From: Acidihalobacter prosperus
Lineage (GTDB): Bacteria > Pseudomonadota > Gammaproteobacteria > DSM-5130 > Acidihalobacteraceae
Reading direction: 5' to 3'
NCBI RefSeq assembly: GCF_000754095.2
Contig: NZ_JQSG02000006.1
Span: forward strand, 666,939-730,938
DNA length: 64,000 nt
Numbering within the stretch: position 1 is the first letter of the stretch; each line of letters starts with the position of its first letter. This document shows, one piece after another, positions 1 to 64,000 of this stretch. Below the pieces are notes generated by a model. It ran no database searches. It had not been told where the DNA came from and saw nothing but the letters and a program-made list of their open reading frames with translations. Both the position numbers and the translations under genes were made by a program.

Positions 1-336
1 AAGGGCGACTACCCGTACGCCGCTCGGAAGCTGGGCGAGCGGACGGGCGAGAAAGGTTTCCAGCATGGGACCTACCCAGAAGACCACCTGGGCGCTGCTC
101 AGCGCGGCCATGTCGGACGGACGCAGGCTGTAGGTATGCGGCGACGCGGCACCCGGTACCAGTAAATGCGGCCTCTCGCCGGTGCCAGCCATGACGCCCG
201 CGACCAGGGAGTCGATGGGTTTGATACTGGCCACCACGTGCGTCGCGGCCTGACTGGTGGGCGAAAGCAGCCATATCACGAGGCTGATGGCGAACAGAGC
301 GCGGCGGGTCGGTCGCGCGGAGGCGTGAGAGAACAT
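1..336 (-). CDS. znuA: Zinc ABC transporter substrate-binding protein ZnuA (N-terminal part)
   Basis: Only the first 112 codons lie in the window; the rest is off the left edge. The reading frame opens at the ATG complementary to 334-336. It begins with an arginine-rich stretch and a hydrophobic segment (FAISLVIWLLS) ending in QAA, a secretory signal peptide. The mature part has VVASIKPIDSLVAGVMAG and then LLVPGAASPHTYSLRPSDMA, the cluster A-1 metal-binding fold in which the His of SPHTYSLRPSD is a zinc ligand in ZnuA proteins. The product would bind zinc in the periplasm and deliver it to ZnuB/ZnuC. It is divergent from zur-znuC-znuB and shares the Zur-type box at 368-380. A manganese-binding relative is possible, but the Zur context argues for zinc. 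Confidence 0.93.
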   Translation of the reverse strand, partial: MFSHASARPTRRALFAISLVIWLLSPTSQAATHVVASIKPIDSLVAGVMAGTGERPHLLVPGAASPHTYSLRPSDMAALSSAQVVFWVGPMLETFLARPLAQLPSGVRVVAL

Positions 337-367
337 GGAGGGCCTTGTGGGTCTTGGTTGGAGTGAA

Positions 368-380
368 GTTATAATATAAC
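368..380. promoter_or_regulatory. Zur-type operator between znuA and zur
   Basis: GTTATAATATAAC is a perfect 6-1-6 inverted repeat lying between divergent znuA and zur. It matches the core of the known gammaproteobacterial Zur box (TGTTATA-N-TATAACA). Its central position suggests that zinc-loaded Zur represses both znuA and zur-znuCB from one site. The AT-rich core also contains TATAAT-like sequence in both orientations, so it probably overlaps both -10 regions. Confidence 0.85.
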
Positions 381-401
381 AAATCTAGATTGGGGACCGT
401 C

Positions 402-884
402 ATGAGCGAAACCGCAGAGTCCGGTGCGGCGGTGCGAGGCGAGGCGCTTGGGCGCCGTCTGGCGCAGGCCGAGGCCTTGTGCCGCGAGCGCGGCGTGCGC
501 TTCACGCCGCTGCGCCGCCGTGTGTTCGAAAGCCTGATTGCGCGTGGGGCGCCTGCCGGCGCCTACGAACTGTTGGCGGATCTGCGTGAAGCCGGGTTCG
601 CCGACGCGCCGCCGACGGTGTACCGTGCGCTCGACTTTCTGCGCAGTCAGGGGCTCGCCCACCGCGTGCGCAGCACGAACGCCTTTGTGGCCTGCGATCA
701 CCCCGGAGACACCCACACTCATGGCGGCGTGTTGTTGATCTGCCGGGATTGCGGACATGCCGCCGAGATCGACCATGGCGCGCTCGGCGGCGCGGTGCGG
801 GAGGTGGCAGCGGCCCACGGTTTCGAGCCGGCGTCGCAGTTGATCGAGGTCAGCGGACGTTGCCGACGGTGCCGGCGCGCGTGA
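402..884 (+). CDS. zur: Zinc uptake regulator Zur (Fur family)
   Basis: A 160-residue Fur-family repressor that senses zinc and controls zinc uptake. An N-terminal winged helix (about residues 15-90, with FTPLRRRVFESL and PPTVYRALDFL) precedes a C-terminal dimerisation domain. That domain holds the structural zinc pairs Cys114-x2-Cys117 and Cys154-x2-Cys157, plus Cys99-His100 and the His-rich DTHTHGG (103-109). I chose ATG 402, preceded by GGGG at 392-395; an in-frame TTG at 390 would add four residues. The stop overlaps the GTG of znuC, so the two are translationally coupled. Zur rather than Fur is supported by the adjacent znu genes and the palindrome at 368-380. Confidence 0.93.
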   Translation: MSETAESGAAVRGEALGRRLAQAEALCRERGVRFTPLRRRVFESLIARGAPAGAYELLADLREAGFADAPPTVYRALDFLRSQGLAHRVRSTNAFVACDHPGDTHTHGGVLLICRDCGHAAEIDHGALGGAVREVAAAHGFEPASQLIEVSGRCRRCRRA

Positions 885-1657
885 GCATTTCTCAGGAGTT
901 TTTGATTGGCGCCGCCGGCTTGTGCGTGGATTTCGACGAGCGGCGAGTGCTGGATCGCATTGATCTGACGCTGGGTGAGCGTGAGATCGTTACGCTCATC
1001 GGCCCCAACGGTGCGGGCAAGACGACATTGGTCAGAACCTTGCTCGGGCTGCAAAGGCCGAGTGCCGGACGCCTGTCGCGCCGTCCGGGCCTGCGTCTTG
1101 GCTACATGCCGCAGCGGGTGACCGTGGACGCCGTGATGCCGATGAACGTGGCGCGCTTCCTGCGTCTCGGCGCGCGTCACCGGGCCGCGGTGGCGCGTAC
1201 GGCTGCGAGGCTGGGAGTCGAGGGACTCCTGGGCAGCCCGATCCAGGGACTTTCCGGAGGTGAAATGCAGCGCGTGCTGCTTGCGCGTGCGCTATTGCGC
1301 GATCCGCAACTGCTGGTTTTGGACGAGCCGGCCCAGGGTGTGGATGTCGGCCTGCAGGCCGCATTTTATCGCTTGATCCGCCAGATACGCGACGAACAGG
1401 GCTGCGGCGTGCTCATGGTGTCGCACGACTTGCATCTGGTGATGGCCGCGACCGACCGGGTGATTTGCCTCAACGGTCACGTCTGCTGCACGGGGCGGCC
1501 CGAGGCCGTCAGCCGGGATCCGGCCTACCGCCAGCTGTTCGGCGGCACCGACACGCGCGGTCTGGCCGTGTACGCTCACGATCATGATCACGCCCATGAT
1601 GTCCTCCCGGCCATGGGGGAGGAAGGGGCTATAGATAAGGGGGGCAGCGATGCCTGA
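881..1657 (+). CDS. znuC: Zinc ABC transporter ATP-binding protein ZnuC
   Basis: The ATPase of the ZnuABC importer, 258 residues. It has Walker A GPNGAGKT (41-48), Q-loop near MPQRV (76-80), signature LSGGEMQR (124-131), Walker B LLVLDEP (144-150) and H-loop SHD (181-183). The C-terminal tail carries a histidine/aspartate cluster, YAHDHDHAHD (231-240), typical of ZnuC and a possible zinc-handling site. The GTG at 881 is chosen because it overlaps the zur stop (GTGA). An upstream extension of the open frame runs only inside zur and has no family similarity. The 3' end overlaps znuB by 8 bases. Confidence 0.94.
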   Translation: MSISQEFLIGAAGLCVDFDERRVLDRIDLTLGEREIVTLIGPNGAGKTTLVRTLLGLQRPSAGRLSRRPGLRLGYMPQRVTVDAVMPMNVARFLRLGARHRAAVARTAARLGVEGLLGSPIQGLSGGEMQRVLLARALLRDPQLLVLDEPAQGVDVGLQAAFYRLIRQIRDEQGCGVLMVSHDLHLVMAATDRVICLNGHVCCTGRPEAVSRDPAYRQLFGGTDTRGLAVYAHDHDHAHDVLPAMGEEGAIDKGGSDA

Positions 1658-2453
1658 ATTCGTCTGGCATGCCTTGCTCGGCGGCATGGGGGTGGCCTGC
1701 GTGGCGGGGCCGCTGGGCTGTTTCGTGGTGTGGCGCCGAATGGCCTATTTCGGCGACACGCTTTCGCACTCGGCATTGCTGGGCGTGGCGCTCGGTTTTC
1801 TGCTGGGCGTGGATTTGCGTATCGGGATTTTGGCGGTCTGTCTGATCGCTGGCTTGATGCTGGTGGCCATGCAGGGGCGCCGGCGCCTGGCGAGCGACAC
1901 GCTGCTCGGCATCATCGCGCATACTGCGCTTTCGCTGGGTATGGTGACCATCGCCTTTCTGCCGTCGCTGCGCATCGACCTGATGGGCTATCTGTTCGGC
2001 GACATCCTTGCGATCGGCCGTGACGACCTGATCACCATCGCGCTCGGCGGCCTGTTGGTGCTGCTGGTGCTGGCCAGCATCTGGCGCGGCCTGCTGGCGG
2101 CCACTGTGCATGAGGATCTGGCGCGCGTGGAGGGCGTGCCTGCGGCACGCGACAATCTGGTCTTCGTCTTATTGCTCGCGCTGGTCGTCGCCGTGGCGAT
2201 GAAGGTGGTCGGCATGCTGCTCATCACGGCGCTCCTGATCATTCCGGCGGCGGCTGCGCGTCGTTTCGCCTCGTCGCCCGAGCACATGGCCGTGCTCGCG
2301 GCGCTGGCGGGCGTGCTGGCCGTGATGGGCGGGGTGTTCGGCTCGCTGCATTGGGATACACCGGCGGGGCCTTCGATTGTCGTGGCGGCGGCGACACTGT
2401 TTCTGTTGAGTCTGTTATGGCCGTCGCGACACTCGCGCCCCAGGCCTTCATGA
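1650..2453 (+). CDS. znuB: Zinc ABC transporter permease ZnuB
   Basis: A 267-residue integral membrane permease with about eight hydrophobic segments and the family motif around GDTLSHSALLGVALGF (about residues 35-50). The later stretch GMLLITALLIIPAAAARRFA is the typical coupling region of ABC-3 family metal permeases. It forms the inner-membrane channel for zinc with ZnuC as ATPase. It is the last gene of zur-znuC-znuB. The iron genes begin 82 bases downstream behind their own promoter. Confidence 0.93.
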   Translation: MPEFVWHALLGGMGVACVAGPLGCFVVWRRMAYFGDTLSHSALLGVALGFLLGVDLRIGILAVCLIAGLMLVAMQGRRRLASDTLLGIIAHTALSLGMVTIAFLPSLRIDLMGYLFGDILAIGRDDLITIALGGLLVLLVLASIWRGLLAATVHEDLARVEGVPAARDNLVFVLLLALVVAVAMKVVGMLLITALLIIPAAAARRFASSPEHMAVLAALAGVLAVMGGVFGSLHWDTPAGPSIVVAAATLFLLSLLWPSRHSRPRPS

Positions 2454-2463
2454 GATTGTTAAC

Positions 2464-2500
2464 AATAATAGTTCTCATTAATAAAAAAACGGCGTATACT
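2464..2500 (+). promoter_or_regulatory. Fur-type box and sigma70 promoter of the feo operon
   Basis: Positions 2464-2482 (AATAATAGTTCTCATTAAT) match 14 of 19 positions of the Fur consensus half-site series GATAATGATTCTCATTATC. They overlap a plausible -35 (TTCTCA, 2472-2477) that is 17 bases from TATACT (2495-2500). The arrangement implies iron-dependent repression of the first feoA. The start codon of feoA is 36 bases further on. Confidence 0.72.
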
Positions 2501-2535
2501 CTCCATCAAGTTCAACGCAACACCGGAGTTCGCCG

Positions 2536-2814
2536 ATGACCGCTGCCGTAACCGGATTGGCCGCTGCCTCGAAGCATCCCGCCGTGGGCGGTTTTCCGCT
2601 GGCGATGGCGGCGACAGGCGAGCGCGTGCGCATCGTGAATCTGGGCGGTGGCGAGGCCCTGGAAAGACGGCTGGCGGCCATGGGGCTCGGGCTGGGCAGT
2701 GAGTTCATGCTCGCGCAGCGTGAGGGCGGCGCTGGCGCCGTGGTCAGCCTGGCTTCGTCGCGCTTGGCCTTGAGTCTCGGCATGCTGCACCGGATATGGG
2801 TTGTGAAGGTTTGA
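2536..2814 (+). CDS. feoA: FeoA family protein (first copy)
   Basis: A 92-residue small cytosolic protein with the SH3-like FeoA fold. After a 25-residue N-terminal stretch comes ERVRIVNLGGGEALERRLAAMGLGLGSEF, the typical FeoA pattern with R-L-x-x-M-G-L-x-x-G. FeoA is thought to support FeoB-mediated ferrous iron uptake. Start ATG 2536 follows CCGGAG at 2523-2528. A second, shorter FeoA follows 16 bases downstream, and the two are only moderately alike, so they are not a fresh duplication. Its longer N-terminus compared with the usual 75-85 residues has no clear function. Confidence 0.88.
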   Translation: MTAAVTGLAAASKHPAVGGFPLAMAATGERVRIVNLGGGEALERRLAAMGLGLGSEFMLAQREGGAGAVVSLASSRLALSLGMLHRIWVVKV

Positions 2815-2830
2815 TGGGGGGAGTAAGGCG

Positions 2831-3058
2831 ATGGTCCTAGCGGACCTTAAGGTCGGGGAGTCAGGACGGGTGCGGGGCTTCGCACAATCCGAGGCAGTGT
2901 ACCGCCGCAGGCTGATGGCGATGGGACTGACCCTGGGGGCGGAGTTCACCGTCACCCGCCTGGCTCCACTCGGCGATCCGGTTGAAATCCGAGTGCGGGG
3001 CTCTGCGCTGACCCTGCGCAAGGATGAGGCTGCCGCGCTGCGAATCGAACGTCTTTGA
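2831..3058 (+). CDS. feoA: FeoA family protein (second copy)
   Basis: A 75-residue FeoA with the whole family pattern: an initial KVGESGRVRGF strand pair, then RRRLMAMGLTLGAEFTVTR, and the closing ALTLRKDEAAALRIERL. It is a better match to stand-alone FeoA than the first copy. GGGGGAG (2816-2822) precedes the ATG. It ends 66 bases before feoB, and a second Fur-type box sits in that gap. Two FeoA proteins in one feo operon occur in several proteobacteria. Whether both contact FeoB cannot be told here. Confidence 0.9.
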   Translation: MVLADLKVGESGRVRGFAQSEAVYRRRLMAMGLTLGAEFTVTRLAPLGDPVEIRVRGSALTLRKDEAAALRIERL

Positions 3059-3093
3059 CGGGATTCCAGCGCGGTATTTTTTTATCTGCAGAC

Positions 3094-3110
3094 GATAATG
3101 ATTATCAATC
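3094..3110 (+). promoter_or_regulatory. Fur-type box upstream of feoB
   Basis: GATAATGATTATCAATC lies between the second feoA and feoB and closely matches the Fur consensus (GATAATGATnATCATTATC). It suggests feoB has its own iron-regulated internal promoter in addition to read-through from the feoA promoter. No confident -35/-10 pair could be assigned. Confidence 0.72.
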
Positions 3111-3124
3111 AATAAGGTGTTGGC

Positions 3125-5458
3125 ATGACCCAAGGTGTCATCGGGCTGATCGGCAACCCGAATTGCGGCAAGACTACGCTGTTCAATGCCCTGACCGGTT
3201 CGCGACAGAAGGTCGGCAACTGGCCCGGCGTGACGGTCGAGCGCAAGGAAGGGCGTTTCGAATGGAATGGGCGTTCGATCAAGGTGGTCGACCTGCCCGG
3301 CACCTACTCACTCGATGCCGCGTCAAGCGCCTCGCTGGACGAGGCGATCGCGCGCGATTACGTGCTGTCCGGCGAACCGGACCTGATCGTCAATATCGTC
3401 GACGCATCCAATCTCGAGCGCAATCTGTATCTGACGACCCAACTGTTGGAGATGCGCCTGCCGCTGGTACTGGCAGTGAATATGCTCGATGCCGCGGAAG
3501 AGGCGGGCGTGCGCCTGGATCTGGAGCGTCTGGCCGAAGGGCTGGGGTGCCCCGTGGTGCCGATGGTGGCCTCGCGGGGCGAAGGGGTGGACGCGCTCAA
3601 ACGTACGGTTGCGCAGGGATTGGGGGGTGCGCGGCGGGGCGTCGCACTGAACTACGCGCCGTTGATCGAAGATGCGCTGCAGGAACTCGTCGGCCTGTTG
3701 GCCGTGCCGGCAAAGGCGCACGGCATGGATCCCCGTTGGCTGGGTGTCAAGCTACTGGAAGGCGATGCGCAGGCGGAATCGCTGGCTCCCGAGGCGGCCC
3801 TGGACCTGGCCAGACACCATCAGACGCGTATCGAGGGGCATCTCGGCGAACCCGCAGACGTTTTCATTGCCGAGGCGCGGTATACCTTCGTACATGAATT
3901 GCTGCAGGAGTCGATGCGCCGCGAGGGCCTGGTGAGGCGTAGCACTTCGGATCGTATCGATCGTCTGGTCCTCAATCGCTATCTCGGCATTCCGGTTTTT
4001 TTGCTGGTGATGTATCTGCTGTTCGTGGTCAGCTTCAACGGCGGCAATATCTTTCTCGATTTCTTCGATCAGACCACGCGTGCGATTTTCGTCGAGGGCT
4101 TTGCGCGCCTGCTGGCATCCTGGGGCAGTCCTGGCTGGCTGATCAGCCTGTTGGCGTATTCGCTGGGCGGTTCGATCCAGCTGGTGTCGACCTTCATCGC
4201 GCCGATCGGCATGACTTTCCTGTTTCTCTCGATTCTCGAAGACTCGGGCTACATGGCCCGCGCGGCCTTCGTGATGGACCGTTTCATGCGCCGCATCGGC
4301 CTGCCGGGCAAGGCCTTCGTGCCGATGATCGTCGGCTTCGGTTGCAATGTGCCGGCGGTAATGGCGACGCGCACCCTAGAGGATCCCCGCGAGCGGCTGG
4401 TGGCCGCGCTGATGCAGCCCTTCATGTCCTGCAGCGCCCGCCTCACGGTCTACATGGCCTTCGTGGCCGTGTTTTTCCGCGAATACGGCGGTCAGCTCGT
4501 GTTTGCCCTGTACGTGCTGGGTATCGTGGTTGCGGTCCTGACCGCCTTCATTCTCAAGCGCACGGCGCTGCGCGGTGAGGCGAGTCCTTTCGTCATGGAG
4601 TTGCCGGCCTATCACTTCCCGACGCTGCGCGGGACCCTGCGCAATACCTGGGATCGGCTGTCGGTGTTCCTGTTGCGGGTCGGCAAGGTCATCATCATCG
4701 CCTCCATGATCGTGACCGCACTGGCCAGCATCAGCCCGACGGGCCGGGGGCTGGGCGATCATGAGGTGGGCGAGTCGATACTCGCCGAGGTCGGCAAGGG
4801 GCTGACGCCGGTGTTCGCGCCCATGGGCATCACCCAGGAAAACTGGCCGGCGACCGTGGGTCTGCTTTCCGGCGTGGTCGTCAAGGAAATCGTGATGGGC
4901 ACGCTCAACGGCGTTTACGGCAAGATGGGCGCGCCTGCCGACGAAGCGACTGCTACGACACCTTCGACCAGCCTATCCGAGCAGCTCGGCGCGGCCGTCG
5001 CCACCATTCCGGCCAATGCAGCCGCCTTTGCGCATGGTTTCCTCGATCCGCTGGGCTTCGGCGGCCTTCAGCGCGCCTCTGGCAGTCTTGCGACTTCGGC
5101 GGAGGCACAGGGACTGGAGGTCAACACGCTTACGCGCCTTGGGAGTCTGTTCACCGTGCCGGCAGCCATCGCTTATCTGATCTTCATTCTGCTCTACATG
5201 CCTTGCGTCAACACCATCGCCGCGATTCGACGCGAAACAGGCAGTCGCGGCTGGACGACTTTTGCTGTTCTCTGGGGCTTGCTGTGGGCCTACGGCCTGG
5301 CGGTGATCTATTACCAGATGGCGACGTTTTCGGCACATCCCGCCAGCGCGCTGTTCTGGCTGGCTGCCGTGCTGGCCACGCTGGCAATGGTGGTTGTGGG
5401 TCTGAGGCGCTATGGATTGCGTCGGTCGCCCGCCACGGCGCTGTCGAGGGAAGCGTGA
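3125..5458 (+). CDS. feoB: Ferrous iron transporter FeoB
   Basis: A 777-residue inner-membrane iron transporter, full length for the family (E. coli 773). The N-terminal G domain has G1 GNPNCGKT (10-17), G3 DLPGTYS near residue 60 and G4 NMLD near residue 120, followed by a GDI-like helical domain. The membrane part starts near residue 285, with Gate motifs and the conserved GFGCNVPAVMATR containing the functionally important cysteine. GTP binding and hydrolysis drive or gate ferrous iron entry. ATG 3125 follows AAGGTG. The stop overlaps the feoC start by one base (TGATG). Confidence 0.96.
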   Translation: MTQGVIGLIGNPNCGKTTLFNALTGSRQKVGNWPGVTVERKEGRFEWNGRSIKVVDLPGTYSLDAASSASLDEAIARDYVLSGEPDLIVNIVDASNLERNLYLTTQLLEMRLPLVLAVNMLDAAEEAGVRLDLERLAEGLGCPVVPMVASRGEGVDALKRTVAQGLGGARRGVALNYAPLIEDALQELVGLLAVPAKAHGMDPRWLGVKLLEGDAQAESLAPEAALDLARHHQTRIEGHLGEPADVFIAEARYTFVHELLQESMRREGLVRRSTSDRIDRLVLNRYLGIPVFLLVMYLLFVVSFNGGNIFLDFFDQTTRAIFVEGFARLLASWGSPGWLISLLAYSLGGSIQLVSTFIAPIGMTFLFLSILEDSGYMARAAFVMDRFMRRIGLPGKAFVPMIVGFGCNVPAVMATRTLEDPRERLVAALMQPFMSCSARLTVYMAFVAVFFREYGGQLVFALYVLGIVVAVLTAFILKRTALRGEASPFVMELPAYHFPTLRGTLRNTWDRLSVFLLRVGKVIIIASMIVTALASISPTGRGLGDHEVGESILAEVGKGLTPVFAPMGITQENWPATVGLLSGVVVKEIVMGTLNGVYGKMGAPADEATATTPSTSLSEQLGAAVATIPANAAAFAHGFLDPLGFGGLQRASGSLATSAEAQGLEVNTLTRLGSLFTVPAAIAYLIFILLYMPCVNTIAAIRRETGSRGWTTFAVLWGLLWAYGLAVIYYQMATFSAHPASALFWLAAVLATLAMVVVGLRRYGLRRSPATALSREA

Positions 5459-5760
5459 TGGGACCGGCAGTCATCAAGGATTACCTGGTTCGCCGAGGCC
5501 GTGCGCCGATGATGGATCTGGTCAACCGGTTCGACAGCGATCCGCGCGCGCTGGAGGGTGTGCTCGAGTTCTGGATGCAGCGAGGTCGCGTGAGGCGCTT
5601 GCCCGGGGTGGTTGCCGGAAATTGTGCAGGCGGCTGTGGCCAGGACTGCGGCGTGGCTGCCCGTGCGCCGGATCTGACGGTGGTCTACGAGTGGGTCGGC
5701 ACGGCCCAGCCGCTGTGCTTCGTGCCTGTCGGCCAGTGGCGGTCGGAACGTCGAGGCTAG
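5458..5760 (+). CDS. feoC: FeoC-like winged-helix protein with cysteine cluster
   Basis: A 100-residue protein. An N-terminal winged helix (residues 1-50, KDYLVRRGRAPMMDLVNRFD) is followed by cysteines at 56, 60 and 64 and another at 87, the place where FeoC proteins carry an iron-sulfur-binding Cys motif. FeoC is thought to regulate FeoB stability or the operon. The start overlaps the feoB stop, so it is translationally coupled. The longer upstream open frame lies inside feoB and is ignored. It is longer than E. coli FeoC (78 residues), with an extra C-terminal segment that I do not recognise. It overlaps the convergent PAP2 gene by 4 bases. Confidence 0.82.
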   Translation: MGPAVIKDYLVRRGRAPMMDLVNRFDSDPRALEGVLEFWMQRGRVRRLPGVVAGNCAGGCGQDCGVAARAPDLTVVYEWVGTAQPLCFVPVGQWRSERRG

Positions 5761-6296
5761 CTGATCATGCCGCCGGAAAACGCATAGAGACTGGCCGCTG
5801 CGGTCAGGCTGCCGATCAGGGCGCCGGCAATGACGTCGCTGGGGTAGTGCAGGCCGAGTACCAGCCGCGACAGGGCCACCAGGATGGTGAAGGGGATCAC
5901 CACCACCGCCCAAAGCGGATAGTAGGCCACCAGGATGATGCTGAAGCCGACGGCATGCATGGTGTGCCCGGACGGAAAGCTGAATTCGTCCAGCGGCGCC
6001 ACGCTTTGCAGAATGCCGACTTCGGCCTGACAGGGGCGCGGACGGCTGGTGGTGTGTTTGAGCCAGCGATACAGAAACAGCGAGATCAGGCCGACCGCAA
6101 CCATCTGCAGGCTGACCCGTGCGGCTGCCGCTCCGTGTATCAATGGCAGAGCCAGTATGATGGCGTACCAGAAGACGCCATCGCCCAGGCGGCTGACCGC
6201 AGCGAATAGGCGTGCGGGCATCCGGCGGCGATTGGCGCGATTGAACAGACGGCAGACGTGCTGGTCCACCTCGGTCAGACGTTCAAGCAGACGCAT
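5757..6296 (-). CDS. PAP2-family membrane phosphatase
   Basis: A 179-residue membrane protein with the three PAP2 signature blocks: KHTTSRPRP, PSGHTMHA and SRLVLGLHYPSD. All catalytic residues (K, R, P-S-G-H, R and H) are present, so it should dephosphorylate a lipid-linked or small phosphate such as phosphatidate or undecaprenyl pyrophosphate. I chose the ATG at 6296 because GGAGGAGGA lies just upstream of it. A longer frame from 6341 overlaps the preceding gene by 59 bases and has no ribosome-binding site. It is last in the olsB-like/olsA-like/GT4/PAP2 operon, so its substrate may be a phosphorylated lipid made or consumed by that set. Confidence 0.88.
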   Translation of the reverse strand: MRLLERLTEVDQHVCRLFNRANRRRMPARLFAAVSRLGDGVFWYAIILALPLIHGAAAARVSLQMVAVGLISLFLYRWLKHTTSRPRPCQAEVGILQSVAPLDEFSFPSGHTMHAVGFSIILVAYYPLWAVVVIPFTILVALSRLVLGLHYPSDVIAGALIGSLTAAASLYAFSGGMIS

Positions 6297-7536
6297 GGCA
6301 ATCCTCCTCCGCAGACGGGGATCCATCATCGGATAACGCATACTCGTAGAGTAGCGCTTCGAGCTGGTCGGTGATATGTGACCAGTCTAGGGTTTCAGCC
6401 GTATGACGCGCCGCGGGGCGCAGACGTTCCAATAAGTTGACGTCGCTGGCCGCCGTTGCGGCCTGCTCACGGAAGGCGGCCTCGTCTCCCAGCGGGGCGA
6501 GCAGGCCGTTGATGCCGGATTCGATATGCTCGCGGCCGGCCGCATAATCGAAGCCGACGACCGCCAAGGCGCTGGCCATGGCTTCCAGGACCACATTGCC
6601 GAAGGTTTCGCTGATGCTCGGAAACAGGAAGATATCGCTGCTCGCGTAATGCCTGGCCAGATCTTCGCCGATGCGGGGGCCGGCGAAGATCAGGTCGGGA
6701 TTCTCGCGGCGCAGCGACGTTTCGTGGGGGCCATGCCCGACCACGACGAAGCGCAGTTCGGGCGTGTGTATCTGCATGTACCGGAAGGTGCTCACCGCCA
6801 GCGCAATGTTCTTTTCGGGTGCCAGGCGCCCGACGTAGAGTGCAACCGGCGTATTTTCGTCGACGCCCCATTCGTGCCGCAGCGTGGGATCGCGCCGATG
6901 TGGGCCGAAAAGCTGCGTGTTCACGCCCCGGGAGATGACACTGGCGTTGTCGAAACCCTCGTTGCCGAGTTTCCGCGCGAGCTCGCGGGTCGGCACCAGG
7001 GTGCCGGCAGAGCGGTTGTGGAAACGGCGCAGAACGGCCCGTATCGCCGGTTCGAGCCAGCCCAGCCGGTAATGCCGGCTATAGAAATCGAAGCGCGTGT
7101 GGAACCCGGTGATCGCGGGGATGCCCAGCCGGCGGGCAACGCGCAATGCGGCCATGCCGAGTGGGCCTTCGGTGGCGATATATACGATGCTCGGGCGGAA
7201 GCGCGCCCACTGGCGGTGCAGTGCGCGCGTCACGGGCAAGCCGAAGCGCAGGCCGCGATAGCCTGGGATGGGCAGACCAGGCACAAGACATTCCTCCAGG
7301 CCGCCGGCTTCAGCGCGGCTGCGGTCATGGCCGCCTTGGCCGGGACGGGTCAGCTGTATGCGATGCCCACGTTCCAGCAGGCCGCCCGCCCAGTGGCGGA
7401 GCGTGTTGGCGACGCCATTGATTTCGGGTGGCCAGGTTTCCGTGATCAGCGCGATGCGCAGGCGGACGGGTGGCGTGGCCGCACCGGCCTCGTGCGGGTG
7501 CGGCACGGCCGGCAGGTTGTCGGCCAGCGTGTTCAT
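6283..7536 (-). CDS. GT4-family glycosyltransferase (alpha-mannosyltransferase type)
   Basis: A 417-residue retaining glycosyltransferase of the GT-B fold. The N-terminal domain shows ETWPPEINGVANTL and the GFHTRFDFYSRHY stretch. The C-terminal nucleotide-sugar domain has VGRLAPEKNIALAV and the acidic EX7E motif in SISETFGNVVLEAMA. Close families transfer mannose or glucose to diacylglycerol or other lipids (MgtA, PimB, Agt and SqdX-like). The start ATG overlaps the stop of the acyltransferase gene upstream (ATGA), so it is co-translated with the lipid acyltransferases. That supports a lipid acceptor. The donor sugar cannot be read from sequence. Confidence 0.88.
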   Translation of the reverse strand: MNTLADNLPAVPHPHEAGAATPPVRLRIALITETWPPEINGVANTLRHWAGGLLERGHRIQLTRPGQGGHDRSRAEAGGLEECLVPGLPIPGYRGLRFGLPVTRALHRQWARFRPSIVYIATEGPLGMAALRVARRLGIPAITGFHTRFDFYSRHYRLGWLEPAIRAVLRRFHNRSAGTLVPTRELARKLGNEGFDNASVISRGVNTQLFGPHRRDPTLRHEWGVDENTPVALYVGRLAPEKNIALAVSTFRYMQIHTPELRFVVVGHGPHETSLRRENPDLIFAGPRIGEDLARHYASSDIFLFPSISETFGNVVLEAMASALAVVGFDYAAGREHIESGINGLLAPLGDEAAFREQAATAASDVNLLERLRPAARHTAETLDWSHITDQLEALLYEYALSDDGSPSAEEDCHASA

Positions 7537-8333
7537 GCGTAACCGCCCGGCTGCTCAATGCGGGCCGCGCGCGTTCCGGCGCCTGTGACGCAGGCATCGA
7601 CGGCGTCATGGGCTGCCAGCGCGAGCGCCTTGCGCTCCTGGCCGTGCTGGGTGGCCAGTGGTTGCAGAAAGGTCATTTCGACGTCGATGCGAGGCTCTCC
7701 GAGTACGCGCCAGGCATGTGCCAGCAGGGTGTCGTCATCGACGAACGGCACGGTTGGATGGGGCGCGCCGGCCTCCGCGCCAGGGTGGGGCGGATAACGC
7801 AGCGCAACGGGCTGGACCGGGACGCCGGCGCGAATGGCGGTCGCGAACAGGCGGGGGTGGAAGGGCCGCACGCGATCGCCGCGCGTGGTCGTGGCTTCGG
7901 CGAACAGGATCACCCGGCGACCGCGGATCAGATGCCAGGTGATTTCCTCGGTGGCGGTATCGGCACCGCCGCGCTGGCCGCGGCGGATGAACAGGGTGCC
8001 GCCGCGTGCGGCCAGCCAGCCGATCAAAGGCCAGTTCCGGACTTCGGACTTCGACAGAAAACTGACCGGGACAAAACCGCCCAGAGCCGCGATGTCGATC
8101 CAGGAAATGTGGTTCGCGACCCACAGGGCGGGTCCGGGCAGCGGTTGCCCGTGCGTCACGATGCGCAGTCCGAGGATGCGGCCGATGCGCGCCCGCCACC
8201 AGCAGGCGATGGCATCAAAGACGGGTCCGGGCGCGACCTGCCGCGGGCGCGTGAACGCGAGCGTGAGCACCGCGCCCAGCGCGGCATGCAGCAGTAGACT
8301 CAGGAGTCTACGAATACGTCTCAGGTTGCGCAT
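7533..8333 (-). CDS. 1-acylglycerol-phosphate / lyso-ornithine-lipid O-acyltransferase (PlsC/OlsA family)
   Basis: A 266-residue membrane-bound acyltransferase with N-terminal hydrophobic residues. The HX4D catalytic motif lies in NHISWID (His75, Asp80), with the acceptor-site motif FAEATTT further on. PlsC acylates lysophosphatidate, and the OlsA relatives acylate lyso-ornithine lipid. Directly upstream, overlapping by 26 bases, is an OlsB-like N-acyltransferase. The pair therefore most likely performs the two steps of ornithine-lipid synthesis. No ribosome-binding site stands out and the start lies inside the upstream gene, consistent with translational coupling. A general PlsC role cannot be excluded. 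Confidence 0.85.
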   Translation of the reverse strand: MRNLRRIRRLLSLLLHAALGAVLTLAFTRPRQVAPGPVFDAIACWWRARIGRILGLRIVTHGQPLPGPALWVANHISWIDIAALGGFVPVSFLSKSEVRNWPLIGWLAARGGTLFIRRGQRGGADTATEEITWHLIRGRRVILFAEATTTRGDRVRPFHPRLFATAIRAGVPVQPVALRYPPHPGAEAGAPHPTVPFVDDDTLLAHAWRVLGEPRIDVEMTFLQPLATQHGQERKALALAAHDAVDACVTGAGTRAARIEQPGGYA

Positions 8334-9141
8334 CGACGTGTCGACCGGGATGACTCAAGTAGGCCACGGGCAGGCGCCGCGAGGAGCCGGCTTGGAGAAA
8401 ATGCCGGCCATAGCGCGGATTGAGGCGATCGACCTCAAGCAGAATGAGCAGATCGGCGACATTGAAAGCCTTGTCCTCACAGGGTTCTCCGCAAATCCAG
8501 GCACCCAGACGCAGGTAAGCCTTGAGCAACGGCGGGATGCTCAGGGATGATAGCGTACCATGCGTGGCCGGGGTCTCCAGCGGATGACGCGGTGCGGCGC
8601 GTAGCGTTTCCGGCGACAGGTAGCCCTGCTTGCGGATGCGGGCCATGATCGCCTGCGCCTCGTGCCCGCCGTCGCGCAGGCCGATACTGGCGCAACCGAT
8701 CATGTAGTCCACCCGATGGATGCTCATGAACCGGCCGAGCGCGGACCACAATACGCCGATCGCAGCCCCGTTGCGGTGTTCCGGATGGATGCAGGTGCGG
8801 CCGATCTCGATGATGCGCCCGGGCAGGGCCAGGATCGGGCTCAGATCGAATTCCGACTCCGAGTAGAAACCGCCCGACAACCGCGACTGGGTATCGGTCA
8901 GGATGCGCGTGCTGCCGATAACCTCGCCGCTGCGGGTGTCGCGTACCAGCAGATGGTGGCAATAGGGGTCGAATCCGTCGGTTTCGAGGCCGGGGGCGGC
9001 CGAATGGACCTGCGCGCCCATTTCCTCGGCGAACACCCGATAACGCAGGCGCTGGGACTCGCGCACCTGCGCGTCGGTGGTCGCCAGTTCGGCTACCAGG
9101 TGCATCTGCGCCAAGCTGGCGCGAGCCAGATTCTCACCCAT
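8308..9141 (-). CDS. OlsB-like ornithine N-acyltransferase (GNAT, hemolysin-like)
   Basis: A 277-residue GNAT-fold protein of the acyl-ACP-dependent ornithine acyltransferase type. The conserved core runs from RESQRLRYRVFAEEMG through DTRSGEVIGSTRIL to IEIGRTCIHPEHRNG, and the C-terminal half includes the LPPLLKAY-like SIPPLLKAYLRLGAWICGE. OlsB couples a 3-hydroxyacyl group to the alpha-amino group of ornithine to make lyso-ornithine lipid. I chose the ATG at 9141, preceded by AGGAGA; an ATG 30 bases upstream lacks a ribosome-binding site. It heads the four-gene lipid operon. Related proteins acylate other amines, so ornithine is an inference from family and operon. Confidence 0.84.
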   Translation of the reverse strand: MGENLARASLAQMHLVAELATTDAQVRESQRLRYRVFAEEMGAQVHSAAPGLETDGFDPYCHHLLVRDTRSGEVIGSTRILTDTQSRLSGGFYSESEFDLSPILALPGRIIEIGRTCIHPEHRNGAAIGVLWSALGRFMSIHRVDYMIGCASIGLRDGGHEAQAIMARIRKQGYLSPETLRAAPRHPLETPATHGTLSSLSIPPLLKAYLRLGAWICGEPCEDKAFNVADLLILLEVDRLNPRYGRHFLQAGSSRRLPVAYLSHPGRHVDAQPETYS

Positions 9142-9234
9142 GATCCATCTCCTGTCCGGCATTTCGCGCATGCTAGGTGGCCGAGTTGTCAGCGCCGTGA
9201 CCGGCAGGTGATGCTTCGATTACATCCGGACCGC

Positions 9235-9645
9235 TCAGGGGAGCGGCATGGCGTACTCGCCGGACTCGGTCGGGTAATCCTCCGCATCCCAAAGTTTGAT
9301 CCCGCCCGCGAGGTTTAGAACACGGGAGAAGCCCATTAGTTGCAGAATGTCCGCCGCCAGCGCGCTACGCCCACCGGTATCGCAGTAGAGCACGACGGTT
9401 TTTGCGCGCGCCTCGTGCAATGCCGCGACGCGTCTGGCGTTGTTCGGATCCGCCGCGCTTTCGATCAGGCCACGTGGGATCAGCAGGGCGCCAGGGATAT
9501 GAGCCTTCGCATACTCGTATGGTTCGCGGGTGTCGACGAGCACGATGTCCTCGCCATCCTCGATCCGTTCCGCGAGATCGTCGGCCGAAATGTCCGTCAC
9601 CCGGGTACGCGCGTCGGCGATGAAATCCGCAAGTGTCCTGTTCAT
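9235..9645 (-). CDS. Rhodanese-like sulfurtransferase domain protein
   Basis: A 136-residue single-domain rhodanese. VLVDTREPYEYAKAHIPGA is the first rhodanese block, and the active-site loop is CDTGGRS, whose cysteine would carry the persulfide. The closing block is GGIKLWDAEDYP. It is cytosolic, with no signal peptide. The start follows GGGAG. It is divergent from the ODP-like gene. A second rhodanese at 46512-46937 has the related loop CATGGRS and the same overall order, so the two belong to one subfamily. The physiological sulfur donor and acceptor are unknown. Confidence 0.88.
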   Translation of the reverse strand: MNRTLADFIADARTRVTDISADDLAERIEDGEDIVLVDTREPYEYAKAHIPGALLIPRGLIESAADPNNARRVAALHEARAKTVVLYCDTGGRSALAADILQLMGFSRVLNLAGGIKLWDAEDYPTESGEYAMPLP

Positions 9646-9740
9646 GAGTCTCCCTGTCGGTCGGTCGTATGACCGCGTTCAAAAAGTGGTAATGTGACGG
9701 TTCGTCGACAAATTATGAATAACTAATGGAGGTTCGGCCA

Positions 9741-10511
9741 ATGTCGGTGACGCTGTATCGGAAGGGTAGTCATGCCTGCCTGGCTTTCGGTGATCTGGTG
9801 ACGGGCGGCAGCGGCGTGCAGGCCAATCAGTTTCTGATCCTGGACGGCGATCAGAGTGCGATTCTCGATCCGGGCGGCGAGTTGACCTTCACTGCGCTGT
9901 CGGTGGAACTGCGCAAGCACCTGAGCCTGGACAAGCTGACCTATCTGATCGCCTCGCATCAGGATCCGGACATCATTTCCTCGATGCAGAGCTGGGTGAC
10001 CCGCACGCACGCGACGGTGGTGTGTTCGAAGTTGTGGTCGCGCTTCCTGCCCCATCTGCTGCCGTCCTATCTGGGTGACAAGGTGGGTGGCAATTGCATG
10101 CCGCTGCCGGACGAGGGCATGGATATTCCGCTCGGGGAGTCCGTGCTCAAGGCGGTGCCGGCCCACTTCCTGCACTCGGTAGGCAACTTCCATTTCTACG
10201 ACCCGGTCAGCAAGATTCTGTTTTCGGGCGACATGGGCGCGTCCATGGGCGGCGGCGGAGTGGACCGTCCGGTCACCGATTTCGACGCCCATGTACCGCA
10301 CATGCTCGGTTTCCACCAGCGCTACATGACCGGCAATCGCGCCTGCCGTCTGTGGGCGGACAATATCCGCCGGCTGGACGTCGAGATGATCGTGCCCCAG
10401 CACGGCCAGCCGTTTCGGGGTGAAAAGATGATCGGCCGCTTCCTCGACTGGATCTCGGAACTCCGCTGCGGGGTCGACCTGATGAGCGAGCGCAGCTACG
10501 CCATTCCCTGA
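9741..10511 (+). CDS. ODP-like MBL-fold di-iron protein
   Basis: A 256-residue metallo-beta-lactamase-fold protein. The metal motif HxHxDH is replaced by His73-x-Asp75-x-Asp77 (SHQDPDI). Further ligands are likely at His142 or His145, Asp164 (FSGDMG) and His221 (PQHGQPF). This set is that of flavodiiron-type and stand-alone oxygen-binding di-iron proteins (ODP), not of hydrolytic lactamases. ODP proteins bind oxygen at a di-iron site and often work with chemoreceptors. GGAGG at 9728-9732 sets the ATG at 9741; an ATG at 9726 would precede the ribosome-binding site. It lacks a flavodoxin domain. A terminator follows at 10545. Confidence 0.8.
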   Translation: MSVTLYRKGSHACLAFGDLVTGGSGVQANQFLILDGDQSAILDPGGELTFTALSVELRKHLSLDKLTYLIASHQDPDIISSMQSWVTRTHATVVCSKLWSRFLPHLLPSYLGDKVGGNCMPLPDEGMDIPLGESVLKAVPAHFLHSVGNFHFYDPVSKILFSGDMGASMGGGGVDRPVTDFDAHVPHMLGFHQRYMTGNRACRLWADNIRRLDVEMIVPQHGQPFRGEKMIGRFLDWISELRCGVDLMSERSYAIP

Positions 10512-10544
10512 GCGGCGTGCCTGACACCGAATGTTCACGAACTA

Positions 10545-10567
10545 GGCCCGCCGCGCGCGGGTCTTTT
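10545..10567 (+). terminator. Rho-independent terminator after the ODP-like gene
   Basis: A 7-base-pair GC stem (10545-10551 with 10557-10563, one G-T pair) with a 5-base loop is followed by TTTT. It lies 34 bases after the ODP stop and separates it from the phosphoesterase gene. Confidence 0.7.
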
Positions 10568-10617
10568 CGTCGGAACGGGCGCGTGCCCGCCGATCGGCAC
10601 ATCCAATGAGGTGTCAC

Positions 10618-12216
10618 ATGAGCGAATCCAGGGATCGTATCGATAACAGTAGGCGCAGGTTGCTCAAGTCTGCCGGCGCCGCGGCCGGTTTGGCCGTTGC
10701 CGCGCCGTGGTTGGCGCCGCTGGCCAAGGCGGCGGGCACGGAGCCGCTGAGCGGGCTGCGCGACCGTATCGACCACATCATCGTGATCTATCAGGAGAAC
10801 CGCAGCTTCGATCACTATTTCGGCACTTACCGGAACCCCAACGGTCACCCAGTGGCCAATCTGCTGAATGCCTCGGGCGAGCTCGACCCCCGCTTCGACG
10901 GCCTGCAGAAGGATCCCGCCGGGGTGGCCTACGGGGTGCTGCCGGTGCCGCTCGACATCCCCGCCTTCGACAGCGCGAGCCTGCCCAACCGGCCGTTCCA
11001 TCTCGCACCCTACATCCCCGCCGGCGACAACGTGCCCTGGGATCCCGCGCACCATTTCTTTCGCATGTACGAGCAGGTCAACGGCGGCGCCATGGATCGT
11101 TTCGTCGGTCTCGCGCTGACCCGGCACGTGGCCGACATCGAGGCGCAGATCCGCAACATGCCCAAGGTCGGTACGACCGCCTATCACGAACGGGTGGTCA
11201 AGCTGCTCACCGAGGCTTCCAAGCCGTCCGGCGCGGTGATCGGGCATTACCGTCGCGAGGACATCCCGGCCTATCACGCGCTGGCCGACGAGTACGCGCT
11301 GTTCGACCATTTCTTCCAGGCCATGTCGGGCGGCTCCACGGGCAACGCCCTGTACCTGGCAGCGGCGCGCTCGTGCCAGTGGTCGCAGGCGCCCGCCAAG
11401 CTGGAGGGGCAGCTCGATCCGCCGATTCTCGACAAGCCCTACGACCGCCACGGCATCCTGATCAACGACCTGCCGCCGCTGCTCGGACCGACCGAATCCT
11501 GGTACGGCGCGCTCAAGATCGCGCCCCCGCCGGACGAGCAGCGCTTCGCCAACATCGGGGATCTGCTCAACCATGCCGGCCAGGACTGGGCCTGGTACGC
11601 CGAGGGCTGGGACAAGGTCAAGCCCTGGGCGCTCAAGACCGCCTTCGGCCCGGGCGACGGCTCGGCGGTGGTGCAGTCGGACCTCATCTACAACCCGCAC
11701 CACAACCCCTTCCAGTATTTCCCGCGCTGGCCGGGCTACGTGCGCGGGGGTCACATGCGCGACGTGGAGGATTTCCGCGCCGACGCGCGCGACGGCAAGC
11801 TGCCGCCGGTGAGTTTCATCAAGGCCAGCGCCGCGCACGACGAGCACCCGGAGAACTCCGCCCCGGCCGTCGGCATGCACTGGGTGATGGAGCGCCTCAA
11901 GGAACTGGCGGCGAGCCCTGCGTGGAGCCGCTCCCTGGTGGTGATCACCTACGACGAGGGCGGCGGGTTCTGGGATCACGTGGCGCCGCCGCGCCCGGAC
12001 GCCTACGGCTGCGGCACGCGGATTCCGGCGCTGATGGTCGGTCCGTACGTGCGCCGCGGGTATGTAGATTCCCGCGTGGCCGACACCACCTCCGTGCTGC
12101 GCCTGATCGAACGGCGCTTCGGCCTGCCCAGCCTCACCGCCCGGGATGCCCACGCCTACGACCTGCTGGGCGCGCTGGATTTCACCCAGCGCGCCCGCGA
12201 ACCGGCGTTTCTCTAG
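10618..12216 (+). CDS. Tat-exported phosphoesterase (phospholipase C / acid phosphatase family)
   Basis: A 532-residue enzyme of the bacterial phosphoesterase family that includes phospholipase C and AcpA acid phosphatase. A twin-arginine signal, SRRRLLKSAGAAAGLAVAA (from residue 11), directs it to Tat export. The metal and nucleophile block IIVIYQENRSFDHYFGTY follows at about residues 55-75. Later blocks include the conserved VVITYDEGGGFWDHVAPP. It would hydrolyse phosphomonoesters or phospholipid headgroups in the periplasm or outside the cell. The ATG at 10618 is set by GAGGTG at 10608-10613. With the neighbouring lipid operon it could serve phosphate scavenging or lipid remodelling, but substrate specificity is not readable. 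Confidence 0.88.
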   Translation: MSESRDRIDNSRRRLLKSAGAAAGLAVAAPWLAPLAKAAGTEPLSGLRDRIDHIIVIYQENRSFDHYFGTYRNPNGHPVANLLNASGELDPRFDGLQKDPAGVAYGVLPVPLDIPAFDSASLPNRPFHLAPYIPAGDNVPWDPAHHFFRMYEQVNGGAMDRFVGLALTRHVADIEAQIRNMPKVGTTAYHERVVKLLTEASKPSGAVIGHYRREDIPAYHALADEYALFDHFFQAMSGGSTGNALYLAAARSCQWSQAPAKLEGQLDPPILDKPYDRHGILINDLPPLLGPTESWYGALKIAPPPDEQRFANIGDLLNHAGQDWAWYAEGWDKVKPWALKTAFGPGDGSAVVQSDLIYNPHHNPFQYFPRWPGYVRGGHMRDVEDFRADARDGKLPPVSFIKASAAHDEHPENSAPAVGMHWVMERLKELAASPAWSRSLVVITYDEGGGFWDHVAPPRPDAYGCGTRIPALMVGPYVRRGYVDSRVADTTSVLRLIERRFGLPSLTARDAHAYDLLGALDFTQRAREPAFL

Positions 12217-12237
12217 CGCCCGGCCGGCGCCGCCACA

Positions 12238-14328
12238 TCAGCTGGCTGATACGGCGGCGCCGGGTTCGTCCGCGCGCAGCGCGTCGTCCAGTGCCGGCAG
12301 TTCGCCGATGGCGGGCGCGCACTGCGGGCCGCGGCAGTAAAAGGCCTGCGGCATGTCGGCGGCAGGTTTGCTGGCCAGCGCCTCCGGCAGGCTTTCCGTA
12401 GTGGAAGGAATGGCAAACGCGAGGCGTGCGGGCGCAAAGGGCCTCAGGCAGCGTGCCTGCCAGGGTGCGAGCATGCCGCCGGGGCCGCGCAGAATCACCA
12501 GGCGGGTCGGGCTGAGCTGCTCCTCCAGCGCGTCGAGCAGGCTGCAGTGGGCGGAAGGCGCCTGGTCGATGGCGCCGGAGGCCGCCGCCAGGGCGCGCTC
12601 CGCGGCCTCAAGGTAGCGCGGTTCCCCCAGCAGATGCCCGAGCCGGATCAGGGCGCGCGTGGCCACGCCGTAGCCCGAGGGCATGGCCTCGTCGGCCATC
12701 GGCTTGGGTCGCTGGATCAGCGTCTCGTGATCGTCGGCGGTGAAGTAGAAGCCGCCGCGTTCGCCGTCTTCGAATCGCGCCAACAGCACCTCGGCCAGCG
12801 CGCGCGCGAACTCGGCGTCTTCGGAGCGCCAGCGCAGCTGCAGCAGCTCCAGCAAGGCATCGATCAGGAAGGCGTAGTCGTCCAGATACGCGGGGAGATG
12901 CGCGTGGCCGTTCTTGCAGGTGGCCAGCAGGCGGCCTTCGCGCCAGAGCGTGCCGCGCACGAAGTCGAGCGCCCGTTCGGCGCTGTCGGCGTATTCGGGG
13001 CGTTCCAGGTGCCGCGCGGCGATGGCCATGCCGCGGATCATCAAGGCGTTCCATGCGGTCAGGATCTTGTCGTCCAGGCCCGGACGCACACGGGTCTCGC
13101 GCAATGCGAACAGGCGTTCGCGGGCCGCGGCAAGATGTGCCGCTGCGGTCGCCTCGTCGAGGCCCGCAGTCGCGGCCGCTTCGGCCAGCGGGCGGGCGCC
13201 GACCAGATGCCAGCGGCCCTCGAAGTTGGGTGTCGAATCGAGGCCGTGGCGCGCCGCGAACAGCGGGAAGTCGGTCTCGCCGACCGCCTCGCGCACCGCC
13301 TCGCGCGTCCACACGTAGTAGCGGCCTTCCTCGCCCTCGGAGTCGGCGTCCAGGGAGGAGTAGTAGCCGCCTTCGGGCGCTTGCATCTCGCGCATCACCC
13401 AGCGCGCGGTGGCCTCGGCGGCGGCGCGGAAGTCCTCGCCTCCGGTGATCGCATGGGCCTGGGCGTAGAGCGCGAGCAACGGCCCGTTATCGTAGAGCAT
13501 CTTTTCGAAATGCGGGATGGCCCAGCGCTCGTCCACCGAATAGCGCGCAAAACCGCCGCCCAGGTGGTCGAACAATCCGCCTTCGGCCATGCGTTCCAGG
13601 GTGTGCAGGGCCATGTGCAGCGCTTCGCTGTCCTCGTGCCCGTCGAGACGGGTGGCCGACCAGTGTCGCAGCAGGCGATTGAGGCTCGCCGTATGCGGGA
13701 ATTTGGGCGCGGCCTCGAAGCCGCCCCAGGCGCGATCGTAATGTCGGGCCAGCTCGGCGCGCGCGCGGTCGATCAGCATGGCGCTGAGCGGCGCGTCCGC
13801 GGGTTCGCCGTGACCCAGGCGACCCAGCATGCCGAGCAACTGCGCGTTCTGCTGGTCGATGTCCGCCCGCCGGTCGCGATAGATATCGGCCAGGCGGCCG
13901 AGCAGTTCGGGAAAGCCTGGCAGGCCGTAGCGTGCCGCTTTCGGGAAGTAGGTGCCGGCGAAGAAAGGGCTCTGATCCGGGGTCAGGAACACGGTGAGCG
14001 GCCAGCCGCCGCCGCGCTGAGTCAGCAGATAGTGTGCGGTCTGGTAGATGCGGTCGATATCCGGGCGTTCCTCGCGGTCGACCTTGATGTTGATGAAATG
14101 CGCGTTCATCACGGCGGCGATCGCGGGATCCTCGAAGGACTCATGCGCCATCACATGACACCAGTGACAGGCCGAATACCCGATCGACAGCAGGATCGGC
14201 TTGTCTTCCTCGCGGGCACGGGTGAGGGCTTCCTCGCCCCAGGGGTACCAGTCCACGGGATTGTCCGCGTGTTGCTGCAGGTAGGGGCTGGTTTCGCGGG
14301 CCAGCCGGTTGGTTGTGGCGTTCGGCAT
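12238..14328 (-). CDS. YyaL/DUF255 thioredoxin-domain protein
   Basis: A 696-residue protein of the DUF255 family (bacterial YyaL, human SPATA20). An N-terminal thioredoxin-like domain with Cys54-His-Trp-Cys57 ([10 protein letters not shown]) starts near [21 protein letters not shown]. It is followed by a long alpha/alpha-barrel region resembling N-acylglucosamine 2-epimerases and glycosidases. No signal peptide, so cytosolic. The biochemical role is not established; a redox or sugar-processing function is guessed for the family. The ATG at 14328 matches the family's first residues; the open frame upstream adds 133 residues of antisense-like sequence and is rejected. It is convergent with the phosphoesterase gene. 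Confidence 0.9.
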
Positions 14329-14451
14329 CGAGGACTCTCTGGGTTCCGGGTGTCGCGGCACTTTAGCCCAGGCGGTTGCCGGCTGTCGCGCCAGCGCCGG
14401 CGCGCGGCGGACGCAGTTGCATGCGACTGCGCCGACTGATATGAAGTCTAC

Positions 14452-15189
14452 ATGGAAATGGACAGGCCCGAAGCAGCCGCTCTGGAAGGCTCGGCACTCG
14501 ATCTGGCGGTGGCGCAGGCGTTGCGGCTGTCGCCGGAAACCAACGACGGCATCGTATCCGTCGACGGCGTGCGTTTCGCACCTTCGCGGGACTGGGCCGA
14601 CGGCGGGCCGTTGATCGAGCGCTTCCGGATGCGCATCCATGTGCTGGAGCTGAGCTGGGGGCGCGGTCAGGCTTTGTGGGCTGCCGAGTTCCCGGGATTC
14701 GGTTTCGAGACGGAAGGCTTTGCGCATGGCTGGAGCACCGGTCCGAACCCGCTACTGGCCGCGATGCGCGCCCTGGTTGCCGCCCGCGCACTGCACCGGA
14801 CAACGGCCGCCAGCGAAGACGACTGGAACGAGGCGGGGCGTCGCGAGATCATGGCGCTGCTGGTCGAGCTGGTGCGTCGTGCGGGTATCCGCTGCCCGGC
14901 AACGCCGATGCGCCTGCAGCGGCTGGTCGATCGTCTGCAGCAGGCCGGCGTCGATCTGGGCTACGGCTTCATCGAGCGTCCCTACGGTCAATACTGCGAG
15001 GCGCTGGCCGGCGATCTGGCCCGGCTGGCGGCGCTTGGCATCCTGCGCCTGAAACGCGAGGCGGCGGGGGTGTCGAGCTATATGCCGGGCAGCGAGGCCG
15101 CGGATTTCGTCGCTGCCGCGCGCGCCTACGTCGACCGCCATCGCCAGGCGCTCGACGCGCTGCTGCATGACGGTGCGGACGACGCCTGA
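14452..15189 (+). CDS. DUF2591-like protein fused to a YwgA/Panacea-like domain
   Basis: A 245-residue protein that I read as two parts. Residues 15-115 ([48 protein letters not shown]) resemble DUF2591, a family known mainly from phage proteins such as NinX. Residues 130-215 ([53 protein letters not shown]) resemble the YwgA/Panacea winged-helix pattern with a Y-G-x-Y/F turn. Neither part has catalytic residues that I can name. It stands alone between the YyaL gene and rlmI, with no phage genes around. Domain assignment is by eye and the function is unknown. Confidence 0.6.
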
Positions 15190-15240
15190 GGGCAGGCGCT
15201 TTGCCGTACAATGGCCGCCCGTCCACGGTCAGGAGTCGAA

Positions 15241-16440
15241 GTGTCCGAAACCCCGCTACCCCCGCTTCGGCTCAAGCCGAGGGAAGATCGCCGTCTGCGT
15301 GCAGGGCACCTCTGGGTGTTCAGCAACGAGGTCGATGTCGCACGCACTCCGCTGACCGCCTTTGCGCCCGGCGACCCCGTGACCATCGAGGACGCCCAGG
15401 GGCATTATCTGGGCACAGGCTACGTCAACCCTCGTTCCCTGATCTGCGTGCGTCTGGTGTCGCGCGACCGCCGGCACCCTTGGCACGAGTCGCTGATCGT
15501 GCATCGTCTCAAGGTTGCGCTCGGTCTGCGCGAGCGGCTGATCGGCGCGCCCTATTATCGCCTGGTTCACGGCGAGGGCGACGACCTGCCGGGGCTCGTG
15601 GTCGATCGCTATGGCGACGTCCTGGTGGTACAGGTGACCACCGCGGGGATGGAGCGCCAGCTCGACGCCCTGTTGGCGGCCCTCGAGAAGGTCGTGCGGC
15701 CGGTGGTCATCCTGCTGCGCAACGATACCGCGATCCGCGAGCTGGAAGGGCTGGATCGTTACGTTCGCCCGGCGTTGGGCGAGCCGCCGGAGGAGATCGA
15801 GATCGAGGAAGGCGGGCGGCGTTTCGTCGCCCCGCTGGGGGCCGGACAGAAGACCGGCTGGTTCTACGATCAGCGCGACAACCGCGACCGGCTGGCGCCC
15901 TACGTGGCGGACATGCGCGTGCTCGACGTGTTCAGCTATGTCGGTGCCTGGGGCGTGCGTGCAGCGCTCGACGGCGCGCGCGAGGTCGTGTGCGTGGACG
16001 AATCGCAGACGGCGCTCGATTACGCCGCGCGCAATGCGGTACTCAACGGAGTGCAAGATCGCGTGACGACGCGGCGCGGCGAGGCCTTCGAGGTCTTGCG
16101 CGGGCTGCGCGAGGCGGGCGAGCATTTCGATGTCGTGATTCTCGACCCCCCGGCCTTCATCAAACGGCGCAAGGATCAGCGCGCCGGCGAGGATGCCTAC
16201 CGAAGGCTGAATCAGCTCGGCATGCAGCTGATCGGCCGCGACGGCTTCCTCGTTTCCTGCTCCTGCTCGTATCATCTCCCGCGCGATACCCTCATCGCGC
16301 AGATGCAGCAGGGCGCGCGGCATATCGAACGCGGACTCAAGGTACTGGCGCAGGGGTATCAGTCGGTCGACCACCCGATGCATCCGGCGATCCCGGAAAC
16401 GGCCTATCTCAAGGCCGTGTACGCCCGCGTGCATCGTTGA
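15241..16440 (+). CDS. rlmI: 23S rRNA m5C1962 methyltransferase RlmI
   Basis: A 399-residue SAM-dependent rRNA methyltransferase (E. coli RlmI has 396). An N-terminal PUA domain ([20 protein letters not shown]) is followed by an EEHEH subdomain and a Rossmann methyltransferase domain. That domain carries the SAM motif [12 protein letters not shown], the VILDPPAF motif and SCSCSYHL with the catalytic cysteines. It methylates a 23S rRNA cytosine in the ribosome large subunit. The GTG at 15241 is preferred because AGGAG lies at 15231-15235, as expected for a ribosome-binding site. An in-frame ATG at 15211 would add ten residues of non-family sequence. TACAAT at 15207-15212 may be its -10. Confidence 0.9.
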
Positions 16441-16463
16441 GCGCTCTGGTAGCATAGCCGCCC

Positions 16464-17261
16464 ATGATCCCCTACCCGCATATCGATCCGATCGCCTTCG
16501 CCATCGGCCCCGTGAAGGTGCACTGGTACGGCATCATGTATCTCGCCGGCTTCGCCGCTTATCTCGCGCTCGGGACCTATCGCGCGCGCAAGCCGGAATA
16601 CCCGCTCAACCCCGAGCAGGTCGGCGATGCCCTGTTCTACGGCGCGCTCGGCGTGGTGCTCGGCGGGCGCATCGGCTACGTGCTGTTCTACAACCTGCCG
16701 TTCTATCTCGCGCATCCGCTGCAGGTGTTTGCCGTGTGGGACGGCGGCATGAGTTTTCACGGCGGCATGCTGGGGGTGATCCTGGCGATGGCCTGGTATG
16801 CCCGACGCATCGGCCTGAAGCTGTTCCAGGTGACCGACTTCATCGCGCCGATGGTGCCGATCGGTCTGGCCTGCGGGCGCATCGGCAACTTCATCAACGG
16901 CGAGCTGTGGGGCAAGGTCACCACGCTGCCCTGGGGCATGGTGTTCCCCAACGCGGGCCCCCTGCCGCGCCAGCCGAGCCAGCTTTACGAGTTCTTTTTC
17001 GAGGGCGTGGTGCTGTTCAGCACCTTGTGGCTGTTTTCCAGGAAACCGCGCCCGCTCGGCGCCGTGTCCGGGTTGTTCCTGCTGCTCTACGGCACGTTCC
17101 GTTTCCTGGTCGAATTCGTGCGCGAGCCCGATCCCCAGCTCGGCTATCTCGCCTTCGGCTGGGTGACCATGGGGCAGGTGCTCAGCCTGCCGATGATCCT
17201 GCTCGGCGCGGGTCTGCTGCGCTGGGCCTATCGCGCGCGCAACCAAGGGGTAAGGACGTGA
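16464..17261 (+). CDS. lgt: Prolipoprotein diacylglyceryl transferase
   Basis: A 265-residue inner-membrane enzyme that transfers diacylglycerol from phosphatidylglycerol to the lipobox cysteine of prolipoproteins, the first step of lipoprotein maturation. Seven membrane segments are apparent. The family motifs [21 protein letters not shown] and [13 protein letters not shown] are intact, including the key histidine and the R-x-x-N-F-x-N signature. The 3' end overlaps thyA as GTGA, the common lgt-thyA coupling of gammaproteobacteria. A single in-frame ATG close to rlmI (23-base gap) makes co-transcription likely. Confidence 0.96.
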
Positions 17262-18052
17262 AGCAATATCTCGACCTGATGCGCCACGTGCTGGAGCAAG
17301 GTACGCGCAAGGAGGACCGCACCGGGACCGGCACGCTGTCGGTGTTCGGCCATCAGATGCGCTTCGATCTGGCGCAGGGCTTCCCGGTGGTGACCACCAA
17401 GAAACTGCACCTGCGCTCGATCATCCACGAGCTGCTGTGGTTCCTGCGCGGCGACACCAATATCGGTTATCTGCACGACAACAAGGTCACCATCTGGGAC
17501 GAATGGGCCGACGAGAACGGCGATCTCGGCCCGGTCTACGGCAAGCAGTGGCGGTCCTGGGCGACCGCCGACGGCGGCGCCGTCGACCAGATCACTCAAG
17601 TGATCGAGGCAATCCGGAAAACCCCCGACTCGCGCCGCCTGATCGTGAGCGCGTGGAACGTCGGCGAGCTGAGCCAGATGGCGCTGCCGCCCTGCCATCT
17701 GCTGTTCCAGTTCTACGTCGCCGACGGCAGGCTGTCCTGCCAGCTCTATCAGCGCAGCGCCGACATTTTTCTCGGCGTGCCGTTCAACATCGCCTCCTAC
17801 GCGCTGCTCACGCACATGATCGCGCAGGTCGTCGGCCTTGAGCCCGGCGATTTCGTGCATACTCTGGGCGACGCGCATCTCTATCTCAATCACCTCGAGC
17901 AGGCGCGCCTGCAGCTTTCGCGCGAGCCGCTGCCGCTGCCGCGTCTCGTCCTCAACCCGGAGGTGAAGTCGATCTTCGATTTCCGCTTCGAGGATATCGC
18001 CATCGAGGGTTACGCCAGTCACGAGGCGATCCGTGCGCCGGTGGCGGTGTGA
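17258..18052 (+). CDS. thyA: Thymidylate synthase
   Basis: A 264-residue ThyA, the same length as the E. coli enzyme, converting dUMP and methylene-tetrahydrofolate to dTMP and dihydrofolate. The catalytic cysteine is in [11 protein letters not shown] (position 146 by alignment with E. coli). The folate- and dUMP-binding blocks [23 protein letters not shown] and [18 protein letters not shown] are all present. The GTG start overlaps the lgt stop. The stop in turn overlaps the GTG of folA, so dihydrofolate produced here is recycled by the next gene's product. Confidence 0.97.
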
Positions 18053-18555
18053 GTCGGCCGATCGTTTCGCTGGTGGTCGCGGTCGCGCGCAATGGCGTGA
18101 TCGGCCGCGACAACGACTTGCCCTGGCGGCTGCCCGACGACCTCAAGCGGTTCAAGGCGGTCACCCTGGGCAAGCCCGTGGTGATGGGGCGCAAGACCTA
18201 CGAGTCCATCGGTCGGCCGCTGCCGGGGCGGGAGAACCGCATCGTCACGCGCCAACCGGGCCTGCGCATCGAGGGATGCCGCGTGTTCCAGCGTCTGGAG
18301 GACGCGCTTGCCGGTGCCGAGGAGGAGATCATGGTGATCGGCGGCGCGCAGATCTATGCCGAGGCGCTGCCCCTGGCGGACCGTCTGTATCTCACCGAGG
18401 TCGATGCCGAGGCCGAGGGTGATGCACGCTTCCCGGTCATCGATCCTGCGCAATGGCAGGAAACCTGCCGCGAACCGCACGCGGTGGATGATCGCCACGC
18501 CCATGGCTTCGTGTTTCGCGTGTTGGAGCGGCGGTCCGCGCCTCGCGGTAACTGA
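18049..18555 (+). CDS. folA: Dihydrofolate reductase
   Basis: A 168-residue DHFR that reduces dihydrofolate to tetrahydrofolate with NADPH. It has [20 protein letters not shown] at the N-terminus, with the active-site acidic residue in the LPDDLKRFK stretch. The NADPH-binding [18 protein letters not shown] and the [12 protein letters not shown] motif follow. The GTG start overlaps the thyA stop by four bases (GTGA). This completes the lgt-thyA-folA operon and gives a coupled dTMP/folate cycle. No trimethoprim-resistance-type changes were looked for. Confidence 0.95.
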
Positions 18556-18597
18556 GGTTCGGGCCGGCGGTCGACGCGCAGCATGAACTTCGTCGTT

Positions 18598-18615
18598 GCG
18601 TCCCTGATGGGACGC
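18598..18615. terminator. Weak hairpin between convergent folA and a PAS gene
   Basis: GCGTCCC (18598-18604) and GGGACGC (18609-18615) form a perfect 7-base-pair stem with a TGAT loop, followed on the plus strand by CTGTTCGCTTT. It sits between two convergent genes and may end transcription from either side; the U-tract is poor. Confidence 0.4.
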
Positions 18616-18638
18616 CTGTTCGCTTTGCGGGTGGTTCG

Positions 18639-19157
18639 CTACAGGCGCAGCACGAAGGTGTCGTAGGTGGCGCCGCTTTCGCCGGCGAGTCGGTTGAGGT
18701 AATCCAGCGAGGCGGCAGGCGCCTGGTTGGCGCTGCTGCGCTCCTCTATGGCGCGCATCTCGCGATACAGTTCGCTGACCGTGGCGATGGCCTGCGTGGT
18801 GGGTTTGCGCCTGACCGAGTAGTAGCCGGTGATGTTGCCGGCCTGGTCGCGGTCGGCCGTGACGTTGGCGAGCACCCAGTAGTAATCGCCGTTATTGCAC
18901 AGGTTCTTGACGTAGGCGAAGCATTCCTCGCCGCTGCGAATGGTGTCCCAGAGCAGCTTGAATACGCCGCGCGGCATATCGGGGTGGCGGATGAGGCTGT
19001 GTGGCTGGCCAAGCAGCTCGGGTTCGAGATAGCCCGAGATCGACATGAACACGCGATTGGCGTAGACGATTCGGCCTCGCGGATCGGTCTTCGAGACGAT
19101 GAACGAGTCGTCGGGCAGCATGATTTCGCGCTGAGTGGGTGTCGGGCGTGCCGCCAT
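18639..19157 (-). CDS. Stand-alone Aer/CetB-type PAS protein (downstream copy)
   Basis: A 172-residue soluble protein made of one PAS domain (residues about 15-120) and a short helical tail. The PAS core ([65 protein letters not shown]) is the FAD-binding type found in Aer and CetB energy-taxis sensors. No membrane or signalling domain is present, so it must pass its signal to a partner, most likely the chemoreceptor encoded just upstream. It is very similar to the PAS protein at 20664-21182 and exactly the same length. The ATG at 19157 gives the matching N-terminus; the frame upstream is not conserved between copies. Confidence 0.87.
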   Translation of the reverse strand: MAARPTPTQREIMLPDDSFIVSKTDPRGRIVYANRVFMSISGYLEPELLGQPHSLIRHPDMPRGVFKLLWDTIRSGEECFAYVKNLCNNGDYYWVLANVTADRDQAGNITGYYSVRRKPTTQAIATVSELYREMRAIEERSSANQAPAASLDYLNRLAGESGATYDTFVLRL

Positions 19158-19219
19158 CCTGGACTTTCTCCGGTTCGGGCGGGCCGAAGACGGCACCAAG
19201 GCCGTCTCGGCCGCTGCGT

Positions 19220-20689
19220 TCAGGCCGCCGAGCGCTGCTGCTCGCCGCGCCGTTCCTCGACCATGGCTTCAAGCGTTTCGCCGAGGCGTTCGCTGGCCTG
19301 TTCGGTGGCCCGGAAGCTCTTGAGGATGTCGTTCTGCAGTTGTGGATCGTGCTCCCAGTCCTGCCCCAGAAGCTCGAGTACGTGGGCGAGATTGCTGTGG
19401 ATGAAGGCGTGTGGCTGCTCCAGGGCGCGGTACTGGCTGAGCGAGGCGAAGCGTTCGTCGCCTTCGTCGTACCAGCGGCCGAAGCGACAGTCGTGCTGAT
19501 CCGAGCGGATGGCTTCGGCCTCGCGCGATTCTGTGCCGTTGTAGATCACGAGATAGCCGTTCTGCTTGTAGATCATGTGATCCACGCGGGCCAGCGAGGT
19601 GAAGCACAGGTCGCTGGCATACTGCATCGAGTGCGTGGTGGCCTGGGCGGTTTCGGTGAACTGGGTGAACAGGGTTTCGATGCCGGAGACCTGTGAGCCG
19701 AGCTGCTGGGACATGGTCAGCATGTCCTTCGAATTGGCCTGCATCGTTGCCGATTCTCGGCGGAAGGTATCGACCACGCTGCGGGTTTCCTCGGTGGCGC
19801 GCTTGGTGTTGGCGGCGAGCGCGCGCACCTCGTCGGCGACCACGGCGAAGCCTCGGCCGTGCTCGCCGGCGCGCGCGGCCTCGATGCTGGCGTTGAGCGC
19901 CAGCAGGTTGGTATTGTCGGCGATCTGATTGATGAGTTGCATGACCTTGGCGATTTCGTCGCTCATGCGGGTCATGGCCTTCATGGATTCGCGCGACTGT
20001 TCGAGCATCTGCTCGGTGCGTTTGAGCGAGCCGACCATATCGCGCACGTTGCTTACGCTGTCCGCCGCCTGCCTGGCGTTGGTGCTGGCGATGGCGCTGA
20101 TGCGGTCGACCTCGTCGTTGATGCGGCCGAGGTCGTTCTGGCTCTGCTGCAGGTTGCCCATGGTGTTCTCGGCGTTGAGCTGCTGGAGCTGGGAAAGCAG
20201 GGCGTTGCGCTGCACATAGCGCGCGTTTTCCTCGATCGCTCCCATGGACTGGTTGATGTTGTCCAGGGTGGTGGCGGCGGTGCCGGACAGGCCGACGGCC
20301 AGCGCGCGGCGGTAGTACTTGCCCTGGCTGACCAGAGTGAAGGTGGTGTTCACCTCGCGGAAGAAGGTTTCGACCTGATCGAGGAATTCGTTGAGCTCCC
20401 AGGCGATCTGCCCGACCTCGCCCATCCAGCGGACGTTGGTGATGCGGTTGCTCAGATTGCCCGCATGCGCCTCGCGGATCACATGGCGGATGCGATGCAT
20501 GGCTTCGACCACGGGCAGCACGGCGCGCCACAGGTAGGCGCCGAATGCGATGCTGATGACGAGCATGGCCAGCAGCCAGGCATTCAAGCCGCCGTGCGTG
20601 ACGGCGTCGACGACCGTGGTGGCCGCCATGTAGGCGACGAAGCCGACGATGATGAGCCGGAACTTAGAGACTAAGAATAAACGTTTCAT
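19220..20689 (-). CDS. CetA-like chemoreceptor with HAMP, signalling hairpin and C-terminal CZB domain
   Basis: A 489-residue chemoreceptor. Two membrane segments (about 10-30 and 36-60) are separated by only a few periplasmic residues, so it has no external ligand domain, as in Aer and CetA. A HAMP region ([18 protein letters not shown]) leads to the cytoplasmic coiled coil with the hairpin tip [20 protein letters not shown]. The C-terminus has a CZB zinc-binding domain: the His of [12 protein letters not shown], the Cys of DCRFGRWY and the His pair in [11 protein letters not shown]. The gene overlaps the upstream PAS gene by 26 bases. It would convert PAS signals from partner proteins into CheA control. 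Confidence 0.88.
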
Positions 20690-21182
20690 AGGTCATCCCC
20701 CGATCCGCGATCAGTCGATTGAGGTGTTCTAGCGAGGCCGCGGGCGCCTGATTGGCTGTGCTGCCCGCTTCGATGGCGCACATGTCGCGGTACAGCCCGG
20801 CAACGAATTTCACCGCTTCCGCCGAAGGCTTGCGCCGCACCGAGTAATAGCCCGTGATGCCTCCGTTGGCGTCACGGTCGGCCGTGACGTTGGCGAGTAC
20901 CCAGTAGTAGTCGCCGCTCTTGCACAGGTTCTTGACGTAGGCGAAGCATTCGTCGCCGGTGCGGATGGTGTCCCAGAGCAGCTTGAACACGCCGCGCGGC
21001 ATGTCCGGGTGACGAACGATGCTTTGCGGCTCGCCGAGCAGCTCGGGTTCCAGATAGCCCGAGATCGACATGAACACCCGGTTGGCGTAGGTGATCCGCC
21101 CCCGCGGATCGGTCTTCGAGACGATGAACGAATCGGCGGGGAGGATGACTTCCCGCTGAGTCGGAATGGGACGCGAAGGCAT
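20664..21182 (-). CDS. Stand-alone Aer/CetB-type PAS protein (upstream copy)
   Basis: A 172-residue PAS protein, the near twin of that at 18639-19157, with the same Aer/CetB-type core ([51 protein letters not shown]). The Asn and Trp positions typical of FAD-binding PAS domains are kept. The ATG at 21182 is preferred: GGTGGAG lies nine bases upstream and the product is then the same length as its paralogue. A GTG at 21197 would add five residues. It is the first gene after the sigma28-type promoter at 21284-21310. Its end overlaps the chemoreceptor start by 26 bases, so the two are translationally coupled. Confidence 0.88.
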
Positions 21183-21283
21183 GGCGTCGTGCTCCACCGA
21201 TGATATTTGGGGTCGTGGTTTATTTATCTTTTAGCAGCTTGTTACCTTTATGCGGGTAAAATAGCGCTGCTATTTGTCTGGTT

Positions 21284-21310
21284 TTATCGGCCGATAACCG
21301 CAATCCATTA
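21284..21310 (-). promoter_or_regulatory. Sigma28 (FliA) type promoter of the PAS-chemoreceptor operon
   Basis: On the minus strand TAATGGAT (complement of 21303-21310), an 11-base spacer and GCCGATAA (complement of 21284-21291) match the sigma28 consensus TAAAGTTT-N11-GCCGATAA (5/8 and 8/8). The site is about 100 bases before the first PAS gene in an AT-rich leader. A class III flagellar promoter is expected for a taxis receptor. Confidence 0.72.
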
Positions 21311-21374
21311 GCGACGGTTGACCATGGGGCGAGAGGGGAAGGCCGGCCGTGTGCGCCTGGGCGGTGGAGTCCCG

Positions 21375-22691
21375 TTACTTGCCCGCGGCAGTGCCCGGGG
21401 GGGCGCCGTCCTCCCTTGCGCATTCAGCCTGCCGCAGTCGCTCGGCCTGTTCGAGGTGGTGTTCGAGCGCACGGGCCTGCAGGCCGGGAAGTTCGTCTGC
21501 GTGAAGCCCCAGTGCCTGGCATTGCCCTGCGATGGCCGCGTGATCGGCGTGCTCAAGTGCCTGGGTGAGGGCCAGCATCCGTCCGAGCGGTCCGGTTTGC
21601 ATGATCAGCGCGTCGCTCATGTCCTTAGGCAGCGCCAAACCTTCGACGAGCTGTTGCATCGGGCGTCCGAGCAGCGTGTCGAGCAGTGACAGGCAGCCGA
21701 TGGCGCTGGCCTCGTCGATACGTTTTCGGGTTTGAGGATTCGCGACCGCCAGCATGCTCATCAGCTCGGCGCGCTGGCCGGCCAGTTCCAGGAGGGATTC
21801 GGCCGCGGCATGCGTGTCGCGGGCGCCTGCGTAGAGTTCCAGCGTGAGCCAGCGCTGCAGGTTGCGCCTGCCCAGGCGCATGATGGCATCGCGCAGTTTG
21901 CGCGGGGTGGTGGCATTGCCGAAGCCAATCGAACTGGCGTAGCGCAGTAGGCGGTAAAGCAGGCCGGCATCGCGGCTCAGGGTGCGTTCGACCGCTTGGC
22001 TGTCGTCGTCCTCCTGCACGCGGCGCAAGGCGTCGAGCAGCGTCGCGGTAGCGGCCGGCAGCTTGGTGTTTTCGAAAATTTCGGGGCGGGCGAAGAAATA
22101 GCCCTGGAAGGCGTCGCAGCCCAGACCGCGGCAATACTCGAATTCTTCCCGGCTCTCGACCTTTTCGGCAATGATGCGTAGTCCGCGGGATTTGGCTTGC
22201 CGCACGTGGGCCAGCAGCGCTCCGGCGTTCAGTGCGCGGACGTCGAGCTTGACGATATCGACGGTGTCGAGAAAGGGTTCCCAGACGGGGCGGTAGACGA
22301 AATCGTCCAGCGCGAGCCGGTAGCCGCGCGCCTTCCATTCGAGACAGCGCGCCAGCAGTTCGGCATTTGGCGTGGCGGTTTCCAGAATCTCGAGCACCAC
22401 CTGTTCGGGCGTCAGCAGCTCGGGCGTGTCTTCGAGCAGATTGGCGTCGTCGAAGTTGATGTAGACGGGGCGTCCGGCGGACAGCACCGACAGGCCGATG
22501 ATCCCCAATGCGTGCAACATGACCGAAGCCGTCGCGTCGCGTTCGGGCTTGTCAGGGGCGCAGTTCCCCGGACCGCTGCGGTAGAGCAGTTCGTAGGCGA
22601 CGATCTGCTCGCGGGCATCGAGTATCGGCTGGCGCGCGAGAAATGCCGGAGTCGCGGGCGTGTGCTGCGTGCTGCGGTTGCCTGCCTGCAT
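21375..22691 (-). CDS. EAL-HDOD (YuxH-family) signalling protein with degenerate EAL
   Basis: A 438-residue cytosolic protein. The N-terminal half (FLARQPILDAREQIVAYELL to GYFFARPEIF) is an EAL fold, but the catalytic EAL is ELL and other metal ligands differ (LALDDFVYRP retains a DD pair). C-di-GMP hydrolysis is therefore doubtful. The C-terminal half is an HDOD domain (DAGLLYRLLRYASSIGF, TTPRKLRDAIMRLGRRNLQRW). Such proteins (YuxH/CdgJ type) regulate motility or act as c-di-GMP-related adaptors. It lies next to the taxis operon and is transcribed in the same direction, but it starts downstream of that operon's promoter on the other side. No clear ribosome-binding site was found. Confidence 0.86.
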   Translation of the reverse strand: MQAGNRSTQHTPATPAFLARQPILDAREQIVAYELLYRSGPGNCAPDKPERDATASVMLHALGIIGLSVLSAGRPVYINFDDANLLEDTPELLTPEQVVLEILETATPNAELLARCLEWKARGYRLALDDFVYRPVWEPFLDTVDIVKLDVRALNAGALLAHVRQAKSRGLRIIAEKVESREEFEYCRGLGCDAFQGYFFARPEIFENTKLPAATATLLDALRRVQEDDDSQAVERTLSRDAGLLYRLLRYASSIGFGNATTPRKLRDAIMRLGRRNLQRWLTLELYAGARDTHAAAESLLELAGQRAELMSMLAVANPQTRKRIDEASAIGCLSLLDTLLGRPMQQLVEGLALPKDMSDALIMQTGPLGRMLALTQALEHADHAAIAGQCQALGLHADELPGLQARALEHHLEQAERLRQAECAREDGAPPGTAAGK

Positions 22692-22760
22692 GGGCTGTCG
22701 TGGTCGGCCTGGTTAAATCACAGTGTAGGCGTTGCACGCTGGTTTGCTGCGTGCGCACGT

Positions 22761-23051
22761 CTACCTGGTGTCGAAAACCTGGCTGTGGAGCGCCAGCAGT
22801 CGTTCCAGCTCGGGCCTTTGGATTGCGAAGGTGCCGTAGAGCACGGTATCGCCGATTACCGTGATGGGCGCCACGCGCACGCCGTATCGACGTTTGGCCT
22901 CGTCGGCGACGCCGGGCGCGGTCACGCTGCGCTCCTCGAACGCGATGCCGCGTTCGAGGAGCAGGCGCCGGACCGCCGCGCAATCGGGGCAGCCTGGGCT
23001 GGTGTAGAGCTGCACGCCGGTCGCGGCTGCAGCTTTAGAGCCGTTCGGCAC
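22761..23051 (-). CDS. Glutaredoxin-family thioredoxin-fold protein
   Basis: A 96-residue protein with the redox motif Cys-Pro-Asp-Cys in TSPGCPDCAAVRRLLLERGI and the cis-Pro loop VRVAPITVIGD. The fold and spacing are those of NrdH/glutaredoxin-like proteins. I chose the GTG at 23051 because GAGGAAGG lies five bases upstream; a TTG at 23069 is possible. It overlaps the copZ-like gene by 17 bases and is last in cueR-copA-copZ, so a role in copper or thiol homeostasis is likely but not shown. Confidence 0.78.
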   Translation of the reverse strand: MPNGSKAAAATGVQLYTSPGCPDCAAVRRLLLERGIAFEERSVTAPGVADEAKRRYGVRVAPITVIGDTVLYGTFAIQRPELERLLALHSQVFDTR

Positions 23052-23238
23052 TGTAGCCTTCCTCGGCAACGGCCGCGATCAAAGCTTCGAGCGGGGCGTC
23101 GCCATGCACCACGGCCTGCCCCGGCTCGAGGGTGACTTCGGCCTTGGTGACGCCGGGCACGGCCTCCAGCGCCTGGGCGGCGGCGCGCACGCAGTGGCCG
23201 CAGGTCATGCCGGTGATCTTGAGGGTGATGTCGTTCAT
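23035..23238 (-). CDS. copZ: CopZ-like heavy-metal-associated (HMA) copper chaperone
   Basis: A 67-residue single HMA domain with the metal-binding motif MTCGHC near residues 9-14 and the usual beta-alpha-beta-beta-alpha-beta order (LKITGMTCGHC, VTKAEVTLEPGQAVVHG, AVAEEGYSAERL). It would carry Cu(I) in the cytosol to the CopA ATPase encoded 31 bases upstream. The ATG follows GGAG in the gap. The length is typical of CopZ. A mercury-binding MerP is excluded by the lack of a signal peptide. Confidence 0.88.
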   Translation of the reverse strand: MNDITLKITGMTCGHCVRAAAQALEAVPGVTKAEVTLEPGQAVVHGDAPLEALIAAVAEEGYSAERL

Positions 23239-23269
23239 GGTGATCTCCGTTGCGAGTGTGAATTCAGGC

Positions 23270-25765
23270 TTACGTGTGCGCCGGTCTGGCGTCCGTGGGC
23301 GTGTCGGTGCGGGCCGGCGCAGGCGACGCGGCCGCAAACCCGCGCATGCGTCTGAGCCGCAGGCTGTTGCCGAGCACGAATACGGACGAAAGCCCCATGG
23401 CCACGCCCGCCAGCATCGGGCTGAGGTGGATGCCCAGCGGTGCGGCGACACCGGCGGCGACCGGGATTAGGAGGATGTTGTAGATGAAGGCCCAGAATAG
23501 ATTGCCGCGGATGGTGCCGAGGGTGCGGCGCGCGGCCAGGATGGCGGTGACGGCGCCGCCCAGATGTCCGTGGGTCAGGGTGATGTCGGCAGCTTCCATG
23601 GCGATGTCGGTGCCCGAGGCGAGCGCGATGCCGACATCGGCTTGCGCCAGCGCCGGCGCGTCGTTGATGCCGTCGCCGACGAAGGCGACCCGATGCCCGT
23701 CCCTTTGCAGCCGCGACACGACCTCGGTCTTGCCTTGCGGCAGTACGCCGGCGTGCACCTCGTCGATGCCCAGGGCGTCGGCGACCGCCTGCGCGCTGCC
23801 CTGGGCGTCGCCGGTGACCATGGCGACGCGCAGTCCGTGCCGGTGCAGCGCGGCGATTACCGCCGCCGACTCGTCCTTGATCCGATCGGCGATCGCCACG
23901 AGGCCCAAGATACGCTGATCGCGGGCGACGAACACCACGCTGCGTCCGGCCGTTTCCAGCGCGCGTGCCCGCGCGCTCCAATCGGCTTCCACCGGGATGC
24001 CGGATGCACGCATGAAGCGCTCGGCGCCCACGCGGGCGGGACGTCCCTGCAGTTGTCCGGAAACGCCGTGGCCGGCGACGGCCTCAAAGGCTTCCGCGGG
24101 CGGCGGGTCCAGGTCGCGGGCGGTGGCGGCCTCGACGATGGCGCGTCCCAGCGGATGCTCGGAGCCGAGTTCCAGCGCGGCCGCGAGGCGCAACGCCTCG
24201 TCCTCGTCGTCGGCAACGATTTCCGCCACGCTTGGTCGCCCGGCGGTCAGCGTACCGGTCTTGTCGAACAGCACCGTATCGACGCCGGACAGTGTTTCCA
24301 GCGCCTCGCCCTTGCGGAACAGCACGCCCAGCTCCGCGGCGCGGCCGGTGCCGACCACGATGGCCGCGGGCGTCGCGAGACCCATGGCGCAGGGGCATGC
24401 GACCACCAGCACGGCGACGGCGGCCACGAGCGCGAGGCTGATGTTGCCGACCAGCAGCATCCAGGCCGCGAAGGCCGCGATGGCGATCAGGATGACGGCG
24501 GGGCTGAACACGCGGATCACACGGTCGGCGACGCCCTGGATGGGCAGCTTGCCGGTCTGCGCACGTTCGACCAGCGCGATGATCTGCGCGAGCACGGTGT
24601 CGCGGCCGACCGAGGTGGCCTCGATCAGCAGGCGGCCGTCGAGATTCACGGTGCCACCGACCACTTCATCGCCCGCGCGCCGGGCCACGGGCAGCGGCTC
24701 GCCGGTGAGCATGGCCTCGTCGACGTGCGCGCGGCCTTCGACGATGCGCCCGTCGGTCGGCATACGCTCGCCGGGACGCACGGCCAAACGGTCGCCGACG
24801 CGCAGGGCGGCGATGGGGATGTCTTCCTCGCGGCCGTCCGTCGCGAGCCGGTGGGCGGTCTTGACCTGTAGGCCCGCCAGGCGGCGGATGGCGGCGGACG
24901 TGCGGCCCTTGGCGAGCAGCTCCAGGTATTTGCCGAACAGCACCACGGCGATGATGACGGCGGCGGAATCGAAATAGACATGCCGGGCCTGCGCGGGGAA
25001 CAGGTCGGGCAGCAGCAGCACCAGCGTACTGTACAGCCAGGCCGCGCCGGTGCCGGTCGCGACCAGCGAGTTCATGTCCGGCGACAGATGACGGTAGGCG
25101 ATCAGGCCGGGGCGGAAGAAACGTCTTCCGGGGCCGAACAGCACGCCGCTGGCGAGGGCGAACTGGACCCATGCCCAGAAACCGGGGAAGGGGCTGGCGG
25201 CCTGCAGCGCATGGCCGACGGCGGGGATCAGCTCGGCGCCCATCGCCAGCGGCATCACGCCCAGGGCCAGCACGCCGGCCACGATCACGTCGCGGCGCAT
25301 GGCGTGCTGCACGGCCTGCTGGCGGTCCTCGTCCGCCGCGGCCTCTTCCCGCAGCGGCCGTGCGGCGTAGCCTGCTGCGGTCACGGCCGCGGCCAGAGTG
25401 TCCGGCTCGGTCATCGCCGGCAGGAATCGCAGGTGGGCGCGTTCGGTGGCGAGATTGACGCTGGCATCGATGACGCCGGGCGCACGTCGCAGCGTGCGTT
25501 CGACGCGGCCGACGCAGGAAGCGCAGGTCATGCCCTCGACCGCGAGCTCGGTCTCTTCGACAACGGGCTTGTAGCCGGTGTCGGTTACGGCCTGGATCAG
25601 GTCGGCGGGTGAAATCCGTTGGGGATCGTAGTCGATTTCGGCACGCTCGGTGGCGAGATTGACGCTGGCCGCCTCGACGCCGGGCAGCTTGCTCAGGCCT
25701 CGTTCGACCCGGGCGCTGCAGGAGGCGCAGGTCATGCCCTGGATGTCGATTTCAAGTGCGCTCAT
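23270..25765 (-). CDS. copA: Copper-exporting P1B-type ATPase CopA
   Basis: An 831-residue Cu(I) pump. Two N-terminal HMA domains carry MTCASC (residues 11-16 and again near 79). The transmembrane metal site is the CPC of [13 protein letters not shown]. The catalytic parts are TGEP (actuator), DKTGTL (phosphorylation), SEHPLGR (nucleotide-binding HP) and [11 protein letters not shown]. The C-terminal membrane pair contains NLFWAFIYN and the conserved [12 protein letters not shown]. It exports Cu(I) from cytosol to periplasm. The ATG at 25765 follows GGAGGAAACC; the frame upstream runs into cueR and is rejected. It lies 26 bases after cueR and ahead of the copper chaperone. Confidence 0.95.
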
Positions 25766-25791
25766 GGTTTCCTCCTTCGAAAGGCGGGCGC

Positions 25792-26202
25792 TCAGTCTTC
25801 CGCCTTGAGCAGGGCGCCGAGGATCGGGCAGCCGGCGGTGTCGCCATGCCCGGGGCATTGGCCGGTCAATGCCTCCAGACCCTGCTTCATCCGCTGCAGA
25901 TCGTCGATCTTGGTCTGGATTTCGCCGATCTTGTGTTCGGCCAGCGATTTCACTTCGCCCATGTCGGACTCGGGGTAGGTATGCAGCGACAGCAATTGCG
26001 CGATCTCGCCGAGCGAGAAGCCGAGGGCCTGGGCGCGGCGGATGAAGCGCAGGCGGCGTTCGGCTTCCTCGCCGTAGAGGCGGTAGTTGGCTGCGGTGCG
26101 CCGGCTTGGCTCGATCAGGCCCAGGCGCTCGTAATAGCGCAGAGTCTCCGCGGTCAGGCCGGCGCGATGGGCCAGGGTGCCGATGGTCATGGATTCGCGC
26201 AT
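25792..26202 (-). CDS. cueR: MerR-family copper-responsive regulator CueR-like
   Basis: A 136-residue MerR-family activator. The N-terminal winged helix ([20 protein letters not shown]) is followed by a coiled-coil dimerisation helix and a C-terminal metal loop with [13 protein letters not shown], a two-cysteine loop seen in the copper- and zinc-sensing subgroups. The link with copA downstream makes copper the best guess. The GGAGG upstream of ATG 26202 sets the start. Upstream is a MerR-type promoter with a long spacer, so the protein likely activates its own operon. Confidence 0.85.
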
Positions 26203-26233
26203 ATCGTGCCTCCGTCGTTTGGCTGACGGTGTA

Positions 26234-26265
26234 ACTCTACACCTTAAAGTAAACTACAGGGTCAA
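26234..26265 (-). promoter_or_regulatory. MerR/CueR-type promoter with long spacer
   Basis: On the minus strand TTGACC (complement of 26260-26265) and TAGAGT (complement of 26234-26239) are separated by 20 bases, longer than the usual 17, as in promoters activated by MerR-family regulators. Between them is an ACCCT...AAGGT inverted repeat (complement of 26241-26262, 22 bases), close to the CueR operator pattern ACCTT...AAGGT. It lies 40 bases before cueR. Confidence 0.72.
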
Positions 26266-26291
26266 GACGCAAAGGGCTGGGCGGGAGGGCT

Positions 26292-26654
26292 TCAGGCCGA
26301 TGGTTTGCGGGCAGCCACCTCGGCCGCGAGGCGGTCGAGCAGGGCGCGATTGCCGCGGCGCGCCCCTTGGCGCGCGTCCGCCATGCCCCACAGCCAGAAG
26401 GGTATCCAGAGCAACACCGGGTAGCCGTAGCGCACCGCCCCCGCGGCGCCGGCGACATAGAGTGCGGCCAACGCCAGGCCGCGCAGGTATTCGCCGTTGT
26501 ACATCTGGCCGGCGCCGGTGAGCAGGAAGCTCAGCGTCAGGGCGAGCGCGGGGCTGCGCTGGCGGACGAGGAACTCGCGGTGGGCCTCAAGGTAGAGGGC
26601 ATCGAGGGCGGCGTCCTTGGGGCGGGTCGGTTGCGTGTCCATTATATCGCTCAT
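26292..26654 (-). CDS. Small membrane protein (TM2-domain-like), unknown function
   Basis: A 120-residue protein with a polar N-terminal 35 residues followed by two to three hydrophobic segments (ALTLSFLLTGAGQMYNGEYL, RGLALAALYVAGAAGAV, YGYPVLLWIPFWLWGMADA). The G-x-G-Q-x-Y-N-G turn recalls TM2-domain proteins, which have two membrane helices joined by a short loop. The ATG at 26654 overlaps the stop of the gene upstream (ATGA), so both are co-translated. I do not know its function. Confidence 0.65.
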   Translation of the reverse strand: MSDIMDTQPTRPKDAALDALYLEAHREFLVRQRSPALALTLSFLLTGAGQMYNGEYLRGLALAALYVAGAAGAVRYGYPVLLWIPFWLWGMADARQGARRGNRALLDRLAAEVAARKPSA

Positions 26655-27352
26655 TGTAGTAGCTCAGTGCCGTTGCCCCGCCGTCGTGCGCGCGCCGTCT
26701 CGCTGGTGCGGATCCAGCGGAATAGATAAAGCACCACCGCTTTGGCCGTGCCGCCGGAGAGGGCCAGCACCAGCAGCGGCCAGCCGCTGGCAAGGCCCAT
26801 GGCGGACACGAACAGCAGGGTGGACAGGTGCATCGCTAGCACCAGCTGGTTCATGCGCAGATTGACCGCGCCGGTGTCGCCGGCGCGCAGGATCACACGG
26901 ATCTGATGGAGGCCGCCCTGTGCCAGGATCACGGCATTGGCCAGGATCAAGGCGGTCGAGAGATGGCGGCCCTGGTCGCTCAGATGGCCGCCCCAGGCCA
27001 ATCCGGCAAGACCAGCCGCCATCGCGGCCAGCGCGATCGTCACCACCGCGGTAGCCGGGCGGCTGCGGCGGTCGCGCCAGATTTCGAAAAGAATGACCAG
27101 CACCAGCAGCGCGGCGATCAGGCGCGACCAGACCAGATAGGGGTTGAACGGCTGGATCGAATAGCCATAGACGAAGACCGCGTAGTAGGACAGAAAGCTG
27201 GCGCTGAACTGGTTGAGCGACAGCTGCGCGGTCGGTGCGCCGCCCGCGGGCGCGGATTTTCGTCGCCAGATGGTGCGTATCTGTGCGCCGATGCCGAACA
27301 GGCTGAGCAGGACGAGGCCGGCATTGAGCAGGCCGGCGAGGGTGTAGAACAT
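26651..27352 (-). CDS. Multi-pass membrane protein, unknown function
   Basis: A 233-residue protein with about seven hydrophobic segments. It opens with YTLAGLLNAGLVLLSLFGIG, then a basic loop (IRTIWRRKSAP) and QFSASFLSYYAVFVYGYSIQ. The loop-rich pattern with conserved polar residues between short helices recalls PQ-loop or SWEET-like transporters, but I see no clear PQ motif, so this is only a suggestion. It forms a two-gene unit with the small membrane protein after it. The ATG at 27352 has a weak ribosome-binding site, GGAAT. Confidence 0.6.
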   Translation of the reverse strand: MFYTLAGLLNAGLVLLSLFGIGAQIRTIWRRKSAPAGGAPTAQLSLNQFSASFLSYYAVFVYGYSIQPFNPYLVWSRLIAALLVLVILFEIWRDRRSRPATAVVTIALAAMAAGLAGLAWGGHLSDQGRHLSTALILANAVILAQGGLHQIRVILRAGDTGAVNLRMNQLVLAMHLSTLLFVSAMGLASGWPLLVLALSGGTAKAVVLYLFRWIRTSETARARRRGNGTELLQ

Positions 27353-27466
27353 GCACGGATATTCCAGTGGCGGGCCGCGCCGCCCATGGCACGGCCAGGC
27401 GGGAATTTTCTGCCCACCGGCCGCGCGAGGCAAGTCGCTCGCCGATGGGTGAGGAGCTTATATACT

Positions 27467-27814
27467 ATGCGCATGCGCTTTCCCGTCCTGACCCAGTTCG
27501 ACTTCCATCATCGGTTGGCCGAGACGCCCGGTACGGCGCTGGTGTTGTTCACGGCACCCGGTTGCGGCGCCTGCCGACGCATGCGCGCGGCGCTGGCGGC
27601 GCTGGCGCCGGAACATCCGGAGTGGCGGATCTTCGAGGTGGATGCCGGGCAGGACCTGGCCCTGACCCGCGAGTTCGAGGTGTTCCACCTGCCGGGTCTG
27701 TTCCTGTATCGCGGCGGGCGCTACCACGCCGCGCTCGAAGTGGCGTCGATACCGGCACGCGTCGAAGCCGCGGTGGATGCCTTGTCCGCGCAGCCGCCCG
27801 AGGAGGCGCCATGA
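27467..27814 (+). CDS. Thioredoxin-fold protein with CGAC motif
   Basis: A 115-residue protein with the thioredoxin pattern: LVLFTAPGCGACRRMRAALAAL with Cys-Gly-Ala-Cys, IFEVDAGQDLALTREFEV, then the cis-Pro strand HLPGLFLYRGGRY. No signal peptide, so cytosolic. GAGGAG at 27451-27456 sets the start at 27467. The stop overlaps the ampD start (ATGA). Its link with ampD-ampE suggests a shared transcript and not necessarily a shared pathway; the redox partner is unknown. Confidence 0.82.
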   Translation: MRMRFPVLTQFDFHHRLAETPGTALVLFTAPGCGACRRMRAALAALAPEHPEWRIFEVDAGQDLALTREFEVFHLPGLFLYRGGRYHAALEVASIPARVEAAVDALSAQPPEEAP

Positions 27815-28380
27815 GGATCGACCCGTCGACGGGATTGACCGACGCGGCGCGCTGGTGCGCGTCGCCGAACGCGGACGAGCGTCCCGAAGGTACCCTGCCG
27901 GAACTGGCAGTGATCCATAATATCAGCCTGCCGCCCGGCGAGTTCGGCGGTCCGTGGATCGAGGCGCTGTTCACCAACCGCCTGCCGCCCCGCCACCACC
28001 CGTATTTCGCCGCGATCGCCGACCTGCAGGTGTCGGCACATGCGCTGATACGACGCGACGGCGAACTGATACAGTATGTGCCATGGCATCGGCGAGCCTG
28101 GCATGCGGGCCTGTCCTGCTGGAACGGCCGCGAGCGCTGCAACGATTTTTCCGTCGGCATCGAGCTGGAGGGCACCGATGACCTGCCGTACGAGCCGATC
28201 CAGTACCGGCGGCTCGCCGAGCTGCTGGGCGCGCTGTTCGCGGCCTATCCCACGCTGTCGCCCGAGCGGGTGGTCGGGCACGCGGACATCTCGCCTGGCC
28301 GCAAGACCGACCCGGGCGAGAGTTTCGACTGGCGGCGCCTGCGTGCCGAACTGGACAAGCGGCTTGCAAGCTCGCGGTAA
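27811..28380 (+). CDS. ampD: 1,6-anhydro-N-acetylmuramyl-L-alanine amidase AmpD
   Basis: A 189-residue cytosolic zinc amidase (E. coli AmpD has 183) that cleaves anhydro-muropeptides during peptidoglycan recycling. The zinc ligands are in AVIHNISLPPG, VVGHADISPGRKTDPG (H and D) and the conserved acid is in SVGIELEG. Loss of AmpD raises AmpC beta-lactamase in organisms with AmpR. The start overlaps the thioredoxin-like gene by four bases. AmpE follows 51 bases downstream, the usual ampDE order. Confidence 0.95.
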   Translation: MRIDPSTGLTDAARWCASPNADERPEGTLPELAVIHNISLPPGEFGGPWIEALFTNRLPPRHHPYFAAIADLQVSAHALIRRDGELIQYVPWHRRAWHAGLSCWNGRERCNDFSVGIELEGTDDLPYEPIQYRRLAELLGALFAAYPTLSPERVVGHADISPGRKTDPGESFDWRRLRAELDKRLASSR

Positions 28381-28431
28381 TCCCGTAAAACTGCCGGTGC
28401 CCGCGGCGCATCACAACGAAGAGGGGAACCC

Positions 28432-29355
28432 ATGACGCTGATCACCCTGCTCCTTGCGCTGGCGCTGGAGCGCTTTCTCGGCTACATGAGCGATTTCCGT
28501 GATCCGCGGTATCTCAATGCCTACGCAGGCCGTTTTTCCGCATTGCTCGAATCCATCGGGCTCAGACACCCCGGTTTCAGACTCCTGCTCATCGTGTTGC
28601 CGCCGATCCTGCTCGCGGGCTGGCTGCAGGCGTGGCTGTCGGGCGTGCTGCTGGGCTTGCTGGGGCTGATCTTCGGCGTTGCCGTCCTGCTCTATTGCCT
28701 TGGACCCGAGGATCTTGAGGAAGAGGTTAACAATTACGTCGAGGCGGTCGCGGTGGGCGACGAGGCGCGCCAGCGGCGTGTCGCCGCCCGCCTGCTGGGC
28801 GAGGCGGCGCCGGAAGCGCCTGCCGAGCGTGCACGACAGGTGGCGCTGGCGGCCTTCGCCGAATCCAACGACCGTCTGTTCACCGTGATCTTCTGGTTTA
28901 TCCTGCTGGGCCCGGCTGCGGCGATATTGTATCGGCTGGTGCACGGCCTCGCGCGGGTGCAATGGCCCACGCTCACGCCCACGGCGGACGCCGACGAGGA
29001 CGAGGTGACGGATGATTCGCTGGCGCGCGTCGCCTCAGGACTCGCGGCGCTGATGGAATGGGCGCCGGCACGCCTTGCGGCCCTGGGTTATGCCGTCACC
29101 GGCAGCTTCGACCACGCTCTGGTGGGTCTGCGCGAGCGCTTCTGGGGCAGCTTCGACAATCTGCGTGCGGGCAACCGTTTATTGCTCAGCGAGAGCGGGG
29201 CCGGGGCCGTACGCCTCGATGAACTGCTGGAGGCGGAAGCCGATGCCGCAACGCTGAGTGCGGCCTTTGCGACCGTGACCAACCACATCCAGCGCAATCT
29301 GATCGTGTGGATGGCGGCTCTGGCGTTGCTGACGCTGGGCGGATGGGCGAGCTGA
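28432..29355 (+). CDS. ampE: AmpE-like membrane protein (CobD/CbiB-type regulatory partner)
   Basis: A 307-residue inner-membrane protein of the AmpE family (E. coli 284). It starts with TLITLLLALALERFLGYMSD, has several hydrophobic segments and the signature-like FAESNDRLFTVIFWFILLGPAAAILYR (about residues 140-170). It lies next to ampD and is thought to act as a sensor or partner in beta-lactam or cell-wall signalling; its exact role is unclear. GAGGGG before the ATG is a good ribosome-binding site. The end overlaps the next gene by 13 bases. Confidence 0.88.
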   Translation: MTLITLLLALALERFLGYMSDFRDPRYLNAYAGRFSALLESIGLRHPGFRLLLIVLPPILLAGWLQAWLSGVLLGLLGLIFGVAVLLYCLGPEDLEEEVNNYVEAVAVGDEARQRRVAARLLGEAAPEAPAERARQVALAAFAESNDRLFTVIFWFILLGPAAAILYRLVHGLARVQWPTLTPTADADEDEVTDDSLARVASGLAALMEWAPARLAALGYAVTGSFDHALVGLRERFWGSFDNLRAGNRLLLSESGAGAVRLDELLEAEADAATLSAAFATVTNHIQRNLIVWMAALALLTLGGWAS

Positions 29356-29957
29356 ACGCACCTCGCCCGGACACTCCGGCCACGCTGGAGATCGGGCTGC
29401 TGCGCCACGGTGAGCCCGTGGGCGGACGACGCTACCGTGGGCATGGCGTGGACGATCCCTTGAGTGAACAGGGCTGGCGTCAGATGTGGGCGGTGCTGGA
29501 AGGTGCCGGCGACTGGTCCGCCGTGGTCAGTTCGCCGTTGCGGCGCGCGCGCGAATTCGCCGAGGCCTATGCCGGCCGTCACAATCTGCCGCTGCGTGTC
29601 GAACCCCGTTTGTGCGAGATCGGCATGGGCGACTGGGAGGGGCGCCGTCCCGCCGAGGTGGCGCTCTCCGATCCGGCGGCCTACACCGGCTATTACGCCG
29701 ATCCAATCCGTGGCATGCCCGCCGGTGCTGAGCCGCTGGAGCGTTTTTACGCGCGGGTGGCTGCGGCACTCGACGAGTTGTCGGGGGAGGGGCCCATACT
29801 GGTGGTGGCGCACGCCGGCGTGGTGCGCGTCGCCGTCGCCCGCGCGCTTGAGGGTTCGCTGGCCGCGATGATGCGAGTCAAGGTGCCGTATGCCGGACTG
29901 AGCCGGATCACGCGCGATGCCCGTGGGTGGTGTCTGCGCTCGCATGCTGGCACCTAG
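29343..29957 (+). CDS. Histidine phosphatase family protein (alpha-ribazole phosphatase type)
   Basis: A 204-residue phosphatase of the phosphoglycerate-mutase superfamily. The catalytic RHG is in IGLLRHGEPVGG, and other active-site residues are in SSPLRRAREFAEAYA, the Glu of MGDWEG and the second His of VVAHAGVVR. It resembles CobC (alpha-ribazole-5-phosphate phosphatase), but no other cobalamin genes are near. The ATG at 29343 overlaps ampE by 13 bases; no strong ribosome-binding site was found. Other candidates are 2-carboxy-D-arabinitol or general sugar phosphatases. Confidence 0.82.
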   Translation: MGELNAPRPDTPATLEIGLLRHGEPVGGRRYRGHGVDDPLSEQGWRQMWAVLEGAGDWSAVVSSPLRRAREFAEAYAGRHNLPLRVEPRLCEIGMGDWEGRRPAEVALSDPAAYTGYYADPIRGMPAGAEPLERFYARVAAALDELSGEGPILVVAHAGVVRVAVARALEGSLAAMMRVKVPYAGLSRITRDARGWCLRSHAGT

Positions 29958-30025
29958 GCGGTACCGAACCACGCTTGCGCGGGAGGTGGCGCATGGGGGG
30001 CGAGCGAAGCGAGGAAGGCACGGAC

Positions 30026-31357
30026 ATGCGACTGTCCGAAGTCATCGGTGCGTTGAGTCATGCCCTGGACATGACGGAGGGTCAGGCGCCGGGTCATTGC
30101 CTGCGCTGCTGCTGGATCGGCATGCATCTCGCCGAGGCGCTGCCGCTCGATGATACAGGGCGTGCGGATCTTTACTACACGCTGTTGCTCAAGGACGCCG
30201 GGTGCAGCAGCAATGCGGCCCGCCTGTGGGAGCTCTATGGCGGTGACGATCGACTGATCAAGGACGATTTCAAGCGCGTCGACTCCCAGAGCATGTTGCA
30301 GCTCGGGCGTTTCGTGTTGACCCACGCAGCGCCCGATGCGGCGCTGCGCGAGCGCTTCCATCGTGTGTTGAATCTGGTGCGGCATGGCGAAGAGCTGGCA
30401 ACCGAGCTGGTGGCGACGCGCTGCGAGCGTGGCGCCGACATTGCCTTGAAGCTGGGCTTTTCCCCGGCGGTGGCCGATGGGGTCCGCGCCCTGGATGAAC
30501 ACTGGAACGGGCAGGGCCGCCCGCGCGGCCTGGCAGGAGAGGCCATCCCGCTGCAGGCACGCATCGCGCTGCTTGCCCAGGTAGTGGACGTATTCCATCT
30601 GAGCGGCGGCCCGGAAGTCGCGATGGGCGAGGTGCGCAGGCGCGCGGGACAATGGTTCGATCCGACGCTGGCGGAGGCGCTGGCACGGGTCGCGCGGCAG
30701 CCAGGTTTTTGGGCCGGTCTGACGGACGCGCGTCTGTCGCAGCGCGTGGCCGATCTCGAACCGGCCGCATCCTTGGTGCTCGTCGACGAGGACCGTCTGG
30801 ACGGCATCGCCGCCGCCTTCGGCCAGGTGGTGGACGCCAAAAGCCCCTACACCTACGGACACAGCGCGCGCGTGGCGCACTGCGCCGAGGCCATCGCCAG
30901 TCGCGTCGACCTGCCGCCCGCCCGGCGACGCTGGTTGCGACGCGGCGCCCTGCTGCACGACATCGGTAAGCTCGGGGTCAGCAACGGCGTACTCGACAAA
31001 CCTGGGGCGTTGGATGCGGAAGAGTGGAAGCAGATGCGCGCGCATGCGCGGCATACCGAGGAAATCCTCGCCCGTATCGGTTTGTTCGGCGAACTGGCCA
31101 GGGTGGCGGGGGCGCATCACGAACGCCTCGACGGCAAGGGGTATCCATATGGCCTGCTGGCCGAGGAAATCAATCTGGAAACCCGCATCATCACGACGGC
31201 CGACATCTTCGATGCGATCACCGCCGAGCGGCCCTATCGGGGGGCGATTCCAGTGTCCGAGGCGCTACGCATCATGCGAGGGCAGGTAGGCAGCGTACTC
31301 GACGAGCGCTGTCTGGACGCACTCGAAGCGTCCCTTCCGACACTGGAACCGGCCTGA
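30026..31357 (+). CDS. HD-GYP c-di-GMP phosphodiesterase with degenerate N-terminal HD region
   Basis: A 443-residue protein. The C-terminal HD-GYP domain is intact: HDIGKLGV and HHERLDGKGYPYGL carry the HD pair and the GYP motif, and later TTADIFDAITAERPYR is conserved. It would cleave c-di-GMP to GMP through a di- or tri-iron centre. The N-terminal half echoes the same fold in worn form (LLKDAGCSS, DEHWNGQGRPRGLAGEAIPLQARI), suggesting tandem HD domains of which one lost catalysis. I prefer the ATG at 30026 (GAGGAAGG upstream, family start RLSEVIGALSHALDMTEG); an ATG at 29993 also has a GGGAGG. Confidence 0.88.
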   Translation: MRLSEVIGALSHALDMTEGQAPGHCLRCCWIGMHLAEALPLDDTGRADLYYTLLLKDAGCSSNAARLWELYGGDDRLIKDDFKRVDSQSMLQLGRFVLTHAAPDAALRERFHRVLNLVRHGEELATELVATRCERGADIALKLGFSPAVADGVRALDEHWNGQGRPRGLAGEAIPLQARIALLAQVVDVFHLSGGPEVAMGEVRRRAGQWFDPTLAEALARVARQPGFWAGLTDARLSQRVADLEPAASLVLVDEDRLDGIAAAFGQVVDAKSPYTYGHSARVAHCAEAIASRVDLPPARRRWLRRGALLHDIGKLGVSNGVLDKPGALDAEEWKQMRAHARHTEEILARIGLFGELARVAGAHHERLDGKGYPYGLLAEEINLETRIITTADIFDAITAERPYRGAIPVSEALRIMRGQVGSVLDERCLDALEASLPTLEPA

Positions 31358-31383
31358 GCCGCGTGTCGTTGCGCGAGGATACG

Positions 31384-32154
31384 CTAACGCAGATGACGTG
31401 CGCCGAGCGTGCGCAGCGTGGGTACCGCGAGTCCGGCACGATCTGCCTGTGCAAGCGCCCGCTGCAGGCGCGCCGCCGCGCTACGGCCCTGGCAGCGATG
31501 CGCGGGATCACCCTCGAAGGCGATGTGCATCGATGCGATCAGCGTAGGCCGGTCGAACGTCCTGCCGGTCAGTGCCTGTTGCAGATCGAGTACTTCATCG
31601 GCCACCGAGGCAAGCAACGGCGCGTGATCCTTCGCCAGCGCGGCAACGTCGCCGCCGACCTCCAGGCCGCAGAGGTTGGTGCTCAGGATGTAAAGATTCT
31701 TTCGCACCAGCTCACGCAGCAGCGCGTCCGCGTCCGCGAGCGCGGTCGATTCGATGCCCACGGCGCCGAGCGCGGTGCGCAGAAGTTCGGCGTGCGGACC
31801 GTACACCGGGCTTGCCACGATCTGTTTGACGTCCTGCCCGGGTTTTTTCTCGAACCAGACGGACATGACCGTCGGGTTGTGCAGATCGTGCCGCTCCCAG
31901 TCCGCCGGCAGCAGCTCGTTCTGCAGGAGCAGACAGCGTTCGCGCCAGGGCGGAGGCAGGGCGTCGAGCACCGGATGCAGGGCCTGTTCCCCGACGGCGA
32001 TGACGACCAGCGCAGGCTCCGGGGTGTGACGCGCTTCGCGCGTGAGGTCCATCTCGCGTGTGATCGGGTAGACCGGGTGGCCGGCGCGAAGGCAGCCGCG
32101 TGCCAGGACGCCGCCGATCTCGCCGATTCCGATGAGGATGATGGGGTCGTTCAT
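31384..32154 (-). CDS. Ketopantoate-reductase-like NAD(P)-binding protein
   Basis: A 256-residue protein with an N-terminal dinucleotide-binding loop, ILIGIGEIGGVLARGCLRAG, and an ApbA/PanE-like order of conserved blocks (VVIAVGEQALHPVLDAL, NELLPADWERHDLHNPTV, LVRKNLYILSTNLCGLEVG). The family reduces ketopantoate or related ketoacids, but divergent members exist and no pan genes are close, so the substrate is open. The ATG at 32154 is the first that gives the binding loop near the N-terminus; 15 codons upstream also read open. It is convergent with the HD-GYP gene. Confidence 0.68.
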   Translation of the reverse strand: MNDPIILIGIGEIGGVLARGCLRAGHPVYPITREMDLTREARHTPEPALVVIAVGEQALHPVLDALPPPWRERCLLLQNELLPADWERHDLHNPTVMSVWFEKKPGQDVKQIVASPVYGPHAELLRTALGAVGIESTALADADALLRELVRKNLYILSTNLCGLEVGGDVAALAKDHAPLLASVADEVLDLQQALTGRTFDRPTLIASMHIAFEGDPAHRCQGRSAAARLQRALAQADRAGLAVPTLRTLGARHLR

Positions 32155-32282
32155 GTCGTCATTCCGGTTGCGAGTAGGGTATCTTATGAGGCTGGTCACG
32201 AGCCGGGCAAGCCGCCGATACCGGAGTCTCGGTGTGCGGCAGGTGGGGCCGACAGTAGAGGGGGCGATATGCGAAGGTGGAT

Positions 32283-32305
32283 GAATGCGGCCGTCGGCCG
32301 CATTC
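32283..32305 (+). repeat. Perfect inverted repeat in the leader of the GGDEF-EAL gene
   Basis: GAATGCGGCC (32283-32292) and GGCCGCATTC (32296-32305) form a perfect 10-base-pair stem with a 3-base loop, ending 17 bases before the ATG at 32322. The 3' arm is followed by GAGGGA, which may be the ribosome-binding site. It could be a leader hairpin that modulates translation or a DNA palindrome bound by a protein; there is no T-run, so not a standard terminator. Confidence 0.7.
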
Positions 32306-32321
32306 GAGGGATAGCACGTTC

Positions 32322-34586
32322 ATGAAATCGCATGGGTCATCCTCGGAGGAAGCGCGACCGGACGGGGCGTTCGATCCCTTGTTGCGCCGTCTGTTGCGCG
32401 TGGCGCGCCTCCTGCCGCTGCCGGTTTTCGTCAAGGATGCCGCGTTGCGCTGGCGTTATGCCAATCCCGCGGCGGTGATGCTGTTCGCGGGCGGCCGCAG
32501 GCGCTATCAAGGCAAGGCCGACGCCGATCTGATGGATGAGATCGGTGCCGGCAGCAGCCGGATCAGCGATCGCGCGGCGCAGGACGCGCGTGGCCTGATA
32601 CAACGCCGCGAAAACATCCTCGGGCGCAGTTTCAGGGTCTACAAGTACGCGCCACGGGCGGAAAACGGCCGCGTGCTGGGGGTCATCGGGCTTGCGGTCG
32701 AGACCACCGAGCTGGAGGTGGCCAGAACCGAGGGCGAGCGCCTGCGCGATTTCTACGACGCCCTGTCCGAAATCAACCAGGGCATCGTGCGCGAACGTTA
32801 TACCGATACCGCCGAGCTGTTTTCCCATATCTGCCGCATCGTGGTCAGCCATACGCCGGTCCTGATCGCGGCGATCGCGACCATCGATCGCGAGGCGAGA
32901 TTGCTGCACTACACCCAGCAGGCGAGCCGGATCGTCGATTTTCCCGATCTCGCCCGCGTCAGGCTGGAACTCGATGCGGACAGCCCGTACGGTCGCGGCA
33001 CCGTGGGCCGCGCCGCGCGCAGCCAGGAAACCGTGGTGGTCAACGATGTGCTCGCCACTGCGGAAATGGCGCCGTGGCACGAGCTGTTCAAGCGCTACAA
33101 CGGGCGTTCCACTGCGGCGATCCCGGTGATGGTGGGCGATCGCGTCGAGGCGGTGCTGTCGGTGTATTCGAGCGAGATCAATTTCTTTACCCCCGAGCTC
33201 GTCCGCCTGTTGCAGGAGCTTGCCGACGATGTGGGCTTCGCCATACGGACCACCGAGCAGCGGGCGAGAATACGGTATCTGGCTCTCATCGATACGCTGA
33301 CGGATCTGCCCAACCGGGTGCATTTCCTCGAACTGGCGTCGCAGAAACTGAGCGCTGCCGGGGCGCGCCGGGCCCAGCTGTTGATGATCGATATCGCGGA
33401 TTTCAAGTTTCACAACGATCTGTTGGGACACGATGTCGGCGACGCGCTGCTGCGCGCCATGGCGCGCCGTCTGCGCGCGGTGATCGGTGAATGGAACGTG
33501 GTGGGCCGGCTCGGATCCGACGAGTTCGCCGTGTTGCTGATCGAGCCCGTCGACGGCAGCGAGACCGGCTTTGCCCATTCGCTGCGGGCCATCGATGCGG
33601 AGCTCGATCAACCCTACGACGTCGGGCTGAGCGAGTCCCTGTTGCTCAAGACCGAGCAGAGCACGGCGCTGTTCCCGGACGACGGCACTCAGCCGGAGGC
33701 GCTGCTGCGCCGGGCGGGCATGGCCCTGCAGATGGCACGTCTGTCCGGGCCCGGTTCGCGCGTGGCCTACTCGCCGGCATTGGAGCGTCGACTCGAGGCC
33801 CGTCACCAGATCCGGCATCAGATCGAGCGTGCACTGGAGGCGGACGAGGTTTTGCCGTACTACCAGCCCCAGATCGACCTGGCCACCGGCCGTGTCTGTG
33901 GCCTTGAGGCGCTGGCCAGACTGGTCGGGCGCGACGGCATCATCCTTGAGCCGGTCGAGTTCATCGAGGAGGTGGAGGGCGACCGAGGGCTGGTGCGCCG
34001 GCTCGGCCTGGCCATGATCAGAGCGGTGGCCAACGATCTGGGCGCGCTCTCGGATGCCGCTCTGGATGTGCCGGTCGCCGTGAATATTGGGGCGCGTCAT
34101 CTGCTCGCGCCGGGCTTCAAGCGCGACATCGTCGACCTGCTGGGGCGCCATCCGGACCTGCGTTTTGCGCTGGAATTCGAGATTACCGAAACCTCGCACC
34201 TGGGTGACCTCGGGCGCGCCACGGAGACTGTACGCTGGCTGCGCGAGCAGGGCCTGTCGGTGGCGCTGGACGATTTCGGCAGCGGCTTCACCTCGATGAA
34301 CCATCTGCAACGGCTGGCGATACGCAAACTCAAGCTCGATCAGGCCTTCGTGCTCGATCTGGTCGACAATCCACGCGACCAGGCGATCGTGCGCGCTGTG
34401 GCACAGCTGGCCGGCGGTCTGGATATCGATCTGGTGGCCGAGGGCGTTGCCAGCGAAGCGCTCGGCACGCTGCTGCGCGAACTCGGGGTATCGCGTCTGC
34501 AGGGACATGCGATTGCGCCCCCGATGCCCTTGCCGGCCTTGATCGCGTGGCGAAATGTCTGGTCCTTGCCTGAGGATTGGCGCTAG
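32322..34586 (+). CDS. PAS-GAF-GGDEF-EAL signalling protein, likely c-di-GMP phosphodiesterase
   Basis: A 754-residue cytosolic protein. The order is a PAS-like domain (residues about 20-130), a GAF domain (about 160-320), a GGDEF-type domain (about 335-495) and an EAL domain (about 505-745). The GGDEF motif is altered to GSDEF, which makes cyclase activity doubtful. The EAL part looks intact: LEALARLVGRDG, NIGARHL, ITETSHL, LDDFGSGFTSMNHL and VAEGVASEA carry the metal and general-base residues. It probably degrades c-di-GMP under PAS/GAF control. The ATG at 32322 follows GAGGGA and a perfect hairpin; a GTG at 32277 would include the hairpin in the gene. Confidence 0.88.
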   Translation: MKSHGSSSEEARPDGAFDPLLRRLLRVARLLPLPVFVKDAALRWRYANPAAVMLFAGGRRRYQGKADADLMDEIGAGSSRISDRAAQDARGLIQRRENILGRSFRVYKYAPRAENGRVLGVIGLAVETTELEVARTEGERLRDFYDALSEINQGIVRERYTDTAELFSHICRIVVSHTPVLIAAIATIDREARLLHYTQQASRIVDFPDLARVRLELDADSPYGRGTVGRAARSQETVVVNDVLATAEMAPWHELFKRYNGRSTAAIPVMVGDRVEAVLSVYSSEINFFTPELVRLLQELADDVGFAIRTTEQRARIRYLALIDTLTDLPNRVHFLELASQKLSAAGARRAQLLMIDIADFKFHNDLLGHDVGDALLRAMARRLRAVIGEWNVVGRLGSDEFAVLLIEPVDGSETGFAHSLRAIDAELDQPYDVGLSESLLLKTEQSTALFPDDGTQPEALLRRAGMALQMARLSGPGSRVAYSPALERRLEARHQIRHQIERALEADEVLPYYQPQIDLATGRVCGLEALARLVGRDGIILEPVEFIEEVEGDRGLVRRLGLAMIRAVANDLGALSDAALDVPVAVNIGARHLLAPGFKRDIVDLLGRHPDLRFALEFEITETSHLGDLGRATETVRWLREQGLSVALDDFGSGFTSMNHLQRLAIRKLKLDQAFVLDLVDNPRDQAIVRAVAQLAGGLDIDLVAEGVASEALGTLLRELGVSRLQGHAIAPPMPLPALIAWRNVWSLPEDWR

Positions 34587-34604
34587 CCGCCACCCTGTCG
34601 ACAC

Positions 34605-35804
34605 CTATTCCTCGCGCAGTGCCGTCAACGGGTCCAGGCGGGCCGCGTGGTGGGCCGGCACGCCGCCGGCAAGCAGCCCGATCAGCGCCGCGGACAGTTC
34701 GGCTCCGAGCAGATAGGCCCAGGGGGTATGCACGGGCAGTGCGGGCAGCAGCAGGTGCAGCAGCCAGGCGCCGCCGAGCCCGACGCCGAGTCCGGCAAGC
34801 CCGCCGAGCGCGGACAGCAGCACGGCCTCGCCGAGAAACAGCGCCAGCACCTGCCCACGGCGGGCGCCGATGGCGCGCAGCAGGCCGATTTCTGCAGTGC
34901 GTTCGTTCACCGCGATGGTCATGATGGTGAAAATGCCGACCGCGCCGACCAGCAGCGAGATGCCGCCCAACGCCCCCACCGCGAGGGTGACGATGCCGAG
35001 GATGTTGTTCAGGGTGGCGAGCATGTCCTCCTGGGTGGTGATCGTGAAATCCTCGCTGCCGTGACGCCGTTCAAGCAGGGTCGCGATGCGCCTGGCGACG
35101 GTGGAGGCCGAGCTGTCCGCCGGATAGGTCACGTCGATTTCCATCAGGCTGTCGCGATTGAACAGGGCGAGCGCGCGGACGGCGGGAATGTACACGGAGT
35201 CGTCGAGATCGATGCCGAGTATCTGTCCCTTCGGCGCGAGGACGCCGACGATGCGAAAGGTCTCGCCACCGACGCGTATGCGCTGTCCGAGAGGATTGGC
35301 ATCCCCGAACAGTTCGTCGCGAAGCCGCGCGCCGAGTACCGCGAATGCGCGCGCATTGCGGGCATCTTCGCGCGGCAGGAAACGCCCGATGGCGATGCGC
35401 GCCTGCCAGACTTCGGGGAGTGCCGCGCCGGCGCCGAAGACCGTGGTGCGCCGCGTGCGGTCGTTGGCGGCCGCGAGCGCATTGCCCTGCACGACCGGGA
35501 CCATGGCCTCGACCTGCGGCAGGCGGGCGATCGCTTCGGCGTCGCCCAGCGTCATCGGGCGGACGTTGGCGATCACCCCGCCGGGCACGCCATGGGTGGT
35601 GGTGCGACCGGGGTTGATGGCGATGAGGTGAGTGCCGAACTGGGTGAATTCGTGCAGCATGAATTGGCGCACGCCCTCGCCGATCGAAGTCAGCAGGACG
35701 ACGGCGGCGATGCCCACCGCAATGCCCAGCGCGGTCAACAGGCTGCGCGTGCGCTGTCCGATGACGGCGTTCAGGGTCAGTCGCAGGTAGTCGCCGCCGA
35801 GCAT
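34605..35804 (-). CDS. MacB/FtsX-type ABC permease (second of two)
   Basis: A 399-residue permease with an N-terminal membrane helix (RSLLTALGIAVGIAAVVLL), a large periplasmic MacB-like domain (residues about 45-270) and three C-terminal membrane segments (ILGIVTLAVGALGGISLL and the FtsX-type [20 protein letters not shown]). MacB-type permeases move substrates from the periplasm across the outer membrane with an adaptor and an outer-membrane channel. It is last in the adaptor-ATPase-permease-permease operon, seven bases after its paralogue. With two permeases a heterodimer is likely. The substrate is unknown. Confidence 0.88.
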   Translation of the reverse strand: MLGGDYLRLTLNAVIGQRTRSLLTALGIAVGIAAVVLLTSIGEGVRQFMLHEFTQFGTHLIAINPGRTTTHGVPGGVIANVRPMTLGDAEAIARLPQVEAMVPVVQGNALAAANDRTRRTTVFGAGAALPEVWQARIAIGRFLPREDARNARAFAVLGARLRDELFGDANPLGQRIRVGGETFRIVGVLAPKGQILGIDLDDSVYIPAVRALALFNRDSLMEIDVTYPADSSASTVARRIATLLERRHGSEDFTITTQEDMLATLNNILGIVTLAVGALGGISLLVGAVGIFTIMTIAVNERTAEIGLLRAIGARRGQVLALFLGEAVLLSALGGLAGLGVGLGGAWLLHLLLPALPVHTPWAYLLGAELSAALIGLLAGGVPAHHAARLDPLTALREE

Positions 35805-35811
35805 GGCCGAT

Positions 35812-37038
35812 TCAGTGTTTCGCCAGTGCCTGGACAGGGTCCAGGCGGGCAGCGCGGCGTGCCGGCAGCACGCCGAACAGCAAACCGCTGAGCAGCGCCA
35901 CCCCGATGCCGGCGAGCGCCGCCCACAGCGGCGCGGTCAGCGGAAAGCGCGGGAAGGCCAGCTCCAGCGCGAAGATGCCGCCGTAGCCGGTTGCGAGACC
36001 GAGCGCGCAGCCGAACATCGACAGCAGCCCGGCCTCGACCAGAAACAGGCGCTCGATGATGCGCGGCGGCGCACCCAACGCCTTGAGCAGCCCGATTTCG
36101 GCGGTCCGCTGCGACACCGACACCAGCATCACGTTCATGATCAGGATGCCGGCCACGATCAGGCTGATGCCGGCAATGCCGGCGACGGTCAACGTCAACG
36201 CGGTGAATATGCGATCGAAGGTGGCGAGGATGGCATCCAGGCTGATCAAGGTGACGTCGTTTTCGCCTTCGTGACGCGCGGCGATGATGGCCTCGATACG
36301 GCGCTTGGCTGCCGGCAGCGCGTCGCGGCTGCGGACCTCGACCAGGACGCGGAACATCGAGTGGGTGTCGAACAACGCCTGCGCGGCGGCTACCGGGATG
36401 ATCGCCACGTCGCTCATGTCCAGGCCCATCGATTGTCCCTTGGGCGCGAGAATGCCGATCACGCGGAAGCGCCGGTCGCCGATGCGCAGGATTTCGCCGA
36501 GCGCGCGCGCATGCCCGAACAGCTCGTCGCGCAGCCGGCTGCCGATCACGCAGACCGCGCCGGCCGCGAAGGGGTCACCCGCCGGCAGGAAGCGGCCGCG
36601 CTCGAGCTCGAGATGCCGGATGCGGCGGAGCTCGGCGGTGGAGCCGATGACATTGACCTCGCGCGAGCGCGCGCCGTAGGCGGCCGGCGCACCGCCCACC
36701 ACGATGGGCGCGACCGCCGCGATCAGGCTGCTGCGGCGTAGGGACAGGGCGTCGTCCAGGGTCAGATCGCGTGGCGTGATGCCCAGCATCAACGGCGCGC
36801 CGCCGGTGGTTTCGGAACGCCCGGGAATTACGGTTAGGACGTTGCTGCCGAGGCTGGCGAATTCGCCCAGCACGTAGTTGCGCGCCCCTTCGCCCAAGGC
36901 GGTCAGGAGCACGACGGCGGCCACGCCGATGGCCATGGCCAGGGTCATCATGGCGGTGCGCAGGCGGGCAGCGGCCACCGCGTGTAGGGAAAACCACAGG
37001 GCCTCGGTGATGGCCAGCGTACCGACGGGCATGTTCAT
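35812..37038 (-). CDS. MacB/FtsX-type ABC permease (first of two)
   Basis: A 408-residue permease of the same architecture as the gene downstream: N-terminal helix ([20 protein letters not shown]), periplasmic domain, and C-terminal membrane segments including [20 protein letters not shown]. Both carry the phrase AEIGLL(R/K)A(I/L)GA of the coupling region. The end of the ATPase gene overlaps its start by four bases (ATGA), so it is translated with it. The pair diverged enough to be a stable heterodimer. Lipoprotein, macrolide or peptide export are all possible. Confidence 0.88.
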
Positions 37039-37769
37039 GGGGTGCGCGACGTGTCGCTGACGACACGTCCGTCGACGAAGCGCACGAGTCGCCGCGCGCG
37101 CGCGCCGACATCGGCATCGTGCGTGACCACGATCAGGGTGATGCCGCGAGCATTGAGCGATTCCAGAATGTCGATCACGTCGCGGCCGGAGGCGCTGTCG
37201 AGGTTGCCGGTGGGTTCGTCGGCCAGGACCACCTCGGGGTCCATGATGGTTGCGCGGGCGATGGCCACCCGCTGGCGCTGGCCGCCGGAGAGCTGTTCCG
37301 GACGGTGGCGTGCGCGGTCGGCAAGCCCGAGCTCCGCGAGTGCCCGGGTCACGCGGGGGCGGCGCTCGGCTCCCGGTACGCCGCCGAGAATCAGTGGCAA
37401 TTCGACATTTTCATAGGCCGTGAGCCGGGGGATCAGATGGAAAAACTGAAACACGAAGCCGATCTTGCGGTGGCGGACCGCGGACTGCCGGGCGTCGCCG
37501 AGGGTCGTGGTTTCCACGCCGTCGAGCAGATAGTGCCCGGCGGTCGGGCGATCGAGCAGGCCGAGTATGTTGAGCAGGGTCGACTTGCCCGAACCCGATG
37601 GCCCCATGATCGCGATGTATTCCCCGCGGGCGACGTTCAGGGTAACGTCCTGCAGGGCGTGCACCGTCTCGTCTCCGAGCCGGAAGCTGCGGCAAATGCC
37701 ATGGAGGGCGATCGCCGGCGCTCCGGCCGCCGGCGTCGCAGGTCTCGCGTCGCTAGCGCGCGTTGACAT
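37035..37769 (-). CDS. ABC transporter ATP-binding protein (LolD/MacB type)
   Basis: A 244-residue ATPase with Walker [10 protein letters not shown], the signature [14 protein letters not shown], Walker [17 protein letters not shown] and the H-loop THD. The block [20 protein letters not shown] is the LolD/MacB-type Q-loop region. A 23-residue N-terminal extension precedes the domain. It overlaps the adaptor gene by 17 bases upstream and the first permease by 4 bases downstream, placing it in one polycistronic unit. It would power the two permeases. Confidence 0.92.
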
Positions 37770-38910
37770 CTTCGGTCCGTGCGTGGGCGCCGTCTTCGAC
37801 GCCCTTGCGGTCGACGTTGGTGACCACCTGTTCGCCGGCCTTCAATCCCGCGCGCACCTGGGTCCAGGCCCAATTGGCGATGCCGGGTTCGAAGCGGGTC
37901 AGATGCAGGGTGTGGGTCGCCGCATCGTAGAGATAGACCTGATCGCCGTTGACCACGGCCTCGGTGGGCACGCGCAGCACGTTCTCTCGCGATTGCAGGA
38001 TGATTTCCACGTCTGCGCTGTAGCCGGCCAGCAGTTGCCCGATGTCGTCGCCGCGCGCAAAGCGCACGTCCACATCGACGGTGCGCGCCTGTTTTTCGAG
38101 GTCCAAAACGTAGGCGCCGATGCGTGATACCGTGCCGGTAAAGCGCCGCTTGCCGAAGGCGTCGAGGGTGATGCGGACGGGCAGGCCGACCCGCACCTTG
38201 GCGGCGTCCACCTCGTCGATGGGCGCGGCGACATAGAAGCAGCCATTGTCGATGAGATCGATGACGGGCGGGGTCGGTATGCCGGGCGGGGAGGGCGTGA
38301 CGTATTCGTTGACCTCGCCGTTGATCTCGGCAACCACGCCGGCAAAGGGTGCGGTGAGTACCGTGCGCGCCAGATTGGCCTGTGCCAGCAAGATGCGTGC
38401 GGCGGCGGCCTGCTCGCCGGCCCTTGCCGCAGCGCAATCCGCCGCGCGCGCCTGTGCCGCGCTTTCGGCCTTGTCTGCCTGTTCCGCGGAAACCATACCG
38501 CGACGATGCAGCGTGGTCTGGCGCGCGGCCTCGCGGGCGGCCGCGGCGGCCTGCAGGCAGACCGAGCGCGCCTGCGCCGAGGAGACCCGCTCATCGGCGC
38601 GCGCCAGTTCGAGTTGGGCTTTGAGATCGGCGTTCCAGAGGCTCAGCAGCGTCTGGCCGGGCGTCACATGTTCGCCCTTGTGCACGTCCAGACGTTCGAT
38701 CTGCCCGCCGATGCCCGGCGAGAGTTTGGCGCGTCGGCAGGCCTTGACCGTACCGGCGCGGGTGTTGCTGACGGTGGCCTCGACCAGCCCGCTTGCGACC
38801 GGTTTGACGCTGACGATCACGGGGTTGGGGCGAGTCAGCCAGAACGTCAGGGCGGCGGCCGCCGCCAGTATCGATAGCGGAATCAGATAACGGGGGCGTA
38901 ACAGGCGCAT
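37753..38910 (-). CDS. HlyD/MacA-type periplasmic adaptor (membrane fusion protein)
   Basis: A 385-residue protein. An N-terminal membrane anchor (LIPLSILAAAAALTFWL) precedes a lipoyl-like half-motif (KLSPGIGGQIERLDVHKGEH), a long coiled-coil hairpin with alanine-rich repeats (about residues 85-190) and the barrel and membrane-proximal domains. It would bridge the inner-membrane ABC permeases to an outer-membrane factor, which is not encoded here. I chose the ATG at 38910 because GGGAG lies just upstream; the open frame extends ten codons further. It heads the four-gene exporter operon. Confidence 0.88.
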   Translation of the reverse strand: MRLLRPRYLIPLSILAAAAALTFWLTRPNPVIVSVKPVASGLVEATVSNTRAGTVKACRRAKLSPGIGGQIERLDVHKGEHVTPGQTLLSLWNADLKAQLELARADERVSSAQARSVCLQAAAAAREAARQTTLHRRGMVSAEQADKAESAAQARAADCAAARAGEQAAAARILLAQANLARTVLTAPFAGVVAEINGEVNEYVTPSPPGIPTPPVIDLIDNGCFYVAAPIDEVDAAKVRVGLPVRITLDAFGKRRFTGTVSRIGAYVLDLEKQARTVDVDVRFARGDDIGQLLAGYSADVEIILQSRENVLRVPTEAVVNGDQVYLYDAATHTLHLTRFEPGIANWAWTQVRAGLKAGEQVVTNVDRKGVEDGAHARTEDVNAR

Positions 38911-38982
38911 GGCGTCTCCCTGGGGCCGGCTGCCGTTCAAGCCTAGCCCCGCGGGACGCCTCGCGCCATGATTTGAGTCAGC

Positions 38983-39312
38983 CTAGTCTTCGGCCTTGGG
39001 GATGGCCTTGATCGAGTAGTAGAGACCTTGATCGACGATCGCGAACAGACGGTCGATGTTGGGGTGCGCGCCGGGGTTCGCGCGCGCGTCCTCGGTGTGC
39101 TCGGCAAACAGCGCGAGCGCATCCTCGGCGGCCTTGGGCGTCAGCCCGCCGTGTTTGACGGCGACTTCGTAGTAGACGGCCAGCGCGCCCTGGCTGCCGG
39201 GGCGGTTCTCGATCACGAAGACGGGCTCGTAGCCGTCGGCATAGCCTTCGAGGGCGGCGAGGCGCTGGTGCGGCTGCTTGAGCGCCTTGAGGTTCTCATC
39301 GAAGCGGGACAT
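38983..39312 (-). CDS. DUF2322-like small protein
   Basis: A 109-residue soluble protein without signal peptide. It starts SRFDENLKALKQPHQRLAAL and has the conserved stretches GSQGALAVYYEVAVKHGGL, ALALFAEHTEDARANPGAHP and NIDRLFAIVDQG. This pattern resembles the uncharacterised DUF2322 family as I remember it; no function is known. The ATG at 39312 is the first in the conserved part; the open frame upstream continues 21 codons. It is divergent from the inositol-phosphatase-family gene. Confidence 0.68.
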   Translation of the reverse strand: MSRFDENLKALKQPHQRLAALEGYADGYEPVFVIENRPGSQGALAVYYEVAVKHGGLTPKAAEDALALFAEHTEDARANPGAHPNIDRLFAIVDQGLYYSIKAIPKAED

Positions 39313-39387
39313 GGCGGGTGGCTTCTCCGACCGTGGGTGGATGCGCAGTGTAGTGAGCGAGGCGCGGCGGCTCAAGCGCGGGACGGC

Positions 39388-39396
39388 TGCTACAAT
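39388..39396 (+). promoter_or_regulatory. Possible extended -10 promoter of the inositol-phosphatase-family gene
   Basis: TGCTACAAT is an extended -10 (TGN-TATAAT type) 29 bases before the chosen ATG. No good -35 was found; extended -10 sites can do without one. The assignment rests on one short motif. Confidence 0.4.
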
Positions 39397-39425
39397 GCGC
39401 CGAACCGTTCATGCAAGGATTGCCC

Positions 39426-40199
39426 ATGCAACAAAGCGTCTACCTGCAGACCGCACTGGCCGCCGCGCGCGCCGCCGAGGATGTGATCCGTCGATACTGG
39501 GCCGAAGGCGTCGAGGTGCGCCTGAAGGCCGATCAGAGTCCCGTGACCGAGGCCGACGTGGCGGCCGAGCAGGCCATCCGCCAGGTGATCCTGGAGGCCT
39601 TCCCGACGCATGGCTTTTACGGCGAGGAGACCGGCCGTACGCGGGAGGGGGCCGAATACACCTGGCTGATCGACCCCATCGACGGCACCAAGAGCTTCAT
39701 CCGGCGGACGCCGTTCTTCTCGACGCAGATTGCGTTGATGCAGGGCGAACGCCTGTTGCTGGGGGTGTCCAACGCACCGCTGTACGGCGAAATGGCCTGG
39801 GCCGAGCGCGGCGCCGGTGCCTTCGTCAACGGCCTGGCGGTCCGTACCGGCGAGGTGACGGCGTTGGCGGATGCGGCGATTTCGCTCGGCAATATCAAGT
39901 CCCTGGCGCAGGGCGAGGGCTGGGCACGCCTGGGCGACATCGTCGCGGGCGTCAATCGTACGCGCGGCTATGGCGACTTCTGCCACTACCACATGTTGGC
40001 TGCCGGCCAACTCGACCTGGTGATCGAATCGGATCTCAATATCCTCGACGTCGCTGCGCTGTCGGTGATCGTGGAGGAGGCGGGCGGCGTTTTCACGACG
40101 CTTGACGGTGGTGCGATCGGCCTGGAAACCGGCAGCGTGCTGGCGGCCGGCACCCGCGCCCTGCATACGCTGGCGCTCGACCGCCTGCGAGCGGACTGA
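39426..40199 (+). CDS. Inositol-phosphatase-family enzyme (CysQ / histidinol-phosphatase type)
   Basis: A 257-residue lithium-sensitive-type phosphatase. Metal ligands are in GFYGEETG and IDPIDGTKSF, and the C-terminal block is NILDVAALSVIVEEAGG, where most relatives have WDxAA. The family includes CysQ (3'-phosphoadenosine 5'-phosphate), histidinol phosphatase HisN and SuhB. The sequence is of the HisN/CysQ kind and I cannot choose between them. The ATG at 39426 follows AAGGA at 39415-39419; an ATG at 39411 is also open. It is preceded by a likely extended -10 at 39388-39396. Confidence 0.82.
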   Translation: MQQSVYLQTALAAARAAEDVIRRYWAEGVEVRLKADQSPVTEADVAAEQAIRQVILEAFPTHGFYGEETGRTREGAEYTWLIDPIDGTKSFIRRTPFFSTQIALMQGERLLLGVSNAPLYGEMAWAERGAGAFVNGLAVRTGEVTALADAAISLGNIKSLAQGEGWARLGDIVAGVNRTRGYGDFCHYHMLAAGQLDLVIESDLNILDVAALSVIVEEAGGVFTTLDGGAIGLETGSVLAAGTRALHTLALDRLRAD

Positions 40200-40387
40200 G
40201 CGGGCCGCCGCTGCGGCAATATGTCACTTGGCGAGGCCTGCGGCAGCGCCTAGTCTGATCGTAAGCCGACCGTCCAGCCACTGACGGGGGGCGCAGGGCC
40301 GATCCGGATGGTCGGGCGGCCCGGCAGGCGAACTCGCACGGCGGGGTGGCGGCGCTTTGGACCTCCTCCCAGGGAGCGCCGGCCTTC

Positions 40388-41023
40388 TCAGGCCTCACGT
40401 CCGAGTCCGCCTGCCGGACCGCCCGTATCGGCAGGCCGCAGATTCCAGGCCAGCAGGGCCGGTTCCCCGTGCAGACGTCCCAGCAGGCCGAGCGCGCCCG
40501 AGTCCAGGCCGAGGCGCGCGCCGAGGCGAACGTCCTGACCCAGCCAGCGCGCCGCAAGGGCGCGCAGCAGATGCCCATGTGCGAAGATCAGCACCGGGCC
40601 CGCCTCGTGCCCGCGTACCCGCGCGATCAGATCGTCGACCCGCGCCGCCACCATTGCCGGGCTTTCGCCGTCTGCGCCTGCGCCGCCGGCCGCGAACACG
40701 CTCCAGCCAGGCGATTCGGCCTGAATCTCGCGGAGGGTCAGACCCTCGTAATCGCCGTAGTCCCATTCGTGCAGCGCCTGCACCACGCGTGCGTCGGGGA
40801 AACCGCAGGCGTTCGCCGTTTCCCGCGCCCGTCGCAGTGGGCTGGTCCAGACCGTCGCGGGCGACCACTGCGCAAGCCAGGGGCGCAGCCGTCGTGCCTC
40901 GGCGCGGCCGACGGGCGTCAGGCCGAGATCGGTGCGAGAGGTGTGCCGGCCGCAGGCGCTCCAGGGCGTCGCGCCGTGACGTACCACGATCAGGTCGGGT
41001 TGTTGTGCGGGCTCGCTGGGCAT
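40388..41023 (-). CDS. Histidine phosphatase family protein
   Basis: A 211-residue cytosolic phosphatase of the phosphoglycerate-mutase superfamily. The RHG motif is in LIVVRHGATPWS, the next block is TSPLRRARETANACGF, the acid is in EWDYGDYEGLT, and the second catalytic His is in IFAHGHLLRALAARWLG. This EWDYGDYEG pattern is often found in fructose-2,6-bisphosphatase-like or sugar phosphatases. The substrate is not known. It follows the bpt gene on the same strand, 63 bases downstream. The C-terminal end is Gly-rich and probably disordered. The 188-base gap to the plus-strand gene before it shows nothing I can name. Confidence 0.82.
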   Translation of the reverse strand: MPSEPAQQPDLIVVRHGATPWSACGRHTSRTDLGLTPVGRAEARRLRPWLAQWSPATVWTSPLRRARETANACGFPDARVVQALHEWDYGDYEGLTLREIQAESPGWSVFAAGGAGADGESPAMVAARVDDLIARVRGHEAGPVLIFAHGHLLRALAARWLGQDVRLGARLGLDSGALGLLGRLHGEPALLAWNLRPADTGGPAGGLGREA

Positions 41024-41086
41024 GGGCGGTGCCGCTTGGGGTCTCTGGTTTTCGACCGCATGCCCGTGCCAGGGTTCGATGGCGGG

Positions 41087-41803
41087 TCAGTCGGCAGCGG
41101 GCGGGCGTTCGCAGCGTTGCCAGTATTCGTCGGCATAGAATTCAAGCGGGCGGAAGCGATTCTTGTAACGCATCTTCGGCGATTCGGCGATCCAATAGCC
41201 GAGATAGACGTAGTCGAGCCCGCGCCGCCGCGCCTCGGCGACCTGACTGAGGATGGCGTAGGTGCCGAGCGAGCGCTCGGGCGCGTTGGGCGCGAAGAAG
41301 GTGTAGTTGGCCGAAAGGCCGTCGTGCAGGCGATCGGTGACGGCCACCGAGAGCAGCCGTCCGCCGGCGCGAAACAGCAGGAACTCGGTTTCGACGCCGG
41401 GCGTGCAGAGGAACTCGCGAAACGAATCCGGCGTGGGCTTGTCCATGCCGCCACCGGGGTGGCGATGCTTGAGATAGGCGCGGTAGAGGCGGAACAGCTC
41501 GTCGCTGTAGTGAGGAGGGCGCGATTCGAGCGTCAGCTCAGCGTTGCGGGCAAGGCACCGGCGCTGTGCGCGGTTGGGCCGGAAGTCGTGCACGGGAATG
41601 CGTACGGCAATGCACGACTGGCAACCCGGGCACTCGGGCCGATAGACGAAAATGCCGCTGCGCCTGAACCCCATGCGAAACAGATCGCTGAGCGTGCCCT
41701 GGTCGATGGGCATGCCCGGGTCGGTCACCACATCCACCGCACTGCGTTCGGGTAGATACGGGCAGGGGTGCGGTACCGTCGCATAGAATCTCAGTCGTTT
41801 CAC
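41087..41803 (-). CDS. bpt: Aspartate/glutamate leucyltransferase (N-end rule)
   Basis: A 238-residue arginyl/leucyl-tRNA-protein transferase of the Bpt family that adds leucine to N-terminal Asp or Glu and marks proteins for ClpS/ClpAP. The two cysteine motifs CPYLPER and CPECxxC-like [13 protein letters not shown] are intact, and the DUP482-like C-terminal block [20 protein letters not shown] is present. The start is GTG. It is not next to aat or clpA here, unlike many gammaproteobacteria. Length and motifs are complete. Confidence 0.93.
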
Positions 41804-42044
41804 ATCGGCGGTATCCGTGCTGCTGTGTCCGCGTCGGCCAGGATATGCATCGTTCGCTCCCTCCTCCCTTCAGAGCATAGTTCCGACAACCCGGTTCCAT
41901 GGGCATGCGTCCGCGCGTCCGCCCGGTCGCGATCGCTCAGAAAATTTGAGTGAGTCGTTGAGAAAACGTCACGCTCGGGCCTGGGCGATCGTTCTAATCT
42001 GTACGCACAAGATCGGCTGCAATCCCATTCTGGAGGAGATCGTG

Positions 42045-42665
42045 ATGTCCGTGAAGGTTCAGGTCGTTTTCTACAGCATGTACGGCCACATATACAAAAT
42101 GGCCGAGGCGGTCGCAGAGGGCGCGCGCGCGGCCGGCGCCGACGTGGACGTGTACCGCGTGGCCGAACTGGTGCCGGACGAGGTGCTCGAAAAGTACGGC
42201 GCCAAGCAGGCGCAGGCGGCCTATGCCCATGTGCCCGTGATCCAGCCGGAGCAGCTGGCCGAGGCCGATGCGATCATCTTCGGCACGCCGACCCGCTTCG
42301 GCATGATGACCGCGCAGATGCGCAATTTCCTCGACCAGACCGGCGGGCTGTGGATGCAGGGCAAGCTGATCGGCAAGGTCGGCAGCGTGTTCACCTCCAC
42401 TGGCACCCAGCACGGCGGCCATGAAACCACCATCACCAGCTTCCACACGACCCTGCTGCATCAGGGCATGATCATCGTCGGCGTGCCCTACAGCGAGCAG
42501 CGCCTGCTGACCATGGACGAGATCAGCGGTGGTTCGCCCTACGGCGCCGGCACGCTGGCGTCCGGCGACGGCTCGCGTCAGCCGAGCGAGAACGAGCTCG
42601 CCATCGCCCGTTTCCAGGGCGAGCACGTGACCGGCATCGCACGGCGCCTCAAGGCCGGCAGCTGA
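42045..42665 (+). CDS. wrbA: NAD(P)H:quinone oxidoreductase WrbA
   Basis: A 206-residue flavodoxin-like quinone reductase. The FMN-binding loops are visible in [36 protein letters not shown] and [17 protein letters not shown]. It reduces quinones by two electrons and protects against oxidative stress. GGAGGAG at 42032-42038 gives a strong ribosome-binding site for the ATG at 42045; the upstream open frame is not used. The 241-base gap before it, shared with divergent bpt, holds no other gene; I found no confident promoter in it. A hairpin at 42674-42699 follows. Confidence 0.95.
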
Positions 42666-42673
42666 TCGCGCCC

Positions 42674-42699
42674 GCCGCCGGGTCGCCCGGCCCGGCGGC
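42674..42699 (+). terminator. Strong GC hairpin after wrbA
   Basis: GCCGCCGGG (42674-42682) and CCCGGCGGC (42691-42699) form a perfect 9-base-pair stem with an 8-base loop eight bases after the wrbA stop. There is no T-run, so this may be an imperfect terminator or an RNA end-stabilising hairpin. Confidence 0.45.
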
Positions 42700-42706
42700 G
42701 TCGGCA

Positions 42707-42715
42707 TGCTAGAAT
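42707..42715 (+). promoter_or_regulatory. Possible extended -10 promoter of metH
   Basis: TGCTAGAAT is an extended -10 (TGN-TATAAT type) 37 bases before the metH ATG and right after the hairpin that closes wrbA. No SAM, SAH or cobalamin riboswitch could be folded into this short leader. Low confidence as it rests on one motif. Confidence 0.38.
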
Positions 42716-42752
42716 CCCGCGTTCGTTTTCACACAGCGACGCAGCCTCCCCG

Positions 42753-46445
<3,693 letters not shown>

Positions 46446-46511
46446 CCCCGCCGCACGTCGGCGCTATCACCACAATATTCCGAACGCGATTCAACAACCC
46501 GAGGCATGCCA

Positions 46512-46937
46512 ATGTACGACGTATTCAAACCGCAACAACCCGTTGGCCTGATCGATTTCGTCAAGGCCGCCAAGTCCTGCGTGAGCGAGATCGGCCCCGA
46601 CGAGCTGCAGCGTATGAAGCAGGAAAAGCCCGACCTGCTGATTCTCGACGTGCGCGAATCGTCCGAGCATGAGCAGGGCCATATCGAAGGTGCCCACCTG
46701 GTGCCGCGCGGCATTCTCGAAGCCGCGGCCGACCCGGCCTTTCCGAACCACGACGAAATCCTGGCCGCCGCCCGCAACCGTCCGGTCGTGACCTACTGCG
46801 CCACCGGCGGGCGTTCGGCCATGGCCGCCGCCGTATTGCAGATGATGGGTTTCGCCGAGGTCTACAGTCTGGTCGGCGGATTCGGCGGCTGGTCGCAAGC
46901 CGGCAAGCCGGTGGTGCACGAGGCGCGCTACGTCTGA
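46512..46937 (+). CDS. Rhodanese-like sulfurtransferase domain protein (second)
   Basis: A 141-residue single-domain rhodanese with LLILDVRESSEHEQGHIEGA and the active-site loop CATGGRS, whose cysteine would accept sulfur. The closing block is LVGGFGGWSQAGKPV. GAGG at 46501-46504 favours the ATG at 46512 over an ATG at 46506. It is cytosolic. It follows metH by 66 bases and precedes tpm by 39, so the three may share a transcript. Similar in order to the rhodanese at 9235-9645. Confidence 0.87.
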   Translation: MYDVFKPQQPVGLIDFVKAAKSCVSEIGPDELQRMKQEKPDLLILDVRESSEHEQGHIEGAHLVPRGILEAAADPAFPNHDEILAAARNRPVVTYCATGGRSAMAAAVLQMMGFAEVYSLVGGFGGWSQAGKPVVHEARYV

Positions 46938-46976
46938 AACGCCCGACACACGGCCCTTGCGGGAGGAGGTCACGAC

Positions 46977-47639
46977 ATGCAGGCGGATTTCTGGCTCGAA
47001 CGCTGGCGCAACCAGCAGATCGGTTTCCATCAGGATCGGGTGAATGTCCATCTGGAGCAGTACTGGCCCGCGTTGCACGTGCCTGCCGAGACGGCCGTGT
47101 TCGTGCCCCTGTGCGGCAAAAGCCGGGACATGCTCTGGTTGGCGGGACAGGGGCACCGGGTGATCGGCGTCGAACTCAGCCCGCTTGCCGCGGAGGCCTT
47201 TTTCGTCGAAAGCGGATTGTCGCCGACCGTGACCCGGGAAGGGGATTTCGAGTGCTATCGGGTGGGCGAGATCGAGATTCGCTGCGGCGATTTCTTCGAC
47301 CTGGGCGCGGTCGATCTGGCTGGCGTGGCGGCGGTCTACGATCGGGCCTCATTGGTCGCGTTGCCGCCGGACATGCGCCGCCGCTATGCGGCGCATATGG
47401 CGACCCTGCTGCCGGCGGACGCGCAAACCCTGCTGATCACCTTCGACTACCCGCAGTCCGAGATGCAGGGGCCGCCCTTCGCGGTGAGCGAAGACGAAGT
47501 GCACGCGCTGTACGATGCGGCCTTCGAGGTTGTCGCGCTGGTCGCCGAGGACGTGCTGACCGAGAACGAGCGCTTCCGCAAGGCCGGTCTGTCGCGGATG
47601 CAGGAGCGCGTGTTTCGGTTGCGGCGCACTAGCGCCTGA
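46977..47639 (+). CDS. tpm: Thiopurine S-methyltransferase family protein
   Basis: A 220-residue bacterial TPMT that uses SAM to methylate thiols, selenium or tellurium compounds. It starts FWLERWRNQQIGFHQDRVNV, with the SAM-binding VPLCGKSRDMLWLAGQGHRV and the acidic VIGVELSPLA; the later YDRASLVALPPDMRRRY is typical. GGAGGAGGT before the ATG is a very strong ribosome-binding site. Bacterial members often give tellurite or selenite resistance. Next to a rhodanese, a sulfur or selenium detoxification link is plausible but not shown. Confidence 0.92.
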   Translation: MQADFWLERWRNQQIGFHQDRVNVHLEQYWPALHVPAETAVFVPLCGKSRDMLWLAGQGHRVIGVELSPLAAEAFFVESGLSPTVTREGDFECYRVGEIEIRCGDFFDLGAVDLAGVAAVYDRASLVALPPDMRRRYAAHMATLLPADAQTLLITFDYPQSEMQGPPFAVSEDEVHALYDAAFEVVALVAEDVLTENERFRKAGLSRMQERVFRLRRTSA

Positions 47640-47670
47640 CATCCCCGCCGCCGCGCGGGCCTGCGTCCTG

Positions 47671-48306
47671 TCAGCTGCGAATGAGCGTGATGCCCGCCTG
47701 CAGGAATACCGTTGCGGCGTAGATCATGATGGCGGTGACCGCGATGTTGATCGCCCGCCACACCTTCGGACGCTTCAGCCAGCGCGAAAGCGTGGCCGCG
47801 AGCAGGGTGATGCCGAAGAACCAGAGAACCGATCCGCTGATGGCGCCGCCCGCGAAGGCCGCCCGTTCGCCGCCATGGTAGCGTAGCGAGAAGGTGCCGA
47901 GCAAAACCGCGGTGTCCAGCCAGGCATGCGGGTTGAGCCAGCTCAGCGCCAGTGCGTTGAGCGCGATCCCGCGGCGTCGGGGGGGGGCGCCAATGCCGGC
48001 GGTTTCGACGGTCAGCGCCTGCTTCGCACGGACTGCATCGAGCCCCGCGCGGTAGGCGTGGTGGGCGAGAAATGCGGCGCCGCCAAGGTAGAGTACGGTT
48101 TCGATTCGCGGACTGGCCTGGATGACCGCGCCCAGCCCCATGACCCCGAGCAGGATCAAGCCGAGATCGCTCAGGCTGCACAGCGAGGCGACCAGCCAAT
48201 GGTGCTCGCGCCGGATGGCCTGTCGCAGGATATAGGCGTTCTGGGCGCCGATCGCGACGATCAGGCTGAGGCCGAGAAGCAGACCGCTGGTGTAGCTGCC
48301 GAACAT
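47671..48306 (-). CDS. argO: LysE/ArgO-family amino acid exporter
   Basis: A 211-residue inner-membrane exporter, the same length as E. coli ArgO. Six hydrophobic segments are visible; it opens with GLLLGLSLIVAIGAQNAYIL, the family's first motif, and has ALSWLNPHAWLDTAVLLGT later. ArgO exports arginine; close LysE members also export lysine. I chose the ATG at 48306, which gives the family N-terminus; the frame upstream has 37 codons without similarity. The ribosome-binding site is weak (AGAG). Confidence 0.84.
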   Translation of the reverse strand: MFGSYTSGLLLGLSLIVAIGAQNAYILRQAIRREHHWLVASLCSLSDLGLILLGVMGLGAVIQASPRIETVLYLGGAAFLAHHAYRAGLDAVRAKQALTVETAGIGAPPRRRGIALNALALSWLNPHAWLDTAVLLGTFSLRYHGGERAAFAGGAISGSVLWFFGITLLAATLSRWLKRPKVWRAINIAVTAIMIYAATVFLQAGITLIRS

Positions 48307-48415
48307 GTTGAGTCTCTTGAATGGGCAGTCCACCAGTCTATCAGGCATTGCGCAACGCTGGCCGCAGGGCCGTCGTGCGGCTAATCTGTCTGCCAGGACG
48401 GATGGAGAACGGCCC

Positions 48416-48820
48416 ATGGCCTTCGAGGATTTTTATCGTCTGAGCGCGCACGCGGTGATCACCGACGACGCAGGGCGCATTCTCATGCTCAAGGCGGATT
48501 ATGCCGAGCGTCACTGGGGACTTCCGGGCGGTGCCGTCGATCCCGGCGAGACGCTGATCGAAACCCTGATTCGCGAATGTCGCGAGGAACTGGGCTGCGA
48601 GATCGAGGTCGCCTATCTCAGCGGCATCTACTATCACGGCGCCGTGAATTCGCATTCGGCGATCTATCGCGCCAGCCTGCGCCTGCCGGCACGCATTGTG
48701 TTGAGCGAGGAACATTCGGAGTGGGGTTATTTCACGCTGGATACCCTGCGCCCGGTGCAGCGCGCGCGTGTGGAGGACTGCCTGAATTTCAGCGGCAAGG
48801 TCGCATACGCGGCCTATTGA
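48416..48820 (+). CDS. Nudix hydrolase
   Basis: A 134-residue Nudix-fold pyrophosphohydrolase. The Nudix box GxGxxxEx7REUxEExGU is present as GGAVDPGETLIETLIRECREELG, here split for length: GGAVDPGETLIETL then IRECREELG. All catalytic glutamates are kept. Substrate cannot be predicted from the box alone; nucleotide sugars, (d)NTPs and ADP-ribose are possible. GGAG before ATG 48416 is a fair ribosome-binding site. It is convergent with the outer-membrane barrel gene, with a strong hairpin between them. Confidence 0.88.
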   Translation: MAFEDFYRLSAHAVITDDAGRILMLKADYAERHWGLPGGAVDPGETLIETLIRECREELGCEIEVAYLSGIYYHGAVNSHSAIYRASLRLPARIVLSEEHSEWGYFTLDTLRPVQRARVEDCLNFSGKVAYAAY

Positions 48821-48822
48821 GC

Positions 48823-48850
48823 GTGCCGCACCTTGCGCAAGGTGCGGCAC
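48823..48850. terminator. Bidirectional hairpin terminator
   Basis: GTGCCGCACCTT (48823-48834) and AAGGTGCGGCAC (48839-48850) form a perfect 12-base-pair stem with a 4-base GCGC loop between the convergent Nudix and barrel genes. No long T-run follows on either strand, but position and symmetry make it the natural end for both transcripts. Confidence 0.65.
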
Positions 48851-48865
48851 GTCGAGACGCCCGGA

Positions 48866-49669
48866 TTAGAAAACGATCTGTCCGCCGAAGCCGATGCCGT
48901 AGCGTGCGCTGCCGTTGCTCAGGCCCTTGTCGACATAGAGCTGGAAGCCGCTGCCCGCACGCGTGACGTTGTGGTTCCAGGCGACGATCACGTCGGCCGG
49001 ACCGGCATACCCCTTCTGCTCGGATTGCGAACCGGAGAACATCGCGGTGAGGATGTTTGCCTGCGAGCGGGGCAGCACGTAGCTCGCGCCGAAATCGTAG
49101 GTCATGATGTTCTGTAGATTGGAATTCGCGGGTTTGCCGACCAGGCGGTAGCCCACGTGCGCGAAGGGAAAGGTGTAGCCGCCCGCACGCCCGTCCAGGC
49201 CGACGCCGAATTCATAGTCGTTGTGGCCTGAGCCGAGACCGGCCGAATGCGAGGCGGTCGCGATCTTGATCTTGGCGTAGGGGTGTACGCCGATATGTCC
49301 GTCGCGCGCGTGCGTGGCCGCATAGCGCACGGTCAGCCAGGTGTCGCCCATGCCGGACGCCGAGCGGGTCTGTGTCTGCGTGCCGCGGGTGGACAGGTTG
49401 CTGCCCGCGAGCGTGGCGCCCTGCGGCAGGCCTGTGACCGATTCGTAGGGCACGGTCAGCTTGATGCGCAGGCGATCCTTGCGGTACTGGATATAGGTCG
49501 GCAGGTAGAAAATATCGATGGTATTGGCGGTGCCGTACTTGCCGGTGAAATAGGCGGGAACGCTGCCTACCGTCCACTGCGCGGCCTGCGCATGGGCGCC
49601 GCCGGGGAGCAGGGCCGTGCCGAGTGCTGCGATGGCCATCCAGGTCGTGGTGCGGAGCGTGTTTGTCAT
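48866..49669 (-). CDS. Outer-membrane beta-barrel protein of the phenol MetA / transporter type
   Basis: A 267-residue secreted protein. Residues 1-28 form a signal peptide (WMAIAALGTALLPGGAHAQA). The mature part alternates polar and hydrophobic residues with many aromatic-girdle strands and ends in GFGGQIVF, whose C-terminal phenylalanine is the signal for BAM-mediated insertion. The pattern TIDIFYLPTYIQYRKDRLRI and later strands resemble the MetA-pathway phenol-degradation/transporter family, a 12-strand barrel. Its role is unknown. It lies 106 bases after the PEVEK-like gene, with a 15-base-pair hairpin between them, and is probably co-expressed with it. Confidence 0.8.
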   Translation of the reverse strand: MTNTLRTTTWMAIAALGTALLPGGAHAQAAQWTVGSVPAYFTGKYGTANTIDIFYLPTYIQYRKDRLRIKLTVPYESVTGLPQGATLAGSNLSTRGTQTQTRSASGMGDTWLTVRYAATHARDGHIGVHPYAKIKIATASHSAGLGSGHNDYEFGVGLDGRAGGYTFPFAHVGYRLVGKPANSNLQNIMTYDFGASYVLPRSQANILTAMFSGSQSEQKGYAGPADVIVAWNHNVTRAGSGFQLYVDKGLSNGSARYGIGFGGQIVF

Positions 49670-49720
49670 GGGTGTCTCTCCCTGAATCGAATCTTGTTGT
49701 TATGGCTTGCCGAAACCGGA

Positions 49721-49755
49721 CGCGACACTGCCGGCGGTTGGCCGGCAGTGTCGCG
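49721..49755 (-). repeat. Perfect 15-base-pair inverted repeat between two co-directional genes
   Basis: CGCGACACTGCCGGC (49721-49735) and its exact complement at 49741-49755 enclose a 5-base loop. It lies in the gap between the PEVEK-like gene and the barrel gene, on the minus-strand transcript. Without a T-run it may be a partial terminator, an RNA-stabilising element that sets a ratio of the two products, or a protein-binding palindrome. Confidence 0.78.
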
Positions 49756-49775
49756 ATACCCGGATGCGGCTGGTA

Positions 49776-50135
49776 TCAGTGGTCGACCTCGGGGGTCTGC
49801 ACCTCGGGACGCTGGATTTCGGGCTGCTGAATCTCGGGACGGGATACGTCGGGCGTCTGCACGTCCGGGCGTTCCACCTCGGGCTTCTCGATCTCGGGTT
49901 TTTCGACCTCCGGCTTCTCGATGCCTGAGTTGCCGACGTCGGGGGTTTCCACGTCGGCGCTGCTGGTCCCGGTGTTGAGCGAATCCGTGTCCGGCGTCGG
50001 ATTGATGCCGGGAGTGGTGATCACGTCCGGGCTGGTGTCGACGGCAGCGGCGGCAGCGCCCAGGGCCGCGAGATTGACGCCGAAGGCGGCGATCAGGGCG
50101 ATGAGCAGATGGCGCGTATGCGAGAGTTTGTTCAT
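49776..50135 (-). CDS. Secreted low-complexity protein with nine PEVEK-like pentapeptide repeats
   Basis: A 119-residue protein I do not recognise as a known family. Residues 1-31 are a signal peptide (LLIALIAAFGVNLAALGAAAA). After a Thr/Asp/Pro-rich linker, residues 75-119 are nine consecutive pentads of the form P-(E/D)-(V/I)-x-x, for example PEVEK PEIEK PEVER PDVQT. The composition recalls the elastic PEVEK region of titin: Pro, Glu, Val and Lys, low in aromatics, hence extended and disordered. It would be in the periplasm or outside. CAGGAG precedes the ATG. An ECF-type promoter candidate is at 50202-50229. The adjacent outer-membrane barrel may be a partner. Confidence 0.75.
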   Translation of the reverse strand: MNKLSHTRHLLIALIAAFGVNLAALGAAAAAVDTSPDVITTPGINPTPDTDSLNTGTSSADVETPDVGNSGIEKPEVEKPEIEKPEVERPDVQTPDVSRPEIQQPEIQRPEVQTPEVDH

Positions 50136-50201
50136 GGTGTCGGTCTCCTGGACGTGTTGTCTTGTGATGATGTCGGCGCGCTTGCGTCGCGCTTATCCCA
50201 A

Positions 50202-50229
50202 GACACGCGGAGACGGGGGAAAAGGTTCC
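50202..50229 (-). promoter_or_regulatory. Candidate ECF-sigma-type promoter of the PEVEK/barrel genes
   Basis: On the minus strand GGAACC (complement of 50224-50229) and CGTGTC (complement of 50202-50207) are 16 bases apart. GGAAC-N16-CGT is the usual shape of ECF (extracytoplasmic stress) sigma promoters. It is 66 bases before the gene at 50135. No ECF sigma gene is in the window, so this rests on motif alone. Confidence 0.5.
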
Positions 50230-50262
50230 GTGGGAAGGGAATGAAATCCGGCTGGCGCCGAC

Positions 50263-50286
50263 GCGGCCGGCCCTGAGGCCGGCCGC
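50263..50286 (-). terminator. Hairpin after the chemoreceptor gene
   Basis: GCGGCCGGCC (50263-50272) and GGCCGGCCGC (50277-50286) make a perfect 10-base-pair stem with a CTGA loop, ten bases past the chemoreceptor stop on the minus strand. The following bases are not T-rich, so it is a terminator only by position. Confidence 0.55.
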
Positions 50287-50295
50287 GGGCGGGAA

Positions 50296-51978
50296 TCAGA
50301 TCTTGAACTGGTTGACCAGCGACTGCAGCTCGGCCGATAGCTTGGCGAGTTCCTCGCTGGCGCTCGCGGTCTGTTGCGCGCCGGCGGCCGTCTGGTCGGT
50401 CGAGTGGCTGATGTTGCTGATGTTGCGGTTGATTTCCTCGGCGACGGTGGACTGTTCCTCTGCGGCGCTTGCGATCAGCGCATTCATGTCGTTGATGCGC
50501 GCCACCGAGGTGCCGATCTCGTCGAGCGAGGTGCCCGCCTCCTGGGCCTGCGTCACGCTTGCCTGGGCGCGTTCGCGCCCGGAGGCCATGGCTTCCACCG
50601 CACCCTTCGAGCCTGCCTGCAGGCGCTCGATCATGCCGCGGATTTCCTCGGTTGAGTCCTGCGTGCGTTTGGCCAGGGTGCGCACCTCGTCCGCCACCAC
50701 GGCAAAGCCTCGGCCCTGCTCGCCCGCGCGCGCCGCCTCGATCGCCGCGTTCAGCGCCAGCAGATTGGTCTGTTCCGAAATCCCGCTGATCACTTCCAGC
50801 ACGCGCCCGATCTGCGCGCTGTCGCCCTCGAGCGCATGGATGACCTCGGCGGTGCGTTCGACCTCGTCGGCGAGCTGACTGATCGCCTGGATGGTGCTGC
50901 CGACCACCTTCTGCCCTTTCGTGGTGGCGCCGCTGGCATCCTGCGCGGCCCGTGCCGCGTCGTTGGCGTTTTTCGCGACTTCCTGCACGGTGGAGGACAT
51001 TTCGTTCATCGCCGCGGCCACCTGTTCGGTTTCGCTTTGCTGGCTGCCGACGTGGCGATTGGTTTCCTCGCTGGTGGCGGAGAGCTCCTCGGCCGCCGCG
51101 GCAAGCTGCGCGGTGGACCCAGCCACCTGGCTGACGACCTTCTGGATACGCTCCACGAACTGGTTGAATGCATCGGCGAGCTGGTCCAGTTCGTCCTGTC
51201 CGCGGGTACTCATGCGGCGGGTCAGGTCGCCCTCTCCCTGGGCGATGTCGCGCATGGTGCTGACGGCGGTGCACAGGCGCTTGCGCATGCTCAACACGGC
51301 CGCGCCGATGAGGCTCGCGCCCACGAGCAGGGCCAGCATGAGCAGGCTCAGACTGAGTATCTTGGAGACCTGCAGATCGTGGAGCACCTGTTCCTTGTCT
51401 TGGGTTGCCCGCGCCTGCACCTGCTTGATCAACGCGGTTAACTGGCGGTCGATTTCCTCGGATTCCGGATAGGCGACGGTCACCAGCTCGCTTTGGGCGG
51501 CGGCGAACTGCAGCGATTTCAGACGTTCGATGGTCTGCTCGTAGTCGGCTTTGCTCTGCGCCCAGAGCACGCCGATCTGGTCGAGCTTTTCCTTGAATTC
51601 CGGGTAGTCGGCCACGATGGCCTCGGCCTGCCGGTAGGACTTGTCGGCGTCGTCCACGTAGCGACGCGCGGCCGCGACGTATTTGCCGTCGATACTGTCC
51701 TTCATCAGTTTTTCGACCTGCTTGGGGTCCATGCCGCCGGTGCGCGAAAGATTCATGTTGAGTACGTTGTCGCGTATCGCGACGCCGGTGCGCAGGGTGG
51801 CGCTGTTCATGTGTTCCAGCGTCTGCAGCAGCGTGGCTTCCTGATCGCTGCGCAGGGTGTCGCGCTTGATGATGCTGCCGAACCAGACGGGCGTGAGCAC
51901 GGCGGTGATGGCGAAGAGGGCGGCGACGCCGACGCTGGCCATGATGCGCGCGGAGATGGTGCGGACCATTAGGGTCAT
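50296..51978 (-). CDS. Methyl-accepting chemotaxis protein with periplasmic sensor domain
   Basis: A 560-residue chemoreceptor. A first membrane segment ([17 protein letters not shown]) precedes a periplasmic, mostly helical four-helix-bundle-like domain (about 40-200). The second membrane segment ([19 protein letters not shown]) is followed by HAMP ([20 protein letters not shown]) and the long coiled coil. The hairpin tip is [20 protein letters not shown]. It carries no obvious C-terminal CheR-binding pentapeptide (ends SLVNQFKI). It should send signals to CheA. AAGGA precedes the ATG and a sigma28-type promoter lies about 100 bases upstream. The ligand is unknown. Confidence 0.92.
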
Positions 51979-52076
51979 GGCGGTTCCTTTCTTATGGTGG
52001 GTTATGCGCTTTCCGCACCGCGGTGACCTGTCGAGCTACCCCCCCCGGCGGTACGGGTACGCGATACTCATGCAGC

Positions 52077-52103
52077 TTATCGGCTTGCCATAAAAATCCT
52101 TTA
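52077..52103 (-). promoter_or_regulatory. Sigma28 (FliA) type promoter of the chemoreceptor at 50296-51978
   Basis: On the minus strand TAAAGGAT (complement of 52096-52103), an 11-base spacer and GCCGATAA (complement of 52077-52084) match the sigma28 consensus TAAAGTTT-N11-GCCGATAA at 6/8 and 8/8. This is the best match in the window. The second such promoter is at 21284-21310. Confidence 0.82.
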
Positions 52104-52151
52104 ATGCCGGATTATCGTTGTGTTTTGTGAGCCGTTACGCAGGCTTATAGA

Positions 52152-52292
52152 TCAATCCAGTGCCATTTGCAGGCGCAGCAGCAGCACGGTGGCGTCGCGG
52201 GCAGTGCCGGCCACGTTGCGGATGTACTGGATGTCCGGCTGCAGCGCGAAGCGCCGGTCCAGCGCAAGCTGATAGGTCGCCTCGATGGCGGT
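52152..52292 (-). pseudogene. In-frame C-terminal remainder of the OprB-type porin
   Basis: Directly after the TAA that ends the porin gene (complement of 52293-52295) the same frame stays open for 46 codons and ends in TGA (complement of 52152-52154). The translation (TAIEATYQLALDRRFALQPD then IQYIRNVAG, ending LLLRLQMALD) is the normal last strand region of OprB porins. So the porin reading frame is broken by one stop codon, most simply a GAA-to-TAA change. Either the porin is inactive or truncated, or the stop is read through. Confidence 0.82.
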
Positions 52293-53222
52293 TTACGCCC
52301 GCAGGCCGCGCAGGTCGGCACGCGTCATGCCGAGGGAGAAATGATCGTCCGGCCGCGATGCCAGTGGCGCGGAAACGTCGACCCCCAGACTGAGATGGCG
52401 CGGCACCGTGCTGTCGCCGCCTGGCGCCAGCCCCAGACGCAGAAACGCGCGGACATGACGCGTCCCCGGGCCGTTAAGGGCCTGCGATAGATTGAGGTAG
52501 CCGCCGTCGAGCGCGGTGGCTGCGAGCGCGGTGTCCGGCTGACGGTAACGCCACAGCCCGATGCCGATCTGCGTGGGCGCTTCCGCGCCGTAGCCGTAGT
52601 CGAGCTCGACAATGGTCAGTGCGCCGTTGCCGAGCGGCCGCATGCGCTGGCCGGGGTCTGCCTGGAATAGACCGGCGTGCAAGGTCAGCGCGCCCTGTCT
52701 GCGGCCGTAGACGAGGCCGTAACCCGGTTCCGGATAGGTGGAGACGGGCAGGTTGCCGCTGAGCGTCGGATCGAGTCCGAAGGAGGCGTTGAGCAGCAAG
52801 CCGGCGGCATCGGTCACGTCGAATAGGGTGTTGAGGTCGATCAGACCAATCTGCAGGCTGTTGGCGTGCGACCAAGTTTGTCGATACCAGGCGCTGTAGA
52901 GTCGAGTGGCGTCCGGGGCCTCGATATTGGAGGCGGTCTGAAAATCGCCGATGTAGCGGCCGCTGGGCAGGCCGCTGCGCACGGCGAGGAAGGACAGGTG
53001 CACGCTGCTGTGCGCGCCGGCATCGCCGGTGCCTGCGTCCAGCGCGGCCAGCAGCATGCTGTCGTAGGTGGTGCCGGCGCGCAGGGCACCGTCAGGGGTG
53101 TAGACGGCCTCGTTGTTCCAGATGAGACTGGTGTCGAGCGACGGGGTGGCGGCTGCGGCGCCGGCCGCAAGAACGAGCGGCGCCAGGCAAAGCCGGCGCA
53201 GGAGACGGGTATTCATGTGCAT
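52293..53222 (-). CDS. OprB-family carbohydrate-selective porin, prematurely terminated
   Basis: A 309-residue product (355-356 residues if the frame continued past the TAA). Signal peptide LLRRLCLAPLVLAAGAAAAT, then a 16-strand-type barrel with OprB landmarks: YIGDFQTASNIEAPDATRLY, LIDLNTLFDVTDAAGLLLNA and SFGLDPTLSGNLP. Family members transport sugars or other small solutes. It ends in DLRGLRA before a TAA where homologues continue; the missing residues are at 52152-52292. No ribosome-binding site is evident; ATG 53222 or 53216 are both possible. A Fur-type box lies just upstream, so iron would repress it. Loss of the last strands should impair BAM assembly. Confidence 0.8.
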   Translation of the reverse strand: MHMNTRLLRRLCLAPLVLAAGAAAATPSLDTSLIWNNEAVYTPDGALRAGTTYDSMLLAALDAGTGDAGAHSSVHLSFLAVRSGLPSGRYIGDFQTASNIEAPDATRLYSAWYRQTWSHANSLQIGLIDLNTLFDVTDAAGLLLNASFGLDPTLSGNLPVSTYPEPGYGLVYGRRQGALTLHAGLFQADPGQRMRPLGNGALTIVELDYGYGAEAPTQIGIGLWRYRQPDTALAATALDGGYLNLSQALNGPGTRHVRAFLRLGLAPGGDSTVPRHLSLGVDVSAPLASRPDDHFSLGMTRADLRGLRA

Positions 53223-53248
53223 GGGTTTCGGTCGTCTTATTTTATAAG

Positions 53249-53264
53249 AATGAGAATTATTATC
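53249..53264 (-). promoter_or_regulatory. Fur-type box upstream of the OprB-type porin
   Basis: On the minus strand GATAATAATTCTCATT (complement of 53249-53264) differs from the Fur consensus GATAATGATTCTCATT at one position. It lies 27 bases before the porin ATG, in a gap between the porin and the RND gene, and fits iron-dependent repression of the porin. It is the third Fur-type box in the window. Confidence 0.78.
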
Positions 53265-53299
53265 ACAAGACGAGGGGGCGGGCAATCCATCCCTTCCCG

Positions 53300-56200
53300 C
53301 TATGCCGACTGCCGACGCCCCCAGCGCAGATAAAGCGCGGGCAGCAGATTGGTGCTCAGCAGCGAGCTCCACAGCACGCCGCCGAGCACGACGATGGCGA
53401 GCCCCTGCTCGGGTGCGGCGCCGAGTCCCCAGCCGAGCGCGGTCGGCAGCATGCCCAGGGCCGCCGTGAGCGTGGTGAGCACGATGGGGCGGAAGCGGGC
53501 ACGCACGGCCTCGCGTACGGCTTCTTCGGGCGACTGCCCGGCGCGTTCGTTGGCACGTGCGTAGCTGAGCAGCACGATGCCGTGATTGAGGCTAATGCCG
53601 ATCAGGGTGAGGAATCCGACCAGCGCGGTCGCGTTGAGGCCGACGCCGCTGGCGGCGAGGGCCAGCGCGCCGCCGGTGAAGGCCAGCGGCGCCTGCAGCA
53701 ACAGAATGCCGGCCAGACGCAGGCCGTCGAACTGCAGGGACACGATGCCCAGCGTCAGCGCCAGCGCGCCGAGTGCGGCCAAGCCCAGCACCCAGGCGGT
53801 ATGCATCAGCAGCGGGTACAGCCCGCCGAAGGCGTAGCGATAGCCGCTCGGCAGCTTGAGGTCATGCAGTGCCTGCCGAGCCTGGGCGGTTACCGTGCCC
53901 AGTGGCGCCAGTGGCGTGGCCAGGATCTCGACGGCGCGCGCGCCGTCGAGATGTCGGATCTGGTTGGGCGTCTGCGTTACCGTCAGGTCGGCCAGCTGCC
54001 CAAGCGGCGTCCAGCCGTGAGCGGTGCGCAGCTGCAGCCGGCGCAGGCCGACCAGTCCGAGCGCTTGCGGATGCGGCAGCCGCAGATAGATCGAGAGCGG
54101 CCATTCGCCGTCGGGTACCCGTGCCAGTGTCCGCCCGCGCAGCAACAGCGCCATCTGCCGGTAGAACCCCTGCGGATCGAGGCCGTGGGCGCGCAAGGCG
54201 TCGTCACGCGGCTCGACCCGTAGCACGGGTACGGGATAGCTGTCGTTGTTGAACACGTCCGCCAGCGCGGGGACGTGCCGCAGGCGCGCGGCGATTTGCC
54301 CGGAGAGCGATTCCAGGGTGCCGAGCCGGGCGCCGTAGAGCGTGATTTCGAAGGGTTGGGGCAGGCCGGAAAGGCTTTCGCCCAGGCGCTCGATGGTGGG
54401 GGTATCGATGCTTTGCTGTACGCCGTCGATCGCCGCTTCGTTCAGTAGCCGCGCGGCGACCTTGCTGAGCGAGGCGGTATGCACGCCCGGCTTGAGCACG
54501 ATCTGTATTTCACCGGCGAAGGCGCGTTCGGTGTAGGCGGTGCCGCGCGCCGAACCGATGCGCGCGAAGGTGTGCGCGACGTCGGGGTCGGCGCGCAGGT
54601 GGCGGGTGAGCTGGGCCACGGCACTGCGTGTCTGGGCCAGCGTGCTGCCGGGCGGCAGGGTGAAACCGTCCAGCAGCACGCCTTCGTTGGGCAGCGGGAG
54701 AAAATTCATCGGGACGACGGCCAGGGCGATCAGGCTCAGCAGGAACAGCCCTGCCGCGGCCAGCGCGCTGAGGCCTGGCCGGCGCAGGGTCAGCCCCAGT
54801 AGACGGTGGTTGCCGCGTTGCAGCCATGCGAGCAGGCTGCCGCCGCTGCGTGATGTCCGGCCGGCCGAGCCGATGTGGGAGAGCAGCAGGGGGATGAGCG
54901 TCAGCGAAACCAACAGGGAGGCGAGCAGTGCGAGGCTCATGGCGAGGGCAAAGGGGTTGGAGAACAGGCCGGCCAGACCGCCGACCGCGAGCAGCGGCAG
55001 ATAGGCGGCGACGGTGGTCAGCGTGCCGGTGATGTCGGCGCCGGCGATGTCCTTCAGCCCCGCACGCACGCCTTCGATGCCGGCCACGCCGCGTTCCCAG
55101 CGATGGTAGATCGCCTCGAGGACGATGATGCCATCGTCGGCCAGCAGGCCGACCGCGACCGTGAGCGCGCCCAGCGTGAGGAGATTGAGGCTTTGTCCGA
55201 ATGCGTATAGCCCGGCGATCCCGAGCAGCAAGGACAATGGGATACTCAGGGCGAGCACCCACACACCGCGATGCACGCCCAGCAGCCACAGGAGTACGGC
55301 GATCGCGAGCAGGCCGCCGGCCAGCAGATTGCGCCCGAGATCGCTGCCGATCAGTCCGACAAGGTGGCTTTGACGATAGATCGGCACCCAGCGCACGCCG
55401 TGCGGCAGCTCGGCTTGCAGACGTTGCAGCGTGGCGGCAACCGCATGGTCCACGGGCAGGGTCGACGCCCCGGGTTGCTTGAACACGATCAAGCCCAACG
55501 AGGGATGTCCGTCCAGCGCGACGGCGCTATGGATGGGAGTGGCCGCCCGCGCGACGCGGGCGAGCGCGCCCAGGGGCACATCGCCGTGGGCGGTGGGGAT
55601 CGCTATCGCACGCAGCGCGGCGCCGGTCAGCGGCAGATGCCGGGCTTCGATCAGTACGTCCTGGTGACCGAGATCGAGGTGGCCGGCGGGGCCGAGCACG
55701 ACCTGCCGGCGGACGGCGTCGGCGATCGCCGAGATGCCGATGCCGTAGCGGTGCAGCGCAGCGGGTTCGGGCTGGATCCACAGGGCCTCGTCGCCGCTGC
55801 CGAACAGTTCCACCCGTTGCACGCCAGGCACCGCTCGCAGAGCCGGCAGGATACGGGTGCGGATGGCGCGCTGTACTCGGTAGGCCGGTATTTCTGCTGG
55901 TATTTCAACGCTGTAGTCGGCGATTTCGTTGATCGCATTGCCCATGACTTCCGCATAGGGATGCACGCCGGCAGGCAGGCTGCCGCGGGCGCGGTCTATG
56001 GCAGCGTACACGGCCTGCAGATCGGGCTGCGGGCGCGTGCCCTCGTCGAAGCGGATGGTCAACTGGGCGGTCCCCTGGCCCATGCTGCTGCGCAGGCTGC
56101 GCATTCGGGTCAGTCCCATCAGGCGGCCTTCCAGCGGGCGGACGATCAGGTTTTCCATCTCGGCGGCCGTCGCCCCGGGATCATGAACGACGATGCCGAT

Positions 56201-56329
56201 CTGCGGGTAGCCGAACCGCGGCAGCACCTCGACGGGGATGTGCCACAACGCGTAGAGCCCGTAGGCGACGAGTGCCGCGAACAGCCCGACCCACAGCAGC
56301 GGCCGCCGAAGCAAAGGAGGAATGGCCAT
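53300..56329 (-). CDS. RND-family efflux permease
   Basis: A 1009-residue inner-membrane pump of the resistance-nodulation-division superfamily. Twelve membrane segments and two large periplasmic loops follow the usual plan. The first helix is WVGLFAALVAYGLYALW. The proton-relay region in helix 4 is LTVAVGLLADDGIIVLEAI, with two acidic residues side by side. Helix 10-12 blocks include VGFLTLIGISLNHGIVLLSYA. It resembles both HAE and heavy-metal RND types, so the substrate is open. It overlaps its adaptor gene by one base. No outer-membrane factor is encoded nearby. Confidence 0.92.
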   Translation of the reverse strand: MAIPPLLRRPLLWVGLFAALVAYGLYALWHIPVEVLPRFGYPQIGIVVHDPGATAAEMENLIVRPLEGRLMGLTRMRSLRSSMGQGTAQLTIRFDEGTRPQPDLQAVYAAIDRARGSLPAGVHPYAEVMGNAINEIADYSVEIPAEIPAYRVQRAIRTRILPALRAVPGVQRVELFGSGDEALWIQPEPAALHRYGIGISAIADAVRRQVVLGPAGHLDLGHQDVLIEARHLPLTGAALRAIAIPTAHGDVPLGALARVARAATPIHSAVALDGHPSLGLIVFKQPGASTLPVDHAVAATLQRLQAELPHGVRWVPIYRQSHLVGLIGSDLGRNLLAGGLLAIAVLLWLLGVHRGVWVLALSIPLSLLLGIAGLYAFGQSLNLLTLGALTVAVGLLADDGIIVLEAIYHRWERGVAGIEGVRAGLKDIAGADITGTLTTVAAYLPLLAVGGLAGLFSNPFALAMSLALLASLLVSLTLIPLLLSHIGSAGRTSRSGGSLLAWLQRGNHRLLGLTLRRPGLSALAAAGLFLLSLIALAVVPMNFLPLPNEGVLLDGFTLPPGSTLAQTRSAVAQLTRHLRADPDVAHTFARIGSARGTAYTERAFAGEIQIVLKPGVHTASLSKVAARLLNEAAIDGVQQSIDTPTIERLGESLSGLPQPFEITLYGARLGTLESLSGQIAARLRHVPALADVFNNDSYPVPVLRVEPRDDALRAHGLDPQGFYRQMALLLRGRTLARVPDGEWPLSIYLRLPHPQALGLVGLRRLQLRTAHGWTPLGQLADLTVTQTPNQIRHLDGARAVEILATPLAPLGTVTAQARQALHDLKLPSGYRYAFGGLYPLLMHTAWVLGLAALGALALTLGIVSLQFDGLRLAGILLLQAPLAFTGGALALAASGVGLNATALVGFLTLIGISLNHGIVLLSYARANERAGQSPEEAVREAVRARFRPIVLTTLTAALGMLPTALGWGLGAAPEQGLAIVVLGGVLWSSLLSTNLLPALYLRWGRRQSA

Positions 56330-57363
56330 CAGTCCGGAGGCGTGTAGTGCGCGGCGAAATCGCGGTGGAAGAGCAGGTAGGCATTACGCACCACGACCTG
56401 CGTGCCGGCAGTGAGACCGGACAGGATGAGGGTCTGAGGGCCGCGTGAAGGTCCGGGCGTGACCTGCGTGCGTTGCGGCTGGTCATGTCGCATGGCGAGC
56501 ACCCACCAGCGGCCCTGGTCGAAAATCAGGGCCGAGGTGGGTACCGTGACCGCCGGACGTGCCGGTCCGTACAGCACGACGCGTCCGCGTTCTCCCACGA
56601 TCCAATGTACGGTGCCGCTGGCGCGCAAGCCGATGTCCCGGCCGCCGTCGGAGCGGCGTTGCGGCAGCGTGCTGACGACACGCACCGCCACCGGTGCGTC
56701 GCCGTCGGCAGGCAGGAAGCGGCCCGCCAGCCCGGAGGCGATGTCGTGTGCATCGTCGCCGTAGTAGGTCGCCCGCAACCACAGCGCATTGTCGGGGAGC
56801 AACCGGAGAATCGCCGAGCCGGTGTCGACGCGCTCGCCGTTGCCGGCGTCGAGATCGACCACCTGGGCGTCCGCCGGGCTGCGCAGCACGAGTTGCCGGC
56901 GCAGCCGCGCCAACGCGACTTCCGCCTGCCGCAAGGCGATGCGGGCATCCACTTGCGCCGCCTTGGCGCGGTCGAGCGCCCGACGGTCGGTAAATGCGGG
57001 GTAGGTGCGTTGAGCGCTGTGTAGCGAATCGGCCGCGAGCGTCGCGTGCTGGCGTGCCGCGGCGAGGCGCGCTTTGGCATGTGCGAGGTCGGCGGTTGCG
57101 TCAGGCCCGGTTAGTCTGGCGAGGATCTCGCCGCTATGCACGCGACTGCCGGGGAGAAGCGTGAGCTTGTCGATCAGGCCGGCGTGATCCGCGCGCAGTG
57201 TGATCCAGTGCAGGGGTACGACCTCGGCGTAGGCGGTGTAGGTCGGCCGATAGGTCACGGTTTGCGCGCGCGTCGTGATCGGCGTGCCCGCCTGGGCGGC
57301 AGCCCAGGGCAGGGCGCACAGCCACAGCCAGCGCCGCAGTCTGAGCGTCGCGTATGCATTCAT
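56329..57363 (-). CDS. RND-system periplasmic adaptor (HlyD/membrane fusion family)
   Basis: A 344-residue exported adaptor with signal peptide (WLWLCALPWAAAQAG), then a beta-strand start, lipoyl half (ITLRADHAGLIDKLTLLPGS), coiled-coil hairpin (about residues 85-150), second lipoyl half (LVLRSPADAQVVDLDAGNG) and barrel. It connects the RND pump downstream to a TolC-like channel. It heads the two-gene pump unit. Its N-terminus is a plain signal peptide without lipobox cysteine. The 47-base gap to the convergent HDOD gene shows a small GC hairpin only. Confidence 0.86.
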   Translation of the reverse strand: MNAYATLRLRRWLWLCALPWAAAQAGTPITTRAQTVTYRPTYTAYAEVVPLHWITLRADHAGLIDKLTLLPGSRVHSGEILARLTGPDATADLAHAKARLAAARQHATLAADSLHSAQRTYPAFTDRRALDRAKAAQVDARIALRQAEVALARLRRQLVLRSPADAQVVDLDAGNGERVDTGSAILRLLPDNALWLRATYYGDDAHDIASGLAGRFLPADGDAPVAVRVVSTLPQRRSDGGRDIGLRASGTVHWIVGERGRVVLYGPARPAVTVPTSALIFDQGRWWVLAMRHDQPQRTQVTPGPSRGPQTLILSGLTAGTQVVVRNAYLLFHRDFAAHYTPPD

Positions 57364-57410
57364 GGTGCCAGTCTGAGGCGGCGGCTGCCGCGCCGCCAGT
57401 TACGATCTGG

Positions 57411-58865
57411 TTAGGCGGCGCCGTCGCTGCCGGTATTTTCCTTGGCTTCGGCTTCGGCTTCGGCTTCGGCTTCGGCTTCGGCTGGCGTCTCGGCTTCCGG
57501 TGCGCGCGAGAGCGCCTTGACCGCCATCCGGCAGATTTGCTTGAAGCGATCGAACGTCGACTCGTCGATCTCGCACGAAGGGTAGCGGCGGTCGGCGTAG
57601 ACCAGTCCGACCGCGCGCCCGTGAACGAAGATCGAACAGGCGAGGAACTGATCGGTGCCGATCAGATTGTGGATTTCCGTCGGCACCAGATCCCAGGCGG
57701 CCTTTTGATTGCGTCCCTTGAGCCGGAAGGCCATGGGTTTGGCCATCAGGCGGCTGAACAGGTGGCCGCCTTCAAGAGAAAGCTTGAACCGGTTGAATTC
57801 GGGTTCGTAGTCCGTGCCGATCACCGCCTCGGCGATCAGCATGGGGAACGGGTCGCGCTCGAGTCGGGCATAGATTACCCGGTTGAGTCCCAGCCCGCGG
57901 TGCAGTGCGAAAATGAAGGATTCGATGATGGCGTCGTGCTGCTCGCGGTCGAGCGAGACCAGGCGCTGTTCGACTCGGCCGTAGACGTCGGGTTGTGGCG
58001 CGAGGCAGAAGGCCGGCTCCTGCGCCTTGGGTTCCTGGAAGGGGACGTGCCGGAGCATGGGGATCGGCGCAAGGCCGTAATCCTGGCAGCGGTTGTTGAA
58101 TTCCAGCAGGGCGTCGTCGACCAGCACGGCGAGTCCGCTCTGGTTCATGCCGAGGTAACCGGCCATCAGCCTCAGGTCGCTGGTCAGGCCCGGTTTTTGC
58201 CAGTGCGAAACCGCGTGCCACGCAATCTTGGACGCGAGCATGACGCCGAGTGCGCGCGGCTGCAGGGCATTGGTCGGCTCCAGAGACCGGCACAGCAGCT
58301 CCGGCAGGTCCCAGGCTTCCGCCAGGGTCCGGCCGGCATCCTCGATGCCGGTGCCGAAAACCACGTATTCGGCTTCCTGTGTCTGTACGCCCGGCTCGCC
58401 TAGCAGTGAGCTGAGGGTTTCCATCTCGGCGGGGCTGACCGCCCAGAGCGCGAGTTCGCCGAGCGGCGAGAGCAGCCCCGCGAGCGCGACCTCGCCGGGT
58501 TCCAGGTCACGGCGCTCGTAGGCGACGGTCAAGGCCAGGATGCCGCCGAGCGCGGCGCGGCCCATCAGGTTCATGTAATGCGGGAGGCGTCCCGCGCCCA
58601 GGCGTTCGGCGGCTTGCGGCAGGCCTTCGGCCAACTCGGTGACCGTCTTGATGCCGAGCATCATGGCGGCCTGGCGCAGGGTGCTGATGGGGTTGCCCAG
58701 GTGGCGGTGCTGTACGTGAATGGCATGATAGACGACGGCGGCGGCCAGCGCGGGGTCGGTGGCGACCGCGCGCCCGACTTGTTTGGCCGACAGCTTGGGA
58801 TCGCTTGCCAGCTTTTTCAGGCGGGCAATTGTATTGGGCAGGCATGGGAATTCCGGTTTCTGCAT
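57411..58865 (-). CDS. HDOD-domain signalling protein with C-terminal GAF-like region and EA-repeat tail
   Basis: A 484-residue cytosolic protein. The N-terminal HDOD domain (FPCLPNTIARLKKLASDPKL, RAVATDPALAAAVVYHAI, ISTLRQAAMMLGIKTVTEL) lacks the catalytic HD residues, as HDOD domains do. The middle and C-terminal part (about 270-450) is GAF-like, with FKLSLEGGHLFSRLMAK and SIFVHGRAVGLVYADRRY. The tail is an alternating Glu-Ala run encoded by six tandem copies of the hexamer GGCTTC on the plus strand. Such proteins regulate motility or stress responses. The gene is divergent from motA across 154 bases. Confidence 0.85.
   Translation of the reverse strand: MQKPEFPCLPNTIARLKKLASDPKLSAKQVGRAVATDPALAAAVVYHAIHVQHRHLGNPISTLRQAAMMLGIKTVTELAEGLPQAAERLGAGRLPHYMNLMGRAALGGILALTVAYERRDLEPGEVALAGLLSPLGELALWAVSPAEMETLSSLLGEPGVQTQEAEYVVFGTGIEDAGRTLAEAWDLPELLCRSLEPTNALQPRALGVMLASKIAWHAVSHWQKPGLTSDLRLMAGYLGMNQSGLAVLVDDALLEFNNRCQDYGLAPIPMLRHVPFQEPKAQEPAFCLAPQPDVYGRVEQRLVSLDREQHDAIIESFIFALHRGLGLNRVIYARLERDPFPMLIAEAVIGTDYEPEFNRFKLSLEGGHLFSRLMAKPMAFRLKGRNQKAAWDLVPTEIHNLIGTDQFLACSIFVHGRAVGLVYADRRYPSCEIDESTFDRFKQICRMAVKALSRAPEAETPAEAEAEAEAEAEAKENTGSDGAA
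57444..57483. repeat. Tandem hexanucleotide repeat (GGCTTC)6 plus partial copy
   Basis: Six exact copies of GGCTTC from 57444 to 57479, followed by GGCT, lie inside the 3' end of the HDOD gene and encode the Glu-Ala repeat. Because the unit is six bases, copy-number change alters length by two residues without shifting frame. Slipped-strand variation is likely between strains. Confidence 0.9.
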
Positions 58866-59019
58866 GGGTTATATGCCTTATTTCTCCACGCGGTTGGGGA
58901 TGCGTCCCGTTTGGGAAGCCTACATCAGCGATGCGGCTTTCGCTATGATGGGGCTGGCGGGGCCGTGTTCCGTCGCACATCCTTACAATCAATATCGGGG
59001 CGGCATCAGAGGTTCTTGC

Positions 59020-59877
59020 GTGAATACCATTATCGGTTTTCTTATCGTCTCCGGCAGCGTGGTTGGCGGATACATCCTGTCACACGGGCATCTCGCCACC
59101 CTGCTCCAGCCGTACGAACTATTGATCATAGGCGGCTCGGCCTTCGGCGCCTTCATGGTCTCCAATCCGATGAGCCTGGTCATCAAGACCTTCAAGGGTG
59201 TGCCGACCCTGCTTTCCGGATCGAAATACAACAAGGCCACCTATCTGGATCTTCTGACGCTGATGTACGAGCTGTTCACCAAGGCCCGCAAGGAGGGCCT
59301 GATGGCGGTGGAATCCGACATCGAGGAGCCGGAGAGCAGCGAGATCTTCTCGAAATATCCGAAAATCACCAAGAATCACCACGTCCTCGAATTCATCGTC
59401 GACTACATGCGCCTGATCGTGTCGGGCGGCATGAATCCCTTCGAACTGGACAACCTCATGTCCATGGAGCTGGAAGCGCATCACCATGAATCGCACGAGG
59501 CGCCCAGTGCGCTGACTCGCGTGGCCGACGGCCTGCCGGGTTTCGGTATCGTGGCGGCGGTGCTGGGCGTGGTGATCACCATGGGCAGTCTCGACCAGCC
59601 GCCACAGGTTATCGGCGCGCATGTCGCCGCGGCGTTGGTCGGCACCTTTCTGGGTATCCTGCTGGCGTACGGTTACGTCGCGCCGCTGGCGGTGGCCCTG
59701 GAACACCGGGCGCAGGAGGAAGCCAATTTCTTCGAGTGCATCAAGACCTGCATCCTGGCCCAGGTGCAGGGCTATAGCCCGCAGATCGCCGTCGAGTTCG
59801 GTCGCAAGGCGATGTATGCCTCCGTACGCCCCGGCTTTCAGGAGCTTGAGGATCACCTCAAGGGCAACAAGGGCTAG
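59020..59877 (+). CDS. motA: Flagellar motor stator protein MotA
   Basis: A 285-residue inner-membrane stator subunit (E. coli 295) with four membrane segments: the first two at residues 1-50 (IIGFLIVSGSVVGGYILSHG, LLIIGGSAFGAFMVSN) and the last pair around 155-215 (FGIVAAVLGVVITMGSLDQP, LVGTFLGILLAYGYVAPLAV). The large cytoplasmic loop carries the charged residues that touch FliG. With MotB it conducts protons to drive the flagellar motor. GTG 59020 follows AGAGG. It precedes motB by nine bases. Confidence 0.95.
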   Translation: MNTIIGFLIVSGSVVGGYILSHGHLATLLQPYELLIIGGSAFGAFMVSNPMSLVIKTFKGVPTLLSGSKYNKATYLDLLTLMYELFTKARKEGLMAVESDIEEPESSEIFSKYPKITKNHHVLEFIVDYMRLIVSGGMNPFELDNLMSMELEAHHHESHEAPSALTRVADGLPGFGIVAAVLGVVITMGSLDQPPQVIGAHVAAALVGTFLGILLAYGYVAPLAVALEHRAQEEANFFECIKTCILAQVQGYSPQIAVEFGRKAMYASVRPGFQELEDHLKGNKG

Positions 59878-59886
59878 GCTTGCGCC

Positions 59887-60846
59887 ATGGACGACAAGAA
59901 GCAACCGATTGTCATCAAGAAGGTGGTCAAGGGCCACGCCCATCACGGCGGTGCGTGGAAGGTGGCCTATGCGGATTTCGTGACCGCCATGATGGCCTTC
60001 TTCCTGCTGATGTGGCTGCTCGGTTCGAGCACCAAACCGCAGCGGGAGGGCATTTCCGATTTCTTCAAGCATCCCAGCGCGATCCAGGGGCCCGGCGGCG
60101 CCAGCACCAGCATGATCAAGCTCGGCGGCACCAAGGACATGCCGACAGGACCGACCCAGATGCACAGCCTAGGCGGCGCGCGCGCGCCCACGGCCGAGGA
60201 GATGCGCAAGGCGGCGGAGGCGCGCGAACACCAGCGCATGCAGACGCTGGAGGTCGAGCTGCGCAAGGCCATCGATCGCAGCCAGGCGCTGCGGCCGTTC
60301 AAGGATCAGCTGCTGATCGACATCACGCCGGAGGGGCTGCGCATCCAGATCGTGGACAAGGAAAACCGCCCGATGTTCGACCTTGGCAGCGACATCCTCA
60401 AATCCTATGCGCGTAGGATTCTCGAGAAGATCGGCGATTTCCTGAATCATGTGCCGAACAAGATCAGCATCACCGGACATACCGATGCGCACCGCTTCCT
60501 CAATGCCGATATGAGCAACTGGGAGCTGTCCACCGAGCGTGCCAACGCGGCCCGCCGTGCCTTGATCGCCGGCGGCATGAACAGCGACAAGGTCGCCCGC
60601 ATCGTCGGCCTGGGCGATACCGTGCTGTTCGACAAGCAGAATCCGCTGGCGGCGGTCAACCGGCGTATCAGCATCATCGTGCTTAACAAGCAGACCGAGG
60701 CGGCCATGGCCAAGGGCGACGCCTATGTCAGCGGCGCCACGCCGACCGCGGGCGGCGCTGCCCCGGCAACGGCGGAACCCGCAGCGCCTGAGGCAGGCAC
60801 GCCTGCCGGCGCGGCGGCGCCATCGCCGGCGACGCATACGCAGTGA
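59887..60846 (+). CDS. motB: Flagellar motor stator protein MotB
   Basis: A 319-residue protein with one membrane helix after KVAYADFVTAMMAFFLLMWL, where Asp30 is the proton-binding residue (Asp32 in E. coli). An OmpA-like peptidoglycan-binding domain is at about 145-260 (ISITGHTDAHRF, LSTERANAARRALIAGGM, NRRISIIVLNK). The Ala/Pro-rich C-terminal tail (about 270-319) is unusually long. It anchors the stator to the cell wall. Its end overlaps the MFS gene by four bases (GTGA). Confidence 0.95.
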   Translation: MDDKKQPIVIKKVVKGHAHHGGAWKVAYADFVTAMMAFFLLMWLLGSSTKPQREGISDFFKHPSAIQGPGGASTSMIKLGGTKDMPTGPTQMHSLGGARAPTAEEMRKAAEAREHQRMQTLEVELRKAIDRSQALRPFKDQLLIDITPEGLRIQIVDKENRPMFDLGSDILKSYARRILEKIGDFLNHVPNKISITGHTDAHRFLNADMSNWELSTERANAARRALIAGGMNSDKVARIVGLGDTVLFDKQNPLAAVNRRISIIVLNKQTEAAMAKGDAYVSGATPTAGGAAPATAEPAAPEAGTPAGAAAPSPATHTQ

Positions 60847-62033
60847 ATCGTACGGCCGCAGTGCGTGCGCGGCTGAGCCTGCCGCGCACGGTAGTGGTGC
60901 TCGGCTTCGTGTCCTTCCTCAATGACGCGGCATCGGAAATGATTACGCCGTTGCTGCCGCTGTTTCTCACCATGACCCTGGGTGCCGGTCCCGCGGTCGT
61001 CGGTCTGATCGAGGGGGTTGCCGAGGCTACCGCGAGTCTGCTCAAGCTGGTCTCCGGCCGACTGGCGGACCGCGGCGTGTCGCCCAAGCTGCTGCTGCTC
61101 GGAGGGTACGGCGTCTCCAATGTGGCGCGTCCGCTGATCGGGATTGCGCTGGGCTGGAGCTGGGTGCTGGGGCTGCGTTTTCTCGACCGCCTGGGCAAGG
61201 GCGTGCGCACCTCGCCGCGCGATGCCCTGATTGCCGCCGCCAGCGGCGAGCGTCGCCGCGGCCATGCCTTCGGCTACCATCGCGCGATGGACAATGCCGG
61301 CGCGATGGTCGGCCCGCTGATCGCCTTCGCGCTGTTGAGTCTGTCGGTGCCCTTGGGGCATGTGTTTCTACTCTCGGTGGTGCCCGGCGTTCTGGTACTC
61401 GCTCTCCTGTTGTTCGGCCTGCCCGGACGGCGAAGCGTTAGCCTGGACGCTCCCGCCGGGCCGTTGCCCAGCCTGCGCTGGTCGAGCCTGGATGCGCGCC
61501 TTAAGGGGCTGCTGCTGGCGGCGGGCGGGCTGGCGCTGGCCACGGTGCCAGAAGTGTTCCTCGTCCTGTGGGCGCAGTCGCGAGGCCTGGCCGTGGTCTG
61601 GGTACCGCTGATATGGGCCGCCGCGAGCTTGGTCAAAAGCCTGCTGGCCTGGCCTGCCGGGGCACTGTCGGATCGAGTCGGGCGTGTGCCGGTGGTGGTC
61701 GTGGGGTGGTCGATGCGCGTGGCCCTGCTGTTGGCGCTGGCGCATGCCGGGTCGGGCGAGGCCGTGATCTGGGGGCTGTTTTTGGCCTATGCGGGCGCCT
61801 TGGCGTTGACCGAGGGTGCCGAGCGGGCGTTGGTCGGCGACTACGCGCCCGCGCGCCTTAAGGGTACGGCCTTCGGTTTGTATCATTTGATCACGGGAGC
61901 CCTGGCCTTGCCGGGCGCGGTGATGTTCGGCGTAGCCTGGCAGGTTTTCGGCGAACACGTAGCCTTCTACCTGGCGGCCGCGCTGACTGCGGCGGCATCG
62001 GTCGCGATGCTGGCCGTGCTGCGCAGGGTCTGA
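60843..62033 (+). CDS. Major facilitator superfamily transporter
   Basis: A 396-residue MFS protein with twelve hydrophobic segments. The loop 2-3 motif (GRLADRGVSPKLLLLGGYG) and the equivalent in the second half (GALSDRVGRVPVVVVGWS) are clear. The block FLDRLGKGVRTSPRDALIAA after helix 4 is typical of a bacterial subgroup annotated as multidrug- or nitrate-type transporters, substrate unknown. The GTG at 60843 overlaps the motB stop, so the gene is coupled to motAB although no flagellar role is known. Confidence 0.88.
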   Translation: MNRTAAVRARLSLPRTVVVLGFVSFLNDAASEMITPLLPLFLTMTLGAGPAVVGLIEGVAEATASLLKLVSGRLADRGVSPKLLLLGGYGVSNVARPLIGIALGWSWVLGLRFLDRLGKGVRTSPRDALIAAASGERRRGHAFGYHRAMDNAGAMVGPLIAFALLSLSVPLGHVFLLSVVPGVLVLALLLFGLPGRRSVSLDAPAGPLPSLRWSSLDARLKGLLLAAGGLALATVPEVFLVLWAQSRGLAVVWVPLIWAAASLVKSLLAWPAGALSDRVGRVPVVVVGWSMRVALLLALAHAGSGEAVIWGLFLAYAGALALTEGAERALVGDYAPARLKGTAFGLYHLITGALALPGAVMFGVAWQVFGEHVAFYLAAALTAAASVAMLAVLRRV

Positions 62034-62037
62034 GACC

Positions 62038-63996
62038 GTGCACGCCTGGCTGCAGCTCGTGGTGTCGTGGGTTGCCGATCATCCGGGCCTGGCCGGGCTG
62101 GTGGTGTTCCTGGTTTCGCTGGGCGAGTCGCTGGCCGTGGTCGGCCTGCTGATACCGGGCGCGGCGATGATGTTCGCCATCGGCGCGCTGGTCGCTGCGG
62201 GTGCCCTCGATCTGTGGACGACGCTGGCCGCTGCGGTCGCCGGCGCGGTGGCGGGCGACAGCCTGAGCTACTGGCTCGGCTTTCACTACCGGGATCAGGT
62301 GCATCGCCTGTGGCCATTCAGCACCCACCCGCAATGGCTGCTTAGCGGTGAGCGCTTCATCGAAAAACATGGCGGCAAGAGCGTGCTGCTGGGGCGTTTC
62401 GTCGGGCCGGTCCGTCCGATCGTGCCGGTCGTGGCCGGGATGATGCGAATGGCGCCGCGTCGTTTTTTGCTGGCCAACGTCAGCTCGGCGCTGCTATGGG
62501 CGCCGGTCTACCTTGCCCCCGGCATCGGCTTTGGCGTGGTTTTCGACCTGTTCAGCCGCATCGCACTCCGCCTGGCACTGTTGTTCGGTGTGATGGTGGC
62601 GTTGTTGTGGCTGACCGGTTGGGGCGTGCACCGCCTGCACGCCTGGCTGGTGCCTCGCGCCACCGCAGCCCTGGCCGCCATTGCCAGGCAGCGCGCCCGG
62701 CGCCCGTGGCTGGGGCGGCTGGCCGGCCTGCTGATCGATCCGCGCTCGCCCGATCTCGGCGCGCTGGCCGCCGCAGCGGTGGTGCTGGCTGTTGCCGGTT
62801 GGGGTTTGCACGCCCTGGCCGAGGGCGGCGCATGGCAACGGGCCGACGGCGCCATATTCCGATATCTGGCGCAGATGCACTCTGTTTCCGGAGATCGCGC
62901 CATGGCATGGCTGGGTGGCTTGGGTGCCACGGGATCGCTGTTTGCGGTGGCGATGTGGGGCGGTCTTTGGCTTGCCATTCAACGCGAATGGCGCCAGCTC
63001 CTGTACTGGCTGGCCGGTTCGTTGCTCGGGTTGGCGCTGCTGGGTCTCGGGGCGGGAGGCGTCTTGGGGGCGCCGGTGCGCCTGAGCGCGAGCAGCGCCT
63101 GGCAGGTGTCGTTGTATGGTCTGATCGCCCTGCAGACCGCCAGGCGCCTGCGCGGCGATTTGAGGTGGTTGCCGTATTCGCTGGCGGGGCTGCTGCTCTC
63201 GGCCAGCGGGCTGGCGCGGGTTTATCTCGGACTCGAAGGTTTTTCGGGGTGGCTGGGCGGTTTGTTGCTGGGCATGGCATGGGTGACGCTGGTGGGCGTG
63301 GCTGGTCTGGCCCATGCCGGGGTGGAGCGCGCGGTGAAAGGGTTGCTCGTCGGCGCCGTGCTGGCGGGGCTGGTCGGGCTGGCGGTGGATCATCCCGCGC
63401 CTCCTGCGCGCCTCGCGCCCGTGCCGCCTGCTTCAGTCGAACGTCAGATGTCCGTCGCAGCCTGGTGGCAGAGCGGATGGCGCACACTGCCGGCACGCCG
63501 CCGCCGCCTCGATGGCGATGACGGTGAGTTGCTGAATATCCAGTGGGCCGGAACCCTGGCGGAGATTTCCGCTTTCCTGGGCGCACACGGCTGGCAGGTG
63601 GCGCCGCCGCTGACGCCGGCCGATGCCCTGGACTGGTTGCTGCCGGGGCGCGACGAGCGCCAGCTGCCCTTGCTGCCGCGGCTGCACGAAGGGCGGGCGC
63701 CGGCATTGGCGCGCATACATGCGATCAAGGGTGATGAGGCGCGAGAACTGGTACTGCGGCTGTGGCCGAGCGGCGTACGCCTGGACGGTGGTCGCGAGGT
63801 CTGGATCGGCAGCCTGCGTCAGCGACGTCTGCTGGCACCGTTGGGCCTGCTGCTGTTGCCCCGTTACGGTGAAATCGCAGTCGCCGACGTGCCCTGGCTG
63901 CGAGGGGCGGGGGTGCGATTGCGTCAGGCGCATCGCAAGGCCGCGGAGGACCGTGGCGTCGTGTTGTTGCTGCGGATGGCGTCGCCGCGAGAATGA
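62038..63996 (+). CDS. DedA - degenerate PAP2 - LssY fusion membrane protein
   Basis: A 652-residue membrane protein with three parts. Residues 1-200 are a DedA/SNARE-associated domain (LVSLGESLAVVGLLIPGAAM, LGRFVGPVRPIVPVVAGMM). Residues about 235-450 look like a PAP2 phosphatase without catalytic residues: the KxxxxxxRP and PSGH motifs are absent and LARVYLGLEGFSGWLGG replaces SRxxLGxHxxxDV. Residues about 490-640 are an LssY-type C-terminal domain (MSVAAWWQSGWRTLPARRR, LLNIQWAGTLAEISAFLGAHGW). LssY is named from Legionella type I secretion region proteins. The start is GTG, five bases after the MFS gene. A lipid-transport role is a guess from DedA. Confidence 0.85.
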   Translation: MHAWLQLVVSWVADHPGLAGLVVFLVSLGESLAVVGLLIPGAAMMFAIGALVAAGALDLWTTLAAAVAGAVAGDSLSYWLGFHYRDQVHRLWPFSTHPQWLLSGERFIEKHGGKSVLLGRFVGPVRPIVPVVAGMMRMAPRRFLLANVSSALLWAPVYLAPGIGFGVVFDLFSRIALRLALLFGVMVALLWLTGWGVHRLHAWLVPRATAALAAIARQRARRPWLGRLAGLLIDPRSPDLGALAAAAVVLAVAGWGLHALAEGGAWQRADGAIFRYLAQMHSVSGDRAMAWLGGLGATGSLFAVAMWGGLWLAIQREWRQLLYWLAGSLLGLALLGLGAGGVLGAPVRLSASSAWQVSLYGLIALQTARRLRGDLRWLPYSLAGLLLSASGLARVYLGLEGFSGWLGGLLLGMAWVTLVGVAGLAHAGVERAVKGLLVGAVLAGLVGLAVDHPAPPARLAPVPPASVERQMSVAAWWQSGWRTLPARRRRLDGDDGELLNIQWAGTLAEISAFLGAHGWQVAPPLTPADALDWLLPGRDERQLPLLPRLHEGRAPALARIHAIKGDEARELVLRLWPSGVRLDGGREVWIGSLRQRRLLAPLGLLLLPRYGEIAVADVPWLRGAGVRLRQAHRKAAEDRGVVLLLRMASPRE

Positions 63997-64000
63997 GGCG

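Follow-up and report, generated by a model that had tools for sequence, protein, structure and literature searches.

The window, by which we mean the whole 64,000-nucleotide stretch of Acidihalobacter prosperus DNA analysed here, contains three minus-strand genes in the order PAS-receptor-PAS (Table 1), as the first-pass annotation had proposed. We refer to the upstream and downstream PAS genes as PAS-U and PAS-D. Both encode proteins of the annotated length, and the annotated overlap of PAS-U with the receptor gene is confirmed; the receptor stop codon is followed by 62 bases and then by the PAS-D start. The two PAS copies had been described as near-identical, which overstates their similarity: 131 of 172 residues (76%) are identical.

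Table 1. Features of the PAS-receptor-PAS locus (positions are those of the window)
Feature	Position	Strand	Basis
PAS-U, CetB-like putative soluble PAS protein, 172 aa, Gln at Aer position 53	20664..21182	-	ORF, Pfam
Receptor (CetA-like), 489 aa	19220..20689	-	
PAS-D, second CetB-like putative soluble PAS protein, 172 aa, His53	18639..19157	-	
PAS-U / receptor gene overlap, 26 bases, out of frame	20664..20689	-	
CZB domain, receptor residues 371-437	19379..19579	-	Pfam PF13682, ligand positions
Sigma-28 (FliA)-type promoter-like site, TAAT-N15-GCCGATAA	21284..21310	-	pattern match

Hydropathy indicates two helices joined by a short loop at the N-terminus of the receptor, and the structural model places these helices at residues 3-32 and 37-75. 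The predicted form is a membrane hairpin whose periplasmic loop is very short, in agreement with the annotated pair of membrane helices and near absence of a periplasmic part. The MCPsignal and CZB domains both score above their Pfam cut-offs. No Pfam match to HAMP was obtained in the window receptor; the HAMP region attributed to it stands as a probable CetA-type HAMP at around residues 59-158, suggested by family conservation and a profile match. The receptor carries G77, R82, N100, D104, R127, G133 and G136, which are near-invariant in 95 aligned CetA-type receptors. This signature is derived from our own alignment and is not the set of nine residues by which a 2009 paper on the family reportedly defined the CetA-type HAMP. 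Among the matches listed by Foldseek for the receptor model, MCPs come first, followed by helical proteins that are unrelated; two entries for Aer2 poly-HAMP are also present (E 0.15 and 0.33). VIA-align listed MCP structures together with many unrelated helical proteins and is not diagnostic for CZB or HAMP; a CZB structure is absent from the matches listed by either program.

The closest solved relatives of PAS-U are the E. coli Aer PAS domain (8DIK) and 31cj, and the best PDB match to its AlphaFold2 model (pLDDT 96.5) is 8dik_A (TM 0.95 on target length, rmsd 1.1). Arg57, His58, Asp60, Trp70, Asn85 and the arginine equivalent to Aer Arg115 are present in both PAS proteins. PAS-D keeps the flavin-contact residues at all positions checked, and PAS-U keeps those other than His53.

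The receptor has no PAS domain of its own, and a lone Aer-type PAS gene adjoins it. Among 369 genomes sampled from the class, 28 (the window's own included) match the CetA-type N-terminus, and in 24 of these 28 a PAS ORF adjoins the receptor. This synteny search weakens the earlier view that the arrangement is unusual for gammaproteobacteria. A lone PAS ORF also lies beside a CetA-type receptor at 75 of 80 named loci, a set that comes from a scan made with PAS sequences; the count excludes L101, whose first-start ORF overlaps the PAS gene beyond the adjacency rule. The PAS alignment (A3) comprises 73 of those 80 loci and the two window copies. Such pairs occur in betaproteobacteria and Campylobacterota too; no relative was confirmed in a receptor-only scan of genome contigs or in a PAS-U scan of viral contigs. 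The overlap itself is a family habit: an ATG sits at exactly the 26-base position in 47 of 96 PAS-receptor pairs, and the frame relation of the window recurs in 81 of them. The overlap ATG is encoded by the C-terminal Tyr-Asp/Glu of the PAS protein, and YD, YE or YN also occurs in PAS proteins without an overlapping receptor gene. The overlap may thus follow from conservation of the PAS protein, and the idea that it is kept solely for coupled translation was rejected. Translation may be coupled through it.

Given the Aer-type PAS proteins, a receptor without its own PAS domain, the near-invariant HAMP columns and the conserved adjacency, we consider it likely that the locus encodes a CetA/CetB-type bipartite receptor for redox (energy) taxis. 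PAS-U and PAS-D, presumably carrying FAD, would dock on the receptor, a membrane-anchored dimer, at its HAMP region, and the dimer would relay the redox state to CheA/CheW. Since a dimer offers two docking places, U/U, U/D and D/D receptors would be possible. E. coli Aer is one protein whereas the window receptor is split, and E. coli Aer is not known to have a CZB domain. The closer likeness is to C. jejuni CetA/CetB/CetC (Tlp9/Aer2/Aer1), reported to combine a PAS-receptor-PAS order and lone PAS proteins with a CetA that has a hairpin membrane anchor, HAMP and a signalling domain (PMC2628428, PMC3558505). In Magnetospirillum gryphiswaldense, CetB2 is reported to bind FAD and to interact with CetA2, the overlapping genes acting jointly (PMC12442639). 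PAS and receptor genes overlap in the window as well, and the plan proposed here, in which an FAD-PAS protein signals to a receptor in the membrane, is the same; the M. gryphiswaldense pairs described in that source have one PAS gene each, whereas the window has two.

The two PAS proteins differ at the position that in Aer is His53, a residue reported to touch the flavin (PMC9668731). Of 75 CetB-like proteins sampled, all but PAS-U (74) have histidine here; one of the two scan patterns behind this sample permitted only His or Gln. In an independent class set, 24 of 29 PAS proteins have His53; the others are two with Gln (PAS-U and the single PAS copy of the sister species G001) and three with Leu or Ile. 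The PAS gene of a further genus relative, G002, also encodes Gln53. Since PAS-U is without the flavin-contacting histidine, its FAD sensing could be altered or lost. It is conceivable, on these distributions, that only one PAS protein works as a sensor: PAS-U would be structural or locked and stabilise the receptor, PAS-D would be the redox sensor, and CZB would be the main input where PAS-D is missing. We regard this as rather unlikely. PAS-U retains the other flavin-contact positions checked, and the genus PAS genes (dN/dS 0.12-0.21), like the receptor (0.05), are under purifying selection. C. jejuni cetC could moreover substitute for cetB (PMC3558505), so PAS subunits can be interchangeable. 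With two working sensors in a CetA/CetB-type receptor, the His53/Gln53 contrast would set PAS-U and PAS-D apart in flavin potential or in signalling bias. The natural pair offers a direct test of the role of the flavin-stacking histidine in Aer.

The C-terminal CZB domain annotated on the receptor is borne out by Pfam (PF13682, E 6e-13, 49.4 bits against a cut-off of 29.4) and by all four zinc-ligand positions, His371, Cys401, His427 and His431, with the motif CRFGRWY. The receptor thus has the 3His/1Cys set and the CX(L/F)GXW(Y/L) motif reported for C-terminal CZB domains of chemoreceptors such as TlpD and McpA and the membrane-bound cluster II of a 2021 survey (PMC8262984). TlpD-type receptors are soluble, whereas that of the window is predicted to be membrane-anchored; the accessible part of the survey contains no mention of a CZB receptor paired with CetB-like PAS proteins (PMC8262984). 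Our literature search likewise found no description of CZB-bearing CetA receptors, the available text of PMC9665402 having CZB and CetA as separate receptors.

The bipartite receptor type is already known; its CZB-bearing version is, judging from the receptors sampled, widespread. We rejected the idea that the window receptor acquired CZB as something unusual, as 23 of the 28 matching class genomes have the domain. The full ligand set is present in 55 of 106 receptors examined. This set consists of receptor alignment A2 (95 rows from 105 receptor ORFs) minus L028, L036, L096 and L117, plus 15 receptors from a search of the C. concisus family, near-duplicates and cut ORFs of that search not being included. 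A2 omits L030, L034, L040, L041, L042, L050, L069 (both ORFs), the second ORF of L088, and L101; its CZB frequency of 56/95 is slightly too high because eight of these ten ORFs have no CZB match (L030 and the second L088 ORF have one). None of the sampled alphaproteobacterial CetA-type receptors, assigned to class by record title, has CZB. In C. concisus and several relatives of its family, the receptor ends in a CZB-derived tail that has lost two to four zinc ligands, and these decayed forms sit inside the CZB-bearing group of the receptor tree, the window receptor representing the intact form. That tree is a 'quick' one with SH-aLRT support only; it omits 12 of the 106 receptors (10 CZB-free, two with CZB), and three of its CZB states were set by hand (L176 degenerate; L124 and L062 intact). 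The CZB-derived tail of C. concisus and its relatives, incomplete in ligands, tells against the annotation's picture of CZB as an extra on a CZB-free CetA.

CZB receptors are reported to sense oxidants or zinc (PMC13370339, PMC8262984). Together with the four ligand positions of the window receptor and the frequency of the full set, this would fit a receptor for zinc or oxidant taxis whose actual sensor is CZB, with the PAS proteins in an accessory role. We think this improbable, because a PAS gene still adjoins the CetA-type receptor where CZB is decayed or absent, so that PAS seems the more constant partner, many of these loci having been found through the PAS gene, which biases the comparison. 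In the preferred CetA/CetB-type receptor, CZB would lie at the point where the signalling helix turns back in the direction of HAMP and, binding zinc, would provide a second, zinc- or oxidant-linked input.

A PAS tree bears on the origin of the third gene. PAS-U and PAS-D fall in one genus-only group (support 99), which makes theirs a duplication within the genus, the possibility raised in the first-pass annotation. A separate group (99) unites five PAS genes of the C. concisus family. They come from three genomes, one of them with a PAS-receptor-PAS locus, which serve as stand-ins for C. jejuni, whose cetB and cetC are themselves outside the tree. The tree (90 rows) is again 'quick' with SH-aLRT support only, and excludes 14 rows, most of them from alphaproteobacteria, as well as four divergent PAS rows (L028, L034, L035, L039). 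C. jejuni has the order cetC-cetA-cetB, with CetB and CetC 64% identical (PMC3558505); judged from the stand-ins, its duplication and that of the window appear separate. Since the window copies arose within the genus, the CetC resemblance of the third gene looks convergent. The CetB/CetA/CetC-like reading therefore holds for receptor type and gene order and fails for CetC descent. G001 has PAS-U and the receptor, and no PAS-D counterpart was found there; G002 carries a PAS gene, with no receptor detected. Two PAS inputs are, on this gene content, dispensable in the genus. The orphan gene of G002 might suggest that the PAS proteins act elsewhere and that the pairing is operon habit only, but adjacency and overlap are conserved across phyla and homologues are reported to interact (PMC12442639), which makes this very improbable.

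The window contains two exact matches to TAAW-N15-GCCGATAA, which we take to be the sigma-28 (FliA) consensus. One is the site in Table 1, which ends 101 bases upstream of the PAS-U start codon; the other (52077-52103, minus strand) lies 98 bases upstream of another MCP gene. Allowing up to one mismatch gives three matches in the window against a chance mean of 0.11, a number reached in none of 100 shuffles; two of the three overlap each other on opposite strands at the PAS-U site. The best sites in G001 (101 bases upstream) and before the orphan PAS gene of G002 (115 bases) match 9 of 12 positions, as shuffled sequence also does, and do not exceed chance. At 8 of 72 named loci the sequence ahead of the PAS gene matches at least 10 of the 12 positions, and at 62 it scores 7-9, near shuffled sequence. 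We rejected the idea that the family generally has a sigma-28-like site and, because most named loci score so close to shuffled sequence, claim it for the window alone. Its use as a promoter would couple expression of the operon to flagella. E. coli aer expression is sigma-28-dependent, as cited in PMC2628428. The same source reports C. jejuni cetAB to be independent of sigma-28 and sigma-54, whereas the window operon is preceded by the sigma-28-type site.

We tentatively propose a wider reading, which we hold to be possible rather than probable: within a large branch of these receptors the CZB-bearing CetA would be the older one, and Campylobacter CetA, the textbook case, would have a decayed zinc sensor; the Gln53 PAS protein of the window would add another flavin sensor, with a potential unlike that of the first; and the array would join two redox set-points with a zinc or oxidant signal. 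The reading of the model system may change, the bipartite receptor having been characterised in Campylobacter, whose related receptors here lost zinc ligands; many Gammaproteobacteria, betaproteobacteria and other Campylobacterota retain PAS and CZB inputs together on a single receptor. The C. jejuni CZB receptor Tlp6 is reported to be separate from CetA and its two PAS partners, which together with it affect the location of CheO (PMC9665402), whereas in the window both inputs would belong to one complex.

Chemotaxis and flagellar genes are present in the window genome, with two CheA genes over the cut-off, two flagellins and 14 MCP matches. It also encodes a one-piece Aer-like receptor.

By sequence, the operon is best placed in the CetA/CetB family, as a variant that bears a CZB and whose second PAS protein is diverged and specific to the lineage. 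The family itself is already known, since an excerpt of PMC2628428 mentions 55 CetA/CetB-like pairs across diverse species. Among the papers searched, none was found that describes a receptor in which CZB and the CetA/CetB arrangement are joined. Of the new points, the most useful are a CZB that has decayed in one part of the Campylobacter branch and a natural His53/Gln53 pair of PAS proteins. The coordinates bear out the 26-base overlap between the gene for the upstream PAS protein (PAS-U) and that of the receptor. Judged by first start codon, an overlap with the PAS gene of exactly 26 bases occurs in 34 of 105 receptor ORFs; when other starts are allowed, an ATG stands at the 26-base place in 47 of 96 pairs and the same frame relation holds in 81 of the 96. 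The overlap ATG lies within a conserved Tyr-Asp/Glu at the PAS C-terminus; genes without overlap show this Tyr-Asp/Glu too.

Genes and sites of the operon and its surroundings (window positions)
Feature	Positions	Strand	Remarks
PAS-U gene	20664-21182	minus	172 aa; transcribed first of three
Chemoreceptor gene	19220-20689	minus	489 aa; transcribed second
PAS-D (downstream PAS) gene	18639-19157	minus	172 aa; third; start 62 bases past receptor stop
EAL-HDOD protein gene	21375-22691	minus	directly upstream of PAS-U operon
Other MCP gene	50296-51978	minus	preceded by second sigma-28-type site
Second sigma-28-type site	52077-52103	minus	98 bases upstream of other MCP gene

The two membrane helices and minimal periplasmic part described in the first-pass annotation agree with the structural model, in which a loop of roughly four residues joins predicted helices at residues 3-32 and 37-75. 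Pfam gave no HAMP match in the window receptor even at E 10. A profile of 36 receptors, the window receptor included, matches Aer2 (3vol, a structure with paired HAMPs) over query residues 50-151 at E 3e-6 and, over 59-158 at E 4e-13, a histidine kinase fusion (9trk). The window receptor has all of G77, R82, N100, D104, R127, G133 and G136, which are near-invariant across 95 related receptors. MCPsignal (residues 223-354) and the C-terminal CZB that had been proposed (residues 371-437) both score over the Pfam cut-off. In the sequence alignment the zinc-ligand positions of CZB are complete (His371, Cys401, His427 and His431; motif CRFGRWY). By a residue count back along the hairpin from its tip, CZB would stand beside approximately residue 159 on the descending helix, at a distance of a few heptads from HAMP.

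The PAS proteins had been called near-identical; with 131 of 172 residues the same (76%), they are better regarded as diverged paralogues. The nearest solved structure to PAS-U by sequence is the E. coli Aer PAS domain 8DIK (E 3e-28), aligned with just one gap of one residue; the aerotaxis receptor chain 31cj is also among the closest solved sequence relatives. The AlphaFold2 model of PAS-U (pLDDT 96.5) has 8dik_A as its top match (TM 0.95 by target length, rmsd 1.1 Å). With the flavin contacts of Aer given in an excerpt of PMC9668731 as reference, Arg57, Trp70, Asn85 and the arginine equivalent to Arg115 are present in both proteins, as are His58 and Asp60. His53, which according to the same excerpt stacks on the flavin in Aer (PMC9668731), is His in PAS-D and Gln in PAS-U. 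His53 occupies 74 of the 75 rows of the PAS alignment, PAS-U being the sole Gln, in a set where one of the two underlying scan patterns admitted His or Gln alone at this position. In the class set, found via the receptor, residue 53 is His in 24 of 29, Gln in two (PAS-U and the sister species G001) and Leu or Ile in three divergent sequences. The PAS protein of the second genus relative, G002 (L166/L182), also has Gln53, with Glu in place of Gly28; no receptor partner was detected for its gene in the G002 genome. We note that two loci (L035 and L039, in G105 and G320) pair a PAS protein without His53 and Arg57 with a receptor whose CZB has lost zinc ligands; in these pairs both sensors appear to have decayed together.

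A PAS tree (90 rows, quick method) groups PAS-U with the PAS genes of the two genus relatives and leaves PAS-D outside (support 89); together the four make up a genus-only group (support 99), in keeping with a local duplication. Five PAS genes from three C. concisus-family genomes form a separate group (support 99); where gene order can be read from the locus, it is PAS-receptor-PAS or tandem. The PAS of C. concisus itself lies elsewhere in the tree. From these groupings, the most likely origin of the copies is a duplication in the window lineage, before the three-species split, with loss of PAS-D in G001 and G002. The PAS-U/PAS-D branching order, with its support of 89, could be wrong. Values of dN/dS (0.12-0.21 among the genus PAS genes, 0.05 for the receptor) show that all are under selection.

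The first-pass annotation was sound as to the operon and overstated the rarity of the split arrangement in Gammaproteobacteria. A search with receptor residues 1-162 (threshold E 1e-6) matched a CetA-type N-terminus in 28 of 369 sampled class genomes, the window's own counted, and a PAS ORF adjoins the receptor in 24 of the 28. Of the other four, G274 and G288 have longer, weakly matching receptors without a PAS neighbour, the G052 receptor stops at a contig edge, and in G347 (L024) the PAS frame beside a CZB receptor is broken by one TAG. Only a minority of the class has split pairs; an Aer-type PAS match, fused or free, occurs in 122 of the 369 genomes at E 1e-18. Of the 28, 23 have a CZB-like stretch, and in two of these the ligands are missing. 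Among the best 80 loci from a scan of named species genomes with 16 CetB-like sequences, the PAS gene is closely followed by a CetA-type HAMP ORF in 75, CZB is present by our own profile in 37, and no locus has a second small PAS ORF. The receptor was found flanked by two PAS genes at the window locus, at L018/L177 in G190 and at L175 in one C. concisus-family genome. In three further genomes of that family (L176, L180, L181) two tandem PAS genes stand upstream of one CetA-type receptor, which is another route to two sensors per receptor. In G038 (L015) the receptor is in two pieces, with about 320 bases between a HAMP ORF and an MCP-CZB ORF, perhaps after a frame break or an insertion.

Pfam matches CZB in 56 of 95 aligned receptors. 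CZB-bearing versions come from Gammaproteobacteria, betaproteobacteria, Campylobacterota and one Holophagaceae; one Ignavibacteriales record has CZB at a different place, and none was found among the alphaproteobacterial receptors sampled, as assigned by record title. In an unrooted receptor tree (94 rows, CZB columns removed) one group of 73 (support 97) holds 54 of 55 intact-CZB rows, all 15 degenerate-CZB rows and four CZB-free rows, the rest being 20 CZB-free rows and one CZB-bearing row. Against a profile of intact CZB domains (search size fixed at 1000), the C. concisus tail (L119) matches at E 1e-5, and tails of its family at 3e-11 (L163), 1e-10 (L154), 1.5e-9 (L148), 4e-7 (L155), 6e-5 (L180), 1.4e-4 (L151), 1.7e-4 (L175) and 3e-4 (L140). 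By alignment columns, L119, L140, L148, L154 and L155 differ at all four zinc-ligand positions and L163 at three of them; in L151, L175 and L180 the changes are at the last two histidines. Because ligands have decayed within a domain that still matches the profile, loss rather than gain of CZB in C. concisus and its relatives is the simpler reading, although unrooted trees cannot prove it. Weighing against a clean loss are L176, just short of a match (E 0.0014), the tails of L162, L158, L145 and Helicobacter L093, which gave no match to the profile, and L136 and L138, C. concisus-family genomes that keep an intact CZB. The L151 receptor, itself of the C. concisus family, resembles by description the published CetA hairpin of C. 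jejuni.

A candidate sigma-28-type site, TAAT-N15-GCCGATAA, precedes PAS-U by 101 bases; the pattern has one further exact match in the window, ahead of another MCP gene. The best sites of the genus relatives match at 9 of 12 positions, and shuffled sequence does as well. In contrast, C. jejuni cetAB is reported, in the excerpt of PMC2628428, to be independent of sigma-28 and sigma-54. A dihydrofolate reductase gene lies downstream of the operon on the opposite strand, and both it and the EAL-HDOD gene are also neighbours in G001; the latter raises a possible link to c-di-GMP. The window genome holds flagellins, CheA, 14 MCP matches and one one-piece Aer-like receptor. A second CZB over the Pfam cut-off is located in this genome at G000:C3:377080-377217, within a 913-aa open frame.
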